A stretch of 64,000 bases of DNA from a candidate division WOR-3 bacterium (GTDB lineage Bacteria > Hydrothermota > UBA3072). Of the stretch, positions 1 to 64,000 are shown piece after piece (within the stretch, counting starts at the first letter, position 1; every line of letters starts with the position of its first letter). Made by a program: the position numbers and the translations under genes. A model generated the notes under the pieces. It was not told the DNA's origin and ran no database searches. It worked only from the letters and a program-made list of their open reading frames with translations. Location of the stretch: assembly GCA_039804165.1 (NCBI GenBank), contig JBDRZZ010000005.1, positions 1 through 64,000 of the forward strand, written 5' to 3'.

Positions 1-105
1 ATCAAAGGGTTGCATATTTTTATAACCTCGTCCTATTGATAATAAAACATATATCTTCCTTTCATTGTTCATCTTTAAAAGGAGGATATTTATTTTAACA
101 ATCAT
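1..105 (-). CDS. Start of a small hypothetical gene, cut by the window edge
   Basis: Thirty-five codons are open from an ATG at 105 down to the window edge with no stop. The start MIVKINILLLKMNNERK is preceded by AAGGAG with five bases between it and the ATG, which is good spacing. It follows directly after the broken end of the RHS gene, the place where RHS loci often carry a small immunity or orphan C-terminal gene. The visible part is basic and hydrophobic and I recognise no family. The position-based idea of an immunity-like gene is only inference. Confidence 0.4.
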   Translation of the reverse strand, partial: MIVKINILLLKMNNERKIYVLLSIGRGYKNMQPFD

Positions 106-123
106 TGCAACTCCTTAATTCTT

Positions 124-252
124 CTAACCAACAATTTTTAGGTTTATATTTAAGTCTACCCTCTTTATCCCCAAAACCTCCACAAAGTGTCCACCTGCTT
201 TGGATTTAACAGTATTTAACTCCACGACTGCAAACATTCCATCGTAGACATA
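124..252 (-). pseudogene. Detached remnant of the RHS core behind a premature stop
   Basis: Directly after the TAA that ends the RHS gene (253-255), the same frame continues with YVYDGMFAVVELN, which looks like the usual next step in RHS proteins after a GWRIRKI-type strand. It then runs to a TAG at 124-126. A second frame over the same bases reads CGGFGDKEGRLKYKPKNC and stops at 95-97, so a frameshift may also lie here. The simplest reading is that a Lys or similar codon became TAA and the tip then decayed or was replaced. Confidence 0.4.
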
Positions 253-3200
253 TTAAGTTGTATCAACTTTGGTTGCAGAACTATCTATCTTCCTTATCCT
301 CCACCCTTCCGAGGAATACAGGAATTTAAGTTTATGGATTTGGACACCGGTAGATTGAGTTATCTTTTCAAGTCTTCCTTCTGTGTCGTAGGAGAAAGCA
401 TATCCACCTGTTGCAGTAAGGAGGTCTCCTCTATTGTTGTAGGTATATTGTTCCCCGAGTTCGGTTATACTCAACAATCGGTTGTTGTCCGTGTTGTAGA
501 TATACTCCAGATGAGAAGGATAACCGATAGCAGTTCTTTCTGTCCTATTCCCAACAGGGTCGTAGGTGTAAACATATTGTTGAGATGTAGGCTTCCCAGG
601 TTCTCTAAAAACCGACTTTTTCAATCTGTTCAAATTATCATATCTGTATATCTGCTCTTCTTCGGTTCCGTCCGGAAGTTTGATGTATGAGTAGTTCCTG
701 TTTGCTCTTCTGTCATATTGGTAAGTTATTTTTGCATTCTGAAGGGTATCTCCTTTTTCAAGCCTGATATCATCTACCCAGACTGCTCCATTACCTCTAA
801 TTCTTTCTATATAAAATATCCCTTTCAGGTTGTTGACATCGTATCCTTCATCATCTATGGTAACCGTTACCTTCTTCCAATCCTGCGTTCCCGTAATCCT
901 TTCCGACCACCTATCAGCAAGAACTCTTATGCTATCAGGATAATCAGCCCATAAAATCACTCCTATCCAGACACCATCTTCGAGACCACTTGTTTTTATC
1001 CATGCGGAAGCTTCGAATGGGTAACCATAATCTGATAAATCGAAGTGCTGAAGGAGAAATTCTACATCGGAATATGGCTCTGTAGGAGAATAGGGGGAAT
1101 ATAACGAGTAATTACCTTCCTTTTTGACTGAACTCGTTACCTGCCAGGAATGATACGGATTTCCAGTTCCGTGAGTATTTCCGCAGGAAAATTCTACAAT
1201 ATTATCCGTAGCGTCAATATACCATTTTGTTGCTCCAGCTTGCGGATAACCATTCCAGCCTGTTAAATTCCCTGTTTCAAAGCCAGGATTAGTGAGGAGA
1301 TTTGTTATATTATGATTCAAACCTGTAAAGATTTCGGTTATTTCTCCTCTCTTTCCAATTTGATAAGATTCCGAGAGTCTATTTGAACCTCCGGATATTT
1401 CCGGATATGAGATTTCTTTTAAGGCATTATTGTCATAGTAGGAAAGATCCCACCTCTTCCCGGCTACGGTTGTGGATATATCTCTTCCTGCATCATCATA
1501 CTGGAAGGTCTGCTCTAAATATACCTGGGACGGATTCCCGTATTTGTAGGATTTAAAGTGTGTTTTTCTTCCAGAGAGGTCGTATTGGTAAACATTGGTA
1601 TATAGGGAGTATACCTTTACAGTGTCAAGATTTCCAACATCATCCCGTTTGTAGATAATATCTCCTGTTTTATCTTTTGTTCTTATTATCTCACCGACTT
1701 TGTTGTAATAGTAAACGAGAGAATCGGATGGATTGTAACTATTGTAATCCGAGAGGCTGTTGTAATACAGTTTCTTTTTGAGTCTGTCTCGTTTATCATA
1801 GAGATATTGTGTAACTTCTCCATTTCTATCCATTTTAAACAGTAAATAACAACCGCAGGGATAGTAACCGAGAGAGTCTTTCGTTCCATCGGGATAATGA
1901 GTGGAAACGAGTTTGTCTTGTTTATATTTGTAATTTATCGTTTTATTGTTCGCATTGGTAAATTTTACAAGTTTTCCATCCTGATTGTAATCGTATTTCG
2001 TTGTATAAGTCTGGGCTCCTGCATATTCCTTTACCTGTTTTAGTTTCCCAAAGGGACGGGATTTATATTCATGGGTTGTGACCGAGTTGCCCAGTGTATC
2101 AAGGGATTTTTTCTGAATCAGGTTTCCTGCTTTATCATAGATAAATTCTTCATAATCACCATTTGGATAAACAATCTTTGATAGTTTACCCATAACATCA
2201 TATTGATAGCGAGTTGTGTCAATTACAAGAGGATTAACTCTTGCTTCTATCTTCTTTTCGATTTTACCAAGATTATTGTATGAGTAAATTGTAAGAATGT
2301 CATTATCTTCATCCCCATCTCTTCCAATATCTACGCCGCTCTTCAAAAGGAATGGACCATTGTCGTTATCGCTGTACTGGTAGTATGTTATAACCCCTTC
2401 TGGGTCTTCAACCCGAAGGAGATTACCAACAGCATTATAGTCGTAGTCCGTGACTATGTCCACAACCCCTTTTCCTGCAACATATCTATCATCAAGGATG
2501 ATTTTATCTGTGTAATTATTTGCGTCGTAGGTATATACGGTCTTTCTTCCTTCCTCGTCAATGGTCCAATCGAGGCGGATATAGTAAGGATTATCAGGGT
2601 CTGGACGGGAATAATGATTGAGAACCGAATCTCTTCCGGGATATACGATTTTGGTTGGATAAGAAGAATATCTTGTTTTATTTCCAACTGTGTAGGCGTA
2701 ATATTCGTATCGAATGGTATCACCGTCGGGTTCAACGACAAGAAGAGGATTATAATCGGAGTCATAGCTGAGATAGCGAGTTGTTTTACCTGCAACTGTT
2801 ACCGAAGAACGCGTTCCAATGGGATTGTATCTGATTATCTCTAAATAGTCATAACCCGTGGTTGAAGGGGTGAAAGAGGTATCATTCGGGTCGTGAGCCC
2901 CAAGCTCTGGCAAATCTTCCCAGTGGTAAACATATACGGAGTCAACACGATGATTTCCAGAATAGAATCTCTTTATATAACTCTTTTCCAGAATTGTATC
3001 TCCGGATACTACTTCCTGATAATAAACGCCTTCAACCGGGTATTTCCCATACCAGTTATTTACTCTATAGCCTGTTAGACGATGGTTGTTGTAAGCTGTT
3101 AGGCTCGTATCATTGTCCTCGTTATACGCTCTCTGGGGAGGAATCCAGGTAACTATATCGGTTTTTAAATCCACACCAGTATCTACTCCGGGAACTAAAT

Positions 3201-4377
3201 CTCTATTGTAATAGTATCTATCAAAAACGATTATTTCATTCCCTGGGGTGTGTTTTATTATCTGAGATAAACGGCAAAGAGTATCTATAACTCCCTGATA
3301 AAGAGAGTTAATTTTTATATATTTATATTCCATCCACTCATTTTTTCCTGAAATTTTGACTTTCTCCAGCATTGGGGAACCGCAGTAAATTTTGTAATAA
3401 AATTTTAAACTATCTCCCCATTTATCTATTACATATTTTAAAGTGTCTGCGCTATATCCAAAACGCAGAGTTGTTTCATCAAATTGTCTTACAGAATCAA
3501 TTAAAGCAACCCGAGGAAAAACACTGCTTCTTGAATAAAATTCAATAGTTCCATCCGATTTTATGTATTTCCAGTGATTCGCATCTATTTCTACGAGACC
3601 GTTGTGAACTTTATAGACATTTGCAAAGACTATGGAATCACCACCGCTTTTTTTAACATAAATCACATCGCGGATCTCGTTTCCATCCCTAATCTTATAA
3701 TATATATTCCCAGAATCTTCCATTATTACTAGAAACTTAACATAATTATGCATCCAGCCACCTTCCCCGAATGGAAGTAATAATTTGTGATATGTGGGTT
3801 TATCTACAAAGTAAATATTCCTTTCCCTGCTTTTATAGGTTCTAATTAAACTTACGCCATTGGAATTACCCGAAGAAAGGTCCGTTGATTCCAAATTGAA
3901 AGACCCATCCATAATATTTACAGGGTCACCTGCCTCTGAACATTCATCAGGTATCTGGTCAGCTTTAATAACTATAGTCCAAGGAGGACCGTCCAATTCT
4001 CCGGAAAATTGTCCGCACCTACCCGGATATACTTTATCAGTTACAGAAGAACTAATCGACGGAGGGATAAAAACACCTCCTTGAATATACCTAACACAGC
4101 CTGATTCTCCTACTACTCTTCCCCAAGAACGCATACCCCCTACTCCTAAGTAGCAGTAAGGATTAGGATAGGGAGCTTTAAAAACCATGGTACTTGGTGG
4201 GTCAAAACATTGCCCTCCACCTAAATAAATAACACAACAAGAGAGATGTATTACCTGACCTGGAATAGCATAAATTGTATACCCACCGTTCATATTTGTC
4301 CATCCTTGAGCCTTTAACCCAATCGCTCCCATCATCAAACAAAAGACCAAAATACTTAATTTTCTCCTGAAAAACAT
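253..4377 (-). CDS. Secreted RHS/YD-repeat protein with inserted CBM-like module, C-terminally truncated
   Basis: The start is ATG 4377, giving MFFRRKLSILVFCLMMGAIG, a signal peptide, and it has AGGAGG a few bases upstream; a longer frame to 4407 lacks such a site. The product is 1374 residues. After an N-terminal region comes a DUF6531-like entry module (GDPVNIMDGSFNLEST), then a long series of YD repeats (for example YDYNAVGNLLRV, YQYDVMGKLSKI). A module at about residues 1020-1205 (NPGFETGNLTGWNG through AVWVDDIRLEKG) resembles CBM4/9-type carbohydrate-binding domains, followed by more YD repeats (YTYDPVGNRTERT, YNNRGDLLTATGG). The protein stops at VDTT, before the usual RHS core and variable toxin tip. 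RHS proteins form beta-cocoon shells displayed or delivered outside the cell. Whether this truncated form still works is unknown. Confidence 0.85.
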   Translation of the reverse strand: MFFRRKLSILVFCLMMGAIGLKAQGWTNMNGGYTIYAIPGQVIHLSCCVIYLGGGQCFDPPSTMVFKAPYPNPYCYLGVGGMRSWGRVVGESGCVRYIQGGVFIPPSISSSVTDKVYPGRCGQFSGELDGPPWTIVIKADQIPDECSEAGDPVNIMDGSFNLESTDLSSGNSNGVSLIRTYKSRERNIYFVDKPTYHKLLLPFGEGGWMHNYVKFLVIMEDSGNIYYKIRDGNEIRDVIYVKKSGGDSIVFANVYKVHNGLVEIDANHWKYIKSDGTIEFYSRSSVFPRVALIDSVRQFDETTLRFGYSADTLKYVIDKWGDSLKFYYKIYCGSPMLEKVKISGKNEWMEYKYIKINSLYQGVIDTLCRLSQIIKHTPGNEIIVFDRYYYNRDLVPGVDTGVDLKTDIVTWIPPQRAYNEDNDTSLTAYNNHRLTGYRVNNWYGKYPVEGVYYQEVVSGDTILEKSYIKRFYSGNHRVDSVYVYHWEDLPELGAHDPNDTSFTPSTTGYDYLEIIRYNPIGTRSSVTVAGKTTRYLSYDSDYNPLLVVEPDGDTIRYEYYAYTVGNKTRYSSYPTKIVYPGRDSVLNHYSRPDPDNPYYIRLDWTIDEEGRKTVYTYDANNYTDKIILDDRYVAGKGVVDIVTDYDYNAVGNLLRVEDPEGVITYYQYSDNDNGPFLLKSGVDIGRDGDEDNDILTIYSYNNLGKIEKKIEARVNPLVIDTTRYQYDVMGKLSKIVYPNGDYEEFIYDKAGNLIQKKSLDTLGNSVTTHEYKSRPFGKLKQVKEYAGAQTYTTKYDYNQDGKLVKFTNANNKTINYKYKQDKLVSTHYPDGTKDSLGYYPCGCYLLFKMDRNGEVTQYLYDKRDRLKKKLYYNSLSDYNSYNPSDSLVYYYNKVGEIIRTKDKTGDIIYKRDDVGNLDTVKVYSLYTNVYQYDLSGRKTHFKSYKYGNPSQVYLEQTFQYDDAGRDISTTVAGKRWDLSYYDNNALKEISYPEISGGSNRLSESYQIGKRGEITEIFTGLNHNITNLLTNPGFETGNLTGWNGYPQAGATKWYIDATDNIVEFSCGNTHGTGNPYHSWQVTSSVKKEGNYSLYSPYSPTEPYSDVEFLLQHFDLSDYGYPFEASAWIKTSGLEDGVWIGVILWADYPDSIRVLADRWSERITGTQDWKKVTVTIDDEGYDVNNLKGIFYIERIRGNGAVWVDDIRLEKGDTLQNAKITYQYDRRANRNYSYIKLPDGTEEEQIYRYDNLNRLKKSVFREPGKPTSQQYVYTYDPVGNRTERTAIGYPSHLEYIYNTDNNRLLSITELGEQYTYNNRGDLLTATGGYAFSYDTEGRLEKITQSTGVQIHKLKFLYSSEGWRIRKIDSSATKVDTT

Positions 4378-4412
4378 ATTACACCTCCTAACAAAATCAA
4401 ATATCAAAATTT

Positions 4413-4526
4413 AAAATGCAAAATGACAGCCGTCGGCGAACGGCATAAAAAATTTGTGTCATTAGTGTGATTCGTTGTTTCTATTTTTAATTCAGTTTTG
4501 AATTTTAATCTGTCATTTTGCATTTT
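4413..4526. repeat. 17-base perfect inverted repeat between the RHS and tail-fibre-like genes
   Basis: The arm 4413-4429 (AAAATGCAAAATGACAG) is repeated exactly in inverted form at 4510-4526, with 80 bases between. The loop holds a GC-rich patch (GCCGTCGGCGAACGGC, 4428-4443) with its own short dyad. The flanks (AAATATCAAAATTT) are low-complexity text of the sort that recurs between genes in such genomes. This could be a small non-autonomous element or a long hairpin in the transcript between two minus-strand genes. Confidence 0.6.
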
Positions 4527-4543
4527 GATGGTTGATTTTTGCG

Positions 4544-5458
4544 TTATCTAGTTATCTTTGATATTTTCTGCCTCAATTCTCTATTTTCTCTCCTTAAATC
4601 TCCAAGTTCCTTCTTTAATTCAGTTAATTCTTTATTTTGCTTGATTACATACAGTGTCAATTCTTCAACTTTTTCTAAAAGTTTTGCCTGTAGTTCTCCA
4701 ACCGGGATACCTTCTTCTGTTACCTCCTTGGCTGTTGGAATACCAGGAAGGCTCTTTTCTTTTTTGATATGCTGTTCAAGTTTATTAAGAGGCATTAATC
4801 GGTAATTATCCGCAAAAACAAAATCAGGCCAGCCTGTTAATTTAACTTTTATTTCCTTGGTCGTAATTACTCCATTGACAGTTAGTTCCGACTGAGGATT
4901 TGTTACTCCGATACCAACTTTACCTGCATTGTAATAAATATTGTTTCCGTTCTTCAACCACTGCAATTGCCAGGTTCCAACACCACTACCATTAGAGGTT
5001 AAAACATAACCATTCATTGCACCTGTTGGTAATCTGAAACCTGTCATCTGAACTGTTCCGGCTACATCTAATTCATAACTGGGATTTGTTTTCCTTATAC
5101 CAACACGACCCCATGCTTGAGAACCTGTGTGAGCGAGGATTACATGGTGCTGGTCACCTCCTCCGGTTCCTCCGTAAAGGTAAGCTTCACTGGAACTATT
5201 CAGCTTGAGAGTAGCCGGAGAATAACTTCCAGGGCTACCTTCGATAGTTAAATTCCCACCTGAAGTGATTTTATAGTTACCTGAAATTTTGAGGTTTCCA
5301 TTAACTTCCAGTTTCTCTTCCGGATTCGCCGTCCCGATTCCGACTTTATCCGAGCTTGTTGTTAATCTGACAACAGTTCCATCATCAGTCCAACCACCTT
5401 GTCCATAGGCAACCCAACTAACCAACAACAACACGACAACTAAACTTAACTTTTTCAT
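4544..5458 (-). CDS. Secreted tail-fibre-like protein with coiled-coil tail
   Basis: The start is ATG 5458 (MKKLSLVVVLLLVSWVAYGQ, a clean signal peptide) with AGGAGG just upstream; 27 codons of open frame further out are not needed. Three copies of a VGIG-NP-L-V-G motif (VGIGTANPEEKLEVNG, VGIRKTNPSYELDVAG, VGIGVTNPQSELTVNG) are the short fibre repeats of phage tail fibres and trimeric surface fibres. A module with FADNYRLMPLNKLEQHI and a C-terminal coiled coil (LYVIKQNKELTELKKEL and onward) follow. Such proteins in Bacteroidota and relatives are annotated as tail fibre or S74-like, but no autocleaving S74 chaperone is obvious here. It is probably a trimeric surface fibre, and it shares orientation and promoter-side context with the RHS gene. 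Confidence 0.7.
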   Translation of the reverse strand: MKKLSLVVVLLLVSWVAYGQGGWTDDGTVVRLTTSSDKVGIGTANPEEKLEVNGNLKISGNYKITSGGNLTIEGSPGSYSPATLKLNSSSEAYLYGGTGGGDQHHVILAHTGSQAWGRVGIRKTNPSYELDVAGTVQMTGFRLPTGAMNGYVLTSNGSGVGTWQLQWLKNGNNIYYNAGKVGIGVTNPQSELTVNGVITTKEIKVKLTGWPDFVFADNYRLMPLNKLEQHIKKEKSLPGIPTAKEVTEEGIPVGELQAKLLEKVEELTLYVIKQNKELTELKKELGDLRRENRELRQKISKITR

Positions 5459-5627
5459 AGAACCTCCTTTCGTATAAAAATCAAATATTAAAACATTTAA
5501 TTGTTTCGGGTTTCGAGTTGTGAGTTTTGGCTTGTCCATTCATTTGAACTTGCTCCCTTTTAAAAATCTCGTAACTCAAAACAGCAGTTGATATTTGTGG
5601 AGTTTGTACAATTTGTTGTTCCTTTGC

Positions 5628-5672
5628 TAAATCCTAAACTCGAAATCCTAAATCCTGATTCCCGATTTCCCA
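5628..5672. repeat. Degenerate tandem AAATCCTAAACTCG-type repeat
   Basis: The stretch reads as imperfect copies of AAATCC(T/C) alternating with CTAAACTCG and CTGATTCCCG. It looks like a decaying dispersed intergenic repeat rather than coding sequence. Related text (TTTCGGGTTTCGAGTTGTGAG, split here only by a few changes) lies at 5503-5525. Confidence 0.45.
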
Positions 5673-5682
5673 TTTTTATTCC

Positions 5683-5782
5683 TTTTGCAAAGATAAATCT
5701 TTGCCCGCCAGTTGATTTTGCAAAGCCTTTTGGTTTGCCCTACATTTCTTATCTTTTTTGCAAGGCTTTTGCCTTGCCCTAC
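5683..5782. repeat. Array of three 27-28-base hairpin units
   Basis: Unit 1 (5683-5709), unit 2 (5716-5743) and unit 3 (5756-5782) each have the form TTTTGCAA(A/G)G, a short loop, then (C/T)TTTGCC or CCTTGCC and a C(G/T)(C/A)C tail. Unit 1 contains GCAAAGAT-AA-ATCTTTGC (8-bp arms) and unit 3 GCAAGGC-TTTT-GCCTTGC (7-bp arms); unit 2 has one bulged base. Spacers are 6 and 12 bases. This is REP/MITE-like architecture. Confidence 0.65.
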
Positions 5783-5820
5783 GGTTAATTTTTCCATTTA
5801 TAGAAAATTATATGGAAAAA

Positions 5821-5876
5821 TAATGCAATTTTTGTCAAGGGGAAAATATTGCATTAAAATTTTTTTTTATTATATT
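5821..5876 (+). promoter_or_regulatory. Probable fba promoter with a 9-bp inverted repeat
   Basis: TTGCAT (5849-5854) and TATATT (5871-5876) are 16 bases apart, a reasonable sigma-70-type pair. TAATGCAAT (5821-5829) and its exact inverse ATTGCATTA (5848-5856) overlap the -35 box, which would suit a dimeric regulator. AGGAGG at 5895-5900 precedes the ATG at 5909. The promoter call is by eye. Confidence 0.45.
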
Positions 5877-5908
5877 AAAAAACAAAGATAGAAAAGGAGG
5901 TTCTTTTT

Positions 5909-6916
5909 ATGATTTCATATAAAGAATTGGGTTTTGTGAATACTCGTGAGATGTTAAAAAAGGCTCTAGAAGGAGGTTATGCTGTTCCTGCTTATAATTT
6001 TAATAATATGGAACAACTCCAAGCAATTATTACAGCTTGTGTGGAAACTCAGTCTCCCGTGATTTTACAGGTTTCAAAAGGTGCGAGAAAATACGCAAAT
6101 CAAACCCTTTTGAGATATTTAGGTGAGGGTGCTGTTATGATGATGAAAGAATTGGCAAAAGAAAAGGGGTTAAAGGAAATACCCCTCGCTTTACATCTTG
6201 ACCATGGAGATTCTTATGAACTTTGTGTTTCTGTTATTGAGTCGGGTTTTTCCTCTGTAATGATAGATGGATCTTCCCTTCCTTTTGAGGAGAATGTTGC
6301 GCTTACAAAAAAGGTTGTGGATTTTGCTCATAAATATGATGTTACAGTAGAAGGAGAACTTGGAGTTTTAGCTGGTATAGAAGAAGAAGTCTCTGCAGAG
6401 AAAACCCATTATACAAAACCTGAAGAAGTTGAAGAATTTGTTGAAAGGACAGGGGTTGATTCTCTTGCAATTTCAATAGGAACTTCTCATGGCGCAAACA
6501 AATTTAAGCCTGAACAATGCACAAGGAATGAGGATGGAATATTAATTCCACCTCCTCTTCGTTTTGATATCCTTGAAGAGGTTGAAAGGAGAATTCCGGG
6601 ATTTCCAATAGTTCTTCATGGTTCTTCTTCGGTTCCTGCTGAAGCTGTGAGAATTATTAATGCAAATGGTGGTGAACTTAAAGATGCAATAGGGATTCCA
6701 GAGGAGCAGATAAGAAGAGCTGTAAAATCAGCAGTTTGTAAAGTGAATATTGATTCTGATGGTAGACTTTGGATGACTGCAGCGATAAGAAAATACCTAA
6801 AGGAACATCCTGCTGAATTTGATCCAAGGAAATATTTAGGACCAGCTAGGGAAGCCTTAATAAATATGTATAAACATAAAAACGAAAATGTCTTGGGTTC
6901 AGCAGGAAAAGCTTAA
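5909..6916 (+). CDS. fba: Class II fructose-bisphosphate aldolase
   Basis: This zinc-dependent aldolase splits fructose 1,6-bisphosphate into dihydroxyacetone phosphate and glyceraldehyde 3-phosphate in glycolysis, and does the reverse in gluconeogenesis. Family signatures include AYNFNN near residue 29, HLDHGD at 96-101 with the catalytic Asp and a zinc-binding His, EGELG at 148-152, the SIGTSHG loop and VLHGSSSVP. At 335 residues the length is typical. It has a strong ribosome site and stands alone on the plus strand. Its stop codon overlaps the convergent MetE-like gene by four bases, so no terminator can fit between them. It would process triose and hexose phosphates arising from the glycan operon at 32-44 kb. 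Confidence 0.95.
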   Translation: MISYKELGFVNTREMLKKALEGGYAVPAYNFNNMEQLQAIITACVETQSPVILQVSKGARKYANQTLLRYLGEGAVMMMKELAKEKGLKEIPLALHLDHGDSYELCVSVIESGFSSVMIDGSSLPFEENVALTKKVVDFAHKYDVTVEGELGVLAGIEEEVSAEKTHYTKPEEVEEFVERTGVDSLAISIGTSHGANKFKPEQCTRNEDGILIPPPLRFDILEEVERRIPGFPIVLHGSSSVPAEAVRIINANGGELKDAIGIPEEQIRRAVKSAVCKVNIDSDGRLWMTAAIRKYLKEHPAEFDPRKYLGPAREALINMYKHKNENVLGSAGKA

Positions 6917-8022
6917 GAAATTTTCTTTCTGGCAAGAGCTGCACCTTTTACCATATTTTCAAGCTTTTTAAAGGCTACTTTCCAACTTCTTGTTCTAAGG
7001 CCGCAGTCAGGATTTACATAAATTTGCTCGGGGTCTAATATTTTAGCGGCTTTTAAAATTCTATCTCTTATTAGTTCTGGAGGTTCTATTTTATCGGAAT
7101 GAACATCGAGAACCCCAAGGCCAATCTCTTTATTATCAGAATATTTCTTCATCAGTTTGAGAAAATCATAGTTTTCACTCTGGGCGAATTCAAAGGCGTA
7201 TTGAGAGCAATTTTTTACTTTCAGAATTTCGGGATAAAGAATAGAATAGTCGCTAAAACATATATGGAGAATGAATTTACATTTTTTAATCCCCTCTATT
7301 GAGTTATTTAAACTTTCTACGAATATTCCTATCTCTTCAGGTTCGGTAGTGGCGGCAGGTTCATCTATTTGGATAATTGTAGCCCCTGCTTTAAATAGAG
7401 CGAGAATATTTGGCCGAATTACATTCTTTGCAAGATTTACGGCAAGCTCATAATTTGCTTTATGGAGTGCCTTTTTTCTATTTTTTTCTTTTTTAATCCA
7501 TTTTTTTAGATAATATTCATTAAAAGACCAGTTAGTAAATGTGTAGGCTCCTGTTATTGGAATTTTAACTGGTTTTTTTGTGAGAGTTTTAACATAGTTA
7601 AATTCTTCAAGATGATAAGGGAATTTCAGTTTTGGCTTTCCAATACATGCTGCTTTTTTGTAATATTTGTTGTCAAAACTTCTAACTTCTCCGTAAAACT
7701 TAAAACCTTCAATCTTAGAGATTGGTTCTTGATACATTTCAGTTCTTTGTTGTTCTCCATCATATATAATGTCAAGACCAATCCTTTCAAAACATCTTAC
7801 CACAAGAAGACTGGAGAATTTTTTTAATTCTTCTTTGTCTTTTTCTTCCAAAATTTCTTTATTTATTAGAAATTCTAATTCTTCTTTTCTTTCAATTTGA
7901 GAAAACTTAATCCAGTGCTGAAGTTCTTCATAATCCTCTTCTTTAAGAGGCAGATTTCTCATTTTTTTTATAAGCCAGTTAGGTCTTGCAATACTACCAA
8001 TTTCTTGAGTAAGGAATTTCAT
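6913..8022 (-). CDS. Short MetE-like (cobalamin-independent type) methionine synthase, catalytic domain only
   Basis: The protein (369 residues) corresponds to the C-terminal catalytic barrel of MetE. All four expected zinc ligands are visible: His253 and Cys255 (LHICFS), Glu278 (FEFAQSE) and Cys340 (NPDCGLRTR), spaced as in E. coli MetE. The substrate region has IIQIDEPAATTEPEE. The N-terminal half of classical MetE is absent, as in archaeal and other core-MetE enzymes, which take methyl groups from corrinoid carriers rather than from polyglutamyl methylfolate. It lies ten bases behind a second MetE-like gene and next to a homocysteine methyltransferase-MTHFR fusion. It is therefore very likely the final homocysteine methylation step; the methyl donor is not evident. 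Confidence 0.8.
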   Translation of the reverse strand: MKFLTQEIGSIARPNWLIKKMRNLPLKEEDYEELQHWIKFSQIERKEELEFLINKEILEEKDKEELKKFSSLLVVRCFERIGLDIIYDGEQQRTEMYQEPISKIEGFKFYGEVRSFDNKYYKKAACIGKPKLKFPYHLEEFNYVKTLTKKPVKIPITGAYTFTNWSFNEYYLKKWIKKEKNRKKALHKANYELAVNLAKNVIRPNILALFKAGATIIQIDEPAATTEPEEIGIFVESLNNSIEGIKKCKFILHICFSDYSILYPEILKVKNCSQYAFEFAQSENYDFLKLMKKYSDNKEIGLGVLDVHSDKIEPPELIRDRILKAAKILDPEQIYVNPDCGLRTRSWKVAFKKLENMVKGAALARKKIS

Positions 8023-8031
8023 AATCTCTCC

Positions 8032-8940
8032 TTAAGAGAAAGCCTCTGCAATTCTTCTTAATACCTCAAGTTTACTAATCGCTATCTCATAGGGTAAGAA
8101 TTCTAAACTCATATTTGGACATATAAAAAATTTTTCTATCTTAAATTTTGAGATAACTTTTTCTACAAATTTTTTTGTTTGAAGTTCTTCTTCAATAAGA
8201 GAGATTTGAGCATCAATACACCCTATTCCTATTCTTTTTTCCATTCTTAAGTTGAGATTTTCAATAGAAGTAGATAAAAAATCTATAATAATAGAGTTTA
8301 CAGGTAAGAAAAGCAATTCTTGAAGGTGAGAAAAATCTCCCCACGGAATGTGGAGGGTAGTTTCTATTTTAAGGTTTTTCGTTAAGAGGGTATAGCATTC
8401 CTTCCATAAGGGATCGAATTTTAAAAAGGCAATTGAAGGTTCTGAAAATTGGATGCAACTTACTCCCTTTTTTTCGAGATATTCAGAAACATCTCTAATG
8501 ACTTCTGTAATCATAAATAAAGTGTCTTTTTTGTAAAAGTCTTCACTCAAATAAAAAAAACTGATGGGTCCTGGGATAATAACTTTTCTTCTTTCTGGGA
8601 TTAGAAATCCATAAAAGAAATTTTCTATCTCCTCAGGATTAAATTTAATTTTTCCTTTTATTAAAGGTTTTCTATAAAACGTATTTGTTCTGAAAAACCT
8701 TGTTAACGCTCCACATTCAATTCCATTTGCTTTTACAAAAGGTCTTAAAAGATCCTGCCATAGGAGATTGCCATCAGTTATATATTCAAAGTCTTTTTGA
8801 TAATCAATAAGTTTTCTCACATCTTTTTCTCTAATCTGTTCAAGTTCTTCTTTATCCAACCTTCCTCTATCATAGTCTCTTGTTGCTTTAATAAGCTCTG
8901 GTGAACGGGGGAAAAATCCTGTAAGTTCGGCTATAAGCAT
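8032..8940 (-). CDS. Divergent MetE-like barrel protein, incomplete zinc site
   Basis: A 302-residue protein of the MetE/UROD barrel superfamily. It aligns with the neighbour by its middle and end (VIIPGPISFFY, IQFSEPSIAFL, LHIPWGDFS, GIGCIDAQ, FFICPNMSLEFLPYE). The zinc site is partly lost: His197 is present and Cys274 fits the last ligand, but the H-x-C Cys is Pro199, and the Glu position may be Asp220. It sits between the fusion gene (9 bases) and the first MetE-like gene (9 bases), so the three are surely co-translated. It could be a second methyltransferase, a subunit that presents the methyl donor, or a regulatory paralogue. I cannot choose between these from sequence. Confidence 0.65.
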   Translation of the reverse strand: MLIAELTGFFPRSPELIKATRDYDRGRLDKEELEQIREKDVRKLIDYQKDFEYITDGNLLWQDLLRPFVKANGIECGALTRFFRTNTFYRKPLIKGKIKFNPEEIENFFYGFLIPERRKVIIPGPISFFYLSEDFYKKDTLFMITEVIRDVSEYLEKKGVSCIQFSEPSIAFLKFDPLWKECYTLLTKNLKIETTLHIPWGDFSHLQELLFLPVNSIIIDFLSTSIENLNLRMEKRIGIGCIDAQISLIEEELQTKKFVEKVISKFKIEKFFICPNMSLEFLPYEIAISKLEVLRRIAEAFS

Positions 8941-8949
8941 TTGTTTCCT

Positions 8950-10725
8950 CTATAAGTCTAATAAATTTTTTAAGAGTTCAATTTTCTTCTTTGGAAGCAT
9001 TAAACACACTCCATTTGTAATTTCTTTTAAATTTCTTATAATTTCCTTTGCTATTTTTATTCCTTCTTTATCCGCTCTTTTTCTAATTTCCATTGGGATA
9101 CTTATTCCTGGAACTTCATTATGGAGATATTCTGCTTGTGTAGAGTTTAAAAGGGGCATAACCCCTGCAAATATTGGAATGGATAATTTTTTTACTTCTT
9201 CTGCAAGAGGAATAAATTTTTCTAAATCAAATACAGGTTGTGTAATAAAAAATTCTGCACCGAGTTCTATTTTTGAATTCATTCTTGAAATTTCTATGTT
9301 ATTTAATTCTACGCCTAAGGCTGCCCCAACCCATAAATTCGTTGGAGATTCAAGAGGATTCCCAAATATATCTTTTCCTGAGTTTAAGGTTTTAATAATT
9401 CGAATGAGTTCTTTTGATGTTAATTCCTGGGGAGAAGATAAAATAGGAATTTCTATAGTTGGAGTATCTCCTGTTAATGCTAAAATATTTTCTATTCCAA
9501 GAGCGGAAATAGATAGACACTCAGATTGTAATCCAAGAATGCTTTTGTCTCGGGTTGTTTTATGTAGAATGACCTCAAGGGATGTTTCTTCTTTTATTCT
9601 ATGGGCTAAAGCGAGTGGGTCCATTCTAACTTTTCCCATTGGACTATCCGAAATAGAAACAGCTGTAATTCCTATTCTTTCTAATTCTTTGGCGATTTTT
9701 ATCTCTTCGTCTAAGATTGTCCCTCTTGGGGGTTCTAATTCTACAATTAAAATAAATTCCCTTTTTGTTTTTTCTTTAAGAGTTGTTGTTACAACCTTTG
9801 GTTTATAGACCTCTTTTGTTTGAAGCCTCCCATTAAAGGAAATTTTTTTTCTAACAACTTTTTCTCCTTTTAGGTTTTCAGCAAGCATTTTTATGTGTTG
9901 GGGTGTTGTCCCACAACACCCACCAATTATTGATACTCCAATAGAGATTAACTTCTTAGCGTAATGGAGGAAATATTCTGGATTGTATGGATAAATGAAT
10001 TTTCTATCTATAAATCTTGGTAGTCCTGCATTTGGCATTGCGGATAACCATTTTGGTTCGACGAGTAGAAATTTCTTTGTGGAAGAAAAACTTTCTTGAG
10101 GACCAGAGCCACAATTTACACCCATAATTTCTACATCTTCTTTTTTAAGAAAGTTAGCAATATCTTCTGGATCAAAACCTTTTAAAGTTCTCCCTTCATT
10201 TGAAAAGGAAAAGGAAACGATGAAAGGAGAATTTTCTTTCCTTACCGCATTTATGGCTGCTTTAGCCTCTTCTATATCTGACATTGTTTCTATGATTATT
10301 AAGTCAACCCCTCCTTCGAGAAGAGAAGTAATTTGTTCGGAGAAAATCTCTTCGATTTGAGAAAAAGGAACTTCTTCTTTTCCGTTGAGCAATCTTGTTA
10401 TTGGTCCAACAGAACCAGCCACAAAGGCTCCTTTTCCTGCCTCTTTTGCAATTTTTGCTCCTTTATAATTAATTTCTTTAGTCTTTTTTCCAAGACCATA
10501 ATAGAGGTCTAAAACTAAGCGATTTGCTCCAAAGGTGTTGGTTTCAATGATTTCTGCTCCAGCTTCGCGGAAAGCTCGATGAACCTCTTGAACGATATTA
10601 GGCTCAGAGATGTTAAGTTCTTCGAAACATCTACCTTTTGGAATACCAAGAGAATAAAGAGAGGTTCCCATTGCTCCATCAGCTATAATAACTTTTTCCT
10701 CTTCTAAAGTTTCTAAAAAATTCAA
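8950..10725 (-). CDS. Homocysteine S-methyltransferase / methylenetetrahydrofolate reductase fusion
   Basis: This 591-residue bifunctional protein has the architecture of Bacillus YitJ. Residues 1-290 are a homocysteine methyltransferase domain with DGAMGTSL, ETNTFGAN, and the zinc thiolate motifs GVNCGSGP and GGCCGTTP. From about residue 320 comes an FAD-dependent MTHFR barrel (VELEPPRGTILDEE, LALTGDTP, FFITQPVFD). MTHFR makes 5-methyl-tetrahydrofolate and the first domain can move a methyl group to homocysteine. No cobalamin-binding domain is present, unlike MetH. Two MetE-like genes follow at once, so the cluster is a dedicated methionine module. Confidence 0.88.
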   Translation of the reverse strand: MNFLETLEEEKVIIADGAMGTSLYSLGIPKGRCFEELNISEPNIVQEVHRAFREAGAEIIETNTFGANRLVLDLYYGLGKKTKEINYKGAKIAKEAGKGAFVAGSVGPITRLLNGKEEVPFSQIEEIFSEQITSLLEGGVDLIIIETMSDIEEAKAAINAVRKENSPFIVSFSFSNEGRTLKGFDPEDIANFLKKEDVEIMGVNCGSGPQESFSSTKKFLLVEPKWLSAMPNAGLPRFIDRKFIYPYNPEYFLHYAKKLISIGVSIIGGCCGTTPQHIKMLAENLKGEKVVRKKISFNGRLQTKEVYKPKVVTTTLKEKTKREFILIVELEPPRGTILDEEIKIAKELERIGITAVSISDSPMGKVRMDPLALAHRIKEETSLEVILHKTTRDKSILGLQSECLSISALGIENILALTGDTPTIEIPILSSPQELTSKELIRIIKTLNSGKDIFGNPLESPTNLWVGAALGVELNNIEISRMNSKIELGAEFFITQPVFDLEKFIPLAEEVKKLSIPIFAGVMPLLNSTQAEYLHNEVPGISIPMEIRKRADKEGIKIAKEIIRNLKEITNGVCLMLPKKKIELLKNLLDL

Positions 10726-10794
10726 TTTTTCTCCTTTGGTTTTCCAATAATATTAAATCTTATTGAGCTGTCAATAGGAGATTCTAAATTAAGT

Positions 10795-13101
10795 TTACTT
10801 CATAAGAAGAAGAATTTCTTCAAGGATTGAGATAGTTGCAATTTTATCAAGAGGTTCATTTTCATTTCCGCATTTAGGCGAAAAGATGCAAGATGGGCAT
10901 CCATTTTCACATGGACAATTTCTTACAAGCTCATAGGTCATTTTTACTATTTCTCTAATTAAATCAAAAGCTTTTTCTACTAAGCCTATCCCACCTTCAA
11001 AACCATCATAAATGAAAATTGTGGGTTGGATTGTGTCAGGATGGAAAGGAGTAGAAACGCCTCCAATGTCCCATCTGTCACACATAACATAAAATGGAAT
11101 TACCCCGATCATTGCATGTTCAGCCCCATGAAGACCTCCCATAAAGCACTCTAAAACATTCTCCGAATTCTTTTTTATTTTTTTATCTTCTTTTCTTTTT
11201 TTCCATATTTTCTCTTGAATTTCAGGAAGAGAGAACCAAAGACTTAATGTTTTAAATTCAAGAGGTGGTAAGTCAAGCTCTTCTTTTCCTATTACCTTAT
11301 CGTATTTCATTATTTTATATTCAGTGTATTGCTCTTTCACATTTACTCTTCCTAAACATACAGAAAAGCTCCCAATTTCCTTTTTCTTGATTTCTTCTAA
11401 TATTTTTATTTCTACATTTTTTAATGCTTCTGTATGATAATCGACCTCTTTTTTCTCTACCTGGACTATACCTTTCTCTAAATCTAATTTTTCAACAATG
11501 TAAGTTTCTCCTTGGTGAAGGAAAACAGCTCCTTTATGAGCTTCTCTAAAGGCTTGTAATCTATCCATTGTTTCAATTACTTTTCCGTTAGAGATAACTT
11601 TAAAAATTGAAGAAGAAATATTATCAAGGCTAACACCTAAAGTAGCTCTTGTTTTGCCTATATAAACCCATCCATTTTTTGTTTTTTCTACTAGGCCTTC
11701 TTTTCTCAGAGCTTCTAAAAATTCTCTGGTTTTTTTGCCAAAATAGAGTTCATCTTCTGGCAGTTTAATAGGTAATTCTGAGGCAGCACAGAGAAGATGT
11801 CCAGAAACTATGTATGGATTTGATAAATCAATTATTGCATTTTCGTGAGATTTCTCAAAGAAAATTTTTGGGTGTTTCATAAAATATTGATCCAAAGGAT
11901 TCTGGAAGGCAATAAGAACTGCAATTGAGTCCCTATTTCCTCTTCCTGCTCTACCTATTTGTTGCCAAGTTGAGATGATTGTTCCTGGATAACCTGATAT
12001 AATTACACTATCTAAAGAACCAATGTCTATTCCTAATTCTAACGCGTTTGTTGAAGTAATACCTTTTAATATGCCATTTTTTAAATTATTCTCTATCTCC
12101 CTTCTTTCAGAAGGAAGATAACCGGCTCTATAGGAAGTTATTTTACTGATCAAGTTGGGTTCTTTTTCCTTTAATTCCTCTTTTGCCCATAAAATGATTA
12201 GTTCAGCCATTTTTCTTGAGGAGGTAAAACAAAGGGTCTGAAGATTGTTTTTTACAAAAAGTAATAATAAATCTTTTGCTTCTTGATGGGTAGAGAACTC
12301 TCCAGCTCCATCATAATAAGGATTATAAAAAATAAAATATTTTTTCCCTTTTGGGGAGCCATCTTTATTTATGAGAGTAAATTCAAGACCTACTAATTTA
12401 TTGGCAAATTCAAGAGGATTGGCAATTGTAGCTGTAGAGATTACAAATTGAGGATTTGAGCCATAGAAATTACAAATTCTTTTTAACCTTCTTATTAAAA
12501 AGGCAACATTTGATCCAAAAACACCTCTATATCGGTGAGCTTCATCCAGGACAATAAATTTTAAGTTACTAAGGAAATTTTCCCACTTGTAATGCCAGGG
12601 TAAAGTTTGGTGGAATTCGTAGGGATTGCTTATTATTATTCTTGAACTTTCTCTAATTTTTCCTCTCTTACTAGAAGGAGTGTCTCCATCGTATATTGCA
12701 GGGTTTACCGATATTCCGGAGAGATTTTCAAACTCTTTTATCACTTTAAGTTGGTCATTAGCAAGAGCTTTTGTAGGATATAAATAAAGAGCAGTTGCAT
12801 TTTTGTCTTGATTGAGTTTTTCAAATATTGGAATTGTAAAAGAAAGTGTTTTTCCAGATGAAGTGGATGTTGTTATTATAACATTTTCCCCTTCAATTAA
12901 GGCTTCTATTGCTTCACACTGATGGTTATAAAGCTTAATTTTCTTTTTGTTAAGATAATTATTTATTTTTGTAGAAAAAGCCTTCTTTACTTCTCCAAAA
13001 ATGGGATTTTTTTGGGGTAATATTTCAATATGTTCTATTCTTTTTTTGTATCTTGGATTTTCTTTTAGGAATTTTAATACTTTTTCTATAAAGTTTTCCA
13101 T
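10795..13101 (-). CDS. mrfA: MrfA/YprA-type DNA helicase with C-terminal zinc domain
   Basis: A superfamily 2 helicase of 768 residues. The Walker A is TSTSSGKT (78-85), the DEAH box LDEAHRYRG, motif III SATIANP, and motif VI QIGRAGRGN. The end carries a DUF1998-type region with the four-cysteine cluster CPCENGCPSC and SPKCGNE. This is the arrangement of Bacillus subtilis MrfA (YprA), which acts with the exonuclease MrfB in UvrA-independent repair of mitomycin C damage. Here the gene overlaps the start-side neighbour, an MrfB-like nuclease, by 16 bases in the same order. The shared architecture and the partner make this assignment firm at family level; the lesion repaired is inference. Confidence 0.85.
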   Translation of the reverse strand: MENFIEKVLKFLKENPRYKKRIEHIEILPQKNPIFGEVKKAFSTKINNYLNKKKIKLYNHQCEAIEALIEGENVIITTSTSSGKTLSFTIPIFEKLNQDKNATALYLYPTKALANDQLKVIKEFENLSGISVNPAIYDGDTPSSKRGKIRESSRIIISNPYEFHQTLPWHYKWENFLSNLKFIVLDEAHRYRGVFGSNVAFLIRRLKRICNFYGSNPQFVISTATIANPLEFANKLVGLEFTLINKDGSPKGKKYFIFYNPYYDGAGEFSTHQEAKDLLLLFVKNNLQTLCFTSSRKMAELIILWAKEELKEKEPNLISKITSYRAGYLPSERREIENNLKNGILKGITSTNALELGIDIGSLDSVIISGYPGTIISTWQQIGRAGRGNRDSIAVLIAFQNPLDQYFMKHPKIFFEKSHENAIIDLSNPYIVSGHLLCAASELPIKLPEDELYFGKKTREFLEALRKEGLVEKTKNGWVYIGKTRATLGVSLDNISSSIFKVISNGKVIETMDRLQAFREAHKGAVFLHQGETYIVEKLDLEKGIVQVEKKEVDYHTEALKNVEIKILEEIKKKEIGSFSVCLGRVNVKEQYTEYKIMKYDKVIGKEELDLPPLEFKTLSLWFSLPEIQEKIWKKRKEDKKIKKNSENVLECFMGGLHGAEHAMIGVIPFYVMCDRWDIGGVSTPFHPDTIQPTIFIYDGFEGGIGLVEKAFDLIREIVKMTYELVRNCPCENGCPSCIFSPKCGNENEPLDKIATISILEEILLLMK

Positions 13102-14171
13102 TCTTCGTGTAATTTTGAGAAGATTTTGGTAAGAGTTAGAAGGTCCTGCCTATTATGCTCAATTATTGGAATTAATGGACCTGGATTTCTATTTCTTAAG
13201 TATGTGTTATAAAATTCCGGAACAAGAGCACTTGGAACATTTACTTTTCTATTTAGGCCAAGGAGTTTTTTTTCTAATGTTGTTAATCTATAATCCGGAA
13301 GTTTTTCTTTCCAAGCTCTCCTTGTAAAGAAAAGAAGGTCAAAGTGAAGATTATCAAAATTCTTTTTTATTCCATAATATGCAAGGCGCTCTTTTATATA
13401 AGGGATATCAAAGGTTCTTCCATTAAATGAAACTATAGCAGAGTTCTCTTTTAAATTGGTAAGGAAGCTTAAAAGAGCAGCAGGTTCTTCTTTAATCTCG
13501 CGGACAAGATACTGATTTATTAAGGCTTCGTTTCCTTTTACATGTAAAACTCCGTAAAGGATAATAGGCCTTGTAAAAAGCCCCATTGTTTCTACATCTA
13601 AGATAATGAAATTCTCTTTTTCGCAAAAGCAAGAAATTTGGAAATTTAGAGGATGAGAGCTTGGGAATCTTTCCTTAATTGCCTCAATAATCCCCTTTAT
13701 ATTGTTAGTATTAATAAGCTTAAGAAGTCTTTTTGCGCTTTCTCCAAAGCGTGGATGGTTTTTTAAATCTTCCAATGTTTTATAACCTTTATGTTTTAAT
13801 AGATTCTCGTTTTTTTCTCTTATCCCATAGATTAACTTGAAGTTTAGGAGTAAATTCTCTTTTATCTTATTTTGATTAATTATATTCAGGTTCAATTTCT
13901 CTATACTTTTAACAAGGTAACATTTTCCCCTTTCTGTTTCTATTTCTTCTCCTGGGATTACTTCTTCCAGGTTTTTCCCCTTATATTTTTCTACCAACAT
14001 CTGTTTTAATCTTTGTGCATATTTATACTCATAAAAGTTTATCCCGTAGGCAAAGTAAGGAAATTTGAAATCTTCTTCCTTATCAATAATTTCATATTCT
14101 CTCTTATCTAAGATTTCTTTCCATTTTTTCCCTATTTGAGTAAGATCTATTCTTTGGTTTTTTATATTCAT
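13086..14171 (-). CDS. mrfB: MrfB/YprB-type DEDDh exonuclease
   Basis: This 361-residue protein carries an RNase H-like DEDDh exonuclease domain in its second half: Asp192 and Glu194 (LDVETMG), Asp255 (SFNGRTFD), Asp278 (HFDLLFF), and His339 with Asp343 (EHNRQDLLTL). The N-terminal half (1-180) has a helix-hairpin-helix-like stretch (KGYKTLEDLKNHPRFG) that may bind DNA. In B. subtilis the equivalent nuclease is paired with the helicase MrfA. Here its stop overlaps mrfA, so the two proteins are translated together. Its own promoter candidate lies in the divergent gap before the MBL gene. Confidence 0.82.
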   Translation of the reverse strand: MNIKNQRIDLTQIGKKWKEILDKREYEIIDKEEDFKFPYFAYGINFYEYKYAQRLKQMLVEKYKGKNLEEVIPGEEIETERGKCYLVKSIEKLNLNIINQNKIKENLLLNFKLIYGIREKNENLLKHKGYKTLEDLKNHPRFGESAKRLLKLINTNNIKGIIEAIKERFPSSHPLNFQISCFCEKENFIILDVETMGLFTRPIILYGVLHVKGNEALINQYLVREIKEEPAALLSFLTNLKENSAIVSFNGRTFDIPYIKERLAYYGIKKNFDNLHFDLLFFTRRAWKEKLPDYRLTTLEKKLLGLNRKVNVPSALVPEFYNTYLRNRNPGPLIPIIEHNRQDLLTLTKIFSKLHEEWKTL

Positions 14172-14193
14172 CTTTAACTTTTGCTTTTTTAAT

Positions 14194-14220
14194 ATTCTAC
14201 ATTCACTATTTATTTGTCAA
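14194..14220 (-). promoter_or_regulatory. Probable promoter of mrfB-mrfA
   Basis: On the minus strand TTGACA (14215-14220) is followed after 15 bases by TAGAAT (14194-14199), about 23 bases before the mrfB ATG at 14171. The spacer is short, so this is moderate evidence. Confidence 0.4.
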
Positions 14221-14236
14221 CTGGATTAAGTTTCTC

Positions 14237-14264
14237 TTGACAAAATTTTGTGCTCAAATATTCT
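14237..14264 (+). promoter_or_regulatory. Probable promoter of the MBL-GNAT-GT4-PIG-L cassette
   Basis: TTGACA (14237-14242) and TATTCT (14259-14264) are 16 bases apart and lie 23 bases before the ATG at 14288. It runs back to back with the mrfB promoter, so one 117-base gap serves both directions. Confidence 0.5.
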
Positions 14265-14287
14265 TTTTAAAGTAGGTTTTAGATAAA

Positions 14288-14830
14288 ATGCGGATAAAAA
14301 TAATAGAAGTTGGTCCATTAAGGACAAATTGTTATATAATAACACAGCAGGGGATAGGAATAATTATAGATCCTGGGGGAGAGGAAGATAAAATAATTAA
14401 AGGGGTGAAAGACTTTAAGATAAAAATGATACTCCTTACTCATAACCACTTTGACCATATAGATGCTTTAGTTCCTGTTGCTAAAGCCACAGGAGCTCTT
14501 ATTGCAATTCATCCTTTAGATTCTATTAATATTTCATTTAGAGAACTCAAGGATGGAGAAAGGCTTTCTTTTGAGAATAGAGATATTTTAGTGATTCATA
14601 CACCAGGGCACACTCCTGGTAGTTGTTGTTTCTATATTAATGGATTTCTTTTTTCGGGAGATACTATATTTGCTGGTGGTTGGGGTAATACAATGTTTCC
14701 GGGAGGGAATGAAGAGGTTCTTTTTGATAGCATTAGAAATAAAATAATGAACTTGCCAGAAGAGACAATTATTTATCCGGGGCATGGAGAAAATACAATT
14801 TTGGGAAAAGAGAAGCCTTTGTACTTTTAA
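14288..14830 (+). CDS. MBL-fold hydrolase, glyoxalase II-like
   Basis: A compact 180-residue metallo-beta-lactamase-fold hydrolase. It has the full two-metal set: THNHFDH (51-57), His108 in HTPGHTPGS, Asp125 in LFSGDT, and His166 in YPGHGE. Proteins of this size with the GHTPGS motif include hydroxyacylglutathione hydrolase relatives and persulfide dioxygenases, which act on thioesters or thiol adducts. It is the first gene of a four-gene coupled cassette (gap of four bases to the next), so its substrate is likely related to whatever the cassette makes. The specific substrate cannot be read from sequence. Confidence 0.85.
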   Translation: MRIKIIEVGPLRTNCYIITQQGIGIIIDPGGEEDKIIKGVKDFKIKMILLTHNHFDHIDALVPVAKATGALIAIHPLDSINISFRELKDGERLSFENRDILVIHTPGHTPGSCCFYINGFLFSGDTIFAGGWGNTMFPGGNEEVLFDSIRNKIMNLPEETIIYPGHGENTILGKEKPLYF

Positions 14831-14834
14831 GAAG

Positions 14835-15767
14835 ATGTTAAGAAGGAATAAGAATCTAAGGATAGAGTGGAAGCCTATCCCAGAGATTGAGGAAGAATGG
14901 AATGGAATTTTTAAACTCACAGAAGAAAAAGCTCCTTTTCTTTCTTTTGGATGGTTTTATTCTTTAAGTAAATATTTATTGAAGAAAGATTTTAATGTTA
15001 TGGTTTTATATGATGAATCTGAAATCGTTGGAATTATTCCAGGAGAAATAAAAAATAGAAAACTTTCATTAATTGGAGACGAGAGAGTGACGGATTTAAA
15101 TGGAATCTTATTTAATCCTAAATATTCAGAAGATGTAATTAATACTTTGTCTTCCTTTATAAAAGAGAAAGAATTAAGATTTGAACTATATCCAATTCTT
15201 CCTGAATCTCCTCTTATGAAGATTTTTCCAAATGAGTCTAAAAAAGAATTAGTTAATATAATTCCAATTTTGAAGCTTCCAAGAAGTTGGGAAGAGTATT
15301 TAGAGAATTTACCTTCAAAAGAGAGACATGAGGTAAGAAGAAAATTAAGGAAAGTAGAAGGGTTAAAGATAAGGAGCCTTAAGGGAGAGGAAATAAAAGA
15401 GTTATTTATAATGATGGAGTCTTTCCCTCAAAAAAGAGAGTTTCTAACTAAAAATATGAAAAAATTTTTTTTAAATCTTGCTTTATACTTGGAAGGGGAA
15501 AAACTCTTAAGATTAAAGGCTTCTTTTTATAAAAGAGAGATTTTAGCGATCTTATTTTGTTTCCAGAGTGAAAATACAATTTATGCTTTTAATTCTGCAT
15601 ATAACACTAAATTTTATAAACTTTCTCCAGGTTTTGTTTCTTTTGCAATGGATATAAAAGAAGCTATTGAAGAAGGATTTACTTATTATAATTTTCTTAG
15701 AGGAGAGGAGAGATTTAAATTTGACCTTGGTGCAAGGAAAACATACACATGGAAAATAAAAAGATGA
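14835..15767 (+). CDS. GNAT/FemAB-like acyltransferase (BioF2/CelD type)
   Basis: The start chosen is ATG 14835, five bases after the MBL stop; an upstream ATG at 14784 would need a 47-base overlap. The 310-residue product has the double-GNAT look of the PF13480-type family: an N-terminal half with APFLSFGWFYSLSKYL and LYDESEIVGIIPG, and a C-terminal half with LKASFYKREILAILFCF, YAFNSAYNTKFY and FLRGEERFKFDLGA. The basic stretch SKERHEVRRKLRKVEG is typical of the family. These enzymes add acyl or aminoacyl groups to sugars, peptides or lipids. The gene overlaps the following glycosyltransferase by four bases (ATGA), so the products should act in one pathway. Confidence 0.75.
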   Translation: MLRRNKNLRIEWKPIPEIEEEWNGIFKLTEEKAPFLSFGWFYSLSKYLLKKDFNVMVLYDESEIVGIIPGEIKNRKLSLIGDERVTDLNGILFNPKYSEDVINTLSSFIKEKELRFELYPILPESPLMKIFPNESKKELVNIIPILKLPRSWEEYLENLPSKERHEVRRKLRKVEGLKIRSLKGEEIKELFIMMESFPQKREFLTKNMKKFFLNLALYLEGEKLLRLKASFYKREILAILFCFQSENTIYAFNSAYNTKFYKLSPGFVSFAMDIKEAIEEGFTYYNFLRGEERFKFDLGARKTYTWKIKR

Positions 15768-16852
15768 GAATCTGCGTTATTTCATATCACTCGTCACTTC
15801 TTCATCCTGTGGGAGAGGGATTCACTGGGGGAATGGATATTTATCTTTCCAATTTATATAGAAGGTTAAGTAAGGATTTAGAGGTGGATATTATGTGTAG
15901 GGGAGAGGGAAATAGAAGGAAAATTGAAAATTGTAATTTAATATATATTAACTCTATAAAACCAGAGGATTTTTCAGAAAAAATCATTCATTTTTTGAGT
16001 AAGAAAAGATACCACCTCATTCACTCCCATTACTGGCTTTCTGGAATTGTTGCCATGAAAATAAAAGAGCTATTCCCTTTTATTCCCTGGGTTCATACTT
16101 TTCATACAATTGAAGCTTTAAAGGGAATTTCAAAGGATTCTTTAAGGATGGATATAGAAGAAGAAATAATTAGAAAATGTGATTTGATAATCTCCTCTAC
16201 TTTAAAAGAAAAAAATTGGATAAAAAAGATTTCTCCAAAAGCCTTTGTGGAGGTAATTCTTCCCGGTGTATCTTTTAATGATTTTCCTTTTAAGAAAGAC
16301 GGAAGTAAAAATATCCTCTTTGTGGGAAGATTAGATCCTATAAAAGGAGTTGACATTCTCATTGAATCCCTAAGGTTTTTAAAAGGGGATTTTTCCTTGA
16401 CCATAGTTGGTGGCCCTTCGAAAGATGAATCTTATTTTGAATACTTAAAATCTATAGCGCAAAATTATCCCGTGAGATTTTTAGGAAGAATTCCTCACGA
16501 AAAGCTATATAAGATTTATTGGGAGTCTTGTATGTTGGTTCTCCCTTCTTATTATGAGTCTTTTGGTCTTGTAGTTTTAGAGGCAATGAGCTCTGGAAGA
16601 CCTGTTGTTGGTTTCTCTGATACATCTATTTCTGAAATTTTAGGAAAAAGAGGAGTTCTTACAGAAAGGAAACCCAAAAGCTTAGGAGAGGCTATTAATT
16701 TTCTTCTTTCTAATCCCTCTAAGAGAAGTGAACTTGGTGTAGAGTTAAAAAATAGGGTTTTGAAATTTAGTTGGGAGGAAACTGGAAGGAGGTATATTGA
16801 AGCCTATGAGAAAATTATCAAGAATCACTCTATTGGTAATGGCGCATCCTGA
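15764..16852 (+). CDS. GT4 glycosyltransferase, MshA/BshA-like
   Basis: The start ATG 15764 shares an ATGA overlap with the previous stop; an ATG at 15749 is possible. The enzyme is a retaining GT-B glycosyltransferase. The N-terminal glycine loop FTGGMDIYLSNLY has the GGM-YV form seen in MshA, BshA and sucrose-phosphate synthases. It also has WVHTFHT, FVGRLDPIKGVDIL, and the donor-binding E-x7-E in YYESFGLVVLEAMSSG. MshA and BshA transfer GlcNAc to inositol phosphate or malate as the first step of mycothiol and bacillithiol synthesis, and the next gene here is a deacetylase of the family that acts second. The acceptor is inference. Confidence 0.82.
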   Translation: MRICVISYHSSLLHPVGEGFTGGMDIYLSNLYRRLSKDLEVDIMCRGEGNRRKIENCNLIYINSIKPEDFSEKIIHFLSKKRYHLIHSHYWLSGIVAMKIKELFPFIPWVHTFHTIEALKGISKDSLRMDIEEEIIRKCDLIISSTLKEKNWIKKISPKAFVEVILPGVSFNDFPFKKDGSKNILFVGRLDPIKGVDILIESLRFLKGDFSLTIVGGPSKDESYFEYLKSIAQNYPVRFLGRIPHEKLYKIYWESCMLVLPSYYESFGLVVLEAMSSGRPVVGFSDTSISEILGKRGVLTERKPKSLGEAINFLLSNPSKRSELGVELKNRVLKFSWEETGRRYIEAYEKIIKNHSIGNGAS

Positions 16853-17483
16853 TGATCCTGAGATGAGTTGTGGAGGGAGTGTTGCGAAATGGGTAAAAGA
16901 GGGGGAGGTTTATTATGTTATTGTTTCTGATGGAGGAAAAGGGAGTTGGAATAAAGATGAGAAACCTTATTCTGTATCAAATAAAAGAGAGGAAGAACAA
17001 GAAAGATCAGCTAAATATCTTGGAGTTAAAAGAGTGATATTCTTACAACATCCAGATGGAGAATTGGAAAATATTCCTACCCTAAAAATTGAAATTGCTG
17101 CTCTTATAAGGAAAATAAAACCATATAGAATAGTGACAAACGATCCTTGGGCAAGATTTTTTCATCCTGATCATAGAATTGTAGGACTTGCAGTAATTAG
17201 TGGAATTATGATTGCAAGAGACTGGCATTTTTATCCTTTTTTAAGAGAAATAGGTTTAAATCCCTTTAGACCAGAAAAATTATTACTTACTCCAACAGAT
17301 ACACCTAATCTTATAATGGATATAACAGAAACGATAGAAAAGAAAATAAAAGCTCTTAGATTTCATAAAAGTCAGATAGAAAATCATCCTAAGTGGGAAA
17401 ACAATATTAGAAAATGGGCAAGAGAGATTGCGAAGAATTCTGATTTTGAATATGGAGAGGCTTTTTATGAAATGGATCTTTAA
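16797..17483 (+). CDS. PIG-L/LmbE-family N-acetylglucosaminyl deacetylase
   Basis: A 228-residue zinc deacetylase of the MshB/BshB/PIG-L family. It has AHPDD (16-20) near the start and HPDH (123-126), which supply the His-Asp-His zinc site and catalytic Asp. The usual AHPDDE reads AHPDDPE here, a one-residue insertion. The start is either TTG 16797, four bases after AAGGAGG (16786-16792), or ATG 16806, thirteen bases after it. Either way the gene overlaps the glycosyltransferase end by about 50 bases. The family removes acetyl from GlcNAc-containing small molecules or lipids. It ends two bases from a convergent gene. Confidence 0.85.
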   Translation: MKPMRKLSRITLLVMAHPDDPEMSCGGSVAKWVKEGEVYYVIVSDGGKGSWNKDEKPYSVSNKREEEQERSAKYLGVKRVIFLQHPDGELENIPTLKIEIAALIRKIKPYRIVTNDPWARFFHPDHRIVGLAVISGIMIARDWHFYPFLREIGLNPFRPEKLLLTPTDTPNLIMDITETIEKKIKALRFHKSQIENHPKWENNIRKWAREIAKNSDFEYGEAFYEMDL

Positions 17484-17485
17484 GA

Positions 17486-18469
17486 TTAAAAACAATGATT
17501 TAGAATTAGATAGGTATGATTATTATATTCTCTTATTTTTCTTGGTAGGGGAAAATCAAGTTCTATACCTTGACGGATAATTAAAACAGTATTTTTGGAA
17601 AAATCTATTTCTACTCCAAAGATAGCTCTTTGCTCAGTTTCTTTTTTTTCGTTTAATTCTCTTCGCGTTTTTTGGAATCCTGTTTCAAAAGAAATCAACT
17701 CTGATTTAGAAAAATTCCAAATTAAACTCATTCCCAACCACCTTCTTTTATAAAAAAGAGAGTCCTTCTCAATTGCTTTCCAATTCATTGGTAGTCCTAA
17801 ATAAAATAAATTTTTTTGTGAGAGTTTTATATTTACAAAAGGTTCTGTAAAAAGGTTTATTTTCTTTTCTTTCAATGTATCCATTTTTGAAAATTCTAAG
17901 AGGATTCCCGGGTGAAACTTTTCAATCAACCTGTAATAAAGAATGTTTGTTATTTCCATATTTCCTTTATCAAGACTTTTATAATAATTGTAAAACAAAT
18001 CGGCTTCTCCATTGCTTATAATACCTTCCAAATTAATTTTAATAGGGGTTTCTTCTAAGTAATTATTATTTTGAGAAAGTATATTTAAAGAGTGATTGTT
18101 TTTTATTTCTTTCCAGAATCCAATTCCAATCCCTATGTATTTTTCTTTTGAAATAAGGAGAGAAAGGGAAAGAGGATTTTTGCTATTTACCCATCTTAAT
18201 CTGAATAAATGCTCTTCTTCAAATTCATCTTCTTCCTTTTTGCTGAAATTATATTGAAGAAAAAAAACTTGAGAAAGAGGGATCCAGAATTTTGCTTTAT
18301 ATGTCCAAGACCATATATCTTTTCCAAGCCGGTTTTCTATTACTTTAAGTCCATTCTTAGAGGAGAGAAATTGTATCTCTTTTTCTATGGGTAGAAAAGA
18401 GGAGCTTTTATCCATCAAATAAAGAGTGTTATCATCTCCAAATAAAGAAATTATGAGTATTATTATCAT
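17486..18469 (-). CDS. Hypothetical envelope protein, putative outer-membrane barrel
   Basis: I do not recognise the family. The 327-residue product opens with a short hydrophobic leader (MIIILIISLFG). It then shows repeated amphipathic strands rich in aromatic residues that alternate with charged turns (for example HLFRLRWVNSKNPLSLSLLIS, broken by turns, and YLGLPMNWKAIEKD). It ends in a Phe (LILNHCF), as many outer-membrane barrels do. It shares a four-base overlap with nadC upstream, so it is co-transcribed with uvrB and nadC. Two other barrel-like genes lie in the same transcription run (21.3-22.6 kb). Confidence 0.5.
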   Translation of the reverse strand: MIIILIISLFGDDNTLYLMDKSSSFLPIEKEIQFLSSKNGLKVIENRLGKDIWSWTYKAKFWIPLSQVFFLQYNFSKKEEDEFEEEHLFRLRWVNSKNPLSLSLLISKEKYIGIGIGFWKEIKNNHSLNILSQNNNYLEETPIKINLEGIISNGEADLFYNYYKSLDKGNMEITNILYYRLIEKFHPGILLEFSKMDTLKEKKINLFTEPFVNIKLSQKNLFYLGLPMNWKAIEKDSLFYKRRWLGMSLIWNFSKSELISFETGFQKTRRELNEKKETEQRAIFGVEIDFSKNTVLIIRQGIELDFPLPRKIREYNNHTYLILNHCF

Positions 18470-19278
18470 TTTATTAAAAGAGATAGATCTATAGATTTAT
18501 AAGAATGAGTCAAAGCCCCAATAGAGATATAATTTACTCCGGTTTCTGCTATTTTCCTTACGTTGCGTAGAGTTACGTTTCCAGAATATTCAAGAGTAAT
18601 ATCCTTCTTTTTTGCGATTTGGACAACTTTTTTTACTTCTTCTAAAGACATATTATCTAAAAGCAAATGAGTTGCTCCACATTCGATAGCCTTTTTGGCT
18701 TCTTCTATAGTTCTAACTTCAATTTCCCCTTTTACAAAAGAAAGAGCATTTTCTATTCCTCCAGCAATTTTTATGTGGTTGTCTTTTATTAAGACTTTAT
18801 CGTAAAGTCCCATTCGGTGATTATTTCCTCCTCCAACACAAACCGCATATTTCTCTAAATATCTAAGATTAGGGGTTGTTTTTCTGGTGTCAAGAATTAA
18901 AGCATTTGTCCCTTTTATTTTTTCTACAAATTTTCTTGTTAAAGTGGAAATTCCACTTAGTCTTTGAATGAAATTTAAAACAACTCTTTCTCCTTTAAGA
19001 ATTGCTCTAGTATTTCCTTTAAGACGAATAATTTCTCTTGGAGGAATCCATACTCCTTCTTCTACAAGAATTTCTGTTTCTACTTTTCCTAACTCATTAA
19101 AAACCCAATTTGCAATTTCAAGACCAGAAAGAACAGCTCTTTCTTTGGTTTTAATTATTCCAAAAGATATGTGATTCTTAGGAACTATTTTTTCGGTTGT
19201 TATGTCTTTTTCACCTATGTCTTCCTTTAATGCTTGTCTTATTAAGGGGAGAACCTTTTCTTTCTCTAATCTGTTCAC
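18466..19278 (-). CDS. nadC: Nicotinate-nucleotide pyrophosphorylase (carboxylating)
   Basis: The enzyme converts quinolinate and PRPP to nicotinate mononucleotide, CO2 and pyrophosphate in de novo NAD synthesis. Family motifs are ALKEDIGEKDITTE, LNFIQRLSGISTLT, ILDTRKTTPNLR, GGGNNHRMGLYD and KDNHI. The length of 270 is typical. The start is GTG 19278, set by AGGAGG at 19286-19291 with seven bases between. This start lies inside the end of uvrB, an overlap of 68 bases. nadA and nadB are not in the window. Confidence 0.93.
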   Translation of the reverse strand: MNRLEKEKVLPLIRQALKEDIGEKDITTEKIVPKNHISFGIIKTKERAVLSGLEIANWVFNELGKVETEILVEEGVWIPPREIIRLKGNTRAILKGERVVLNFIQRLSGISTLTRKFVEKIKGTNALILDTRKTTPNLRYLEKYAVCVGGGNNHRMGLYDKVLIKDNHIKIAGGIENALSFVKGEIEVRTIEEAKKAIECGATHLLLDNMSLEEVKKVVQIAKKKDITLEYSGNVTLRNVRKIAETGVNYISIGALTHSYKSIDLSLLIK

Positions 19279-21262
19279 GCATTATCCTCCTTATTTCATC
19301 TCTTATTTTTGCTGCTTTTTCAAATTCAAGGACTTCTGCAGCTTTTTTCATTTCCTCTATAAGAGACTCAAGAACTTCTATCTTTTCTATTTCTGATGAA
19401 AATTCTTTTGGTATTTTGAGTTCTATTTTTATCTCCTCTTTCTTTTTCTTTTCTCCTGCGACCATAGTTGTCATCATTATTTGTTCCTGAGTTTTTTTTA
19501 TGCTTGTTGGAGTAATGTTGTGTTTTTTGTTATATTCTAACTGGATTTTTCTCCTTCTTTCAATCTCTTGAATTGCTCTTTTTATAGCAGAAGTTTCTTC
19601 GTCAGCATAAAGGATTACACGACTTTCGATATTCCGAGCGGCTCTTCCGGCTAATTGTATTAAAGAGATCTCTGAACGAAGAAAGCCTGTTTTATCTGCA
19701 TCAAGAATTGCAACAAGAGTTACTTCTGGTAAATCTAACCCTTCTCTTAAAAGATTTATACCAACAAGGACGTCAAAATCTCCTAATCTAAGTCCTCTTA
19801 TTAGATCCATTCTTTCTGGGGCATCTATTTCAGAATGTATATATCTAACCTTTAAGCCAACTTCTATTAGATATTCTGTAAGTTCTTCTGAAGACTTCTT
19901 TGTTAAGGTGTTTACAATAACCCTATTTCCTTTCTCAACTTCTTTTCTTATTTCTTCTATGAGATCATCAACCTGATTTTCCGTTTTTCTTATTTCTATT
20001 GGTGGATCTACAATTCCAGTAGGGCGAATTAATTGTTCTACAACTACTCCACCAGATTTCTTGATTTCCCATTCTTGAGGGGTTGCAGAAACGTAAATTA
20101 CCTTATCAAGTTTTGATAGAAATTCTTCAAAATTTAACGGTCTATTGTCCAAAGCGGAAGGAAGACGAAATCCATACTCAACCAAGGTTTCTTTTCGCGA
20201 TCTATCTCCTTCATACATTCCTCTTATTTGGGGGATGGTTCTATGAGACTCATCAATGATAACTAAAAATTCAGATGGGAAATAATCTATTAGTGTGTAA
20301 GGAGGTTCTCCTTCTTTTCTTCCTGATAGGTATCTTGAGTAATTTTCGATTCCGGGACAATACCCAACTTCTCTTAAAAATTCAATGTCATAGCGTGTCC
20401 TACTTTCTATTCTTTGCGCTTCTACATATTTTCCTCTTTCAAGAAAATATTTTATTCTTTCTTCAAGTTCTTTCTCTATTTCTTCTATAACAATTAAAGT
20501 CCTATCTCTTGGAACAACAAAATGATTTGCTGGATAAATATAAAGTTCTTCTACATCCTCTAACTTTTTTGCGCTTATCGGGTCTATAGAGTATATTTGC
20601 TCAATTTCATCTCCAAAGAACTCAATGCGATAACCCTTAAATTCGTAAGAAGGAAATAAATCAATTATATCTCCTTTAACCCGAAAATTACCCTGTTCAA
20701 ATTCAATGTCATTCCGCTTGTATTGATTTGCAATTAATTTTTTTATTAGTTCGTCTCTCTCTATCTCCATATCCCTAAAAATCTTTATTGTTTGACTTGA
20801 AAAGTCTTCTGGGGAGCCAATTCCATAGATGCAGGAAACAGAAGCAATGATAATTACATCTTTTCTTTGCAAAAGAGAGGTTGTTGCTCTTAATCTTAAG
20901 CGTTCTATTTCTTCGTTAATGGATGCATCTTTTTCTATATAAGTATCACTTTCTGGAATATAAGCTTCTGGTTGATAATAATCGTAATAAGAAATAAAAT
21001 ATTCAACAGCACTTTCTGGAAAGAATTGCTTAAATTCTCCATATAATTGAGCCGCTAATGTTTTATTATGAGAAATCACAAGGGTTGGAAGTTCTAACCT
21101 TTCAATTACATTTGCCATAGTAAATGTTTTTCCTGAACCTGTTACTCCTAAAAGAACCTGATGCTTCCTTCCTTTTTTTATGCCTTCTACGAGTTTTTCT
21201 ATGGCTTCTGGTTGATCCCCTGTTGGTTTATAATCGGAAAAAAGTTTGAATTTACCTGTCAT
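19211..21262 (-). CDS. uvrB: Excinuclease ABC subunit B
   Basis: The DNA-damage verification helicase-like subunit of nucleotide excision repair, 683 residues. It has Walker A GVTGSGKT (39-46), the Y-rich beta-hairpin region YFISYYDYYQPEAYIP, a DESH-type motif (IIDESHRT), QLAGRAARN, and a C-terminal UVR motif (LEFEKAAKIRDEIRR) that binds UvrC. The reading continues 21 residues past the UVR motif and overlaps nadC by 68 bases. No Shine-Dalgarno site precedes ATG 21262. A promoter-like pair ends six bases before the start, so the message may be leaderless. uvrA and uvrC are elsewhere. Confidence 0.95.
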   Translation of the reverse strand: MTGKFKLFSDYKPTGDQPEAIEKLVEGIKKGRKHQVLLGVTGSGKTFTMANVIERLELPTLVISHNKTLAAQLYGEFKQFFPESAVEYFISYYDYYQPEAYIPESDTYIEKDASINEEIERLRLRATTSLLQRKDVIIIASVSCIYGIGSPEDFSSQTIKIFRDMEIERDELIKKLIANQYKRNDIEFEQGNFRVKGDIIDLFPSYEFKGYRIEFFGDEIEQIYSIDPISAKKLEDVEELYIYPANHFVVPRDRTLIVIEEIEKELEERIKYFLERGKYVEAQRIESRTRYDIEFLREVGYCPGIENYSRYLSGRKEGEPPYTLIDYFPSEFLVIIDESHRTIPQIRGMYEGDRSRKETLVEYGFRLPSALDNRPLNFEEFLSKLDKVIYVSATPQEWEIKKSGGVVVEQLIRPTGIVDPPIEIRKTENQVDDLIEEIRKEVEKGNRVIVNTLTKKSSEELTEYLIEVGLKVRYIHSEIDAPERMDLIRGLRLGDFDVLVGINLLREGLDLPEVTLVAILDADKTGFLRSEISLIQLAGRAARNIESRVILYADEETSAIKRAIQEIERRRKIQLEYNKKHNITPTSIKKTQEQIMMTTMVAGEKKKKEEIKIELKIPKEFSSEIEKIEVLESLIEEMKKAAEVLEFEKAAKIRDEIRRIMREQIRERKGSPLNKTSIKGRHR

Positions 21263-21268
21263 ATAAAA

Positions 21269-21296
21269 AAAATAAGATAACTTAATTTTTTCGCAA
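21269..21296 (-). promoter_or_regulatory. Possible promoter giving a leaderless uvrB message
   Basis: On the minus strand TTGCGA (21291-21296) and TATTTT (21269-21274) are 16 bases apart; the -10 ends six bases before the uvrB ATG. The -35 matches the consensus at four of six bases. There is no ribosome site in between. Confidence 0.3.
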
Positions 21297-21324
21297 GGAG
21301 TTTAAAAAAGTTTGAATGGAAAAT

Positions 21325-21966
21325 TTATTTTTCTAATAAACTTGTGAAATCTCCTGTTGTAATACTAAGCTTTATATACCATTTATGAAGTGGAAATTTT
21401 GGAGCTTCTTGGACCTCCAATTCTTTTTCTCCTTCTAAAGTTAATTCTGGACTTCTTAAACTATGAATATAACCAAGAGAAACACCTAATCCTAAGTAAT
21501 CTGAGATTGCAAGCATCCCCATCCCACTTATAGATAAAACAAAAGAAGAACTTTTATATGATATTCCTCCCATAGGATTCATTAAAGATTCGGAAAAATT
21601 AATGTTTAAGTTTTCTTTATTAGAGTTAAGATTTAGTGTGGAATATCCACCTCCGCCATTAATGGAAATAATAAATGGAGAAAAAACTCCCCCATAGCCA
21701 ATTTCAACTAATTTCGTATTAAAGGAGAGATTTAAAAAGATAGAGTCAAGATCCATTGTTTCATTCCCTCTTAGTAATTTTCCAGACATTGCGAGATGAT
21801 TATCAAGAACAAATACAGAGCCTCCAAAGCCCCATTTTTCTTCCTTAAATGGAATTGGAAGACCTGTTTTATCATTAAGTTCATTTATTCTAAGGAAAAC
21901 GGTATAGTCTCTATCAAAAGAGAGATATCCTGTGGATAAACCTAATAGCAAAAGTATCATTATCAC
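21325..21966 (-). CDS. Hypothetical envelope protein, putative small outer-membrane barrel
   Basis: No family recognised. The 213-residue product starts with a signal peptide (MIMILLLLGLSTGYLSFD) and then has alternating beta strands with glycine-rich turns (IISINGGGGYSTLNLN, FVLSISGMGMLAISDYLGLG). That pattern suggests an 8- to 10-strand barrel. It starts four bases after the preceding barrel-like gene and a purine-rich ribosome site. The two barrel genes sit directly downstream of the RND pump operon and may be envelope partners of it. Confidence 0.5.
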   Translation of the reverse strand: MIMILLLLGLSTGYLSFDRDYTVFLRINELNDKTGLPIPFKEEKWGFGGSVFVLDNHLAMSGKLLRGNETMDLDSIFLNLSFNTKLVEIGYGGVFSPFIISINGGGGYSTLNLNSNKENLNINFSESLMNPMGGISYKSSSFVLSISGMGMLAISDYLGLGVSLGYIHSLRSPELTLEGEKELEVQEAPKFPLHKWYIKLSITTGDFTSLLEK

Positions 21967-21970
21967 CTCC

Positions 21971-22558
21971 TTAAAATTGCTTACCTACTCTAAAGGTTAA
22001 CTCGGTGGACCACTCATTATCATCATAATTCCCAAAACCGGTTTCCCAATCTTTATCTTCAGAAAATATGAAATCGGCAAAAGCTTCTATTGATAAGAGG
22101 AATCCAAAAAGATTACTTCTTACCCCCCCTCCTCCTCCAATAAAAAGACTTATCTTCTTAAACTCGTTTCCGTTAAGACTTTTAGCTATTTCCTTTTCAC
22201 TTACAAAACTCCATGAGATAAGACCCAATCTTAAAGAGAGAGAAGGAGAAATTATTTTACTAAAAGGAAGCCAGTTTGTAGAGAGAATCCCCTTATTGTA
22301 TTTAAACTCTTCTCCAACCACTCCTGAAAGAACAGTTCCAACTCCTAATGAATCATAAAAAATAGCAGCAGTTCTGGTAGAGGCACCTCCACTTCCTTTT
22401 TGAAGAGAAAGAGTATAGCTTAGATTAGGAATAAGAGGAAAATCACAAAAAATTCCAAAAGAAGGTCCAAAGGAAGGGGAGACAACATCTTTCCCTTTTA
22501 ATTCGAAAAAGCCACCTTCAATCCCAAGCGTAATTGAAAATAAAATGTAAATTATCAT
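21971..22558 (-). CDS. Hypothetical envelope protein, putative outer-membrane barrel
   Basis: The start is ATG 22558, which shares one base with the previous stop (TAATG) and has GGAGG six bases upstream; the open frame to 22573 is not needed. The 195-residue product has a signal peptide (MIIYILFSITLG), glycine-rich strands (SLFIGGGGGVRSNLFGFLLS) and an aromatic C-terminus (FRVGKQF) as in outer-membrane barrels that end with Phe. No family is recognised. Translational coupling to the PII-like gene and RND pump ties it to efflux. Confidence 0.5.
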   Translation of the reverse strand: MIIYILFSITLGIEGGFFELKGKDVVSPSFGPSFGIFCDFPLIPNLSYTLSLQKGSGGASTRTAAIFYDSLGVGTVLSGVVGEEFKYNKGILSTNWLPFSKIISPSLSLRLGLISWSFVSEKEIAKSLNGNEFKKISLFIGGGGGVRSNLFGFLLSIEAFADFIFSEDKDWETGFGNYDDNEWSTELTFRVGKQF

Positions 22559-22857
22559 TATGAACCTCCACATCTTTCTTCGATTTTTCTAACTGTAAAT
22601 AAGAATCCTTCTTTAATCCAATCTTTTTTTTTCTTTTCAATCTTTTTTCGAAAACTTTCATATTTTTTGTCTTCCAAACAGAACTTATACTGAACGAAAA
22701 ATCCTGGCCATATATGAGTATCAAGTTTCGGCTCACTTCCTTTAAGTTTTCCTATAACTTTTGGTATGATGAAATATTCATCAATTTTTTCTTCTTCTAA
22801 GATACTTTGGAGTTGGTCTTCTAAACCCATAAATATTATAATTTCTATCTGTTTCAT
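22558..22857 (-). CDS. PII-like small protein encoded with an RND pump
   Basis: A 99-residue protein with the size and layout of PII-like ferredoxin-fold trimers found next to RND and metal transporters (the PG0180/DUF3240-type group). It starts MKQIEIIIF, then has a loop with GKLKGSEPKLDTHIWPGFF and a strand-helix end (QYKFCLEDKKYESFRKKI). True PII uridylylation and T-loop signatures are absent. It overlaps the RND pump stop by four bases and the following barrel gene by one. Such proteins are thought to sense nucleotides or metals and adjust their transporter. The exact ligand is unknown, and the family call rests on pattern only. Confidence 0.55.
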   Translation of the reverse strand: MKQIEIIIFMGLEDQLQSILEEEKIDEYFIIPKVIGKLKGSEPKLDTHIWPGFFVQYKFCLEDKKYESFRKKIEKKKKDWIKEGFLFTVRKIEERCGGS

Positions 22858-25800
22858 TCTAAGCTCCTTTTTATCTTTGTTTCAAAAATCGTGTATAAAG
22901 TCGGAATTAAGAACAAGGTTATTAAAGTGGATACTATCATGCCACTACTAACAGAAATTCCAAGGGATCTCCATAAACCGGAACCAGTTCCTCTTGAAAC
23001 TGCAAGAGGTAAAAGACCAAAAATCGTGGTTCCTGAAGTTATAAGAATGGGACGCAGCCTTCTTTTTGCTCCCTCTTTAACCGCTTCAACAAGTTCCATA
23101 CCTCTTTTCCTTAAAATATTAAAGAAATCAATCATAACAATTGCGTTATTAACAACAATTCCAACAAGCATTGCAATTCCTACCATCCCCATAAGACTCA
23201 TTGATTGGAGAGTTATCCAATAACCAAGAGCAACTCCCACAAATCCAAAGGGAAGGGAAAACATTATGATAAATGGGTCTAATAGAGATTCAAATTGGGC
23301 TGCCATCACAAGATAAACAAGGATAATTCCAAGGATTATTGCGAATACCAAACTCTTAAAAGTTTCCATTTGTTGTTTTGCCTGTCCTCCATAGCTAATA
23401 GTAAGACCTTTTGGGATAGAAGAAGAATCAACGACTTTTTTTACTTCTTGCATTATAACACTAAGAGGCCCAGATACACTTATTTTTAGTCTTACGGTTC
23501 GTGCTTTGTTGTTTCTTTCAATAGAAATTGGAGCTCTTTTTTCCATAGGTTTAAGAAAGTTTGAAATATGGATTGGTGTTCCAAGTTGGCTTCTAAGTTG
23601 AAAATTGTCTATTGTTTCAAAAGAGTTTCTGCTTTCGTTGTCTAGTCTTACAATAATTGGGTATTCTTTTCCTTCTTCACTAAATTTTCCAGCTTCAGTT
23701 CCATAGAACGCCGTTCTTAACTCATATCCTACAGAATAAGCTGAGAATCCATAAGAATACATTTCAGAACTTTGTGGAATGAGCCAGAGTTCTTTTCCTC
23801 CTTTTTTCCTTGAGATTTCAATAGAAGAGATCCCTTCAACATTTAAAAGCCTTTCTTTTAGGACCTCTGCAAGAGAATCAGCTTTTTCAAGGTTATCTCC
23901 AATAATTTCAACTTCAATAGGGGCTCCTCCAAATGCGATTTCTTCTTCTCCTCCAAAGATACCACCTATAACAGTGAATTTGGATTCCTTTATTCCAGGG
24001 ATTCCTTTGGTTTTCTTATTAAGTTCATCTGCAATCTGAAATTTAGTTTTTTTTGTTTTCCCAATTGTAATGTATAAGGTAATTGTATGAGAACCTTCTG
24101 TCATACCAAAAATTCCTCCACTTCCTCCTACTGCAGTCGTAATACTTTTTGTTTCAGGGACTTCTTTCCAGATAAGTTCTTCCACTTTTTTTGCAATTTC
24201 GTTTGTTTTCTCTAATCTTGTTCCTTCAGGTAGTTCAATTTTTCCATGAAGTTGATCACTTCCTGTGTTTGGGAAGAAATCAAGGGGAACGAATCTAAAT
24301 AAGAAAATGCCCAGCAAGAAAACAATTATGAACCCTCCTATTACTTTTCCTTTATTTGATAGAACCCAATCTAACATATTAGAATATCCAGATTCTAAGA
24401 TACTGAAAAATCTATCTGCAAGACTTTCTTTGTTTTCCATTTTTAGAAATCTGGCAGAGATCATAGGAATAAAGGTAATTGCGGTTACTAAAGAGACTGA
24501 AAGCATTAATGGCATTGTAATGGAGAGTTCTTTAAAAAGAACTGAAACAAATCCTCTTGTAAGCATCAGAGGCAAAAATATTACAATTGTTGTTAGAGTG
24601 GAAGCAAGTATTGCTTGAGTCACTTCTTGGGCTCCAAATATAGAAGCTTCTTTTGGAGTTTCTCCTAATTCTCTATGTTTATAGATATTTTCAAGAACGA
24701 CAACTGCATTGTCAACAACCATTCCAACTGCAATTGCAATTGCAGAAAGAGAAACAATATTTAGGCTGCTATCTGATAAGTATAAATAGATAAAAGATAT
24801 AATTAAGGAAATTGGGATTGTAATCGCAATTATTAAACTTGCTCTAAGATTTCCTAGAAGTAAAAAAGAAACAATAATAACAAGAAGAACCGCTATAGAG
24901 ATTGTATTCTTAAGATTATTTACCGAATCTTCTGCAATTTTTGAAAGATCAAAGATAACTTCAAAATTTAAACCAGGATATCTTTTGGTAAGTTCTTCTA
25001 CTCTCTTTTTTACCAATTTTGCAACTATGACAGTATTTGCTCCTGGCTTTTTGAAAATTCCGAACATTCCTGCATCTTCTCCATTTCTTCTAAAATATCC
25101 CCTTTTTTCTTCTACGCCCCAACTCACAGTTGCAATGTCTTGTAATTCTACCAATTTTTCATTACTAACTCCCACAACAATTTTTTCGATTTCTTCAAGA
25201 CTTTTAAATTTTCCAGGAAGACGGAGATTGTATTCAACACCTCCTTGTTCCAATTTTCCTAAAGGAAAATTCAAATTGTTTGCCTTAAGAACCTGAACTA
25301 TTTGAAGAAGTGAAATTCCAAATTCTTCAAGTTTGACCTGAGAGACATCGATATTTATTTGTTTTGATGCTCCACCTCCCCAATATTCTGCAGAACCAAC
25401 CCCGGGAACCCTTTCGAGTTCGTCTAAGATTTCTTCTTCTAAGACTTTTTTGAGATCAATCCCAGGATTTTGAGAGGAAACTGTAAATGCTATAACCGGA
25501 GCCATTGAACCTGATATTTTTAGTAATTTTGGTTCTCCTGCATCTTCTGGAAGGAAAGCAAATCCAAGAGCGTCTCTAACGTCATTTGCTGCCTCATCAA
25601 GATTTGTTCCATATTCAAATTCAAGGGTGATAAGTGAAATATTCTCTCTGGACTCTGATTTTATAGTTTTTAAATTTGATAGGCTGCTGAGAGCGTCTTC
25701 TAAGACTTTGGAAATCTGTTCCTCTACGTCGAAAGCAGAAGCGCCTCTATATTCTGTTAAGACTATTAAGCTTGGAAGAGTGATATCAGGGAATAAAGAA

Positions 25801-25895
25801 ACGGGCAACTTTGTCCATCCAAAAATTCCTAAAAGGATTAAAATGGCAAAACATACAGCGGTTAAAACTGGACGATTTACAGCTCCTCTAATCAT
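22854..25895 (-). CDS. RND-family efflux pump, inner-membrane subunit
   Basis: A 1013-residue AcrB/MexB-like transporter with two repeats of one plus five membrane helices and two large periplasmic loops. Characteristic text includes PVSLFPDITLPSL and GVGSAEYWGGG near the N-terminus. The helix 4 motif is GMVVDNAVVVLENIY, with Asp395 as the proton-relay residue. The second acidic residue found next to it in AcrB is Asn396 here, as in HAE-type pumps with a simpler relay. The C-terminal repeat has FGFVGVALGYW and SGTTIFGLLPLA. Together with the adaptor and TolC genes it forms a tripartite drug or metabolite exporter under a TetR regulator. Confidence 0.93.
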   Translation of the reverse strand: MIRGAVNRPVLTAVCFAILILLGIFGWTKLPVSLFPDITLPSLIVLTEYRGASAFDVEEQISKVLEDALSSLSNLKTIKSESRENISLITLEFEYGTNLDEAANDVRDALGFAFLPEDAGEPKLLKISGSMAPVIAFTVSSQNPGIDLKKVLEEEILDELERVPGVGSAEYWGGGASKQINIDVSQVKLEEFGISLLQIVQVLKANNLNFPLGKLEQGGVEYNLRLPGKFKSLEEIEKIVVGVSNEKLVELQDIATVSWGVEEKRGYFRRNGEDAGMFGIFKKPGANTVIVAKLVKKRVEELTKRYPGLNFEVIFDLSKIAEDSVNNLKNTISIAVLLVIIVSFLLLGNLRASLIIAITIPISLIISFIYLYLSDSSLNIVSLSAIAIAVGMVVDNAVVVLENIYKHRELGETPKEASIFGAQEVTQAILASTLTTIVIFLPLMLTRGFVSVLFKELSITMPLMLSVSLVTAITFIPMISARFLKMENKESLADRFFSILESGYSNMLDWVLSNKGKVIGGFIIVFLLGIFLFRFVPLDFFPNTGSDQLHGKIELPEGTRLEKTNEIAKKVEELIWKEVPETKSITTAVGGSGGIFGMTEGSHTITLYITIGKTKKTKFQIADELNKKTKGIPGIKESKFTVIGGIFGGEEEIAFGGAPIEVEIIGDNLEKADSLAEVLKERLLNVEGISSIEISRKKGGKELWLIPQSSEMYSYGFSAYSVGYELRTAFYGTEAGKFSEEGKEYPIIVRLDNESRNSFETIDNFQLRSQLGTPIHISNFLKPMEKRAPISIERNNKARTVRLKISVSGPLSVIMQEVKKVVDSSSIPKGLTISYGGQAKQQMETFKSLVFAIILGIILVYLVMAAQFESLLDPFIIMFSLPFGFVGVALGYWITLQSMSLMGMVGIAMLVGIVVNNAIVMIDFFNILRKRGMELVEAVKEGAKRRLRPILITSGTTIFGLLPLAVSRGTGSGLWRSLGISVSSGMIVSTLITLFLIPTLYTIFETKIKRSLE

Positions 25896-26785
25896 CTTAT
25901 CTCCTTTATATCAATAATTACACTATCTTTAACAATATCTTGTCCTACAATAATAATTGTATCTCCAGGAGATATCCCTTTCTTTATTACAATTTCGCTA
26001 TCGGTTGTAAATCCTGTCTCAACAGGGGTAAGAATAGCTTTTCCTTTTTCTGCTTTGAATACAAATTTTTCTTCAAGCCCCAAAACAGCATCAATCGGCA
26101 AGGAAATTGCATTATTTTCTCGTGCTACCTCAACCCATACTTTTGCAAACATCCCTGGTAGGATTTCTTTTTTTGGATTGTGAATTATTCCTACGACTTT
26201 TTGAGTTCTTGTTTTTAAGTTGTAAAAAACAGAAGCCTTTACAATTTTTCCCTCAAAAATTTTAGATAGAGAAGGTATTTCAACTTTTATCGGTAAATCG
26301 TTTTTAATATAAAACTTCTCGGGAACGTTGAATTCTACTTTTATTTTGTCTATTCTGGCGACTTCTGCAAGAGGAGGTTCTGGAAACATAGGGTCTTCTT
26401 GACGAATAAGCTCCCCTTTATTTACTACTCTTAAGGAGATTATTCCAGAGATTGTGCTCCTTACTGCAATTGGCTTCCTTTCTACTCCTGGAATATCTTG
26501 CTCAACAAATCCTATGATTTGGTCTTTGTTTACCCAATCTCCATCTTTTACCGTAAATCTTAGGAACTTCCCTGGAATGTCAGGATAAATTCTAGCTTGT
26601 TCAATTCCTTCTGCTTGCGAAGAGAAACTCATAATTTTCACGACCTCTTTAGGTTTAACAACGGTAACAACAACAGGGACACCTTTAGTAATTTCTTCAG
26701 TTTTATGAATTCTCCTTCTTAATCTAATTAATCCAGGAACAATTAAAAGCAAAGAGAAGAGAATAATAAAAATCCATTTTTTCAT
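25892..26785 (-). CDS. RND efflux periplasmic adaptor (HlyD/MFP family)
   Basis: A 297-residue membrane-fusion protein anchored by an N-terminal helix (WIFIILFSLLLIVPGLI). The lipoyl halves are RFTVKDGDWVNKDQIIGFVE and ISGIISLRVVNKGELIRQED, with a beta-barrel domain (KVEFNVPEKFYI) and a membrane-proximal end (GISPGDTIIIVGQDIV). The protein is short because the coiled-coil hairpin between the lipoyl halves is nearly absent, a variation seen in several anaerobes. It bridges the RND pump and TolC. It overlaps the pump start by four bases. Confidence 0.88.
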   Translation of the reverse strand: MKKWIFIILFSLLLIVPGLIRLRRRIHKTEEITKGVPVVVTVVKPKEVVKIMSFSSQAEGIEQARIYPDIPGKFLRFTVKDGDWVNKDQIIGFVEQDIPGVERKPIAVRSTISGIISLRVVNKGELIRQEDPMFPEPPLAEVARIDKIKVEFNVPEKFYIKNDLPIKVEIPSLSKIFEGKIVKASVFYNLKTRTQKVVGIIHNPKKEILPGMFAKVWVEVARENNAISLPIDAVLGLEEKFVFKAEKGKAILTPVETGFTTDSEIVIKKGISPGDTIIIVGQDIVKDSVIIDIKEIR

Positions 26786-26793
26786 ACTACCTC

Positions 26794-28071
26794 CTAATTC
26801 ATCATTGTGGCTATTTTAACCTGTTCTTTTGAAACAATAAGATTATAAAGAGCGTTTAGCCGTGCAAATTCTGCACTTCTATATCCTAATTCTATGTCTT
26901 TATACTCAAGAGTTGATATATAACCTATTTTGTATTGCGTCTCTGCCATTTGGTAAGCTTCTTTGGCCCTTTTCAATTGCTCTTCCGCAAGTTTTAAATT
27001 CTCTTTATGTAAACGATAAGTAAGAAATAAATTTTTTATTTCCATTTTTATTCCTTCTTCAACAAGTTCCTTTTTTATTTTTGCTTGTTCCACAGAAAGC
27101 CTATATTTCTTAATGTTATTTGTTCTTGAAAATCCTTCAAAGATTGGTAAAGTAATTGCTATTGTGGCTGTGATATCATTGTCCCATTCATTTATAAATC
27201 CGTGTGGTTTGTCATAAGAAAAATTTCCACTGAAAATTACATTTGGGAGGAAAGAAAGATATTGTAATGATTGACTTAAGTTTGATAGCTCGGTTAACTT
27301 TTTAATGCTTTGGATTTCCGGTCTTTTGTTTAGAGCTAAAATTGTAAGAGAATCCAAATTAAAACTGTCAATTTCAACTTCCATTTTGTCTTCTATCTCT
27401 ACAACGGAATCAAGAGGAAACCCCAACATTATATTTAAAGCAGAATGGGCCTGAGTAAGACCATTTTTTGCATTTAACAATTCAGTTTTTTGTTTGTTGT
27501 ATTCTGTTTCTGCTGAAAGTAAGTCAAGTTTTGTAATTCTCCCAACACTATACTGAATCCGAGCAGTATTTAAGTGTGCTTTTGCTCTTTCTAAGGCTTC
27601 TTCTGCAATCTTTACTCCTTCTTTTGCAACCACTACTCCATAATAAACTGTAACAAGATCTTTTAATAAGCTAATCTTATCAGCTTGATATTGGAAATCT
27701 TGAATTTCTTTGCTTCTTTCCCCAATTTCTTTCGCAATAAGCCTCTTCCCAAATGTAAAAACGGGAAAAGTAATTTGAAGGGAATTTTTGAAATTGTCAG
27801 GATACCCAAGAGATATGTACTGCTTGCCAAAGGGTGTTTCCATCTCAAATTGTGGAACACTTAAGAGTCTTGTATAACTGGATTGAAAATTGACTGTAGG
27901 ATAGAAAGAAGCCCAAGATTCTCTCATTACAAGCTCTGCTTTTTTAACTTCAAGTTCTGAGATTGTGAGCTCTCTATTTTTGGAAAGAGCAATTTCTTTT
28001 GCTTCCTTAAAAGTTAAAGAGAATAAGCCAAAATTTAGTAATAGAAGAAAGGGAATTTTAATTCTTAGCAT
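26794..28071 (-). CDS. TolC-family outer-membrane efflux channel
   Basis: A 425-residue outer-membrane factor with a signal peptide (MLRIKIPFLLLLNFGLFS). It shows the two long helical repeats of the family, with the paired signatures EIALSKNRELTISELEV and LNTARIQYSVGRITKLDLL in the first half, and LAEEQLKRAKEAYQMAE with QYKIGYISTLEYKD in the second. The trimer forms the exit duct for the RND pump encoded next. It overlaps the tetR stop by seven bases, so regulator and pump share one message. Confidence 0.9.
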   Translation of the reverse strand: MLRIKIPFLLLLNFGLFSLTFKEAKEIALSKNRELTISELEVKKAELVMRESWASFYPTVNFQSSYTRLLSVPQFEMETPFGKQYISLGYPDNFKNSLQITFPVFTFGKRLIAKEIGERSKEIQDFQYQADKISLLKDLVTVYYGVVVAKEGVKIAEEALERAKAHLNTARIQYSVGRITKLDLLSAETEYNKQKTELLNAKNGLTQAHSALNIMLGFPLDSVVEIEDKMEVEIDSFNLDSLTILALNKRPEIQSIKKLTELSNLSQSLQYLSFLPNVIFSGNFSYDKPHGFINEWDNDITATIAITLPIFEGFSRTNNIKKYRLSVEQAKIKKELVEEGIKMEIKNLFLTYRLHKENLKLAEEQLKRAKEAYQMAETQYKIGYISTLEYKDIELGYRSAEFARLNALYNLIVSKEQVKIATMMN

Positions 28072-28646
28072 TTGACCTCCTCTTTCACTCCATTTAAGAG
28101 AACAGAAATAGCAGTATTTTTCAATGTTTTTGAGTCAGAGTGTTCAATAGCTAAAATCATTGCAACAATTATTTCATAAAGGTCGTTAAGATTTAATTTA
28201 CTATTAGGCATATACTTCTGGATAGCTTTTACAGCTTCTTTTTCGAAAGACTTAATCAATTTAATCACAGATTCATTTATTTTTTGAAAACACTCAGTAG
28301 GGATATGACTTCCTTTGAAGCCTTTTTGGACCTTACCAAATCTAATAAAAAATTCGTCCCTTCTTATAAATTTCTCAAAATAATCAAAAACTTCAAAAAT
28401 CATGTCGAAAAAAGCTTTGCCAGATTTAATAATGCTTTGCACTGTTTCTATAATTTTCCTATGAGCTTCTTCAAAAATTTCTATAAAGAGAGTAGCCTTA
28501 GAATCAAAATAAAGATAAATCGTTCCTTTCGCAACATTGCAAGCTTTAGCTACTTCTTCCATTGTGACAGCATAATACCCTTTTTTTGCGAAAAGTTCTT
28601 TCGCAACCTCCATTATTTGTTTCTTTCTAACTGACTGGTCAGTCAT
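28065..28646 (-). CDS. TetR-family transcriptional repressor of the efflux operon
   Basis: The N-terminal helix-turn-helix (FAKKGYYAVTMEEVAKACNV followed by AKGTIYLYFDSK) is textbook TetR. The C-terminal 130 residues are an all-helical ligand-binding domain without a recognisable ligand. It is the first gene of the efflux operon. Its own start region contains an operator-like palindrome, so it probably represses itself and the pump until a ligand binds. At 193 residues the length is normal for the family. Confidence 0.92.
   Translation of the reverse strand: MTDQSVRKKQIMEVAKELFAKKGYYAVTMEEVAKACNVAKGTIYLYFDSKATLFIEIFEEAHRKIIETVQSIIKSGKAFFDMIFEVFDYFEKFIRRDEFFIRFGKVQKGFKGSHIPTECFQKINESVIKLIKSFEKEAVKAIQKYMPNSKLNLNDLYEIIVAMILAIEHSDSKTLKNTAISVLLNGVKEEVKC
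28631..28645 (-). promoter_or_regulatory. Candidate TetR operator overlapping the tetR start codon
   Basis: The bases CTGACTGGTCAGTCA form nested dyads: CTGAC/GTCAG at 28631-28635 and 28638-28642, and TGACT/AGTCA at 28632-28636 and 28641-28645. This GACTGACC-like form is typical of TetR-family operators. It covers the second to sixth codons, so bound repressor would block both initiation and elongation. Confidence 0.5.
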
Positions 28647-28656
28647 AGCAAATGAT

Positions 28657-28684
28657 AATATATGGGTATCTTTTCAGTTGTCAA
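28657..28684 (-). promoter_or_regulatory. Probable promoter of tetR and the efflux operon
   Basis: On the minus strand TTGACA (28679-28684) and TATATT (28657-28662) are 16 bases apart, followed within 11 bases by the tetR ATG. The operator-like dyad is just downstream of the -10, the expected place for repression. Confidence 0.6.
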
Positions 28685-28777
28685 GGGGTATTTTTATAGA
28701 AAATTCTTATTATAGGGAAATTCTATTGAATGGGGAGTGGTTTATACTTTTATTGAAGCATTATGGTTTTCTGAAAT

Positions 28778-28811
28778 AAACAAAAAGAAGCGGGACCGCT
28801 TCTTTTTGTTT
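28778..28811 (-). terminator. Strong intrinsic terminator (works in both orientations)
   Basis: AAACAAAAAGAAGCGG (28778-28793) pairs fully with CCGCTTCTTTTTGTTT (28796-28811) around a GA centre; in practice a 14-pair stem with a small loop. The outer pairs give a U-rich tail in either direction. It ends the 747-residue secreted protein gene on the minus strand. Confidence 0.85.
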
Positions 28812-28829
28812 TGTTAAAAAATTCTTGTT

Positions 28830-31073
28830 TTACCTAATTAACACCGTTTTTACTTCTTTTCTAATATCAGGGCCTTTCATTAAAACAAAGTATATATCAG
28901 TTGGGATGTTTAATACTTTTAGAGATGTCTGGTAATATCCGGGTTTCATTATTCTGTGGATGAGCGTTCCGACTTCTATTCCTGCTTTGTTGTATACTTT
29001 TATCTCAACCAGCCCTTCTTTTGCTAAAGAGAATAAGATTTCTCCACTTCCAAATTTCGCATTTATATTTGAGACAAGAGGAAGTTCTCCTATACCGGAA
29101 CCTTCATCTATAACCACGATCGGGTTTGAGCTTCCAGAAATATTTGAATTTGAAGTGTCCGTAACCGTTATTATTAACTCAGAACAAGCTATCTGAGCAA
29201 TAAATGAGAACGAATCGACCGGGTTGAGAAGAGTTTGTATCTCTCCGCCTGGGAATACAACCCCAGGTTTACTTGCACTTAACCTTACGTCAATCGGCAA
29301 CCCAAAATTGGTGATATTACCAAAGGTATCAAGAGCTATTACCCGAATATTCGTTGTGTCATTTAAACTTATCGTATCCACTTTGGCAGAAAGAAGTTCC
29401 ACGAGGAATCTATCCAAACCACTGGAAAGCCAAGTTATTTCGGAAGATGTTCCTGTATGGCTTTCTTTATCTAAGGCTTTTACACCGTTTATCTTTTCTG
29501 CTTTCTTGTTTGTAACATAAACTGTGCAGATCCCTGCAACAAAAGAGCTTTCTGGAATGTTTGCAGAAAGTTCATTTAAAGTGTCTCCTAAGATAATCCA
29601 TGAAACTTGGGAGGGTTCTGCTGTAGTTCCAATAAGGGAAAGTGTAACTGGATCAGGGTTTGTGTAAAAGGTAATTGTATTATCATACCTATCTTTAGCG
29701 GTTATTTCAACCATAGCATATTCGGAGACATAAAGAGTATCAGGTTTAACTGAAAGAGAGAAATGGTGAAGGGTAAAAGGTCCTTCATTGAAGACAACCA
29801 CTATATCTGCATGGCCTCCAGTGTAAGCCATTATATGAGCGGTATCAGCTTCTGTGGCACAGGAAGTATAATCTATCTTTACATTATTGCTATCTGATAA
29901 GGTTCTCGCTCCTAAGGTTCCCTTTCCATCTATTTTAATAAATAAAACATCTGTTGTATCAGCTGCATCAATATGATTCCCATACTGGTCAAGCTTTTCT
30001 GCTGTAAGTGTAATAGAACTCCCTGCAGGGATAAAAGCTGAGTCAGGTGAAAGAACTACACTAGCAAGAGGAGCAGGGATTTGAGTTATATGAATAGTAT
30101 CGGAGGCTACTCCACTTGTTCCTGTAACTGTATAAACACCAGCCACCGTTGAGGAAAGGTAATTCACTTCTGCTATTCCATTAGGATCAACATTTACGGT
30201 ATCCGGGGCAACAATACCCGCTCCTTCGGAGCAGGTAAAAATCACCTCATACATTAAATTTTCATAGTAATTAGCATAAGCACTCGGATTGCCATACTGG
30301 TCAAAAAGCTGAATCCTTAACGGTTCTATTTCAGTTTTATTAGAAACGACAACAGTTGAATCTTCAGCACTCAGAACTGCACTCGTTGGACTTCCACCAA
30401 TTGTAGTAATATAAGTCTCATCCGTAAAGCCACCTTCTTTTGTTGTGGCTGTTATTGTATCTACCGCAATTAAATCATCCGTGGTATAGACCATCTGAAT
30501 CTTATTCTCAGGAGTCAATGACCTTGGGCCAATAGTTCCTAAACCAGAAGTAGTAAAACTAATATCCGTTGTGTCCGTTGCATCTATGTGATTTCCATAA
30601 GCATCTACTAACTCAGCAACTACTATTACTTGATTTGTAACAGGAACCACAGTATCCACGGGTGTAATCCTCACTCCATTTAAATCACCAGCTACTACCT
30701 CGATATCAAGAGTATCCCGGACATATTGCCATCCTCCTCCCCACGTCCGATATCTATACCATCCATAAACTTTATTGATTCCAGCAGTGTGTCCTGCAGT
30801 AAATACTGTGTATGCGTGACCAGCTCCATCTGTTGTATCTACTAAAGGAGATACAGAACCATCGCCCTGGATTACCGAAAAAGTAACAATTCTATTAGCA
30901 TAAGGATTTCCATTCCATAAAGCAGTCGCAGTTAAATTTAAAGAGCTATCAACCTTAATTGATTGTCCTTCCGGTGTTATATTGAGAGTTCTTTGAGCAC
31001 TTGCTTTACCAATGAAACCAAACATAAGAATTAATGAGAAGATAAGCAATCCCTTTCTTATATTAAACTTCAT
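28830..31073 (-). CDS. Secreted Ig-like (Big/invasin) repeat protein with T9SS-type C-terminal domain
   Basis: The 747-residue protein has a signal peptide (MKFNIRKGLLIFSLILMFGF) and five or six immunoglobulin-like Big_1/invasin repeats. They share the phrases VVLSPDSAFIPAGSSITLTA, LDQYGNHIDAADTTD and VDAYGNHIDATDTTD. The last 80 residues match a type A sorting domain for type IX secretion: FSLAKEGLVEIKVYNKAGIEV, broken by turns, PGYYQTSL, then IYFVLMKG and a basic end (KEVKTVLIR). It is likely exported across the outer membrane and attached to the surface, perhaps for adhesion. It stands alone with its own terminator. Confidence 0.85.
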   Translation of the reverse strand: MKFNIRKGLLIFSLILMFGFIGKASAQRTLNITPEGQSIKVDSSLNLTATALWNGNPYANRIVTFSVIQGDGSVSPLVDTTDGAGHAYTVFTAGHTAGINKVYGWYRYRTWGGGWQYVRDTLDIEVVAGDLNGVRITPVDTVVPVTNQVIVVAELVDAYGNHIDATDTTDISFTTSGLGTIGPRSLTPENKIQMVYTTDDLIAVDTITATTKEGGFTDETYITTIGGSPTSAVLSAEDSTVVVSNKTEIEPLRIQLFDQYGNPSAYANYYENLMYEVIFTCSEGAGIVAPDTVNVDPNGIAEVNYLSSTVAGVYTVTGTSGVASDTIHITQIPAPLASVVLSPDSAFIPAGSSITLTAEKLDQYGNHIDAADTTDVLFIKIDGKGTLGARTLSDSNNVKIDYTSCATEADTAHIMAYTGGHADIVVVFNEGPFTLHHFSLSVKPDTLYVSEYAMVEITAKDRYDNTITFYTNPDPVTLSLIGTTAEPSQVSWIILGDTLNELSANIPESSFVAGICTVYVTNKKAEKINGVKALDKESHTGTSSEITWLSSGLDRFLVELLSAKVDTISLNDTTNIRVIALDTFGNITNFGLPIDVRLSASKPGVVFPGGEIQTLLNPVDSFSFIAQIACSELIITVTDTSNSNISGSSNPIVVIDEGSGIGELPLVSNINAKFGSGEILFSLAKEGLVEIKVYNKAGIEVGTLIHRIMKPGYYQTSLKVLNIPTDIYFVLMKGPDIRKEVKTVLIR

Positions 31074-31172
31074 AAACCTCCTCCTTAAATTTTATTTTTA
31101 TATAGTGGATTATTATAATTAATAATAATTTAGAAAAAGTCAACAGTTTAATTTTTTCTAACTTTTTTATAT

Positions 31173-31331
31173 TTAAAATATAGGAAAATTAGTCCAACAA
31201 AAAGATGTTTCAAGGTTTATGAATCTAATTCTGAATTCAAGATGGGATTTATATTCTATTCAAGTTAAAGGGCTAATTCCAAAATAAAATCCGCCTTTTA
31301 ATCCTAATATTTTAAGAATAAGAAGAGAGGG
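31173..31331 (-). pseudogene. Possible remnant of an envelope-protein gene
   Basis: Directly behind the ROK stop, one minus-strand frame reads LGLKGGFYFGISPLT, a TGA, then IEYKSHLEFRIRFINLE and NFPIF before a TAA at 31173-31175. It has strand-like alternation and an aromatic Phe end like the barrels elsewhere in the window. There is no start codon. It may be decayed coding sequence or chance reading in AT-rich DNA. Confidence 0.25.
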
Positions 31332-31334
31332 TTA

Positions 31335-32219
31335 TTATTCAGAGGTTTTGTGCTTTAAGAGAGCCCAATTGGCGGACCCAATAATTCCTGCTTTATCTTG
31401 TAATTTTGCAATTTTTATTTTAACTTTTTTAAAGCTAAGGGACTCCAAAGATTGATTTTTTTTGATTAATTTTAAGATCATATTTCCTGCTTTTGCTATA
31501 CCTCCTCCTATTATAACTAAATCTGGGTCTAAGGCTTTAACAATGTTATTAATTCCAACTCCAAGATAGAAGCCAAAATCATTTACTACCTTTAAGGCTA
31601 TTGTTTTTCTTTTTCTTGCTTCATCAAAGATTTCTTTAACACTTTTCTCTTTTCCTGAAAGGACTTTATAACGATTAGATATGGCATAGCCTCCAACAAA
31701 AGCTTCAAGACAACCTTTGTTTCCACACCGACATTCAGGACCCTCTAAGTCAATTATCATGTGCCCAAATTCTGAGGCGAACCCTTGAGTTCCTTTATAT
31801 ACTTTTTTATCTATCACGATGGCTCCACCGACTCCTGTCCCAAGAGTTAAACCCACAACAATTTTGGCATTTTTTCCATTTCCAGCTAGGACTTCTCCAA
31901 AGATGTAAGCATTGGCATCATTGAACACATAAACAGGGAATTTTGTTTTCTTTCTTAGATATTCTTGTAGTTCAAACCCGTAGATAGAGGATAAACTTGT
32001 TACATTGTATACTTTTCCATCCTCAATGAATCCAGGGAATCCAACACCAATTACAGAAAAATGGAAGGAATTATAACTTTTAATTATATCTACCAACTCT
32101 TCTAAAATTTTTTCTTGATTAGAAGGAAGAGTTTTAAATTCCTTTACTTTATTTTTTAAAACAAGCCCTGTTTTTATGTTCGTGGATCCAACATCTATTC
32201 CTAAAGCTAATTCTTTCAA
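31335..32219 (-). CDS. ROK-family sugar kinase (glucokinase-like)
   Basis: The start TTG 32219 is chosen because AGGAGG lies about ten bases upstream and LKELALGIDVGSTNIKTG is the natural N-terminus. The open frame up to 32318 runs into the promoter. The 294-residue product has the ATP-binding GIDVGSTNIKTG, the sugar-binding GVGFPGF and NDANAYIFGEV, the LTLGTGVGGAIV loop and the ROK zinc site CRCGNKGCLEAF. It should phosphorylate glucose or mannose. It is divergent from the glycan operon, whose phosphorylases release free glucose, and so likely feeds that sugar into glycolysis. Confidence 0.87.
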   Translation of the reverse strand: MKELALGIDVGSTNIKTGLVLKNKVKEFKTLPSNQEKILEELVDIIKSYNSFHFSVIGVGFPGFIEDGKVYNVTSLSSIYGFELQEYLRKKTKFPVYVFNDANAYIFGEVLAGNGKNAKIVVGLTLGTGVGGAIVIDKKVYKGTQGFASEFGHMIIDLEGPECRCGNKGCLEAFVGGYAISNRYKVLSGKEKSVKEIFDEARKRKTIALKVVNDFGFYLGVGINNIVKALDPDLVIIGGGIAKAGNMILKLIKKNQSLESLSFKKVKIKIAKLQDKAGIIGSANWALLKHKTSE

Positions 32220-32290
32220 TTTTTGATATCCTCCTCTTTGGTTTGATTTATTTTTATGATGTTTGATTGAGTTCCTAATTCTTGTTTTTA

Positions 32291-32318
32291 AAAATATCTT
32301 TTTTTTGTGTTTTGTCAA
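32291..32318 (-). promoter_or_regulatory. Probable promoter of the ROK kinase gene
   Basis: TTGACA (32313-32318) and TATTTT (32291-32296) are 16 bases apart on the minus strand. Its place upstream of TTG 32219 supports that start over the longer open frame beginning at 32318. Confidence 0.5.
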
Positions 32319-32474
32319 TATGGCGAAAAACCTAAGAGCCTATAAGTCAAATAGATATCCCAAATAAAAAATAGAAAAGTTTAACTAATTTGTTTTCCTT
32401 TTCCTTATTATAATTTAAGGTTTTGTATTATTTCTATTATTGTAAGCTACTGAAATTTAATTGTTTATTTACTC

Positions 32475-32504
32475 TTGACAAATAGAAAAAGTTTATTATA
32501 TATT
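32475..32504 (+). promoter_or_regulatory. Probable promoter of the glycan phosphorylase operon
   Basis: TTGACA (32475-32480) and TATATT (32499-32504) are 18 bases apart. AGGAGA (32515-32520) then precedes the GTG start at 32525. Confidence 0.5.
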
Positions 32505-32524
32505 CTCCGAAAAGAGGAGAATTT

Positions 32525-34972
32525 GTGAAATTTGGATATTTCGATGATGAGAATAGAGAGTATGTAATTACAACTCCAAAAGTTCCTTATCCCTGGATAA
32601 ATTATCTTGGATATGATAATTTTTTCTCTTTGATTTCCAATACAGGTGGGGGATATAGTTTTTATAAAGATGCGAGACTTAGGAGGATAACTCGGTATCG
32701 TTATAACAATATTCCTTTAGATGAGGGTGGAAAATATTTTTATATAAATGAAAATGGGGATGTTTGGTGCCCAGGGTGGAGGCCTGTTAAGGTTAGTTTG
32801 GATAAATATGAATGTCATCATGGTCTTGGTTATACAAAAATTATTGGGAGAAGAAATGGACTTGAAGCGGAAGTTTTGTATACCGTTCCATTAGGGTTTG
32901 ATGGGGAGGTTGAATGGGTTCACTTAGTAAATAAATCAAATTATAAGAAAAAATTTAAACTTTTCTCTTTTGTTGAGTTTTGTCTCTGGAACGCCTTGGA
33001 TGATATGACAAATTTCCAAAGGAACTTTTCAACTGGAGAAGTGGAGATTAAAGGTTCGGTCATTTATCACAAAACTGAATATAGAGAAAGAAGAAATCAT
33101 TTTGCTTTTTATTCGGTAAATTCAGAGATAGAAGGTTATGACACGCAATTAGAAGATTTTCTTGGACTTTATAATGGGCTTTCTTCTCCAGTAGCAGTTT
33201 TTGAAGGTAAGCCAAGAAATTCAGAAGCTCATGGTTGGCAACCTATTGCTTCTCATTGTATTGGAGTGGAACTTTTACCTGGAGAAGCAAAAGATTACAT
33301 ATTTATTCTTGGTTATGTGGAAAATTCTCCTGAGGAGAAATGGGAAAGTCCAGGAGTTATTAACAAAAAGAAAGCTGAAGAGATGATAAATAAAATAAAG
33401 ACAAAAGAGGATGTAGAAAGAGAATTATCTTCTATAAAGAAGTTTTGGGATGAGCTTCTTTCAGTTTATGAACTTGAACATCCGGATGAGAAACTTGTAA
33501 GGATGGTAAATATTTGGAATCCCTATCAGTGTATAATAACATATCATATGGCAAGAAGTGCTTCGTATTTTGAATCTGGTATTGGAAGAGGAATTGGTTT
33601 TAGAGATTCAAATCAGGATCAATTGGGTTGTATACATCAAATACCTGAGAAATCAAAACAGAGGATTCTTGATCTTGCTGCAACTCAGAAAGAGGATGGT
33701 AGTGCTTATCATCAATATCAACCTCTAACAAAGAGAGGAAACAATGAGATTGGAAGCAATTTCAACGATGATCCTCTTTGGCTCATAGCTTCTGTAGCTG
33801 CTTATATAAAAGAAACTGGAGATTATTCTATTTTAGAAGAGTCTGTTCCTTTTGATAATGACGAAAGTAAAAAAGGAAGTTTGTTTGAGCATATTAAAAG
33901 GTCCTTTTATCATGTTGTTAACAATTTGGGTCCTCATAATTTACCTTTAATAGGGAGAGCCGATTGGAATGATTGTCTCAATCTTAACTGTTTTTCAACA
34001 AATCCTGATGAAAGCTTCCAGACGACCACAAATAAAGAAGGGAAAGTAGCGGAGTCCATTTTAATTGCAGGGATGTTTGTTTATTATGGAAAAGAATTTA
34101 AAAAAATATGTGAGAATATTGGAGAAAAAGAAGAGGCTGAAAAAGCAGAAGAACATATAAATAGGATGATAGAAAATATAAAGAAGTATGGATGGGATGG
34201 AGAATGGTTTTTACGGGCTTATGATGATAATGGAAATAAAGTTGGAAGTAAGGAAAATGAGGAGGGTCAGATATTTATAGAACCTCAAGGGTTCTGTGTA
34301 ATGGCAGAGATTGGTCTTGAAGATGGAAAGGCAATAAAAGCTTTAGATTCGGTGAAAGAAAGACTTGACTGTGAATATGGGATTGTTTTATTAAACCCTG
34401 CTTATACAAAATATTATTTGAATCTAGGTGAGGTTTCTTCTTATCCTCCTGGTTATAAAGAGAATGCCGCAGTTTTTTGTCATAATAACCCTTGGATTAT
34501 GATTGCCGAGACTGTTTTAGGAAGAGGAGATAGAGCTTTTGAGTATTACAAAAAAATTGCTCCGGCTTATCTTGAGGATATAAGTGAAATTCATAAAACA
34601 GAGCCTTATGTTTACTCTCAGATGATTGCTGGGAAAGATGCTTATAAAAAAGGTGAAGCAAAGAATTCCTGGCTTACTGGAACTAGTGCTTGGAATTATG
34701 TAGCAATAACTCAGTATATTCTTGGGATAAGACCTGATTATGATGGTCTTATTGTTGACCCTTGTATTCCTTCTAATTGGGAAGGTTATAAAGTTAATAG
34801 AAAATTCAGAAATGCAACTTATCAGATTGAGGTTAAAAATCCTGAGAAGGTTTCTAAGGGAGTAAAAATTTTAAGAGTGGATGGAGAAAAGATTCAGGGA
34901 AATAAAGTTCCAGTTTTTGGGGATGGAAAAGTGCATAGAGTTGAAGTAATACTTGGAAGAAAGGAGGCATAA
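32525..34972 (+). CDS. GH94 cellobiose phosphorylase
   Basis: Splits cellobiose with phosphate into glucose 1-phosphate and glucose in the cytoplasm. The 815-residue protein has the full GH94 layout: N-terminal [17 protein letters not shown] and GGGYSFYKD, the linker [14 protein letters not shown] (close to known cellobiose phosphorylases), an alpha6/alpha6 barrel with the catalytic region [12 protein letters not shown] around Asp480, and the C-terminal [19 protein letters not shown] with VDPCIPSNW. No signal peptide, so the substrate must be imported. The start is GTG 32525 after AGGAGA. Its stop shares one base with the symporter start, making it the lead gene of a seven-gene operon. Confidence 0.9.
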
Positions 34973-36783
34973 TGAGTATTATTGATATAAGTATTATAAT
35001 AGCTTATTGCGTTATTGTAGTTATTATTGGATTTGTCGTTAAGAAGTGGGCTTCGGAAGATATTAGATCTTATTTTCTTGGAGGAAATAAACTTCCATTT
35101 TATGTTTTAGGAGTTGCAAACGCTTCAGGTATGTTTGATGTAACAGGGACGATGATGTTGGTTACCTGGACTTTTATTTATGGTGTAAAAGGAGCGTTTT
35201 TGCCTTGGGTTTGGCCTGTATTTAATCAGGTTTTCTTAATGATTTATCTCTCTATGTGGTTGCGCCGGTCTAATGTTATAACAGGAGCGGAATGGATAAG
35301 GACAAGGTTTGGGCATGATCTTGGAGCAAAACTTGCTGATATAAGTGTGGTTGTTTTTGCTATTATCAGTGTTATTGGATTTCTTGCTTATGATTTTCAA
35401 GGGATAGGAAAATTTGGACAGATAATTCTTCCCTGGAAGCTTTCTGCAAATACTTATGCAATGATATTTATGGGTGTTGCAAGTATTTATACAATTATGG
35501 GTGGAATGCTTGCAGTCACAATAACTGACCTATTTCAGTATTTTCTTATGACAATTACCTCTATTGGAATCGCATTTATTGCGATTAAACATTCATCCCC
35601 TCTTCTTATAAAAAATTTAGTTCCTGATGGTTGGTTAAGTTTAAGATTTGGTTGGAGAAATCTTGGATTAGATTGGGCGAATTTAATTCCAGAGATAAAT
35701 AACAAAATAGCGAGTGATGGTTTTTCTCTGGCTGGGATTGCCTTAATGATGATGCTTTTTAAAGGTTTTCTTGTAAGTGCAGCAGGACCTGCACCGAATT
35801 ATGACATGCAAAGAATTCTTGCAACAAGAAATCCAAAGGAAGCTTCTTTAATGAGTTGGTTTGTCTCTGTTGTTCTTTATTTCCCGAGATATCTACTTGT
35901 CACTGGTATTTGTGTTTTGGGTCTTATTTATTTTAGCCCTCAACTAAAAGCGATGGGAAGTGGAGTGGATTTTGAGCAAATTCTTCCATATGTAATCCAC
36001 AACTTTGTTCCTGTTGGTCTTTTAGGGCTTCTTCTTGCAGGACTTTTAGCAGCCTTTATGAGCACTTATGATGGAACGGTAAATTGTGGTGCTTCTTATA
36101 TTGTTAATGATATTTATAGAAGATACATAAATCCAAAAGCTCCTGCTAAGAGATATGTTACGATAAGCTACATAAGTTCTTTTGTTATCATTGCTCTTGG
36201 GATTATTTTTGGAATTATGGGAAAATCAATTTACCAAATTACAATGTGGCTTGTGGCTGGTCTTTGGGGAGGGTATACAGCCCCAAATGTTCTTAAGTGG
36301 CATTGGTGGAGATTTAATGGTTATGGATACTTTTGGGGGATGATTTCTGGGATAGTTGCTGCTCTATTCTTGCCAATTCTTTTTGGGAATCCAGATGTTT
36401 TATTTGGGGTGCAATTTAATCTTGCTCTTTTCCCACTTATTCTCGTAATAAGCACGGTTGCTTCTATCTTAGGAACCCTTCTTACTGAGCCAGAGAAAGA
36501 CGAGATTTTAATGGATTTCTACAAGAAGGTTCGTCCTTGGGGTCTTTGGAAACCTATTTATGAGAAAGTTAAGAAAGAAGATCCTAATTTTGAAAGGAAT
36601 AAGAATTTCTTTAGAGATATGATAAATGTTATTGTGGGTATTATATGGCAGACAAATTTTGTATTAATTCCTATCTATCTTGTTTTAAGAGAATTCGTTC
36701 CTATGTATGTAAGTATTGGTTTGCTTATTGTAACCTCAATATTTTTGAAGTTCAACTGGTATGATAAACTGGAGAAAGAATAG
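34972..36783 (+). CDS. SSS-family sodium:solute symporter
   Basis: A 603-residue integral membrane protein of the sodium:solute symporter family, with about 13-14 helices. Signs are the N-terminal IIAYCVIVVIIGFVVKKW and SYFLGGNKLPFYVLGVANASGM, with the sodium-site region VTGTMMLVTW, the central AAGPAPNYDMQRILATRNP, and LLAGLLAAFMSTYDGTVNCGASY, broken by turns. It overlaps the phosphorylase stop by one base. In this setting it most probably imports a disaccharide or a monosaccharide with sodium; the exact sugar cannot be read. Confidence 0.85.
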   Translation: MSIIDISIIIAYCVIVVIIGFVVKKWASEDIRSYFLGGNKLPFYVLGVANASGMFDVTGTMMLVTWTFIYGVKGAFLPWVWPVFNQVFLMIYLSMWLRRSNVITGAEWIRTRFGHDLGAKLADISVVVFAIISVIGFLAYDFQGIGKFGQIILPWKLSANTYAMIFMGVASIYTIMGGMLAVTITDLFQYFLMTITSIGIAFIAIKHSSPLLIKNLVPDGWLSLRFGWRNLGLDWANLIPEINNKIASDGFSLAGIALMMMLFKGFLVSAAGPAPNYDMQRILATRNPKEASLMSWFVSVVLYFPRYLLVTGICVLGLIYFSPQLKAMGSGVDFEQILPYVIHNFVPVGLLGLLLAGLLAAFMSTYDGTVNCGASYIVNDIYRRYINPKAPAKRYVTISYISSFVIIALGIIFGIMGKSIYQITMWLVAGLWGGYTAPNVLKWHWWRFNGYGYFWGMISGIVAALFLPILFGNPDVLFGVQFNLALFPLILVISTVASILGTLLTEPEKDEILMDFYKKVRPWGLWKPIYEKVKKEDPNFERNKNFFRDMINVIVGIIWQTNFVLIPIYLVLREFVPMYVSIGLLIVTSIFLKFNWYDKLEKE

Positions 36784-36848
36784 AAGATAGAATTCAAGAA
36801 TTGGGTTTTTGGGATGAGGGGTTTTGAAAAATTAAGAAGGAGGAATTT

Positions 36849-38258
36849 ATGAAATCAGAAAATAGTTCTTTATCCATAAGAGAAAAAATTTGTTATGGTT
36901 TTGGAGACCTTGCCTCAGTTCTTTATTGGCAAACTTTTATGTTATATTTTACTTATTTCTACACAGACATTTTTCTTATCCCTGCTGCTTCTGCGGCTTA
37001 TCTTTTTCTTTTGAGTAGAATCTGGGATGGAATAAACGATCCTATAATGGGAATGATTGCAGATCGGACAAAAACAAGATGGGGAAAATTCAGACCTTAT
37101 TTACTTTGGATTGCTTTCCCTTTTGCTGTTGTGGGCGTTCTTACTTTTACTGTCCCTAATCTTGGCACTACTGGGAAACTAATCTGGGCCTATATAACTT
37201 TCAATCTTATCATGATGCTTTATACAGCGATTAATATACCTTACACAGCCTTACTTGGTGTTATCTCTCCTGATTCAAAGGAGAGGACTACAGTCTCTTC
37301 TGTGAAATTCATTTTTGCATTTTTGGCAGGAACAATAGTTTCTTTTACCTTGCTTCCAATGACAAAGGCTCTTGGTAAAGGTAATGACGCAAAAGGTTGG
37401 CAGTATTCTTTTATAATATATGGAATTGCAGCGATTATCTTCTTCCTCATTACTTTTGCTGGAACTAAAGAGAGAGTTCAGCCTCCTAAGACTCAAAAAT
37501 CTTCTGTTAAGAAGGATATATTTGAATTAATCACGAATGGTCCATGGCTTATTCTTCTTGCAACAACAATAACTTTTATTCTTTTTGTTGCTGTTCGCAG
37601 TAGTGTTACAGTGCATTATTTTAAATATGTTATTGGGACAAGGGAAATTTTTATTCCGTTTTTAGGGAAAATAAAGTGTGATTTCAATAAGTTGGCTTCC
37701 TATTTTAATGGGGTTGGGCAAATTTCAGCACTTATTGGAGCTCTTTTGGTAAATTGGGTTGCAAAGCGAATTGGGAAAAAGAGAGCTTTTATTACACTAT
37801 TCATTATCGCAATTTTTAGCACAGCAATCTTCTATTTTTTGACTCCTACACAAATTGCTTTAATTTTCCTTTTTCAGTTTACAGGTTCTATAAGTGGTGG
37901 TCCTCTAAGTGTTCTTCTTTGGGCAATGTATGCTGATACAGCAGATTATGCTGAATGGAAAAGAGGGAGGAGAACAACGGGTCTTGTATTTTCTGCTTCT
38001 ACAATGTCTCAGAAAATTGGATGGGCTCTTGGGGCTTTTGTTGCTCTTCGCCTTATGTCTGGGGTTGGTTTCCAGCCTAATGTAGAGCAAACCCCAGAGA
38101 GTCTCAGAGGTTTACTCCTACTTTTTAGTTTAATTCCTGCTGGACTTGGGATTTTGTCTCTTCTAATTTTGTCGTTTATATACCCATTAAGTGACAAAAA
38201 AGTTGAACAAATTGGTATGGAGTTGAAAGAAAGAAGAAAGTTAACTGAGGAAGTATAA
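36849..38258 (+). CDS. GPH-family (MelB-like) glycoside:cation symporter
   Basis: A 469-residue, 12-helix MFS transporter of the glycoside-pentoside-hexuronide group. It has the MelB-type N-terminus (IREKICYGFGDLASVLYW), the conserved RIWDGINDPIMGMIADRTKTRWGKFRP, broken by turns, and the C-terminal ADTADYAEWKRGRRTTGLVFS. Members import oligosaccharides or glycosides with sodium, lithium or protons. It follows the SSS symporter after 65 bases with its own AAGGAGG. A mannobiose, mannosylglucose or galactosyl-manno-oligosaccharide substrate would fit the downstream enzymes, but that is inference. Confidence 0.88.
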   Translation: MKSENSSLSIREKICYGFGDLASVLYWQTFMLYFTYFYTDIFLIPAASAAYLFLLSRIWDGINDPIMGMIADRTKTRWGKFRPYLLWIAFPFAVVGVLTFTVPNLGTTGKLIWAYITFNLIMMLYTAINIPYTALLGVISPDSKERTTVSSVKFIFAFLAGTIVSFTLLPMTKALGKGNDAKGWQYSFIIYGIAAIIFFLITFAGTKERVQPPKTQKSSVKKDIFELITNGPWLILLATTITFILFVAVRSSVTVHYFKYVIGTREIFIPFLGKIKCDFNKLASYFNGVGQISALIGALLVNWVAKRIGKKRAFITLFIIAIFSTAIFYFLTPTQIALIFLFQFTGSISGGPLSVLLWAMYADTADYAEWKRGRRTTGLVFSASTMSQKIGWALGAFVALRLMSGVGFQPNVEQTPESLRGLLLLFSLIPAGLGILSLLILSFIYPLSDKKVEQIGMELKERRKLTEEV

Positions 38259-38269
38259 GGAGGGAGAGA

Positions 38270-39268
38270 ATGGGTGTAAGAATAATTGGGAAATCTTTAC
38301 CTAATATTCCTTGGCAAGATAAACCCAAGGGTTCTAAGGATGTTGTTTGGAGGTATGATAAAAATCCAGTTATTGGGAGAGAAGCCCTAAATGGTGCAAG
38401 AATTTTTAATAGTGCTGTAATTCCTTATAAAGAAGAATTTATTGGCGTTTTTAGGGTTGAGCATAGAAATGGTTATCCTAAATTGCATCTTGGTAAGAGT
38501 AAGGATGCGATTAAATGGAAGATCGAAGAAGAGCCAATAAAGTTCTTAAAAGAAGATGGTTCTTCGGCAAAGCCTATTCTTTATGGTTATGATCCGCGAG
38601 TTGTAGAAATTGAAGGCATCTATTATATAACTTGGTGTAATTATTTTTATGGACCAACAATAGGTATTGCCAAGACCGAGGATTTTAAGACTTTTATTCA
38701 GCTTGAAAACGCTTATCTTCCTTTCAATCGTAATGGGGTTTTATTTCCAAGAAGAATAAATGGGAATTTTGTAATGCTAAATCGTCCAAGTGATAATGGT
38801 CATACTCCTTTTGGAGATATTTTCTTAAGTCAAAGTCCAGATATGACATATTGGGGGAAACATAGGCTTGTAATGAGAGCTGGGCACTATTGGTGGAAGA
38901 ATTTAAAAATTGGAGCAGGTCCTATTCCCATAGAGACAACAGAAGGTTGGTTGATGATTTACCATGGAGTTTGTCAAACCTGTAGTGGTTATATTTATAG
39001 TATGGGAGCAGCTCTCTTAGACATTGATGAACCTTATAAGGTTCTTGTTGATTGTGAAAACTTTTTGTTAACCCCGGAGGAGCCTTATGAAAGAGTTGGT
39101 TTTGTTCCGAGTGTTGTTTTTCCTTGTGCTACGCTTCATGATGCAGAAACAGGTAGAATAGCGATATTCTATGGGGCTGCAGATACCACTTGTGCGCTTG
39201 CTTTTACTAAAGTGGATGAACTTGTTGAATACATAAAAGCAAATCCTTCTAAGCCTTTGGATTGGTAA
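38270..39268 (+). CDS. GH130 beta-mannoside phosphorylase, probably mannosylglucose-type
   Basis: The 332-residue five-bladed propeller enzyme splits beta-1,4-mannosides with phosphate to give mannose 1-phosphate. Signatures are NGARIFNSAVIPY, FRVEHRNGYPKLHLG, the catalytic-Asp motif YGYDPRVVEIEG, FPRRINGNFVMLNRPSD, and IGAGPIPIETTEGWLMIYHGV, broken by turns. The best-known GH130 partner of a 2-epimerase is 4-O-beta-mannosyl-glucose phosphorylase (MGP), and an epimerase gene lies two genes on, so that activity is the leading guess; mannobiose phosphorylase is the alternative. AAGGAGG precedes the ATG. It sits between the GPH symporter and the second GH94 gene. Confidence 0.87.
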   Translation: MGVRIIGKSLPNIPWQDKPKGSKDVVWRYDKNPVIGREALNGARIFNSAVIPYKEEFIGVFRVEHRNGYPKLHLGKSKDAIKWKIEEEPIKFLKEDGSSAKPILYGYDPRVVEIEGIYYITWCNYFYGPTIGIAKTEDFKTFIQLENAYLPFNRNGVLFPRRINGNFVMLNRPSDNGHTPFGDIFLSQSPDMTYWGKHRLVMRAGHYWWKNLKIGAGPIPIETTEGWLMIYHGVCQTCSGYIYSMGAALLDIDEPYKVLVDCENFLLTPEEPYERVGFVPSVVFPCATLHDAETGRIAIFYGAADTTCALAFTKVDELVEYIKANPSKPLDW

Positions 39269-39269
39269 A

Positions 39270-41666
39270 ATGCAGTTTGGTTATTTTGACGATAAGAATA
39301 AAGAATATGTTATAGAGCGCCCAGATACTCCAAAATCTTGGAGCAATTATCTTGGTTCTACTGAATATGGAGCGATAATAACGAACAATGCAGGAGGATA
39401 TAGCTTTTTTAAATCCAGTGCTCAGGGTAGATTTATTAGATTGCGTTTTAATTCAATCCCAATGGATCAGCCGGGACGCTATATCTACATTCATGATTGT
39501 GAAAGTAAGGACTATTGGTCTAGTTCTTGGCAACCTGTGGGTAAGCCCCTTGAACTTTATAAATCTATCTGTAGGCATGGAACTGCTTATACGGTTATTT
39601 CCTCTGAATATTCAAAGATAAGAACTGAAACAACTTATTTTGTTCCTTTAGATCGTTATTTTGAATTTTGGCTTTTTAAGATTATAAATAAGGATTCTAA
39701 GAAACGTTCCTTAAGGTTATTTACTTTTGTAGAATACGCCAATAATTGGTTTGTGTGGCAGGATCTTATTAATCTCCAATATACCTTAGGTATTTTGAGT
39801 ATGGAGGTTGTGGATAATATAATTGATCATGGGATTAATGTTCTTTTACCTGACGATACAAGAGGCGATTTTGAGAGTCACGATGGGAATAGACACACTT
39901 TTCTTGGGGTTAGTGGGGTAGAGGTAAGCGGGTATGACACTGATAGAGATATTTTTATTGGACCTTATCGTTCTTATCATAATCCTTTGGTTGTAGAAGA
40001 AGGAAGATGTAGAGGTTCTCTTGCAAAGGGAGATAATGGTTGTGGAACTTTGCAAATTGATCTTGATTTAGAACCAGAAGAAGAGAAGGAATTTGTTGTC
40101 ATTATGGGAATTGGTAAGGCAAAAGTGGAAGGGAAACAGGCGATTTGTGAGTTTAAGGACATTAGGAAAGTGTATGAAGAGTTTGATAAACTAAAAAAAT
40201 ATTGGCATAGCCGTTTAGAAGGGATGAGTGCTCTAACACCTGATTCTGAATTCAATAGTATGATAAATATGTGGAATCCTTTTAATTGTCTTATTACTTA
40301 TACCTGGTCGAGAGCTGCGAGCCTTGTTTATAGTGGAGAACGAGATGGCCTTGGATATAGGGATACAGTTCAAGATATTTTAGGAGTCTTACATTTAATT
40401 CCTGAAGAAGCAGGAAAGAGATTAGAACTTATGATAACAGGACAAGTTTCAACAGGTGGGGCGATGCCTCTTGTGAAACCTTGGTCCCATAGTCCAGGAA
40501 AAGAAAAACCGCCTTCTCCAAAAGAGTACCGTTCCGATGATTGTCTTTGGTTATTTAATACAATTCCTGCTTATGTTAAAGAAACAGGAGATATTTCTTT
40601 TTATGATAAAGTTCTTCCTTATGCAGATAAAGGAGAAGATACTGTTCTTGGTCATATGAAGAAAGCGATTCAATTTAACCTAAGCCATCTTGGTGTTCAT
40701 GGACTACCTTGTGGTTTATATGCCGACTGGAATGATTGCTTGTCAGTTGGTTATGAAGGGGAATCGGTTTTTGTGGCATTTCAGGTTCGGTATGCTTTAA
40801 AAACATATATAGAAATTTGTGAAATGTTGAACAGAAAAGAAGAGGTAGCTTGGGCAGAATCTTACCTTAAAAAATTAGATGAAAATATTGGAAAATATGC
40901 TTGGGATGGAGAGTGGTTCATTAGGGCTTACAAAGATGATGGAATGAAAATTGGTTCAAAGGAGAATGAAGAAGGTCGGATTTGGCTAAATCCTCAATCT
41001 TGGGCAGTAATAAGTGGATATGCAACTAAAGAACAAAGCATAAAAGTGATGAAGGTTGTGAGAGAAAATCTTGCTACAGAGTATGGAATTATGCTTGTGG
41101 ATCCGCCTTTTGAGAAGACTGACCATAGGGTTGTGAAAGCATCCCTTTTCAATAAAGGAATGAAAGAAAACTCTTCTATATTCTGTCATACTCAAGGCTG
41201 GGCAATAATGGCTGAAGCAATGCTTGGGAATGGAGAACAGGCTTACAAATATTATCGTGCTTATTTACCTGCGGCTTACAACGCAAAAGCTGAGATTAGG
41301 CAGATCGAACCTTATGTTTACTGTCAATATACTCACAGCAAATACAGTCCTCGTTATGGAGCTTCCCGTATACCTTGGTTGACTGGTTCGGCAGCTTGGG
41401 CTTATTATGTGGCTACTCAATACATTCTTGGGATTCAGCCGGATTACCATGGGCTTAGGATTGATCCTTGTATTCCTTCTTCTTGGAGAGAGTATAAAGT
41501 TAGAAGAAAATTTAGAAATAAGATTCTTGAAATCAAAGTGGAGAATAAAACTGGAGTCCAAAAAGGAGCAAAAAGAATCATAATTAATGGAGAGGAAATA
41601 GAAGGTAATTTCATTCCAATTGATAAGTTAAAGGAGAATAATACGGTTTTTGTAGAAATGGGATAG
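39270..41666 (+). CDS. Second GH94 phosphorylase, specificity uncertain
   Basis: The 798-residue protein shares the GH94 frame with the first enzyme (QFGYFDDKNKEYVIERP, NAGGYSFFKS, YADWNDCLSVG around Asp486, WLTGSAAWAYYVATQYILG, IDPCIPSSW). It lacks the cellobiose-phosphorylase linker [13 protein letters not shown] and instead has DTRGDFESHDGNRHTFLG. The region DYWSSSWQPVGKPLE recalls chitobiose phosphorylases, which are similar in length. Candidates are diacetylchitobiose, a beta-glucosyl-mannose or cellobionate as substrate. It begins one base after the GH130 stop and ends three bases before the epimerase, so a role in the same pathway is likely. Confidence 0.83.
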   Translation: MQFGYFDDKNKEYVIERPDTPKSWSNYLGSTEYGAIITNNAGGYSFFKSSAQGRFIRLRFNSIPMDQPGRYIYIHDCESKDYWSSSWQPVGKPLELYKSICRHGTAYTVISSEYSKIRTETTYFVPLDRYFEFWLFKIINKDSKKRSLRLFTFVEYANNWFVWQDLINLQYTLGILSMEVVDNIIDHGINVLLPDDTRGDFESHDGNRHTFLGVSGVEVSGYDTDRDIFIGPYRSYHNPLVVEEGRCRGSLAKGDNGCGTLQIDLDLEPEEEKEFVVIMGIGKAKVEGKQAICEFKDIRKVYEEFDKLKKYWHSRLEGMSALTPDSEFNSMINMWNPFNCLITYTWSRAASLVYSGERDGLGYRDTVQDILGVLHLIPEEAGKRLELMITGQVSTGGAMPLVKPWSHSPGKEKPPSPKEYRSDDCLWLFNTIPAYVKETGDISFYDKVLPYADKGEDTVLGHMKKAIQFNLSHLGVHGLPCGLYADWNDCLSVGYEGESVFVAFQVRYALKTYIEICEMLNRKEEVAWAESYLKKLDENIGKYAWDGEWFIRAYKDDGMKIGSKENEEGRIWLNPQSWAVISGYATKEQSIKVMKVVRENLATEYGIMLVDPPFEKTDHRVVKASLFNKGMKENSSIFCHTQGWAIMAEAMLGNGEQAYKYYRAYLPAAYNAKAEIRQIEPYVYCQYTHSKYSPRYGASRIPWLTGSAAWAYYVATQYILGIQPDYHGLRIDPCIPSSWREYKVRRKFRNKILEIKVENKTGVQKGAKRIIINGEEIEGNFIPIDKLKENNTVFVEMG

Positions 41667-41669
41667 TGA

Positions 41670-42881
41670 ATGGAACCTTCAACCTCTTTTGATACTTATT
41701 ATAAAGAGATTGAGGGAGAATTAAGAACTAATATTCTTCCTTTTTGGGATAAGACAATTGATTTAGAAAATGGTGGATTTTTTGGAAGAATTTTGAATAA
41801 TGGAGAGGTGAAAAAGAAATCTCCAAAAGCATCTGTTCTAAACACAAGAATTCTCTGGACATACTCTGCTGTATACAGAAAATTTAGAGAAAAAAGATAT
41901 ATGGAATTAGCCCAAAGAGCTTATAGTTATCTAAAGGATTTTTTTTATGATAAGGAAAAAGGAGGAATTTTTTGGCTTCTTGATTGCAAAGGTAATCCTA
42001 TTGATACAAAGAAACAGATCTACGCTCAAGCTTTTTGTTTATATGCTCTAAGTGAATTTTATAAAATTTATAGAGAAAAAGAAGTTTTAGATTGGACAAG
42101 TGAGATTTTTGAGTTGATAGAGAAATATAGTTTTGACCCTGAATATTTGGGTTATTTTGAGGCTATGGATAGAAATTGGAATTGGATAGAAGATGTTAGA
42201 TTAAGTGAAAAGGATCAAAATGAAAGAAAAACAACTAATACTCATCTTCATCTCTTAGAAGCATACACAAATTTTCTTGAGGTAAAAAAGGACGAAAGAG
42301 TAAAAACTCGATTAAAACAGTTAGTTCAAATTTTTCTTGATAAAATTATAGATCCAGCAACTGGACATTTTAATTTATTTTTTGATGAAAAATGGAATAA
42401 AAAGTCACAGGTTTTTTCCTATGGTCATGACATTGAAGGTAGTTGGTTAATTTGGAAAGCTTCTTCTTTATTAGGAGACGAATCTCTTAAGAGGAAAGTT
42501 AAGGAAGCTTCTTTAAGGCTTGCCGAGGCAACTTTAAGGGATGGGGTAGACTCTTCTGGTGGAGTAATGAACGAAGGGAATATAATGGGTGTTTTTGACT
42601 CTGATAAACACTGGTGGGTTCAAGCTGAAGCTATGGTAGGTTTCTTTAATGCATTTGAGTTGTCAGGGGATGATAAATTTTTTAATGCATCTTGGGATTC
42701 CTGGAATTTTATAAAAAAATATATTATAGATTATAAAAATGGAGAATGGTTCTTTAGAGTAAATAGAGAAGGGATCCCTTATTATGAAGAAGACAAAGTC
42801 GGACCTTGGAAATGTCCTTACCATAATTCAAGAGCTTGCTTAGAATTAATGGAAAGGTTGGGGCCTTTTAGAAACAATTAA
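41670..42881 (+). CDS. AGE-family epimerase, cellobiose/mannobiose 2-epimerase type
   Basis: A 403-residue alpha6/alpha6-barrel epimerase that interconverts glucose and mannose at the reducing end of beta-1,4-disaccharides. Conserved parts are ILPFWDKTIDLENGGFFGRI, NTRILWTYSAVYRKF, QIYAQAFCLYALSEFY, the catalytic His stretch SYGHDIEGSWLIWKAS, HWWVQAEAMVGFFNAF and KCPYHNSRACLELM. It converts mannobiose to mannosyl-glucose, which the GH130 enzyme can then phosphorolyse, or cellobiose to glucosyl-mannose. The start follows the GH94 stop by three bases; translation is probably coupled. Confidence 0.88.
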   Translation: MEPSTSFDTYYKEIEGELRTNILPFWDKTIDLENGGFFGRILNNGEVKKKSPKASVLNTRILWTYSAVYRKFREKRYMELAQRAYSYLKDFFYDKEKGGIFWLLDCKGNPIDTKKQIYAQAFCLYALSEFYKIYREKEVLDWTSEIFELIEKYSFDPEYLGYFEAMDRNWNWIEDVRLSEKDQNERKTTNTHLHLLEAYTNFLEVKKDERVKTRLKQLVQIFLDKIIDPATGHFNLFFDEKWNKKSQVFSYGHDIEGSWLIWKASSLLGDESLKRKVKEASLRLAEATLRDGVDSSGGVMNEGNIMGVFDSDKHWWVQAEAMVGFFNAFELSGDDKFFNASWDSWNFIKKYIIDYKNGEWFFRVNREGIPYYEEDKVGPWKCPYHNSRACLELMERLGPFRNN

Positions 42882-42897
42882 GGGAGGAAGAATAAAA

Positions 42898-44100
42898 ATG
42901 AAGAGATTTTTAAAAGAATTATTGTTGTTTGGAGTTTTTTTTCTTGGAGAAGGTTTAGTTGCTCTTGATGATGGGTTAGCTCGAACACCCCCTATGGGAT
43001 GGAATAGCTGGAACAGTTTTCAGACAAACGTTAATGAAGAAGTAATAAAAGAGATTGTAGATGCTATGATAAGAACAGGAATGAGAGATGCTGGGTATGA
43101 ATATATAATTATAGATGATGGTTGGGAGGCTATGGAAAGAGATAAAGAGGGAAAAATAGTTCCAGATCCAAAGAAATTCCCAAAAGGGATGAAAGCCTTG
43201 GGAGATTATATTCACTCTAAGGGATTTAAATTTGGGATTCATAATGATGCTGGAACAAGAACTTGTGCAGGTTATCCTGGTGGACGAGGGCATGAATTTT
43301 TGGATGCAAAGACTTATGCTTCTTGGGGCGTTGATTATTTAAAATATGATTGGTGTAATACAGGTTCAGCGAATGCAGAAGAAACTTATAAAACAATGAG
43401 GGATGCATTAAAAGCGACTGGTAGACCAATTATTTTTAGCATTTGCGAATGGGGAAGCAATAAACCTTGGTTGTGGGGTAAAGATGTTGGTCATTTATGG
43501 AGGACAACAGGAGATATAATGAATTGTTATGATTGCCAAGGAGTTTATTCTTTGGGGTGGAAGGTAATTTTGGATGAGCAGGTTGGTCTTGAGAAATATG
43601 CTGGACCTGGACACTGGAATGATCCCGATATGTTAGTGGTTGGAATGGAGGGTTTGAGCTTAGCTGAATCTAGGTCTCATTTCTCTTTATGGTGTATTTT
43701 GGCAGCTCCTCTAATAGCGAGTAATGATATAAGAAATATGTCTGAAGAGATTAGGCAAATTCTTACCAATAAAGAAGTCATTGCCATAGACCAGGATTCA
43801 TTGGGAAAACAAGGTTATAAGATAATGGATCATCCTGGAAAGGAAATTTGGGTAAAGGAGCTTTCGGGAGGGGCCTGGGCTGTTTGTTTCCATAATACAG
43901 GAGAAGAACCTCTTAAAATGAAAATTATCTGGGGTCATCTCTGGATTTTAAGGGGTAAATACAATAAGTATAAAGTTAGAGATCTTTGGGAAAAGAAAGA
44001 TTTAGGAATAATAGATCTTGAGAAGAAAGGAGATGAGTTTTATATAAAAGAGATTTCTCCTCATGATGTTTTGCTTTTAAAATTTACCCCCATTAAGTGA
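42898..44100 (+). CDS. Secreted GH27 alpha-galactosidase
   Basis: A 400-residue GH27 enzyme removing alpha-1,6-galactose from galactomannan or raffinose-type sugars. A signal peptide (KRFLKELLLFGVFFLGEG) sends it to the periplasm or outside. Family signatures are RTPPMGWNSWNSF, IIDDGWEAMERD, the nucleophile Asp151 in LKYDWCN, the acid/base in WNDPDMLVVG (242-244), and SHFSLWCILAAPLIASND. The C-terminal beta domain is present. It is the last gene of the operon, after AAGGGAGGAAG. Debranching outside before import fits the cytoplasmic phosphorylases. No endo-mannanase gene is in the window. Confidence 0.93.
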   Translation: MKRFLKELLLFGVFFLGEGLVALDDGLARTPPMGWNSWNSFQTNVNEEVIKEIVDAMIRTGMRDAGYEYIIIDDGWEAMERDKEGKIVPDPKKFPKGMKALGDYIHSKGFKFGIHNDAGTRTCAGYPGGRGHEFLDAKTYASWGVDYLKYDWCNTGSANAEETYKTMRDALKATGRPIIFSICEWGSNKPWLWGKDVGHLWRTTGDIMNCYDCQGVYSLGWKVILDEQVGLEKYAGPGHWNDPDMLVVGMEGLSLAESRSHFSLWCILAAPLIASNDIRNMSEEIRQILTNKEVIAIDQDSLGKQGYKIMDHPGKEIWVKELSGGAWAVCFHNTGEEPLKMKIIWGHLWILRGKYNKYKVRDLWEKKDLGIIDLEKKGDEFYIKEISPHDVLLLKFTPIK

Positions 44101-44113
44101 GTATTAGGAAGAG

Positions 44114-44142
44114 TTGACAAATTTCCTCTTTTTTGTTATTCT
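44114..44142 (+). promoter_or_regulatory. Promoter giving a probable leaderless kinase message
   Basis: TTGACA (44114-44119) and TATTCT (44137-44142) are 17 bases apart. Only six bases (TAATTA-like) separate the -10 from ATG 44149, so transcription should start at the start codon. There is no ribosome site. Confidence 0.55.
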
Positions 44143-44148
44143 TAATTA

Positions 44149-45246
44149 ATGGTTGATTTTCTTACAGAAATCTTTAAAGGGCTAGGGAAAGAAGAAACTC
44201 AAAAAGTTAAAGAATTATTTGAGGAAGTTACTTTTGAAGAAGATAGTCCAATAATTAAAGAGGGAGAGTTTGGAGGGGAAGTTTACATTCTGAAAGAGGG
44301 AAGAGCTTTGGTGACGAAAAAAGGCAAATTTCTTGCGGAATTACATCCAGGGGATATTTTTGGGGAAATGTCTCTCTTAGAAGAAAAAGTTCATTCAGCC
44401 ACTGTTTTTTCAAGAGAAAAAGTGACTCTTCTAAGAGCGAATAAAGATAGTTTCTATAAACTTCTAACTATAAATCCTAAGATTTCGATTTATCTTCTTA
44501 AGATGCTTTCGAGTAGATTAAGATCCATTGACGAAGACATTGTAGAGAAAGCCCTACAGGAGGAAAGGCTTGCGGTTCTTGGTAAGCTTGGTTCTACAAT
44601 AATTCATGATATAAAATCTCCTCTTGCTGCTATCAAAGCTTACGCAGAACTTTTGAAAGAGAAAGAGGATGATAGAGTTAGAAGATATGCTGAGTCAATT
44701 AATAAAGCAGCTAATTTTGCTCTTGAGATGATAGAAGATATTTTGGAGTTTGGGAGAGATAAAAGTTCTTTGGATGTAAGAAAAGTTAACATTTACGATT
44801 TCCTCAAAGAAGTTGTTGAACTATTTGGAGAAGATTATGATGGGAAGGAAATTGAGTTTAAAATCGAAGTTCCTTCTTATTTGAGTTTTGAATTTGATCC
44901 TTTTAAGTTGAAAAGAGTGTTTATAAATCTTCTGAAGAATGCAAAAGAGGCTATTAAGAATAAAGGAACAGTTGAAATTGGAGCAAAAGAGATAGGGGAT
45001 GGGGTAGAGTTATATGTAAAAGATACAGGAGTCGGAATGCCTCCAAATATAAAGGATAGAATTTTTGAGCCATTTTTTACTTATGGGAAGAGAGGGATAG
45101 GTTTGGGTATGAGTGTTGTGAAAAAGATTGTTGACGAACATAATGGGAAAATAGAGGTTGAGAGTATAGAAGGGAAGGGAACAACATTTAAGATTTTTTT
45201 GTTTAAGGAGGAAAGGAATGATCAAAGAATTGATAGAGAAGAATAG
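44149..45246 (+). CDS. Soluble histidine kinase with N-terminal cyclic-nucleotide-binding domain
   Basis: The 365-residue protein has three parts and no membrane helix. Residues 1-125 are a cNMP-binding/CRP-type sensor domain (IIKEGEFGGEVYILKEG, LHPGDIFGEMSLLEE). Next is a HisKA segment with the phospho-acceptor His153 in IIHDIKSPL. Last is a HATPase_c domain with an N box (NLLKNAKEAI), G1 DTGVGMP (292-298) and G2 GKRGIGLGM. The pocket lacks a clear Arg to anchor the cAMP phosphate, so the ligand is uncertain. No response regulator follows; instead a nitroreductase gene overlaps the end by 29 bases. Confidence 0.88.
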   Translation: MVDFLTEIFKGLGKEETQKVKELFEEVTFEEDSPIIKEGEFGGEVYILKEGRALVTKKGKFLAELHPGDIFGEMSLLEEKVHSATVFSREKVTLLRANKDSFYKLLTINPKISIYLLKMLSSRLRSIDEDIVEKALQEERLAVLGKLGSTIIHDIKSPLAAIKAYAELLKEKEDDRVRRYAESINKAANFALEMIEDILEFGRDKSSLDVRKVNIYDFLKEVVELFGEDYDGKEIEFKIEVPSYLSFEFDPFKLKRVFINLLKNAKEAIKNKGTVEIGAKEIGDGVELYVKDTGVGMPPNIKDRIFEPFFTYGKRGIGLGMSVVKKIVDEHNGKIEVESIEGKGTTFKIFLFKEERNDQRIDREE

Positions 45247-45787
45247 AAGTTATCGGCGTTTCGAGAAGAATTTTAAAATTTCGAAAAAAACACTAATTGA
45301 ATTAGTTGGGCTTGCAAGACTTGGGGCATCCGCTGCAAATCTTCAGCCTCTTAAGTATATTATTTCAAATACAAAAGAAAAGAATGAGAAAATCTTTTCC
45401 TGCACAAAATGGGCAACTTATTTAACGAATTGGGAAGGGCCTTCTCCAAGTGAGAGACCCTCAGCGTATATTCTAATTCTTGGTGATACTCAAATTACTT
45501 CTTCTTTCGGTTGTGATCATGGAATCGCGGCCCAGAATATTCTTCTTGGAGCTGTTGAAAAAGGATTAGGAGGATGCATTTTAGGAGCTCTTGATAGAAA
45601 AACCTTGCATAAGAATCTTAATATTCCTTCTCGTTATCAAATCTTACTTGCAATTGCTCTTGGTAAGCCGAAAGAAAAAGTTGTAATTGAAACCGCTAAA
45701 AATGGAAATATAAGATATTGGAGAGACAAAAAAGGTATTCATCACGTTCCCAAAAGATCTCTTAAGGAGTTAATTCTTGATTTGTAA
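45218..45787 (+). CDS. Nitroreductase-family FMN oxidoreductase
   Basis: A 189-residue member of the nitroreductase family, an FMN-binding dimer that moves electrons from NAD(P)H to nitro groups, quinones or flavins. It has NRSYRRFEKNFKI at the start (the FMN-phosphate Arg pair), LGASAANLQPLKYIIS, HGIAAQNILLGAVEKGLGGC, broken by turns, and LLAIALGKPKE. It starts inside the end of the histidine kinase gene with AAGGAGG, so the two are coupled. A possible link is redox sensing or regeneration, which is inference. Substrate unknown. Confidence 0.85.
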   Translation: MIKELIEKNRSYRRFEKNFKISKKTLIELVGLARLGASAANLQPLKYIISNTKEKNEKIFSCTKWATYLTNWEGPSPSERPSAYILILGDTQITSSFGCDHGIAAQNILLGAVEKGLGGCILGALDRKTLHKNLNIPSRYQILLAIALGKPKEKVVIETAKNGNIRYWRDKKGIHHVPKRSLKELILDL

Positions 45788-45812
45788 AGTTTTTCCTCTC
45801 TATAAAGAGCTC

Positions 45813-45840
45813 TTGACAAAGGAATTCTTTCTTTTATATT
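45813..45840 (+). promoter_or_regulatory. Promoter of tRNA-Gly, tRNA-Cys and rpsT
   Basis: TTGACA (45813-45818) and TATATT (45835-45840) are 16 bases apart and 13 bases before the first tRNA base, the best consensus match in the window. No terminator is seen between the tRNAs and rpsT, so one transcript is likely. Confidence 0.6.
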
Positions 45841-45853
45841 ATTTTTTAAATAA

Positions 45854-45925
45854 GCGGGAATAGCTCAGCGGTAGAGCGTCACCTTGCCAAGGTGAAAGTC
45901 GCGGGTTCAAATCCCGTTTCCCGCT
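45854..45925 (+). tRNA. tRNA-Gly (GCC)
   Basis: The acceptor GCGGGAA pairs with TTCCCGC, the D-arm has GCTC/GAGC, and the anticodon stem TCACC/GGTGA holds loop TTGCCAA with anticodon GCC. The T-arm has GGTTCAAATCC. The discriminator is T and CCA is not encoded. Confidence 0.95.
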
Positions 45926-45933
45926 TTTTATTT

Positions 45934-46005
45934 GGCGGCATAGCCAAGTGGAAAGGCAACGGTCTGCAAAACCGTTACACCCCGGTTCGAATCCGGGTGC
46001 CGCCT
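45934..46005 (+). tRNA. tRNA-Cys (GCA)
   Basis: The acceptor GGCGGCA pairs with TGCCGCC, the D-arm has GCC/GGC, and the stem ACGGT/ACCGT holds loop CTGCAAA with anticodon GCA. The T-arm has CCCGGTTCGAATCCGGG. The discriminator is T, as tRNA-Cys requires. CCA is not encoded. Confidence 0.95.
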
Positions 46006-46044
46006 GAAAGAGAAAAGATTTTATTTAAAAATGGAGGTTTCTTA

Positions 46045-46302
46045 ATGCCGAATACGAAATCAGCTAAGAAAAGAGTAAGAATATCAGAAGAGAGAAGGAG
46101 AAGAAATAAGGGTGTTAAGACCCGAATCAAAAATATTGGAAGGAAAATAAGAGAAGAGAAAGATCCTGAAAAAGCGAAAGAGTTACTAAAATTAGCTTAT
46201 TCGGTGATAGATAAAGCTGTTAAAAAGGGTGTCCTTCATAGAAATACTGCGGCACGGAAGAAGTCAAAGTTATCTAAGGTAGTCCAGCTTAAGGCGATAT
46301 AG
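46045..46302 (+). CDS. rpsT: 30S ribosomal protein S20
   Basis: An 85-residue, very basic protein with the bS20 opening MPNTKSAKKRVRISEERRR and the closing HRNTAARKKSKLSK. It binds 16S rRNA early in small-subunit assembly. The start at 46045 follows ATGGAGGTTTCTTA with GGAGG; the open frame to 45892 is only tRNA sequence read through. It lies 39 bases after tRNA-Cys and should share its promoter. Its last 14 bases overlap the convergent comF gene. Confidence 0.95.
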   Translation: MPNTKSAKKRVRISEERRRRNKGVKTRIKNIGRKIREEKDPEKAKELLKLAYSVIDKAVKKGVLHRNTAARKKSKLSKVVQLKAI

Positions 46303-47014
46303 CAAGGACAAGCCCATATACCTTTTTGAAACCTACTTCTTTTAATTTCTTAGCACATTCATTTAAAGTGCTTCCTGTTGTTAAAACGTCATCTATTATG
46401 ATGATGCTTTTTCCTTTTTCTAATTTTAATTTTTTTAATTCTTTTTCCTTTATTTTATAAGCTTCTTTTACATTATTTATTCTTTTTTCTTCTGGTAGTT
46501 TTGTTTGAGAGGGTATGTTAGAAGCCTTATATAATAATTCTACACATTTTAAGGAAGAAATCTTTGCAAATTCCTTTGCAAGAAGCTCACTTTGATTGTA
46601 TCCCCTTTCTCTTGTTTCTGCTCTTCTCATTGGCACCCAGGTTAGATAATCTATTTTCCCTAAGTGAGAATGAGCGAGATAAGAGGAGTATAGTTTTCTT
46701 GCAAGTTTGGAAGAAAGGACCGGTCTATTTTTGTATTTATAAATTTTTATTATTTCCGAAAAAGGAAAAACATAATTTCCTGAGCTAATTAAAAAATCGA
46801 AAGATGGTCTTTCTCTTCTACAAAATTTACATGTTTTTCCGTTTTTTATAGGTCTTCCACAAAATTTGCATTTCTTTGATGAAATGAAATAAACTTTATC
46901 GAAGCATCTTTGACAAATAACCTCTCTTTTTTTTAATTCATTATTGCATATCATACATAAAGGTGGGAATATAAAATTTTCTAAATCTTTGAATATTTTA
47001 AACAACTGAATCAC
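46289..47014 (-). CDS. comF: ComF-family phosphoribosyltransferase-like protein
   Basis: A 241-residue protein with an N-terminal zinc region of CxxC pairs (LCMICN, ICQRCF, CKFCGRP, CKFCRRER) and a PRTase fold with the PRPP loop IIIIDDVLTTGST near residue 210. ComF helps internalise single-stranded DNA during transformation in competent bacteria. The same family also occurs in non-competent species and may recycle nucleotides. RERGYNQSELLAKEFA is the family signature. It is the last gene of the exbB-to-comF run and overlaps rodA by 17 bases. Confidence 0.87.
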   Translation of the reverse strand: MIQLFKIFKDLENFIFPPLCMICNNELKKREVICQRCFDKVYFISSKKCKFCGRPIKNGKTCKFCRRERPSFDFLISSGNYVFPFSEIIKIYKYKNRPVLSSKLARKLYSSYLAHSHLGKIDYLTWVPMRRAETRERGYNQSELLAKEFAKISSLKCVELLYKASNIPSQTKLPEEKRINNVKEAYKIKEKELKKLKLEKGKSIIIIDDVLTTGSTLNECAKKLKEVGFKKVYGLVLAISP

Positions 47015-48191
47015 TTTTAACCAAGGTTAAAAGAGAAATAGAAATGGTTGAAATTAAAAGAGAACTTCCACCATAGCTTAAAAAAGGAAGGGGTAAACCC
47101 ACAACTGGTAAAAGTCCCACAGTCATTGCAATATTTATTATTACTTGGGATGAAAAATAGAAGAAAATTCCATAAGCAAGGTATTTGCTAAATGGCTTTT
47201 CAGCTTGTTGGGCGATGTAAAGAATACGGAGGAGAAACAAAGTAAATATTATAATTACAGCAAAAGTGCCTATAAATCCAAATTCTTCTCCTAAAACAGA
47301 AAAAATGAAGTCTGTTCTTGTTTGGGGGAGAAATCCAAGATTTTTAATTACTCCGTTTAAATATCCTTTTCCCCAAAGACCTCCAGAACCTATGGAGATT
47401 TTTGATTGAAGTAGTTGCCACCCTGCACCGGTGGGATCCTTAGAGGGATTTAAAAAATTGAGAAGTCTTGCTTTTTGATATGGTTTTAGAAATTTTGTGA
47501 TAACAGGTGCAGATGCACCTACTCCTGTATTAAAAAGAAAAATCAAAATAGAAGACTTTAAATCTAATTTTGCCAATAATATTGTTGTAATAAGTAGGAT
47601 CATAAATAGAATCCAAGAAATTAGATGGAATCCGCACAAAATGGAAATTAGAGGCGAAAGGAGTAGGATATAAAGAGGGATGGTTATATTTATAGTCCAT
47701 ATTAAGCCTAAAAATGTGAAGAGAAAAATGGCTGATGTGCCGATATCTGGTTCTATAAAAACAAGAAATGTTGGGATACCAGCAACTATAATGGGTAATC
47801 TTAGATCTTTAATATTTACTTTTTTATCTTCAAACTCTGAAAGTATTTTTGCGATAAAGATTATGAAGAAAATTTTCATCAACTCGGAAGGTTGAAATTG
47901 AAAACCTCTCATTCTTATCCACCTTCCATCACTATTTGGCAGAAAAATTACAATAATTAAGAGAAATAAGCCTATTAAATATAAGAATAAAGAAATTTCT
48001 TTTAACCTGTGTAAGGATAAAAAGAGAAGGAGTGGGCTTAACAATAAAGAGATTCCAACCCAAATTAAATGGTTTTTAAAGAAAATAGGATTTTTTGGAT
48101 AATTTGCTGTATATTGGAGTAAAATTCCAATACTTACCAGTAATAAAAAAAGAATTAGTAAATTTTTATCAAACTTTATCTCTTTAAACAT
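46998..48191 (-). CDS. rodA: Rod-shape SEDS peptidoglycan glycosyltransferase RodA
   Basis: A 397-residue polytopic protein with about ten helices. It polymerises lipid II during cell elongation. SEDS family marks are FQFQPSELMKIF, FIEPDIGTSAIF (with the catalytic Asp), WGKGYLNGVIKNLGFLPQTR, broken by turns, TDFIFSVLGEEFG and the closing GLPLPFLSYGGSSLL. The gene overlaps recJ by eight bases. Its partner PBP2 and mreBCD are not in the window. It suggests a rod-shaped cell with a peptidoglycan wall. Confidence 0.92.
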   Translation of the reverse strand: MFKEIKFDKNLLILFLLLVSIGILLQYTANYPKNPIFFKNHLIWVGISLLLSPLLLFLSLHRLKEISLFLYLIGLFLLIIVIFLPNSDGRWIRMRGFQFQPSELMKIFFIIFIAKILSEFEDKKVNIKDLRLPIIVAGIPTFLVFIEPDIGTSAIFLFTFLGLIWTINITIPLYILLLSPLISILCGFHLISWILFMILLITTILLAKLDLKSSILIFLFNTGVGASAPVITKFLKPYQKARLLNFLNPSKDPTGAGWQLLQSKISIGSGGLWGKGYLNGVIKNLGFLPQTRTDFIFSVLGEEFGFIGTFAVIIIFTLFLLRILYIAQQAEKPFSKYLAYGIFFYFSSQVIINIAMTVGLLPVVGLPLPFLSYGGSSLLISTISISLLTLVKSDSVV

Positions 48192-49692
48192 TTTCCCATC
48201 CTTTTAATATAATTTTCTCAGGATAAATTTCTAAATATGCGTTTATTTTCATAGAAGCTGGAGGTATTTCTCTTATTTCTGTAATAAGAATAGAGGCTTT
48301 TTCATTGGAAAGAAAAGAAGAATTTCCCTCGTTAAAGTAGTTTACATTCCTAATTAAGAAAATTGGAAAATAATTTCCAATTCCAAAAGGCTCCATTTTT
48401 TTTATCAATTTTTGTAAATCAGGAGTTATTTCTTCAAGTTTGAGTTCTACAGTAGGTGGCTTCTCTTTTTTATATTCTTTAAGAAGGAGTTCCATTTTTT
48501 CTTTAAATTCTTCTATATTTTCTCTTTCTAAAGTGAAGCCACAAGCCGATTTATGCCCTCCATAGTCAATCAATAAATATTCTAATTTTTTGAGAAGAGA
48601 AAGTAAGTCAGAATCGCTTGGGCCTCTACATTCACCTCTAATTGATGAACCTGTAGAGTAAATTACTACAACAGGGGCTTTACAGAAATCCTTAGCTCTA
48701 TTTGCCAGTCCACTTGCTATCTTATAATTGAGGTTTTTTCTAAATACAACTCTTTTTCCATTTTCCAATTCTTCCTTTATTGCCAAGAATTCCTCTCGCA
48801 CATTTTTATCCCAAGCTTTATAGTTAGATTTTAAGATTCCATAAATTCTATCTGCTTCTTCTATTGAATCCGCAGAGAAAAACTTAAATATAAGATTACT
48901 TTTTCCTGAAGAGATGGGTTTTAATTCGTTCAAAATGTCATTCTTATTTGAGAATAAAGAAAAAGGGGGTTTCTTTGCTTCTTTTAATAATTTCAATCCT
49001 TCACAATATAAAATTCTATTCTCATCCACTAAAGGAACTTTATCTACAATTGTTCCTATAAAAGCAAGAATTGGAATCTCAGGGATTTTTTTTGTCCAAG
49101 TTTTGGCTTTTTCTCCTTTATATTCATAATAAATACAATCCGCAAATTTAAAAGCCACCCCAGCTCCGGCAAGATTCTTGTAACCAAAAGGTAAAAATTT
49201 TGGATTTAGAAAAGGAACTTTTGGTATTTTTTCTTTTAATTCGTGGTGATCTGTTATTATTACTTCCATCCCTTTACTTTTTAGATACTCTACTTCTTCA
49301 AAGCTATCTGTCCCAGAATCAACTGTTATTATTAAATCTATTCCTTGCTCTTGAGCTTTGTCAATTCCCCCTTTGGATAGACCATAGCCTTCTTTTTCTC
49401 TATTCGGAATATAATAGGAAACTTCAATATCAAATAAGTCTTTAAAAAGAAATTTCATAATTAAAGTAGAAGTTATACCGTCGATATCTTCGTCTCCCCA
49501 TATAAGTATTCTTTTCCCCTTTTTTATAAATTCTTTTACCATTTCTATTTCGGGTTTTAAAATTTCATAACAAGGACGGAGGTGATCAAAGGATGGATTT
49601 ATAAATCTTTCTAGTGTCTCATCATCATATACTTCTCTTTTTCTCAAGAGTTCTTTAATACCCTCTGATAAATTGTCAAATTTTATATTCAT
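48184..49692 (-). CDS. recJ: Single-strand-specific DNA exonuclease RecJ, short form
   Basis: A 502-residue DHH-family 5'-3' exonuclease of recombination and repair. Metal sites are WGDEDIDGITST, VDSGTDSFEE, TDHHEL and GTIVDKVPL. The DHHA1 end of the core is DYGGHKSACGF, followed by an OB-like region. The first motif reads DEDIDG where DYDVDG is usual. It is shorter than E. coli RecJ (577). It shares four bases with scpA upstream. Confidence 0.87.
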   Translation of the reverse strand: MNIKFDNLSEGIKELLRKREVYDDETLERFINPSFDHLRPCYEILKPEIEMVKEFIKKGKRILIWGDEDIDGITSTLIMKFLFKDLFDIEVSYYIPNREKEGYGLSKGGIDKAQEQGIDLIITVDSGTDSFEEVEYLKSKGMEVIITDHHELKEKIPKVPFLNPKFLPFGYKNLAGAGVAFKFADCIYYEYKGEKAKTWTKKIPEIPILAFIGTIVDKVPLVDENRILYCEGLKLLKEAKKPPFSLFSNKNDILNELKPISSGKSNLIFKFFSADSIEEADRIYGILKSNYKAWDKNVREEFLAIKEELENGKRVVFRKNLNYKIASGLANRAKDFCKAPVVVIYSTGSSIRGECRGPSDSDLLSLLKKLEYLLIDYGGHKSACGFTLERENIEEFKEKMELLLKEYKKEKPPTVELKLEEITPDLQKLIKKMEPFGIGNYFPIFLIRNVNYFNEGNSSFLSNEKASILITEIREIPPASMKINAYLEIYPEKIILKGWENV

Positions 49693-50372
49693 TTCCTTTC
49701 AATTATTATATCATCAAATGGTTCTTTTTGAAAAACTTTTGCCTTACCCCTTTTTATTACTTCAAGAAGAGCAAAAAATAGTCCAATTTTTTCTTCCTTT
49801 TTGGTATCTTCTATAAGACTTGAGAAGAGAAATCTTTTAAACCTTTTTAGGGTATTTGTTATTTTCTCAATAAGATTATCTATATGAAATAGAATCGTTG
49901 CAGGTGGATTAAATGAGGATTTCTTTTTTATCTCTTTTAAGAGGGAATTTAACTCCTCAATTGAAATAGGAATTTCTTTCTCTACATTTACCAAAGGTCT
50001 TCCAAACATCGTATTTGCAATTTTTAATTTTTCCCCTAAATAAATTCCTGCTTCTTTGAATTTTTTGTATTTAGAAAGTTTCTCGATCAAGGATTCCTTT
50101 GTTTCGAAATCTTCTTCAGATTCTTCTCTTTTCTCTTCATAAGAGAGTTCTTTTGCTTTTATCGAGAGAAGAGTAGCAGCATATCTTATAAAATCTCCAG
50201 CACCATCAAAGTCTATTTTTTGAAGATCTTTTACAAAGAGTAAGTATTCCCTTGTTATACGGGAAAGAGAAATATCTCGAATGGAGACTTCTTGCTTTTT
50301 TACAAGATAAAGTAATAAGTCAAGGGGACCTTCAAATTCTTCGCAAAAAACCTGATAACTTTCAGTGATCAT
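49689..50372 (-). CDS. scpA: Segregation and condensation protein A
   Basis: A 227-residue kleisin that links the SMC dimer heads with ScpB in chromosome condensation. The N-terminal signature FEGPLDLLLYLVKKQEVSIRD, broken by turns, and ATLLSIKAKELSYEE are diagnostic. The C-terminal winged helix (FFALLEVIKRGKAKVFQ) is present. scpB, its usual neighbour, is absent here. The gene overlaps both neighbours by four bases. Confidence 0.9.
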   Translation of the reverse strand: MITESYQVFCEEFEGPLDLLLYLVKKQEVSIRDISLSRITREYLLFVKDLQKIDFDGAGDFIRYAATLLSIKAKELSYEEKREESEEDFETKESLIEKLSKYKKFKEAGIYLGEKLKIANTMFGRPLVNVEKEIPISIEELNSLLKEIKKKSSFNPPATILFHIDNLIEKITNTLKRFKRFLFSSLIEDTKKEEKIGLFFALLEVIKRGKAKVFQKEPFDDIIIERK

Positions 50373-51970
50373 AATTGACCCAATATTACTTTTGCAATAT
50401 TATAAATATGATAATTTATTCTATCAAAATCATTCAATAAATCAAGATGTAGAGCACTTGTATCTATGCTTTCTTTTTTTCCTTCTTTTAGACGGTTTAT
50501 GTGACTTTCTTTATAATTCTTTAAGAGTTCTTGAGTCTTTTCTTGTGAAAGAAGGAGCTTTTTTGCTATATTTTTGTCCATCTTAGAGAGTGCGTTTTCT
50601 ACCTCTTTTATATTTAAAAGAGTCATTTTATAGCACTCTTTTATTTCTTTAAATCCCTCTTTTGAAAAATAGTAAGCCCATTTTATTTTCTTTTCTGCGC
50701 TTCTCATAATACTTTTACTAATTAGGTCTCCTATATGCTCAATCTCATTTTGTATTTTGAGAATTGTTACGCATTTATTACTTTCTTTAACTGATAGTTC
50801 TTCTCCAAGGAGTTTGGAGGTGTAGGCGATTAGTTCTTCTTGATTTTTGTCAATTATGTTGTCTTTAGAAATTATAAGTCTTCTCAATGGATCGTTATTT
50901 TTTTCTAAAACTTCTAATGATTCTTCGAGCATACTTCTTGTTATCTCAATGGATTCCTTAAGAACCTCATAGGATTTTGAGATTGCCACTGGAGAAGAGG
51001 AGAGGTAAAGAGGATCAAGTTTTAGCTTGGATTTCTCTTCCCCAAAAATCTTCTTTAAAAAAGCTCCAAGAGGGAAACATAGAGGGATTAGAAATATTCC
51101 CCAAGAATTTACAAGTGTATGGAAATTGGCAATTTCTCTTCCAGTAGGAATTAAGTTTTTGGGAAAGAAAAGCATATAGGAGGATAGAAGCACAAAGAGA
51201 AGTTTTAGAAAGAAGTAGCCTACCCCCATTGCCTTTCCGGAAGAAGAAGAAAATCTTGTAGAGCTAAGCAGGATTGAGAAAGTTGTTCCGATATTTATTC
51301 CAAGAATTATAGGTATAACTTTTGATAAGTCTAAGATTCCTGCAAAAGCAATGAGTAATCCAAGAGCTCCTGCACTTGAATATAGCAAAAAGGTGAGGAA
51401 TGCAGAAAAAGAGAAAAGCAAAACAGGGTTGATTTTTACAGCAAATAAATCCTTAAGAGGTTGAATGTTTTCTCTTATTAACCAGATAGAAAAAAATATT
51501 AAACCAAAACCAAATAGAATTCTTCCAAGATAACTCCATTTTTTCTTAGATTGCCATAGAATGAAACCTAAAAGAACAATAAATGGGCTATATTGAATTA
51601 TTTCTGTTGCTATAATTTGGACTGTAAAAGTAGAACCAAGAGCTGCTCCTAAAAGTATAATAAGGGAAGTGGATAGTTCTATAAGAGAGGATTCAAGTAA
51701 GCTAAGTAACATTACACCTGTTAGGGTACTAGATTCAAATAAAATTGCAAGAATTATTCCTGAAGTATAAGCGAGAATTGGATTTTTTGTTGTTTTCCAG
51801 AGCATTTGTCTTATTTTTTCACCACTTAATCGGGAAAAACCTTTATTTGTATGATCAAGACCTGTTAAGATGAGAATTATTCCTATTATTACAGATAACA
51901 TAAATTTTATTAAATTTTCTCTTTGAACCTGAAATTGAGTATTAAAAAATATTGTAATCGAGAAACTCAT
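50369..51970 (-). CDS. Na/Pi cotransporter II family protein with PhoU-like tail
   Basis: A 533-residue membrane protein of the NptA/YjbB family. The two inverted QSSS-like repeats are degenerate: SGIILAILFESSTLTGVMLLS and FLLYSSAGALGLLIAFAG, broken by turns. From about residue 330 there is a cytoplasmic PhoU-like helical domain (EVLEKNNDPLRRLII, KIQNEIEHIGDLISKS). The family imports or exports phosphate with sodium. Overlap of four bases with tonB and scpA places it inside the envelope-energy operon. Confidence 0.85.
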   Translation of the reverse strand: MSFSITIFFNTQFQVQRENLIKFMLSVIIGIILILTGLDHTNKGFSRLSGEKIRQMLWKTTKNPILAYTSGIILAILFESSTLTGVMLLSLLESSLIELSTSLIILLGAALGSTFTVQIIATEIIQYSPFIVLLGFILWQSKKKWSYLGRILFGFGLIFFSIWLIRENIQPLKDLFAVKINPVLLFSFSAFLTFLLYSSAGALGLLIAFAGILDLSKVIPIILGINIGTTFSILLSSTRFSSSSGKAMGVGYFFLKLLFVLLSSYMLFFPKNLIPTGREIANFHTLVNSWGIFLIPLCFPLGAFLKKIFGEEKSKLKLDPLYLSSSPVAISKSYEVLKESIEITRSMLEESLEVLEKNNDPLRRLIISKDNIIDKNQEELIAYTSKLLGEELSVKESNKCVTILKIQNEIEHIGDLISKSIMRSAEKKIKWAYYFSKEGFKEIKECYKMTLLNIKEVENALSKMDKNIAKKLLLSQEKTQELLKNYKESHINRLKEGKKESIDTSALHLDLLNDFDRINYHIYNIAKVILGQL

Positions 51971-52542
51971 CTTATTTCAAAGTATATTGTCACAATTCCT
52001 TTTTGATTTTCTTGGGGAAGAGTAGGAGAAAGAGGTTGAAATTCCCATTCTTGGACCGCTTCAATTGCGCTTTTATCAAATGAAAGACCTCCTGTCTTTA
52101 TAACTTTAATGCTTTTGATTTTTCCTTCTGGTGTTACTTCTATTTCCAATTTTACTTCAGTATTTTCATTTTCATCTTTAGGATATTTCGGATTTTCAAA
52201 ATGGATTAATTTCCTTTTCGAGAGTTCTCCAGAAATTCTATACCCACTACTTTTTCCCTTTTCTTCTATTTCTCCTTCTTTATAAGGAGGTTTTAGAAGA
52301 GGAGACAAACCTTTTTTAGGTTTATTTTCTATTATGGGGAGATCTCCAATGGAAGAAAAAACATCTTCTGCTCCACCTACTTCCCGATTTACTTCTCTTT
52401 CTTCTATTTCTTCTGTTTCAAAGCCAAGAGTTAAGATTTCTCCTCCTAAGGGTTTAAGTTTAAAAGTAATAACGGAGAGAAGAAGGATTAAAGTTGAATA
52501 TGTTAAGATAGTTAATGTTAGAGAGGTTAATTTTGTTTTCAC
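51967..52542 (-). CDS. TonB-family energy transducer
   Basis: A 191-residue protein with an N-terminal membrane anchor (LTLTILTYSTLILLLSVI), a charged, proline-containing periplasmic spacer, and a C-terminal TonB domain (PKYPKDENENTEVKLEIEV, broken by turns, IKSIKVIKTGGLSFDKSAIEAV and the EWEFQP motif). It carries proton-motive force from ExbB-ExbD to outer-membrane receptors or complexes. The spacer is short. Encoded after exbD with a four-base overlap. Confidence 0.85.
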   Translation of the reverse strand: MKTKLTSLTLTILTYSTLILLLSVITFKLKPLGGEILTLGFETEEIEEREVNREVGGAEDVFSSIGDLPIIENKPKKGLSPLLKPPYKEGEIEEKGKSSGYRISGELSKRKLIHFENPKYPKDENENTEVKLEIEVTPEGKIKSIKVIKTGGLSFDKSAIEAVQEWEFQPLSPTLPQENQKGIVTIYFEIR

Positions 52543-52931
52543 TCTAATTTTGGGGTTGTGGCTATTACAAGTTTGCTTGCGCCACTTCTTCTGACCATTT
52601 CCATTACTTTTACAGCCATCTCTATAGGGAGTTCACGATCTGCTTTTATTAAGATTATCTTTTCTATATCATCTTTAAGCAAATATGGAAGGTTAGAAAT
52701 TTGGACTGGGTTTTCTCCAAGATAAACGGCCCCACTTTTTGTTATCGTTATTATTACTTTTTCTTCACTTACAGCTTCCTTTGTAGTCGTTCTTGGAAGA
52801 TGAACTTGAATTCCAGGTTGAATTATATAAGTGGAAGTAAGGAGGAAGAAAACAAGAAGCAATAAGACAATATCTGCTATAGAGATTATGGGGAATACAG
52901 AGATTCTTTTAAATCTTGAGTTCATTTCCAT
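52539..52931 (-). CDS. ExbD/TolR-family protein
   Basis: A 130-residue inner-membrane protein with one helix (ISIADIVLLLLVFFLLTSTY). The Asp in IADIVLLLLVFF is the conserved proton-binding residue of ExbD. The periplasmic domain ends in IEMAVKVMEMVRRSGASKLVIAT. It works with ExbB as a proton-driven motor for TonB. It starts three bases after exbB ends. Confidence 0.9.
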   Translation of the reverse strand: MEMNSRFKRISVFPIISIADIVLLLLVFFLLTSTYIIQPGIQVHLPRTTTKEAVSEEKVIITITKSGAVYLGENPVQISNLPYLLKDDIEKIILIKADRELPIEMAVKVMEMVRRSGASKLVIATTPKLE

Positions 52932-52934
52932 TTG

Positions 52935-53522
52935 TTACTCCAAGAATATTGATATTTCGGAGATTGCTTTATTTATATCTCTTAGAATAGAATTCATTTT
53001 ATCGGATAACCCATTATAGATTAGGATAAACAAAATTCCAACTGGTAACCCTGCTGCAGTGGTAACAAGAGCCTCCCAAATTCCTCCTGCAAGATTGGAA
53101 GGGTTCACACTTCCTCCTAAGATTTCAATTTGCATAAACGCCTTTATCATTCCTAAAACGGTTCCAAGAAAGCCGAGCATAGGAGCTATGGATCCCATTG
53201 AAGCTATAACTCCGAGGCCATTTTCCAAATTCTTTAGCTCTTCAGATGCGGTTGCAAACATAGATTCTTTTTTCCCTGAGATAATTCCTTTTGCTATTAC
53301 TCTTGTTACAGGAACATCATAATTTTTGGATTCTTTAACTGCCTCTTCTATGTTTTTCTCCTTTAGCCAAGCACAAATTTTTTTTAGCAAGTTATCGATT
53401 GAGATTTGACTTTTTTTATAGTAAAGGAATCTCTCAATAGAGAAGTAAATTCCTACAAAAAGGGTAATTCCTATGGGGATCATTGTCCATCCGCCTTTTA
53501 TTAGAATCTCCATTAAACTCAT
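52935..53522 (-). CDS. ExbB/TolQ/MotA-family proton channel
   Basis: A 195-residue protein with three helices. MIPIGITLFVGIYFSIERFL is at the start, and the paired conserved helices are LGVIASMGSIAPMLGFLGTVLGM and LAGGIWEALVTTAAGLPVGI, broken by turns. It is the first gene of the eight-gene exbB-to-comF run, after a good promoter and AAAAGGAGGAG. It forms the proton-conducting pentamer with ExbD. Confidence 0.9.
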   Translation of the reverse strand: MSLMEILIKGGWTMIPIGITLFVGIYFSIERFLYYKKSQISIDNLLKKICAWLKEKNIEEAVKESKNYDVPVTRVIAKGIISGKKESMFATASEELKNLENGLGVIASMGSIAPMLGFLGTVLGMIKAFMQIEILGGSVNPSNLAGGIWEALVTTAAGLPVGILFILIYNGLSDKMNSILRDINKAISEISIFLE

Positions 53523-53545
53523 TTCTCCTCCTTTTAATTTTTTAT

Positions 53546-53574
53546 ATTTTATTTAAAATCTCTTCCAAAGTCAA
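53546..53574 (-). promoter_or_regulatory. Promoter of the exbB-to-comF operon
   Basis: On the minus strand TTGACT (53569-53574) and TAAAAT (53546-53551) are 17 bases apart, 23 bases before the exbB ATG. It separates this operon from the aromatic cluster upstream, but no terminator stands between them. Confidence 0.55.
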
Positions 53575-53624
53575 GTTTATTTCATTGGAGAAAAATTTTA
53601 AAAAGAAATAAGTTTATTTTGTGA

Positions 53625-54893
53625 TTACCGAGAGTACCTAATCTTTATTGAGTTCTTATGGGCAGATAGTCCCTCAATTTCTGCGAGTTTTTCAGCTATT
53701 GGTCCTATTTCTTTGAATCCTTCTTTTGTTACTCTTAATGTCGTTTGGAGTTTCAAAAAATCTTTAACACCAAGACCTCCTGTGTATTTGGAAGCAGTAT
53801 TTGTGGGTAAAGTGTGATTAAGTCCACTTGAGTAATCTCCAAGAGCTTCAACAGAATATTTTCCAATAAATAAAGAGCCGTAGTTCCTAAGCTTATTTAA
53901 AACATTTTTTGGATTTTTTATGTGTAATTCTAAATGTTCCGGAGCCATTTTATTTGCAAAGATAATTCCTTCCTCCATATTTTCTAAGAGAACTATGAGC
54001 CCTTTATTTTCTATGGATACTCTTGCTATTTCTTTTGTTTGAAGATTTTCTATTTGTTTATTTATTTCCTTTATTACTTTGGATGCAAGTTCTTTAGAAG
54101 TTGTGGCAAGGATTGGGAATGCTTCCTTATCGTGTTCGGCTTGGGATAGTAAATCCATAGCTATTAGTTCTGGTTCTCCACTTTCATCTGCAATTATCAT
54201 TATTTCTGTTGGTCCTGCTATGAAGTCTATCCCTACATCTCCGAAAACTTCCTTTTTTGCAGATGCTACATATTTGCTTCCTGGACCGACTATTTTATCA
54301 ACTTTTTTAATGCTTTCAGTTCCATAAGCTAAGGCTGCAATTGCTTGGATTCCTCCTATTTTGTAGATTTCTTTTATTTTGAGAAAATAAGCAGTTGCTA
54401 AAATTAAAGGGTGAATACTATTTTCAAATCTTGGAGGGGAGACTACGGCTATTTCAGATACTCCGGCTACTTGAGCAGGTATTGCACACATAATCAAGGT
54501 AGAAACCAAGGGGAAATTCCCACTCGGGACATAAATTCCTATTCTTTCAATCGGAATTACTCTTTGTCCTGTAAATACACCTTTTTGAATTTCAAATTCG
54601 AAATCTTTAAATTGCTCTTTTTGCTTTTCTGAAAATTTTTTTATATTTTTAGCTGCTTTTTCTATTGCTTTTAAATCTTCTTTTTTTGCTTTTCTATAAG
54701 CATTTTCTATTTCTGATTGACTAACTTTTATTTCCTTTAGAGAGACTTTATCATATTTTTTTGTATATTTTATAAGAGCTTTATCTCCTTTTTCTTTTAT
54801 TTCTTTAATTATCTTTTGAATAAACCTTTTATCTTCAATTTTTTTATATTCAAAAAAATCTTCTTTTATTTCCCTATATTTTATAATCTTCAT
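53625..54893 (-). CDS. hisD: Histidinol dehydrogenase
   Basis: A 422-residue zinc enzyme that oxidises histidinol to histidine, the last step of histidine synthesis. Motifs are GIYVPSGNFPLVSTL, GIQAIAALAYGTESI, VGPGSKYVASAKK, LLSQAEHDKEAF, the active-site MAPEHLEL, and SSGLNHTLPTN near the end. No other his gene is in the window. It is the last gene of the aromatic cluster and follows trpG by one base. Whether it serves histidine synthesis alone is not certain, but the sequence is canonical. Confidence 0.93.
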   Translation of the reverse strand: MKIIKYREIKEDFFEYKKIEDKRFIQKIIKEIKEKGDKALIKYTKKYDKVSLKEIKVSQSEIENAYRKAKKEDLKAIEKAAKNIKKFSEKQKEQFKDFEFEIQKGVFTGQRVIPIERIGIYVPSGNFPLVSTLIMCAIPAQVAGVSEIAVVSPPRFENSIHPLILATAYFLKIKEIYKIGGIQAIAALAYGTESIKKVDKIVGPGSKYVASAKKEVFGDVGIDFIAGPTEIMIIADESGEPELIAMDLLSQAEHDKEAFPILATTSKELASKVIKEINKQIENLQTKEIARVSIENKGLIVLLENMEEGIIFANKMAPEHLELHIKNPKNVLNKLRNYGSLFIGKYSVEALGDYSSGLNHTLPTNTASKYTGGLGVKDFLKLQTTLRVTKEGFKEIGPIAEKLAEIEGLSAHKNSIKIRYSR

Positions 54894-54894
54894 T

Positions 54895-55467
54895 TTATAT
54901 TTCTCTTTCTTTAATAAAATTTTTTAATATATTCATCCCTACCTCAGTTAAGATTGACTCAGGATGGAATTGAATTCCTTCAATGTTATATTTTTTGTGT
55001 CTTATTCCCATAACTATGTTGTCTTCTGTCCATGCTGAAAGTTCAAAACAGCTTGGAAGGCTATCCCTTTCTACTATTAAAGAATGATAACGAGTGGCAA
55101 CAAAAGGATTTTCAATATTTTCAAAAATTGTTTTTCCATCATGATAAATTATAGAAGTTTTCCCATGGAGAATTTTCTCAGCTCTTTTAACTTTTCCTCC
55201 AAAGACTTCTCCAATTACCTGATGCCCAAGGCAAACACCCAAAATAGGAATTTTTCCTTTAAAATGGAGAACGACTTCTGGGCTTATTCCTGAATCTTTT
55301 GGGGTTCCTGGGCCTGGTGAGATAATTATGGTTGTTGGGTTCATTTTCTCTATTTCCTCAATAGAAATTTTATCGTTTCTTTTTACTTTAATTTTTGCTC
55401 CTAATTCTCCCAAATATTGAGCGAGATTATAAACAAAGGAATCGTAATTGTCTATTAAGAGAATCAT
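54895..55467 (-). CDS. trpG: Anthranilate synthase component II (glutamine amidotransferase)
   Basis: A 190-residue class I amidotransferase giving ammonia to TrpE. The catalytic triad is Cys79 (GVCLGHQ), His168 and Glu170 (IQFHPES), and the oxyanion region is ISPGPGTP. The form may be shared with para-aminobenzoate synthase. It overlaps trpE by four bases, so the complex is translated together. Confidence 0.92.
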   Translation of the reverse strand: MILLIDNYDSFVYNLAQYLGELGAKIKVKRNDKISIEEIEKMNPTTIIISPGPGTPKDSGISPEVVLHFKGKIPILGVCLGHQVIGEVFGGKVKRAEKILHGKTSIIYHDGKTIFENIENPFVATRYHSLIVERDSLPSCFELSAWTEDNIVMGIRHKKYNIEGIQFHPESILTEVGMNILKNFIKEREI

Positions 55468-56873
55468 TGGGAAAAATCGATTGCTCTTTTTAAAGCGCTC
55501 ATTTTGTTAATTGTCTCTTTATATTCGAGTTCAGGAATTGAATCTGCAACTACTCCACCTCCTGCTTGGATATATAACATTCCTTTGTATATTACAATTG
55601 TCCTTATGGCAATACAAAGATCCATATTTCCTGCGAAACCAAAATACCCTAATGCTCCCGCATAAATTCCTCTTCTTACTGGTTCTAATTCATCAATTAT
55701 TTCCATTGCTCTTATCTTTGGTGCGCCAGAAACAGTTCCTGCCGGAAATGTTGCTGCCACAAGATCAAAAGCATCTTTATCAGAAAGGAGGTTCCCATTA
55801 ACCACAGAAATAATGTGCATAACCTGAGCGTATTTTTCAATTCGCATGAATTCTGAAACCTTAACACTTCCAAATTCACAAACTCTTCCAATGTCATTTC
55901 TTGCAAGGTCAACAAGCATCACGTGTTCTGCTAATTCTTTCTCGTCATTTAATAATTCTTTTTCTAAGAGTTTGTCCTCCTCTTCTGTATTACCCCTTCT
56001 CCTTGTTCCTGCAATTGGGTTGCTTGTCACAAGACCTCCTGGTTCAAGCTTTATTAAAGTTTCTGGAGAAGACCCAAGAATGAATAAATCATTGAACCTG
56101 AGGTAATACATATAAGGCGAAGGGTTTGTAATCCTGAGAGCTTTGTATATATTCATTGGATCTTTTTTTATTGGAGCTTTAAATCTCTGAGAGGGAACAA
56201 CCTGGAATATATCTCCTTTATAAATATATTCTTTTGCCTTTTTCACCATCTCGCAATATTCTTCTTTTGTAAAATTTCCAATAAGTTCTATTGGTTCTCC
56301 TTCTTTTATTTTATATTCTTTTTCTTCTGCCCCTTTTATAATTTTTACCAGTTCTTCTATTCTTTTGTTTTCTTCTTCCTCATCATTTGTGCTGTAGAGT
56401 ATTATGTCCACAGTATCATTTTTATGACTAAAGAGGATTATTTCCGAAGGGAACATAAAATAAGTTTCAGGAGCTTTTATCTCGTCAGGATTTTTATCCG
56501 GTATTTCTTCAAAAAATCTAACTGTGTCATAGGAAAGATAACCCACTGCTCCTCCTGAGAAACCAGGAATGTATGGATAGTTGGTTACTATAGAGATAAG
56601 TTCTCTAATTTTATTAAGAGGGTTTCCCTTTTCTTTATATTTTTTTCCATAAACTTCAATTTCTATGTCTTCTTTATAACTTTTTAATATAATAAAAGGT
56701 CTTCCACCTAAAAGAGAATATTCCCCTCTTTTTTTGAGGTGAACAATTGACTCATAAATAAAACTATAAGGATCTTCTTTATAAATTCTTTCAAACACTG
56801 CCTCAGGAGAAGATTTTGCTTTTATTTTCTTATGTATAAACTTAATTTTTTTCGACAATATTGTTTTTACCAC
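55464..56873 (-). CDS. trpE: Anthranilate synthase component I
   Basis: The enzyme converts chorismate and ammonia to anthranilate. The start GTG 56873 is chosen because AGGAGG (56878-56883) lies just upstream; a farther ATG at 56915 would overlap aroA by 74 bases, versus 32 here. The 469-residue product has the chorismate-binding C-terminal half: [77 protein letters not shown] and [12 protein letters not shown]. Near the N-terminus, SLLGGRPF is a weaker form of the LLES-type feedback site. Its PABA-synthase counterpart is less likely given trpA and trpB nearby. Confidence 0.93.
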
Positions 56874-58149
56874 TAATCCTCCTGAGTGTCCGGATAAACT
56901 CAGGGAAGGAAACATTGATACACTCTGCTTCCAAGATTGTTGTTTCTCCTTCTGCTAAAAGACCGCCAATTGCTAATGTCATTCCAATTCTATGATCTCC
57001 AAAGCTTTCACAAATATTTCCTTTTAGTTTTACTGGTCCTTCTACTATAAAACCATCTTCTTTTTCTTCAATTTTTGCTCCTAATTTTCTTAATCCCTCT
57101 GTTATTGTATGAATTCTATCGCTCTCTTTTACTCTAAGTTCCTTAGCGTCCCTTACAATTGTTTTCCCCTTCGCCTGGGTTCCTGCAAGAGCAAGGATAG
57201 GAAGTTCATCTATTAGTTTTGGTATAATATCTCCTCCAATTTCTATTCCTTTTAAACTGCTGCCTTTTATAAGTATATCAGCTACTGGCTCATTACAAAT
57301 CTCTTTTTTGTTTAAGATAGAAATCTGGGCGCCCATTTTTTTTAGAATTTCAATGATTCCTGTTCTCGTTGGATTTATTCCAACTTGTTCAATTAAGAGT
57401 TCTGAATCTTCTTGGCAAGATGCAAGAACAATGAAAAAAGCCGCTGAGGAAATATCTCCTGGGATAAAAACCTCTTGAGCGTTTAGCTTATTTTTTTCTT
57501 TTAAGATTATCTTATTGCCCTTAAATTCTACTTTTGCCCCAAATAAATTTAACATTCTTTCTGTATGATCTCTACTTTGAGTAGGCTCTTCTATTATTGT
57601 ATTTCCCCTAGCATAAAGGGAAGCGATCAATAAAGAAGATTTCACTTGTGCGCTTGGAATAGGTAACTTATAGTCTATTCCTTTTAACTTCGTCCCTTTT
57701 ATTGCAAGAGGTGCATATTCATCGTTATTTCTCCCATATATTATAGCTCCCATCCTTCTAAGAGGCTCAACAATTCTTTTCATAGGACGGCTGAGGAGGG
57801 ATTTATCTCCTGTAAGAATAGAGAAGAAATCTTGTCCTGCTAAAAGACCTGCGATTAATCTCATAGATGTTCCTGAATTTCTGCAGTCTAAAATATTAGA
57901 TGGTTCAGCTAATCCGGTAAGCCCTTTTCCTTCTATTTCTAATACTTTATTATCTTCTTTAATCTGAACTCCAAGCTCTTTCATAATTTCTAAGGTGGAG
58001 TAACAATCTTCGCATGTTGAATAATTTCTTAGAATTGTTTTCCCTTCAGCGATTGATCCAATTATTAAACCACGATGAGTTATTGACTTATCTCCACTTA
58101 CTCTTATTTTGCCTTTTATCTTGGGAGATTTTGATAAAATGAGTTTCAC
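56842..58149 (-). CDS. aroA: 3-phosphoshikimate 1-carboxyvinyltransferase (EPSP synthase)
   Basis: A 435-residue enzyme of the shikimate pathway that joins shikimate 3-phosphate and PEP. It has GDKSITHRGLIIGSIAEG, LDCRNSGTSMRLIAGLLAG, broken by turns, LPIPSAQVKSSLLIA, FIPGDISSAAFFIV, and the C-terminal ELRVKESDRI and FGDHRIGMTLAIGG. The NSGTSMR motif with Gly-Thr intact indicates the standard class. It is two bases after pheA, and its last 32 bases overlap the start of trpE. Confidence 0.95.
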   Translation of the reverse strand: MKLILSKSPKIKGKIRVSGDKSITHRGLIIGSIAEGKTILRNYSTCEDCYSTLEIMKELGVQIKEDNKVLEIEGKGLTGLAEPSNILDCRNSGTSMRLIAGLLAGQDFFSILTGDKSLLSRPMKRIVEPLRRMGAIIYGRNNDEYAPLAIKGTKLKGIDYKLPIPSAQVKSSLLIASLYARGNTIIEEPTQSRDHTERMLNLFGAKVEFKGNKIILKEKNKLNAQEVFIPGDISSAAFFIVLASCQEDSELLIEQVGINPTRTGIIEILKKMGAQISILNKKEICNEPVADILIKGSSLKGIEIGGDIIPKLIDELPILALAGTQAKGKTIVRDAKELRVKESDRIHTITEGLRKLGAKIEEKEDGFIVEGPVKLKGNICESFGDHRIGMTLAIGGLLAEGETTILEAECINVSFPEFIRTLRRISGKNNIVEKN

Positions 58150-58151
58150 TT

Positions 58152-58973
58152 TTAGTCCTTTACAAGATAACTTCCTAAAATTTTCATATAAGTTACGACT
58201 TCTTTTAAAGTCTCTACAGCATGGCTACAATTTTCATTTTCAAGACTTCCCCTAAAATCTATATAGAAGAGATAATCGTATGGTTTTCCAAAGGTAGCTC
58301 TAGATTCTAATTTGGTCAGGTCTATATTTCTCAAGGCAAAAATGCTTAGGCAGCGAAACAAGATTCCGGGTTCGTTTTTTACTCCAAATACAAGCATTGT
58401 TCTTGCATTTTCTCCTGAGTAGACTTCTTTTTTCTTTGATATTATAAGAAATCTTGTAAAATTATGAGGATGATTTTCAATTCCACTTTTTAATTTTTTA
58501 AAGCCGTAAAGTTTTGCCACTTGAGGTCCTGCTATAATCGCTACATCTTTTCTCTTTTCCTCTTTTACAATTTTTGCTGCGCCTGCGGTATCGTAAACTG
58601 AGACCACTTTATATTCAGGATGTGAAGAAAGAAATTCTCTGCATTGAGCCAAAGCTTCAGGATGAGACCAAACTTCTTTTATATTTTCTAACTTTATTCC
58701 TTTAGGAGCCAATAGATTATGGACTATTTTTTGCTTCACTTCCCCAATCACCCAAACATCAAACTCAAGAAGTAAATCATAGTTTTGGTGAAGACTCCCT
58801 GTAAGGGAATTTTCCACAGGAACAATTCCATATGTATCTTTTTCTTTTTGAACTCTTTCAAAAATTTCTCTGAATGTTTTAACCCCAATTCTTTTCACCT
58901 CCTTAGGGAAGAATTTATAGGAGGCAACTTCGCTATTACAACCTGGTTCTCCTTGATATATTACCTTTTTCAT
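58152..58973 (-). CDS. pheA: Prephenate dehydratase with ACT domain
   Basis: A 273-residue single-function enzyme that makes phenylpyruvate from prephenate. Signatures are [20 protein letters not shown], broken by turns, [20 protein letters not shown], broken by turns, [19 protein letters not shown], and the catalytic Thr in [12 protein letters not shown]-terminal ACT domain ([19 protein letters not shown], broken by turns, LTKLESRA) indicates feedback control by phenylalanine. Chorismate mutase is not fused. It overlaps the DAHP synthase gene by four bases. Confidence 0.94.
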
Positions 58974-59986
58974 AGTTCTCTCCCTACAACTTTCGCTATT
59001 TTTCTTAAATCTTCCATTAATTCCTGAAAGGTAAGAGGAGTGATTGATTGTTTACCATCTGAAAGTGCGTGGGAAGGATCTGGGTGAACCTCTATAATTA
59101 ATCCGTCAGCCCCAGCTGCAATTGCAGCTCTTGCTAAGGAGGGAACATATCTACTATCTCCAGCAGGATGGCTTGGATCTACAACAATTGGTAAGTGAGA
59201 AAGATTTTTTATTACTGGGATTGTACTTATGTCAAGAGTATAACGAGTATAGGTTTCAAAAGTTCTTATCCCTCTTTCGCATAAAATTACGTTTGGATTT
59301 CCTTCCGCTTGAATATATTCAGCTGACATAAGCCATTCTTCAATTGTAGCAGATATACCTCTTTTTAAAAGAACAGGTTTGTTAAACCTTCCAACTGTTT
59401 TTAGCAGCTGGAAATTTTGCATATTTCTAGCTCCAATTTGAAGGATATCTGCGTATTTTGCAACAAGTGGGACGTCAACTTCTGAAAGAACTTCAGTTAT
59501 TATGAGAAGACCCGTTTTTTCCCGTGCTTTCCCCAATATTTTTAGTCCCTTTTCTCCTAGCCCCTGAAAACTGTAAGGGGAGGTTCTTGGTTTAAAAGCA
59601 CCTCCTCTTAAGATCTTTCCTCCTGCTTTTTTAACTTCTTGTGCTACTTTCAAAACAATTTCTTCTGATTCCACAGCGCAAGGACCAGCCATAACAACGA
59701 TTTCTTTCCCTCCAATTGAAACCCCATCTATTTTTACAATTGTATCTTCAGGATGAAATTCTCTACTTCCAAGTTTAAAAGGACTTAAAATTGGAGTAAT
59801 CTTTTCTACGCCTGGAAGAGGTTCAATTGCAAGAATAATCCTTTCTCTATCGGTTGCTCCAATTACATGAATTACAGTTTTTTTTACCCCTTTAAAAACT
59901 TTTGTATCATAACCAAGCTCTTTTATTTTTGCCCTTACTTGGTTTATATCTTCTTTTGTTGCAGTTGAGCTCATCGTTATTACCAT
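58970..59986 (-). CDS. aroF: DAHP synthase, Thermotoga-type with N-terminal regulatory domain
   Basis: This enzyme starts the shikimate pathway by condensing PEP with erythrose 4-phosphate. The 338-residue length equals that of the Thermotoga maritima enzyme. Residues 1-70 are a ferredoxin-like regulatory domain ([28 protein letters not shown]) used for Tyr/Phe feedback. The barrel has [61 protein letters not shown], and [18 protein letters not shown] lies five bases before ATG 59986. It starts 30 bases after trpA, the largest gap in this cluster. Confidence 0.94.
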
Positions 59987-60016
59987 ATTATTTCCTCCCT
60001 AATATATTTAACCTTT

Positions 60017-60796
60017 TCATAGTTTTGTTGCCTCTTTAAGTTGTCGGGTTAAATCTATCAAATTTTCTTTATTTATTATTGCTTCTATTATTCTACTTCC
60101 TAAAATTACACCATCGGCTTTTCCGTGAAGCATTTTTATTTGCTCTGGGGTTGAGATTCCAAATCCCACAGCTATTGGTAGGTCTGTTAATTTTTTTACT
60201 TCTTTTAGGAATTTATCAAGATAGCTTGGGAGTCTTTCTCTAATTCCTGTGGTTCCTGTTACTGTAACGCAATACACAAAACCCCTTGATACGCTTACAA
60301 TTTTTTTCCTTCTATTTAATGGAGAGGTAGGGGTTAAAAGAAAGATAAGTTCTGTTTCGTATTCTTTAGATAAAGAAATCCATTCTGATGCTTCTTCAAC
60401 AGGTAAGTCTGGAATTATAAGACCACTTACCCCACTGTCTTTCATATCTTTTATGAATTTTTCCTGTCCGTAGGCAAGTAGGGGATTCAAATAGCTCATG
60501 AAAACAAGAGGGACATTCACTTTTAATTTTTTTACAGCAGAAAGTATTTTCTTTAATGTAGTCCCTTTTGTTAAAGATATTTGTGAGGAGTGTTGTATTG
60601 TGGGGCCATCCGCAATGGGATCTGAAAAAGGTATTCCTATCTCAATTATATCTGCACCACTTTTTGATAGAGTTTTTATAATCTTCATTGATTCTCCAAG
60701 ATTTGGAAATCCTCCTGTTACATAAAGAATTAAAGCCATCTCATTTTTTTCTTTTAATTCTTTGAATTTTTCTTGGATTTTTGAAGATCCCATCAT
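60017..60796 (-). CDS. trpA: Tryptophan synthase alpha chain
   Basis: A 259-residue barrel that cleaves indoleglycerol phosphate to indole. Catalytic Glu52 ([12 protein letters not shown]) and Asp63 (IADGPT) are in place, and the phosphate loop is [11 protein letters not shown]. The start codon shares ATGA with the trpB stop, as usual for co-assembled subunits. [10 protein letters not shown] is the family motif. Confidence 0.95.
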
Positions 60797-61974
60797 AATA
60801 GTCCTTCAACAATTTCTAAGTCTTTATCCCCTCTTCCGGAAAGATTAACAATAATTATTTTATCTTTTGGTATATTCTTTCCAATTTTTATTGCATAGGC
60901 AAGGGCATGAGAACTTTCTAGAGCTGGAATTATTCCTTCGGTTTTTGATAGAATATCAAAAGCTTCTAAGGCTTCTTTATCTTTTACTGCTGTAAACTCT
61001 ACAATCCCTTCTTCTTTTAGATAAGCATGTTCTGGCCCTACCCCAGGATAATCCAAACCAGGAGCAATTGAGTGAGTTTCCATTATTTGTCCGTCTTTAT
61101 TTTGTAGGAGATAACTCATAGCTCCGTGAAGGGTTCCAATTCCTCCTTTGCATAGACTTGCCGCGTGTTTTTTTGTATCAAGCCCAAGCCCAGCTGCTTC
61201 GACTCCAATCATTTTAATTTTTTCTCCTATAAAGGGATAAAAAATTCCTATGGCATTACTCCCTCCACCTACGCAAGCTATGATTAAATCTGGGAGTCTA
61301 TTTTCTTTTTCTAAAATTTGTGACTTTGTTTCTTTTCCTATCACAGATTGAAAATCTCTTACCATCATTGGATAAGGATGAGGCCCTACCACAGAACCAA
61401 TACAATAGTGAGTTGTTTCTACATTAGTAACCCAATCTCTTATAGCTTCATTTATTGCATCTTTAAGAGTTTTCGAACCTGAGTCCACTGGAATTACTTC
61501 TGCTCCAAGAAGTTTCATTCTAAAAACATTCATTTTTTGTCTTTTTATATCCTTTGTTCCCATATAAACGTGGCACTCTAAACCCAAAAGGGCGCAAGCT
61601 GTTGCAGTTGCTACTCCATGTTGACCTGCCCCAGTTTCAGCAATTACCCTTTCTTTTCCCATTTTTTTTGCTAAGAGAGCCTGACCCAAGGTATTATTTA
61701 TTTTATGAGCCCCTGTGTGCATCATATCTTCTCTTTTTAGATATATTTTTGCTCCGCCTACTTTTTGGGTAAGCCTTTCTGCGAAGTATAAAGGAGATGG
61801 CCTCCCAGCGTATTCCTTTAAATAGTAATTTAACTCATCATTAAAATTTTTGTCTTCTTTAAGAGATTTATATGCTTTTTCTAATTCAGAGACTGCATTC
61901 ATTAAAACTTCAGGGATAAACTTCCCTCCAAATCTTCCAAAATATCCTCTTTCATCGGGTAAATTATAATTCAT
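60793..61974 (-). CDS. trpB: Tryptophan synthase beta chain
   Basis: A 393-residue PLP enzyme that condenses indole with serine. The PLP lysine is Lys91 in [14 protein letters not shown], with [17 protein letters not shown], the phosphate loop [10 protein letters not shown], and [17 protein letters not shown]. This is the standard TrpB1 form, not TrpB2. It overlaps aroQ by 11 bases and trpA by four. trpC, trpD and trpF are not in the window. Confidence 0.95.
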
Positions 61975-62404
61975 TTTTACTTTCCTTTAATAGATAATTA
62001 AGAGCAAGGATATATCCATACCAACCAAGGCCACTGATTTGTCCTTTACATACAGGAGCAATCATACTTGTGTGTCTAAATTCTTCTCTACCGTATATAT
62101 TACTTAAATGGACCTCTACTGTTGGGATTTCCATAGCTTCAATTGCATCTCTAATCGCAATTGAGGTGTGAGTATAACCACCCGGATTTATAACTATTCC
62201 TGAATATCCTTTTGCCTTATGGATAAATTCCACAATTTCTCCTTCGCTATTTGACTGCTTTATTTCTACCTCAATTTTATTTTCTTTAGCAAATTTTTTT
62301 ATCTCTTCATTTATTTTTTCGAGATTCATTTTTCCATAAATTTCCGGTTTTCTTTTGCCTAAAAGATTAAGGTTTGGTCCATGAATTACAAGAAATTTTT
62401 GCAT
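61964..62404 (-). CDS. aroQ: 3-dehydroquinate dehydratase, type II
   Basis: A 146-residue dodecameric enzyme of the shikimate pathway. It has [18 protein letters not shown] with the catalytic Tyr23, [16 protein letters not shown], and [15 protein letters not shown]. It overlaps aroKB by 19 bases and trpB by 11. It sits directly between enzymes that act before and after it in the pathway. Confidence 0.95.
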
Positions 62405-63966
62405 TCTACCTCCTTAAAAATTATTTTACCTATTCCTTTTGGAACTGGTAATCTTATTTTTCCATTTCTCACTTTTTTGTCTTGTGCTACAAATTTTCTC
62501 ATCTCTTTATAATTTATATTATCTGGAAGTGATGTTGGCAACTGGTATTTTGAGACTAATTCTTGGATTCTCAAAAAATCTCTTTCTCGGAGTATTTTTT
62601 CTTTTAGGGCTAATTTTGCCTCTTCCACCATTCCAATTGCAATCGCTTCTCCATGAGTATATTTAGAATAATTTGTTAAAGTTTCTATAATATGACCTAT
62701 TGTATGACCATAATTTAGAATTTCTCTTTTCCCTTTTTCTTCCTTTTCGTCTTTTTCTACAACTTCTTTTTTAATCTTGATGCATCTTGTTACGATTTCT
62801 AATAGGGTTGGGATGTCTCTATTTAAGATTTCTTTTTGTTTCTCCTCCAAGAGATAGAAAAGCTTTGCGTCTTTTATTATTCCGTATTTTATCACTTCCG
62901 CCAGGCCGTTTCTGAATTCTTTCTCAGGAAGAGATAAGAGTTTTTTAATATCAACAATAACTTTCTCAGGCTGATAAAATGTTCCAATCATATTCTTCCC
63001 AAGAGGATGGTCCACGCCGGTTTTCCCACCAATTGAAGAATCTACTTGGGCAATTAAGGTAGTCGGAATGTGAAAAATAGGGATTCCTCTTTTAAATGTA
63101 GAAGCCACAAAAGCTCCCAAGTCACCAATTACCCCTCCTCCGAGAGCCAAGATGGTTCCGGATCTATCCATTTTTTCTTTAAGAAGAAAATCATAAACAT
63201 CTTTTACAGTGTCAAGAGTTTTGTATTTTTCGCCACTGGGAATTGTGAATATTAAAGAATTTAATCCTTTTTTTCTCAATATATTTTCTATTTCATAGTA
63301 ATATAATGAACTAATTAATGGGTTTGATATTACCACTACTTTATTAGTAGGACTTATGTTTAAATAATCTTTTTCAAAAAGATCATATCCAATGATAATC
63401 GGATAAGTTTTAGAACTTGTTTTTATTTTGATTATTTTAAAGAGATTTTTCCCCCACTTTTTTTCAATTTTTAGTTCTTCTATTATTTTTCTTGCTACTT
63501 CTTCTTTTGTAATTGAAGAGGTATCAATTTTTTTATCTGCGAATTCATATATTCCTTTTTTCATCCTTTCGTTATAGATTTTTTCAATGTTATCTTTATT
63601 TTTTATTAAGGGTCTTGTTTCATCATTCTTTAATCTTTCTTTAATAGCGGGAAGAGTAGCATAAAGATAAACCACCTTTCCAATCTTAGAAAGGAGTTCC
63701 CTATTTTCTTTGTCTTTTACTACACCCCCTCCTGTAGCAATCACTGTATTTTTTATATTTTTTATTTCCTGGAGTGTCTGTTTCTCAATCTTTCTAAAGT
63801 ATTTTTCTCCAGACTCTTCAAATATTCTATTTATAGATCTTTTTTCTTTAAAAGTTATATAATCATCCATTGAAAAAAAACAGAGATTAGTCCTCTTTGA
63901 GAGCTCTTTGCCTACAGAATCTTTACCTGAGCCCATAAACCCAATTAGAATTATATTGTTAGACAC
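62386..63966 (-). CDS. aroKB: Shikimate kinase / 3-dehydroquinate synthase fusion (AroK-AroB)
   Basis: A 526-residue fusion of two shikimate-pathway enzymes, an arrangement known from Thermotoga. Residues 1-165 are shikimate kinase: P-loop GFMGSGKDSVG (9-19), RIFEESGEKYFRKIE, ATGGGVVKD, and ETRPLI. Asp16 replaces the Ser/Thr that normally follows the P-loop lysine. From about residue 175 comes dehydroquinate synthase: SGEKYKTLDTVKDVYDFLL, LALGGGVIGDLGAFVAST, GGKTGVDHPLGKNMIGTFYQP, broken by turns, and the metal site RREILNYGHTIGH-like stretch with HGEAIAIGM. The start is GTG 63966 after AGAGGA. It is the first visible gene of the operon. Confidence 0.92.
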   Translation of the reverse strand: MSNNIILIGFMGSGKDSVGKELSKRTNLCFFSMDDYITFKEKRSINRIFEESGEKYFRKIEKQTLQEIKNIKNTVIATGGGVVKDKENRELLSKIGKVVYLYATLPAIKERLKNDETRPLIKNKDNIEKIYNERMKKGIYEFADKKIDTSSITKEEVARKIIEELKIEKKWGKNLFKIIKIKTSSKTYPIIIGYDLFEKDYLNISPTNKVVVISNPLISSLYYYEIENILRKKGLNSLIFTIPSGEKYKTLDTVKDVYDFLLKEKMDRSGTILALGGGVIGDLGAFVASTFKRGIPIFHIPTTLIAQVDSSIGGKTGVDHPLGKNMIGTFYQPEKVIVDIKKLLSLPEKEFRNGLAEVIKYGIIKDAKLFYLLEEKQKEILNRDIPTLLEIVTRCIKIKKEVVEKDEKEEKGKREILNYGHTIGHIIETLTNYSKYTHGEAIAIGMVEEAKLALKEKILRERDFLRIQELVSKYQLPTSLPDNINYKEMRKFVAQDKKVRNGKIRLPVPKGIGKIIFKEVECKNFL

Positions 63967-64000
63967 TTTTAATCCTCTTTATATAGAAATTGTAATTTGC

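Follow-up and report, generated by a model that had tools for sequence, protein, structure and literature searches.

A conserved glycosyltransferase, deacetylase and acyltransferase cassette in a WOR-3 bacterium and its putative route to an aminoacylated amino sugar

We detected a compact cassette of four genes (14288-17483), all on the plus strand, in a 64,000-nucleotide stretch of a candidate division WOR-3 genome (hereafter the window), encoding an MBL-fold hydrolase, a double-GNAT acyltransferase, a GT4 glycosyltransferase and a PIG-L deacetylase (Table 1). The open reading frame coordinates bear out the tight packing on one strand that an earlier, sequence-only reading had described: the acyltransferase ATG lies 4 bases beyond the MBL stop codon, the acyltransferase and GT4 genes share the 4 bases ATGA, and the PIG-L gene overlaps GT4 by 47-56 bases depending on its start codon, which start positions in relatives suggest is the ATG at 16806 rather than the TTG at 16797. 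The same reading had placed all four genes under one promoter; a promoter-like site ends 23 bases upstream of the MBL start, but such matches were not commoner in the region than expected by chance (8, versus 12.8 in shuffles), so a single promoter is only plausible.

Table 1. Positions of the cassette genes and associated features in the window
Feature	Position	Strand	Remarks
Promoter-like site, TTGACA, 16 bases, TATTCT	14237-14264	+	Consensus match only
MBL-fold hydrolase, GloB-like, 180 aa	14288-14830	+	THxHxDH, distal His, Asp, His metal-ligand motifs
4-base junction	14831-14834		Site of extra 193-aa GNAT gene in relatives
Double-GNAT (Acetyltransf_6) acyltransferase, 310 aa, predicted fold of aminoacyl-tRNA-dependent transferases	14835-15767	+	ATG start
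GT4 glycosyltransferase, MshA/sucrose-phosphate-synthase-like, 362 aa	15764-16852	+	ATG start
PIG-L/LmbE-type deacetylase	16806-17483	+	225 aa from ATG 16806; 228 aa from TTG 16797

The four genes form a conserved cassette. Strong matches to the acyltransferase, matches to GT4 at E<=1e-30 and close matches to PIG-L fell in the identical 5 of 61 genomes, always adjacent, and this co-occurrence is more than chance. The comparison of neighbourhoods across related genomes that the sequence-only reading had proposed came out in its favour: the order MBL, 193-aa GNAT, acyltransferase, GT4, PIG-L was kept in 15 loci of relatives, with the GNAT cleanly absent between MBL and acyltransferase in this genome, and the cassette recurred in Chloroflexota, which among 59 loci supplied acyltransferase-GT4 pairs (n=37) and triads with PIG-L (n=20). 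Many of the Chloroflexota pairs had no adjacent PIG-L; the acyltransferase-GT4(-PIG-L) arrangement was also found in one deltaproteobacterial and one Nitrospinaceae genome.

The glycosyltransferase (Pfam Glycos_transf_1, 102.2 bits) appears to belong with MshA and sucrose-phosphate synthase and keeps the MshA active-site residues, which upholds the earlier description of it as MshA/BshA-like. Its best NCBIfam match was the MshA model (TIGR03449), at 152.5 bits here versus a curated cut-off of 462.5, while the GT4s of distant cassettes matched that model end to end at 275-370 bits, still below the cut-off, versus 100-126 bits with the sucrose-phosphate synthase model; the BshA model gave 55 bits, below its curated 273.7. 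Cassette GT4s and actinobacterial MshA formed one group (support 96/92), with one other Arthrobacter GT4 inside it, in a tree that left sucrose-phosphate synthases out. The equivalents of MshA Y110, T134, R154, R231, K236, E316 and E324 were invariant in 57 cassette GT4s, and the loop bearing MshA K78 was lost in those of the WOR-3 group; R231 and E324 of MshA are UDP/inositol contacts (PMC2628429). In structure comparison the top match was the sucrose-phosphate synthase Tll1590 (6kih, Z 43.6), with MshA next (41.3) and BshA at 36.5. The GT4 is matched by sucrose-phosphate synthase no less well than by MshA and may therefore use a different phosphate acceptor; unlike sucrose-phosphate synthase, it has a deacetylase partner, which implies an N-acetyl sugar donor.

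GT4, PIG-L and Acetyltransf_6 proteins are found in polysaccharide loci too, and the cassette might on that ground serve a capsule or surface polysaccharide, a reading that we consider highly improbable. The GT4 fell outside the polysaccharide-enzyme groups by family scores, tree and structure comparison, and the cassette neighbours varied between groups and were mainly housekeeping genes. Genes for a flippase, a polymerase or additional glycosyltransferases did not recur beside the cassette in WOR-3 relatives or Chloroflexota. Neighbours were compared by clustering, with identities read from sequence and part of them scanned, the exception being FolE in locus L055. A GT4 grouping with polysaccharide enzymes, together with relatives that carry the cassette inside a capsule locus, had been named in advance as evidence against a new conjugate; neither was found, and we rejected the capsule locus on the neighbourhoods in relatives and Chloroflexota.

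The predicted deacetylase (Pfam PIG-L, 98.6 bits, above cut-off) has complete catalytic motifs, an HPDD and a distal His (H17, D19, D20 and H126, all invariant); in LmbE/PIG-L deacetylases HxDD and the distal His supply the metal ligands and general base (PMC4101496). BshB1 was the best family model, at 82.7 bits (cut-off 182.5), followed by BshB2 at 61.4 (cut-off 195.25); the proposed MshB/BshB-like assignment is supported. This genome has a second PIG-L gene on contig 26, in another context, adjoining a different glycosyltransferase.

A GT4 and a PIG-L deacetylase follow the logic of bacillithiol synthesis (BshA, BshB, BshC) and resemble that of the mycothiol pathway of Actinobacteria (MshA, MshA2, MshB, MshC, MshD), whose deacetylase is of the same superfamily. 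Unlike in either pathway, the third-step ligase is missing, as the sequence-only reading had held: our search of the genome found neither bshC nor mshC. BshC was not found in the five cassette genomes first tested, and in the phylum it was absent from all but two of 147 genomes, both cassette-free; MshC had only matches below cut-off in the five cassette genomes, the best of a size that fits an ordinary cysteinyl-tRNA synthetase, and this genome gave a single further small match. For want of BshC and MshC we rejected the idea that this genome holds all of the bacillithiol or the mycothiol pathway at some other site, including the full bshABC set that the earlier reading had set against its own proposal. 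The GT4 is also nearer MshA than BshA by family score and structure, the host is not actinobacterial, the operon includes a GloB-like MBL gene that sets it apart from the mycothiol pathway, and all cassette matches to the mycothiol and bacillithiol families lie under curated cut-offs, by which the encoded proteins are not members of either pathway. Inositol-1-phosphate synthase (Ino1), a further likeness to the mycothiol pathway, was encoded here and by nearly all genomes of the phylum (140 of 147), so its co-occurrence is uninformative and gives inositol no specific link to the cassette.

The acyltransferase, which would take the place of the ligase, has a Pfam match to Acetyltransf_6 (61.1 bits) and one to FemAB_like under its cut-off. 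Its predicted model (pLDDT 93.8) shows a double-GNAT fold spanning the whole chain, as in FemABX, MprF and streptothricin-type transferases (FemX, FemA, Sbb17, Sba18, Orf11), and was best matched by FemA, the streptothrisamine aminoacyl transferases Sbb17/Sba18, FemX and MprF (Z 16-19.5 over 255-285 residues), with acyl-CoA enzymes, MshD included, ranking lower (Z 12-15). The modelled fold is thus closest to aminoacyl-tRNA-dependent aminoacyltransferases, and because of this best match the idea of an acyltransferase replacing the cysteine ligase is strengthened, though fold alone is no proof of tRNA dependence. GNAT-fold enzymes of the Sbb17/Sba18 type are aminoacyl-tRNA dependent, and one acts on streptothrisamine (PMC12945691); the substrate of Sbb17/Sba18 and Orf11 is an amino-sugar compound, like the one that we propose here. 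Unlike these enzymes, the cassette acyltransferase lies outside peptidoglycan or antibiotic clusters and has only 11-18% identity to the matched structures. Profile searches against the sequences of solved structures returned only chance matches, so the reactive lysine of FemX, K305, could not be placed on it by alignment; its own K295 was invariant in 31 proteins.

The MprF/aaPGS domains matched the acyltransferase model at Z 16-18, nearly as well as FemX, which together with the near-universal Ino1 of the phylum and the origin of the name PIG-L in GlcNAc-PI deacetylation would fit a glycolipid pathway, in which GT4 makes GlcNAc-phosphatidylinositol, PIG-L converts it to GlcN-PI and an MprF-like enzyme aminoacylates the lipid. 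We regard this as unlikely, since the GT4 is structurally nearer the soluble-phosphate enzymes MshA and sucrose-phosphate synthase (Z 41-44) than PimB' (33.9) or PimA (32.0), the family matches of all four proteins are to soluble enzymes alone, and no recurrent lipid gene adjoins the cassette.

We suggest instead, with confidence that we put at an even balance, that the cassette proteins make an aminoacylated glucosamine conjugate by a soluble pathway in the cytosol that runs parallel to mycothiol synthesis; the substrates are all putative, and the proposal draws on gene order and its conservation, families, catalytic motifs, predicted folds and the absence of BshC and MshC. The GT4 would use UDP-GlcNAc to attach GlcNAc to a small phosphorylated acceptor, for which inositol phosphate is the likeliest candidate; PIG-L would strip the N-acetyl group, exposing the glucosamine amine; and the FemX-like double GNAT would move an amino acid from aminoacyl-tRNA onto this amine, as the counterpart of the ATP-dependent MshC step in actinobacteria. 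In relatives only, the 193-aa GNAT may then acylate the product as MshD does, though in sequence it looks unrelated to MshD. The MBL enzyme may cleave a thioester, or a conjugate of similar kind, formed from the product. It matched Lactamase_B (Pfam, 99.7 bits), its ligand residues (H52, H54, D56, H57, H108, D125 and H166) were invariant in five copies, and its nearest family was hydroxyacylglutathione hydrolase (GloB-like). The earlier suggestion of an enzyme for thiol adducts is consistent with this GloB-like character, which fits a thioester hydrolase, but likeness is no proof. A new amino-sugar conjugate, as first proposed, likewise agrees with the families, the missing ligase and the place of the acyltransferase, while cysteine, a thiol and the GT4 acceptor stay putative.

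Glutathione, mycothiol and bacillithiol together do not cover all bacteria. The FemX-like enzyme could add cysteine from Cys-tRNA to the glucosamine conjugate, replacing MshC/BshC, a tentative possibility that gains some favour from the mycothiol-synthase-like GNATs and GloB-like hydrolases adjoining distant cassettes. If true, the thiol route would serve many Chloroflexota, the WOR-3 group and some other bacteria that lack a known such pathway, and the conserved MshA-like/FemX-like/PIG-L unit, carried by a good part of the Chloroflexota sampled and by WOR-3 relatives, offers a concrete gene set for a thiol search. In many prokaryotes no low-molecular-weight thiol has been identified, and complete msh gene sets are found only in Actinobacteria (PMC6282198); in the literature we searched, which covered few subscription journals, we found no published tRNA-dependent thiol route and no Chloroflexota thiol.

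It is also possible, though we hold this too as doubtful, that like enzyme logic delivers an amino acid other than cysteine, so that the product would be no thiol but a solute of the aminoacyl-amino-sugar type or a metabolite resembling streptothricin; the cassette would then represent a widespread and hitherto unrecognised way of making aminoacyl-amino-sugar metabolites by tapping the tRNA pool. The enzymes that best match the acyltransferase in structure work with glycine, alanine, lysine and amino acids of that kind, Sbb17/Sba18 have their amino-sugar substrate, and this genome lacks the second GNAT. DinB-type thiol transferases, moreover, do not track the cassette in the host phylum (1 of 21 cassette genomes), a result that argues against the thiol reading. 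Against a non-cysteine product stand the genes that cluster with distant cassettes, GloB-like hydrolases among them: an MshD-like GNAT is absent from this window, but double GNATs next to five acyltransferase-GT4 loci of Chloroflexota matched the MshD model best, without reaching its cut-off, and two DinB/mycothiol-S-transferase genes adjoin one Chloroflexota locus that bears such a GNAT.

The four-gene cassette is a conserved unit. In a comparison of 61 genomes (the window's own and 60 relatives), strong matches to the acyltransferase and the GT4 (E<=1e-30) and close matches to the PIG-L deacetylase fell in the same five genomes, always adjacent and never outside them; three weaker acyltransferase matches lay outside those five (E 1e-16 to 1e-4). 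The sequence-only reading had proposed a coupled set, and a conserved-neighbourhood check on these 61 and on named genomes found the genes kept together. The four reading frames were found at the positions it had assigned. Its single promoter fared less well: a promoter-like site does precede the first gene, though such sites are not enriched. Four of the five cassette genomes carry an additional 193-aa GNAT between the MBL and acyltransferase genes, which in the window is cleanly missing at 14831-14834. A PIG-L profile scan of named genomes recovered the five genes, this GNAT included, in identical order at 15 loci, whose labels are WOR-3, Stahlbacteria or Cloacimonadota.

Coordinates of the cassette genes in the window, the relatives' extra GNAT, and the make-up of distant cassettes
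Feature	Location	Strand	Basis and remarks
MBL gene, Lactamase_B	14288-14830	+	Pfam above cut-off
Acyltransferase gene, Acetyltransf_6	14835-15767	+	Pfam above cut-off; 4 bases after MBL
GT4 gene, Glycos_transf_1/Glyco_transf_4	15764-16852	+	Pfam above cut-off; ATGA junction overlaps acyltransferase
PIG-L gene, PIG-L	ATG 16806 or TTG 16797, to 17483	+	Pfam above cut-off; start within GT4
193-aa GNAT region in relatives, for comparison	L021:7495-8076; L022:10657-11238; L023:5272-5853; L024:4140-4799
MBL-acyltransferase-GT4-PIG-L	L047, deltaproteobacterial genome		PIG-L profile scan
GNAT-acyltransferase-GT4-PIG-L	L050, Nitrospinaceae genome		PIG-L profile scan
Acyltransferase-GT4-PIG-L	L055, Dehalococcoidia genome		PIG-L profile scan
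Looser set with MBL	L049, another Chloroflexi genome		PIG-L profile scan

Within the host phylum the cassette PIG-L was patchy, occurring in 21 of 147 genomes, and was not found in the compared genome of the window's own genus. Two loci look damaged, through either real decay or assembly error: one has its acyltransferase shortened to 103 aa, with MBL and GNAT not found (L034:5657-5968), and the other is missing the GT4 and has a shortened GNAT and acyltransferase (L046:2405-4709). Among 400 sampled Chloroflexota genomes, 156 had an acyltransferase profile match (E<=1e-30). We read 59 of these loci, chiefly high-ranking ones; GT4 was the next same-strand gene in 37, with PIG-L following in 20. 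The core therefore consists of the acyltransferase and the GT4, to which a PIG-L is often added. The surroundings were mostly housekeeping genes that varied between groups, and no polysaccharide locus appeared in the neighbourhoods read, which disfavours a capsule or polysaccharide role for the Chloroflexota loci. Some Chloroflexota also have a lower-scoring acyltransferase group that lacks a GT4 and lies beside a ~800-aa family, in a conserved neighbourhood of a different kind (L222-L228).

The best NCBIfam model for the window GT4 was MshA, at 152.5 bits against a cut-off of 462.5; full-length GT4s of distant cassettes matched MshA over its whole length, scoring 275-370 bits, also below cut-off, and more than 170 bits ahead of the next model. 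In a tree of cassette GT4s, actinobacterial MshA and other GT4s of the same genomes (sucrose-phosphate synthase left out), cassette GT4s and MshA formed one supported group (96/92) that included one further Arthrobacter GT4, its internal order unresolved. The predicted structure (pLDDT 90) matched sucrose-phosphate synthase (Z 43.6) and MshA (Z 41.3) better than BshA (36.5) or the lipid enzyme PimB' (33.9). In the MshA structure, Y110, T134, R154 and K78 reportedly hold the acceptor phosphate. In the window GT4 and its WOR-3 relatives a deletion has removed the K78 loop; the other cassettes displayed retain the lysine. By the GT4/MshA alignment, equivalents of Corynebacterium glutamicum MshA Y110, T134, R154, R231, K236, E316 and E324 are invariant in 57 cassette GT4s; R231 contacts both UDP and the inositol ring, and E324 contacts UDP (PMC2628429). 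A soluble phosphate ester would be the natural acceptor, and inositol phosphate specifically is a likely one.

The closest family model for the PIG-L protein was BshB1, below cut-off, and archaeal diacetylchitobiose deacetylases are among the solved proteins nearest to it. HPDD and a distal His, which supply metal ligands and the general base in LmbE-family enzymes (PMC4101496), were invariant across five aligned copies. Elsewhere in the window genome (contig 26, L002:93-1860), a second PIG-L gene overlaps the gene of a different glycosyltransferase and forms its own PIG-L/GT pair.

Sequence models assign the acyltransferase to Acetyltransf_6 only, though some members also give weak FemAB_like and FemAB signals. 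Its confident predicted structure (pLDDT 93.8) was best matched, by two aligners, to Staphylococcus aureus FemA, the streptothrisamine aminoacyl transferases Sbb17 and Sba18, FemX and the MprF/aaPGS domain (Z ~16-19.5 over ~255-285 residues), whereas acyl-CoA enzymes, mycothiol synthase MshD among them, ranked lower (Z ~12-15). The top-matching GNAT-fold group is described as aminoacyl-tRNA dependent; its Orf11 adds glycine, from Gly-tRNA, to streptothrisamine, and a lysine lies near the substrate (FemX K305, DhpH-C K329) (PMC12945691). K295, one of 13 positions that never vary among 31 cassette acyltransferases, may correspond to FemX K305. Given these structural matches, our best guess is that the enzyme performs tRNA-dependent aminoacyl transfer.

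Such chemistry would fall at exactly the third step, whose known cysteine ligases, BshC and MshC, were not found in the five cassette genomes, as the sequence-only reading had held. The cassette would work like a mycothiol or bacillithiol pathway with one step replaced; because no cassette protein exceeds the curated cut-offs of those families and the defining ligases are missing, we file it under neither. We found no description of it in the open literature searched, itself weak evidence. A general aminoacyl-glucosamine pathway is about an even bet. Its thiol version seems rather unlikely, and cysteine specificity is beyond what sequence can tell. Favoring a thiol product are the missing ligases, together with the fit of the proposed chemistry to their step, the MBL, whose closest family is hydroxyacylglutathione hydrolase, and five Chloroflexota loci in which MshD-like double GNATs adjoin the acyltransferase-GT4 pair (directly next to GT4 in four). 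One of these five, L049, also has two DinB-superfamily genes just upstream of its cassette, one above the Pfam mycothiol-S-transferase cut-off (L049:1234-2563). The distribution of DinB-type genes in the host phylum counts against it: they occur in 1 of 21 cassette genomes, but BshC was present in only two of the 147 genomes (G012, L114; G023, L113), both without the cassette, and these alone have four DinB-type genes each, so DinB, normally a marker of thiol use, does not track the cassette. G012 and G023 appear to belong to a small minority of the phylum that makes bacillithiol.

Just upstream of the window cassette, on the opposite strand (10795-14171), an MrfA/HRQ1-like helicase gene (DEAD, MZB) overlaps an RNase_H_2 exonuclease gene, resembling the MrfAB DNA repair pair. 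The stretch 6913-10725 contains separate genes for two methionine-synthase-like proteins of 369 and 302 aa (Meth_synt domains); next to them is a 591-aa protein, probably a homocysteine methyltransferase fused to a methylenetetrahydrofolate reductase.
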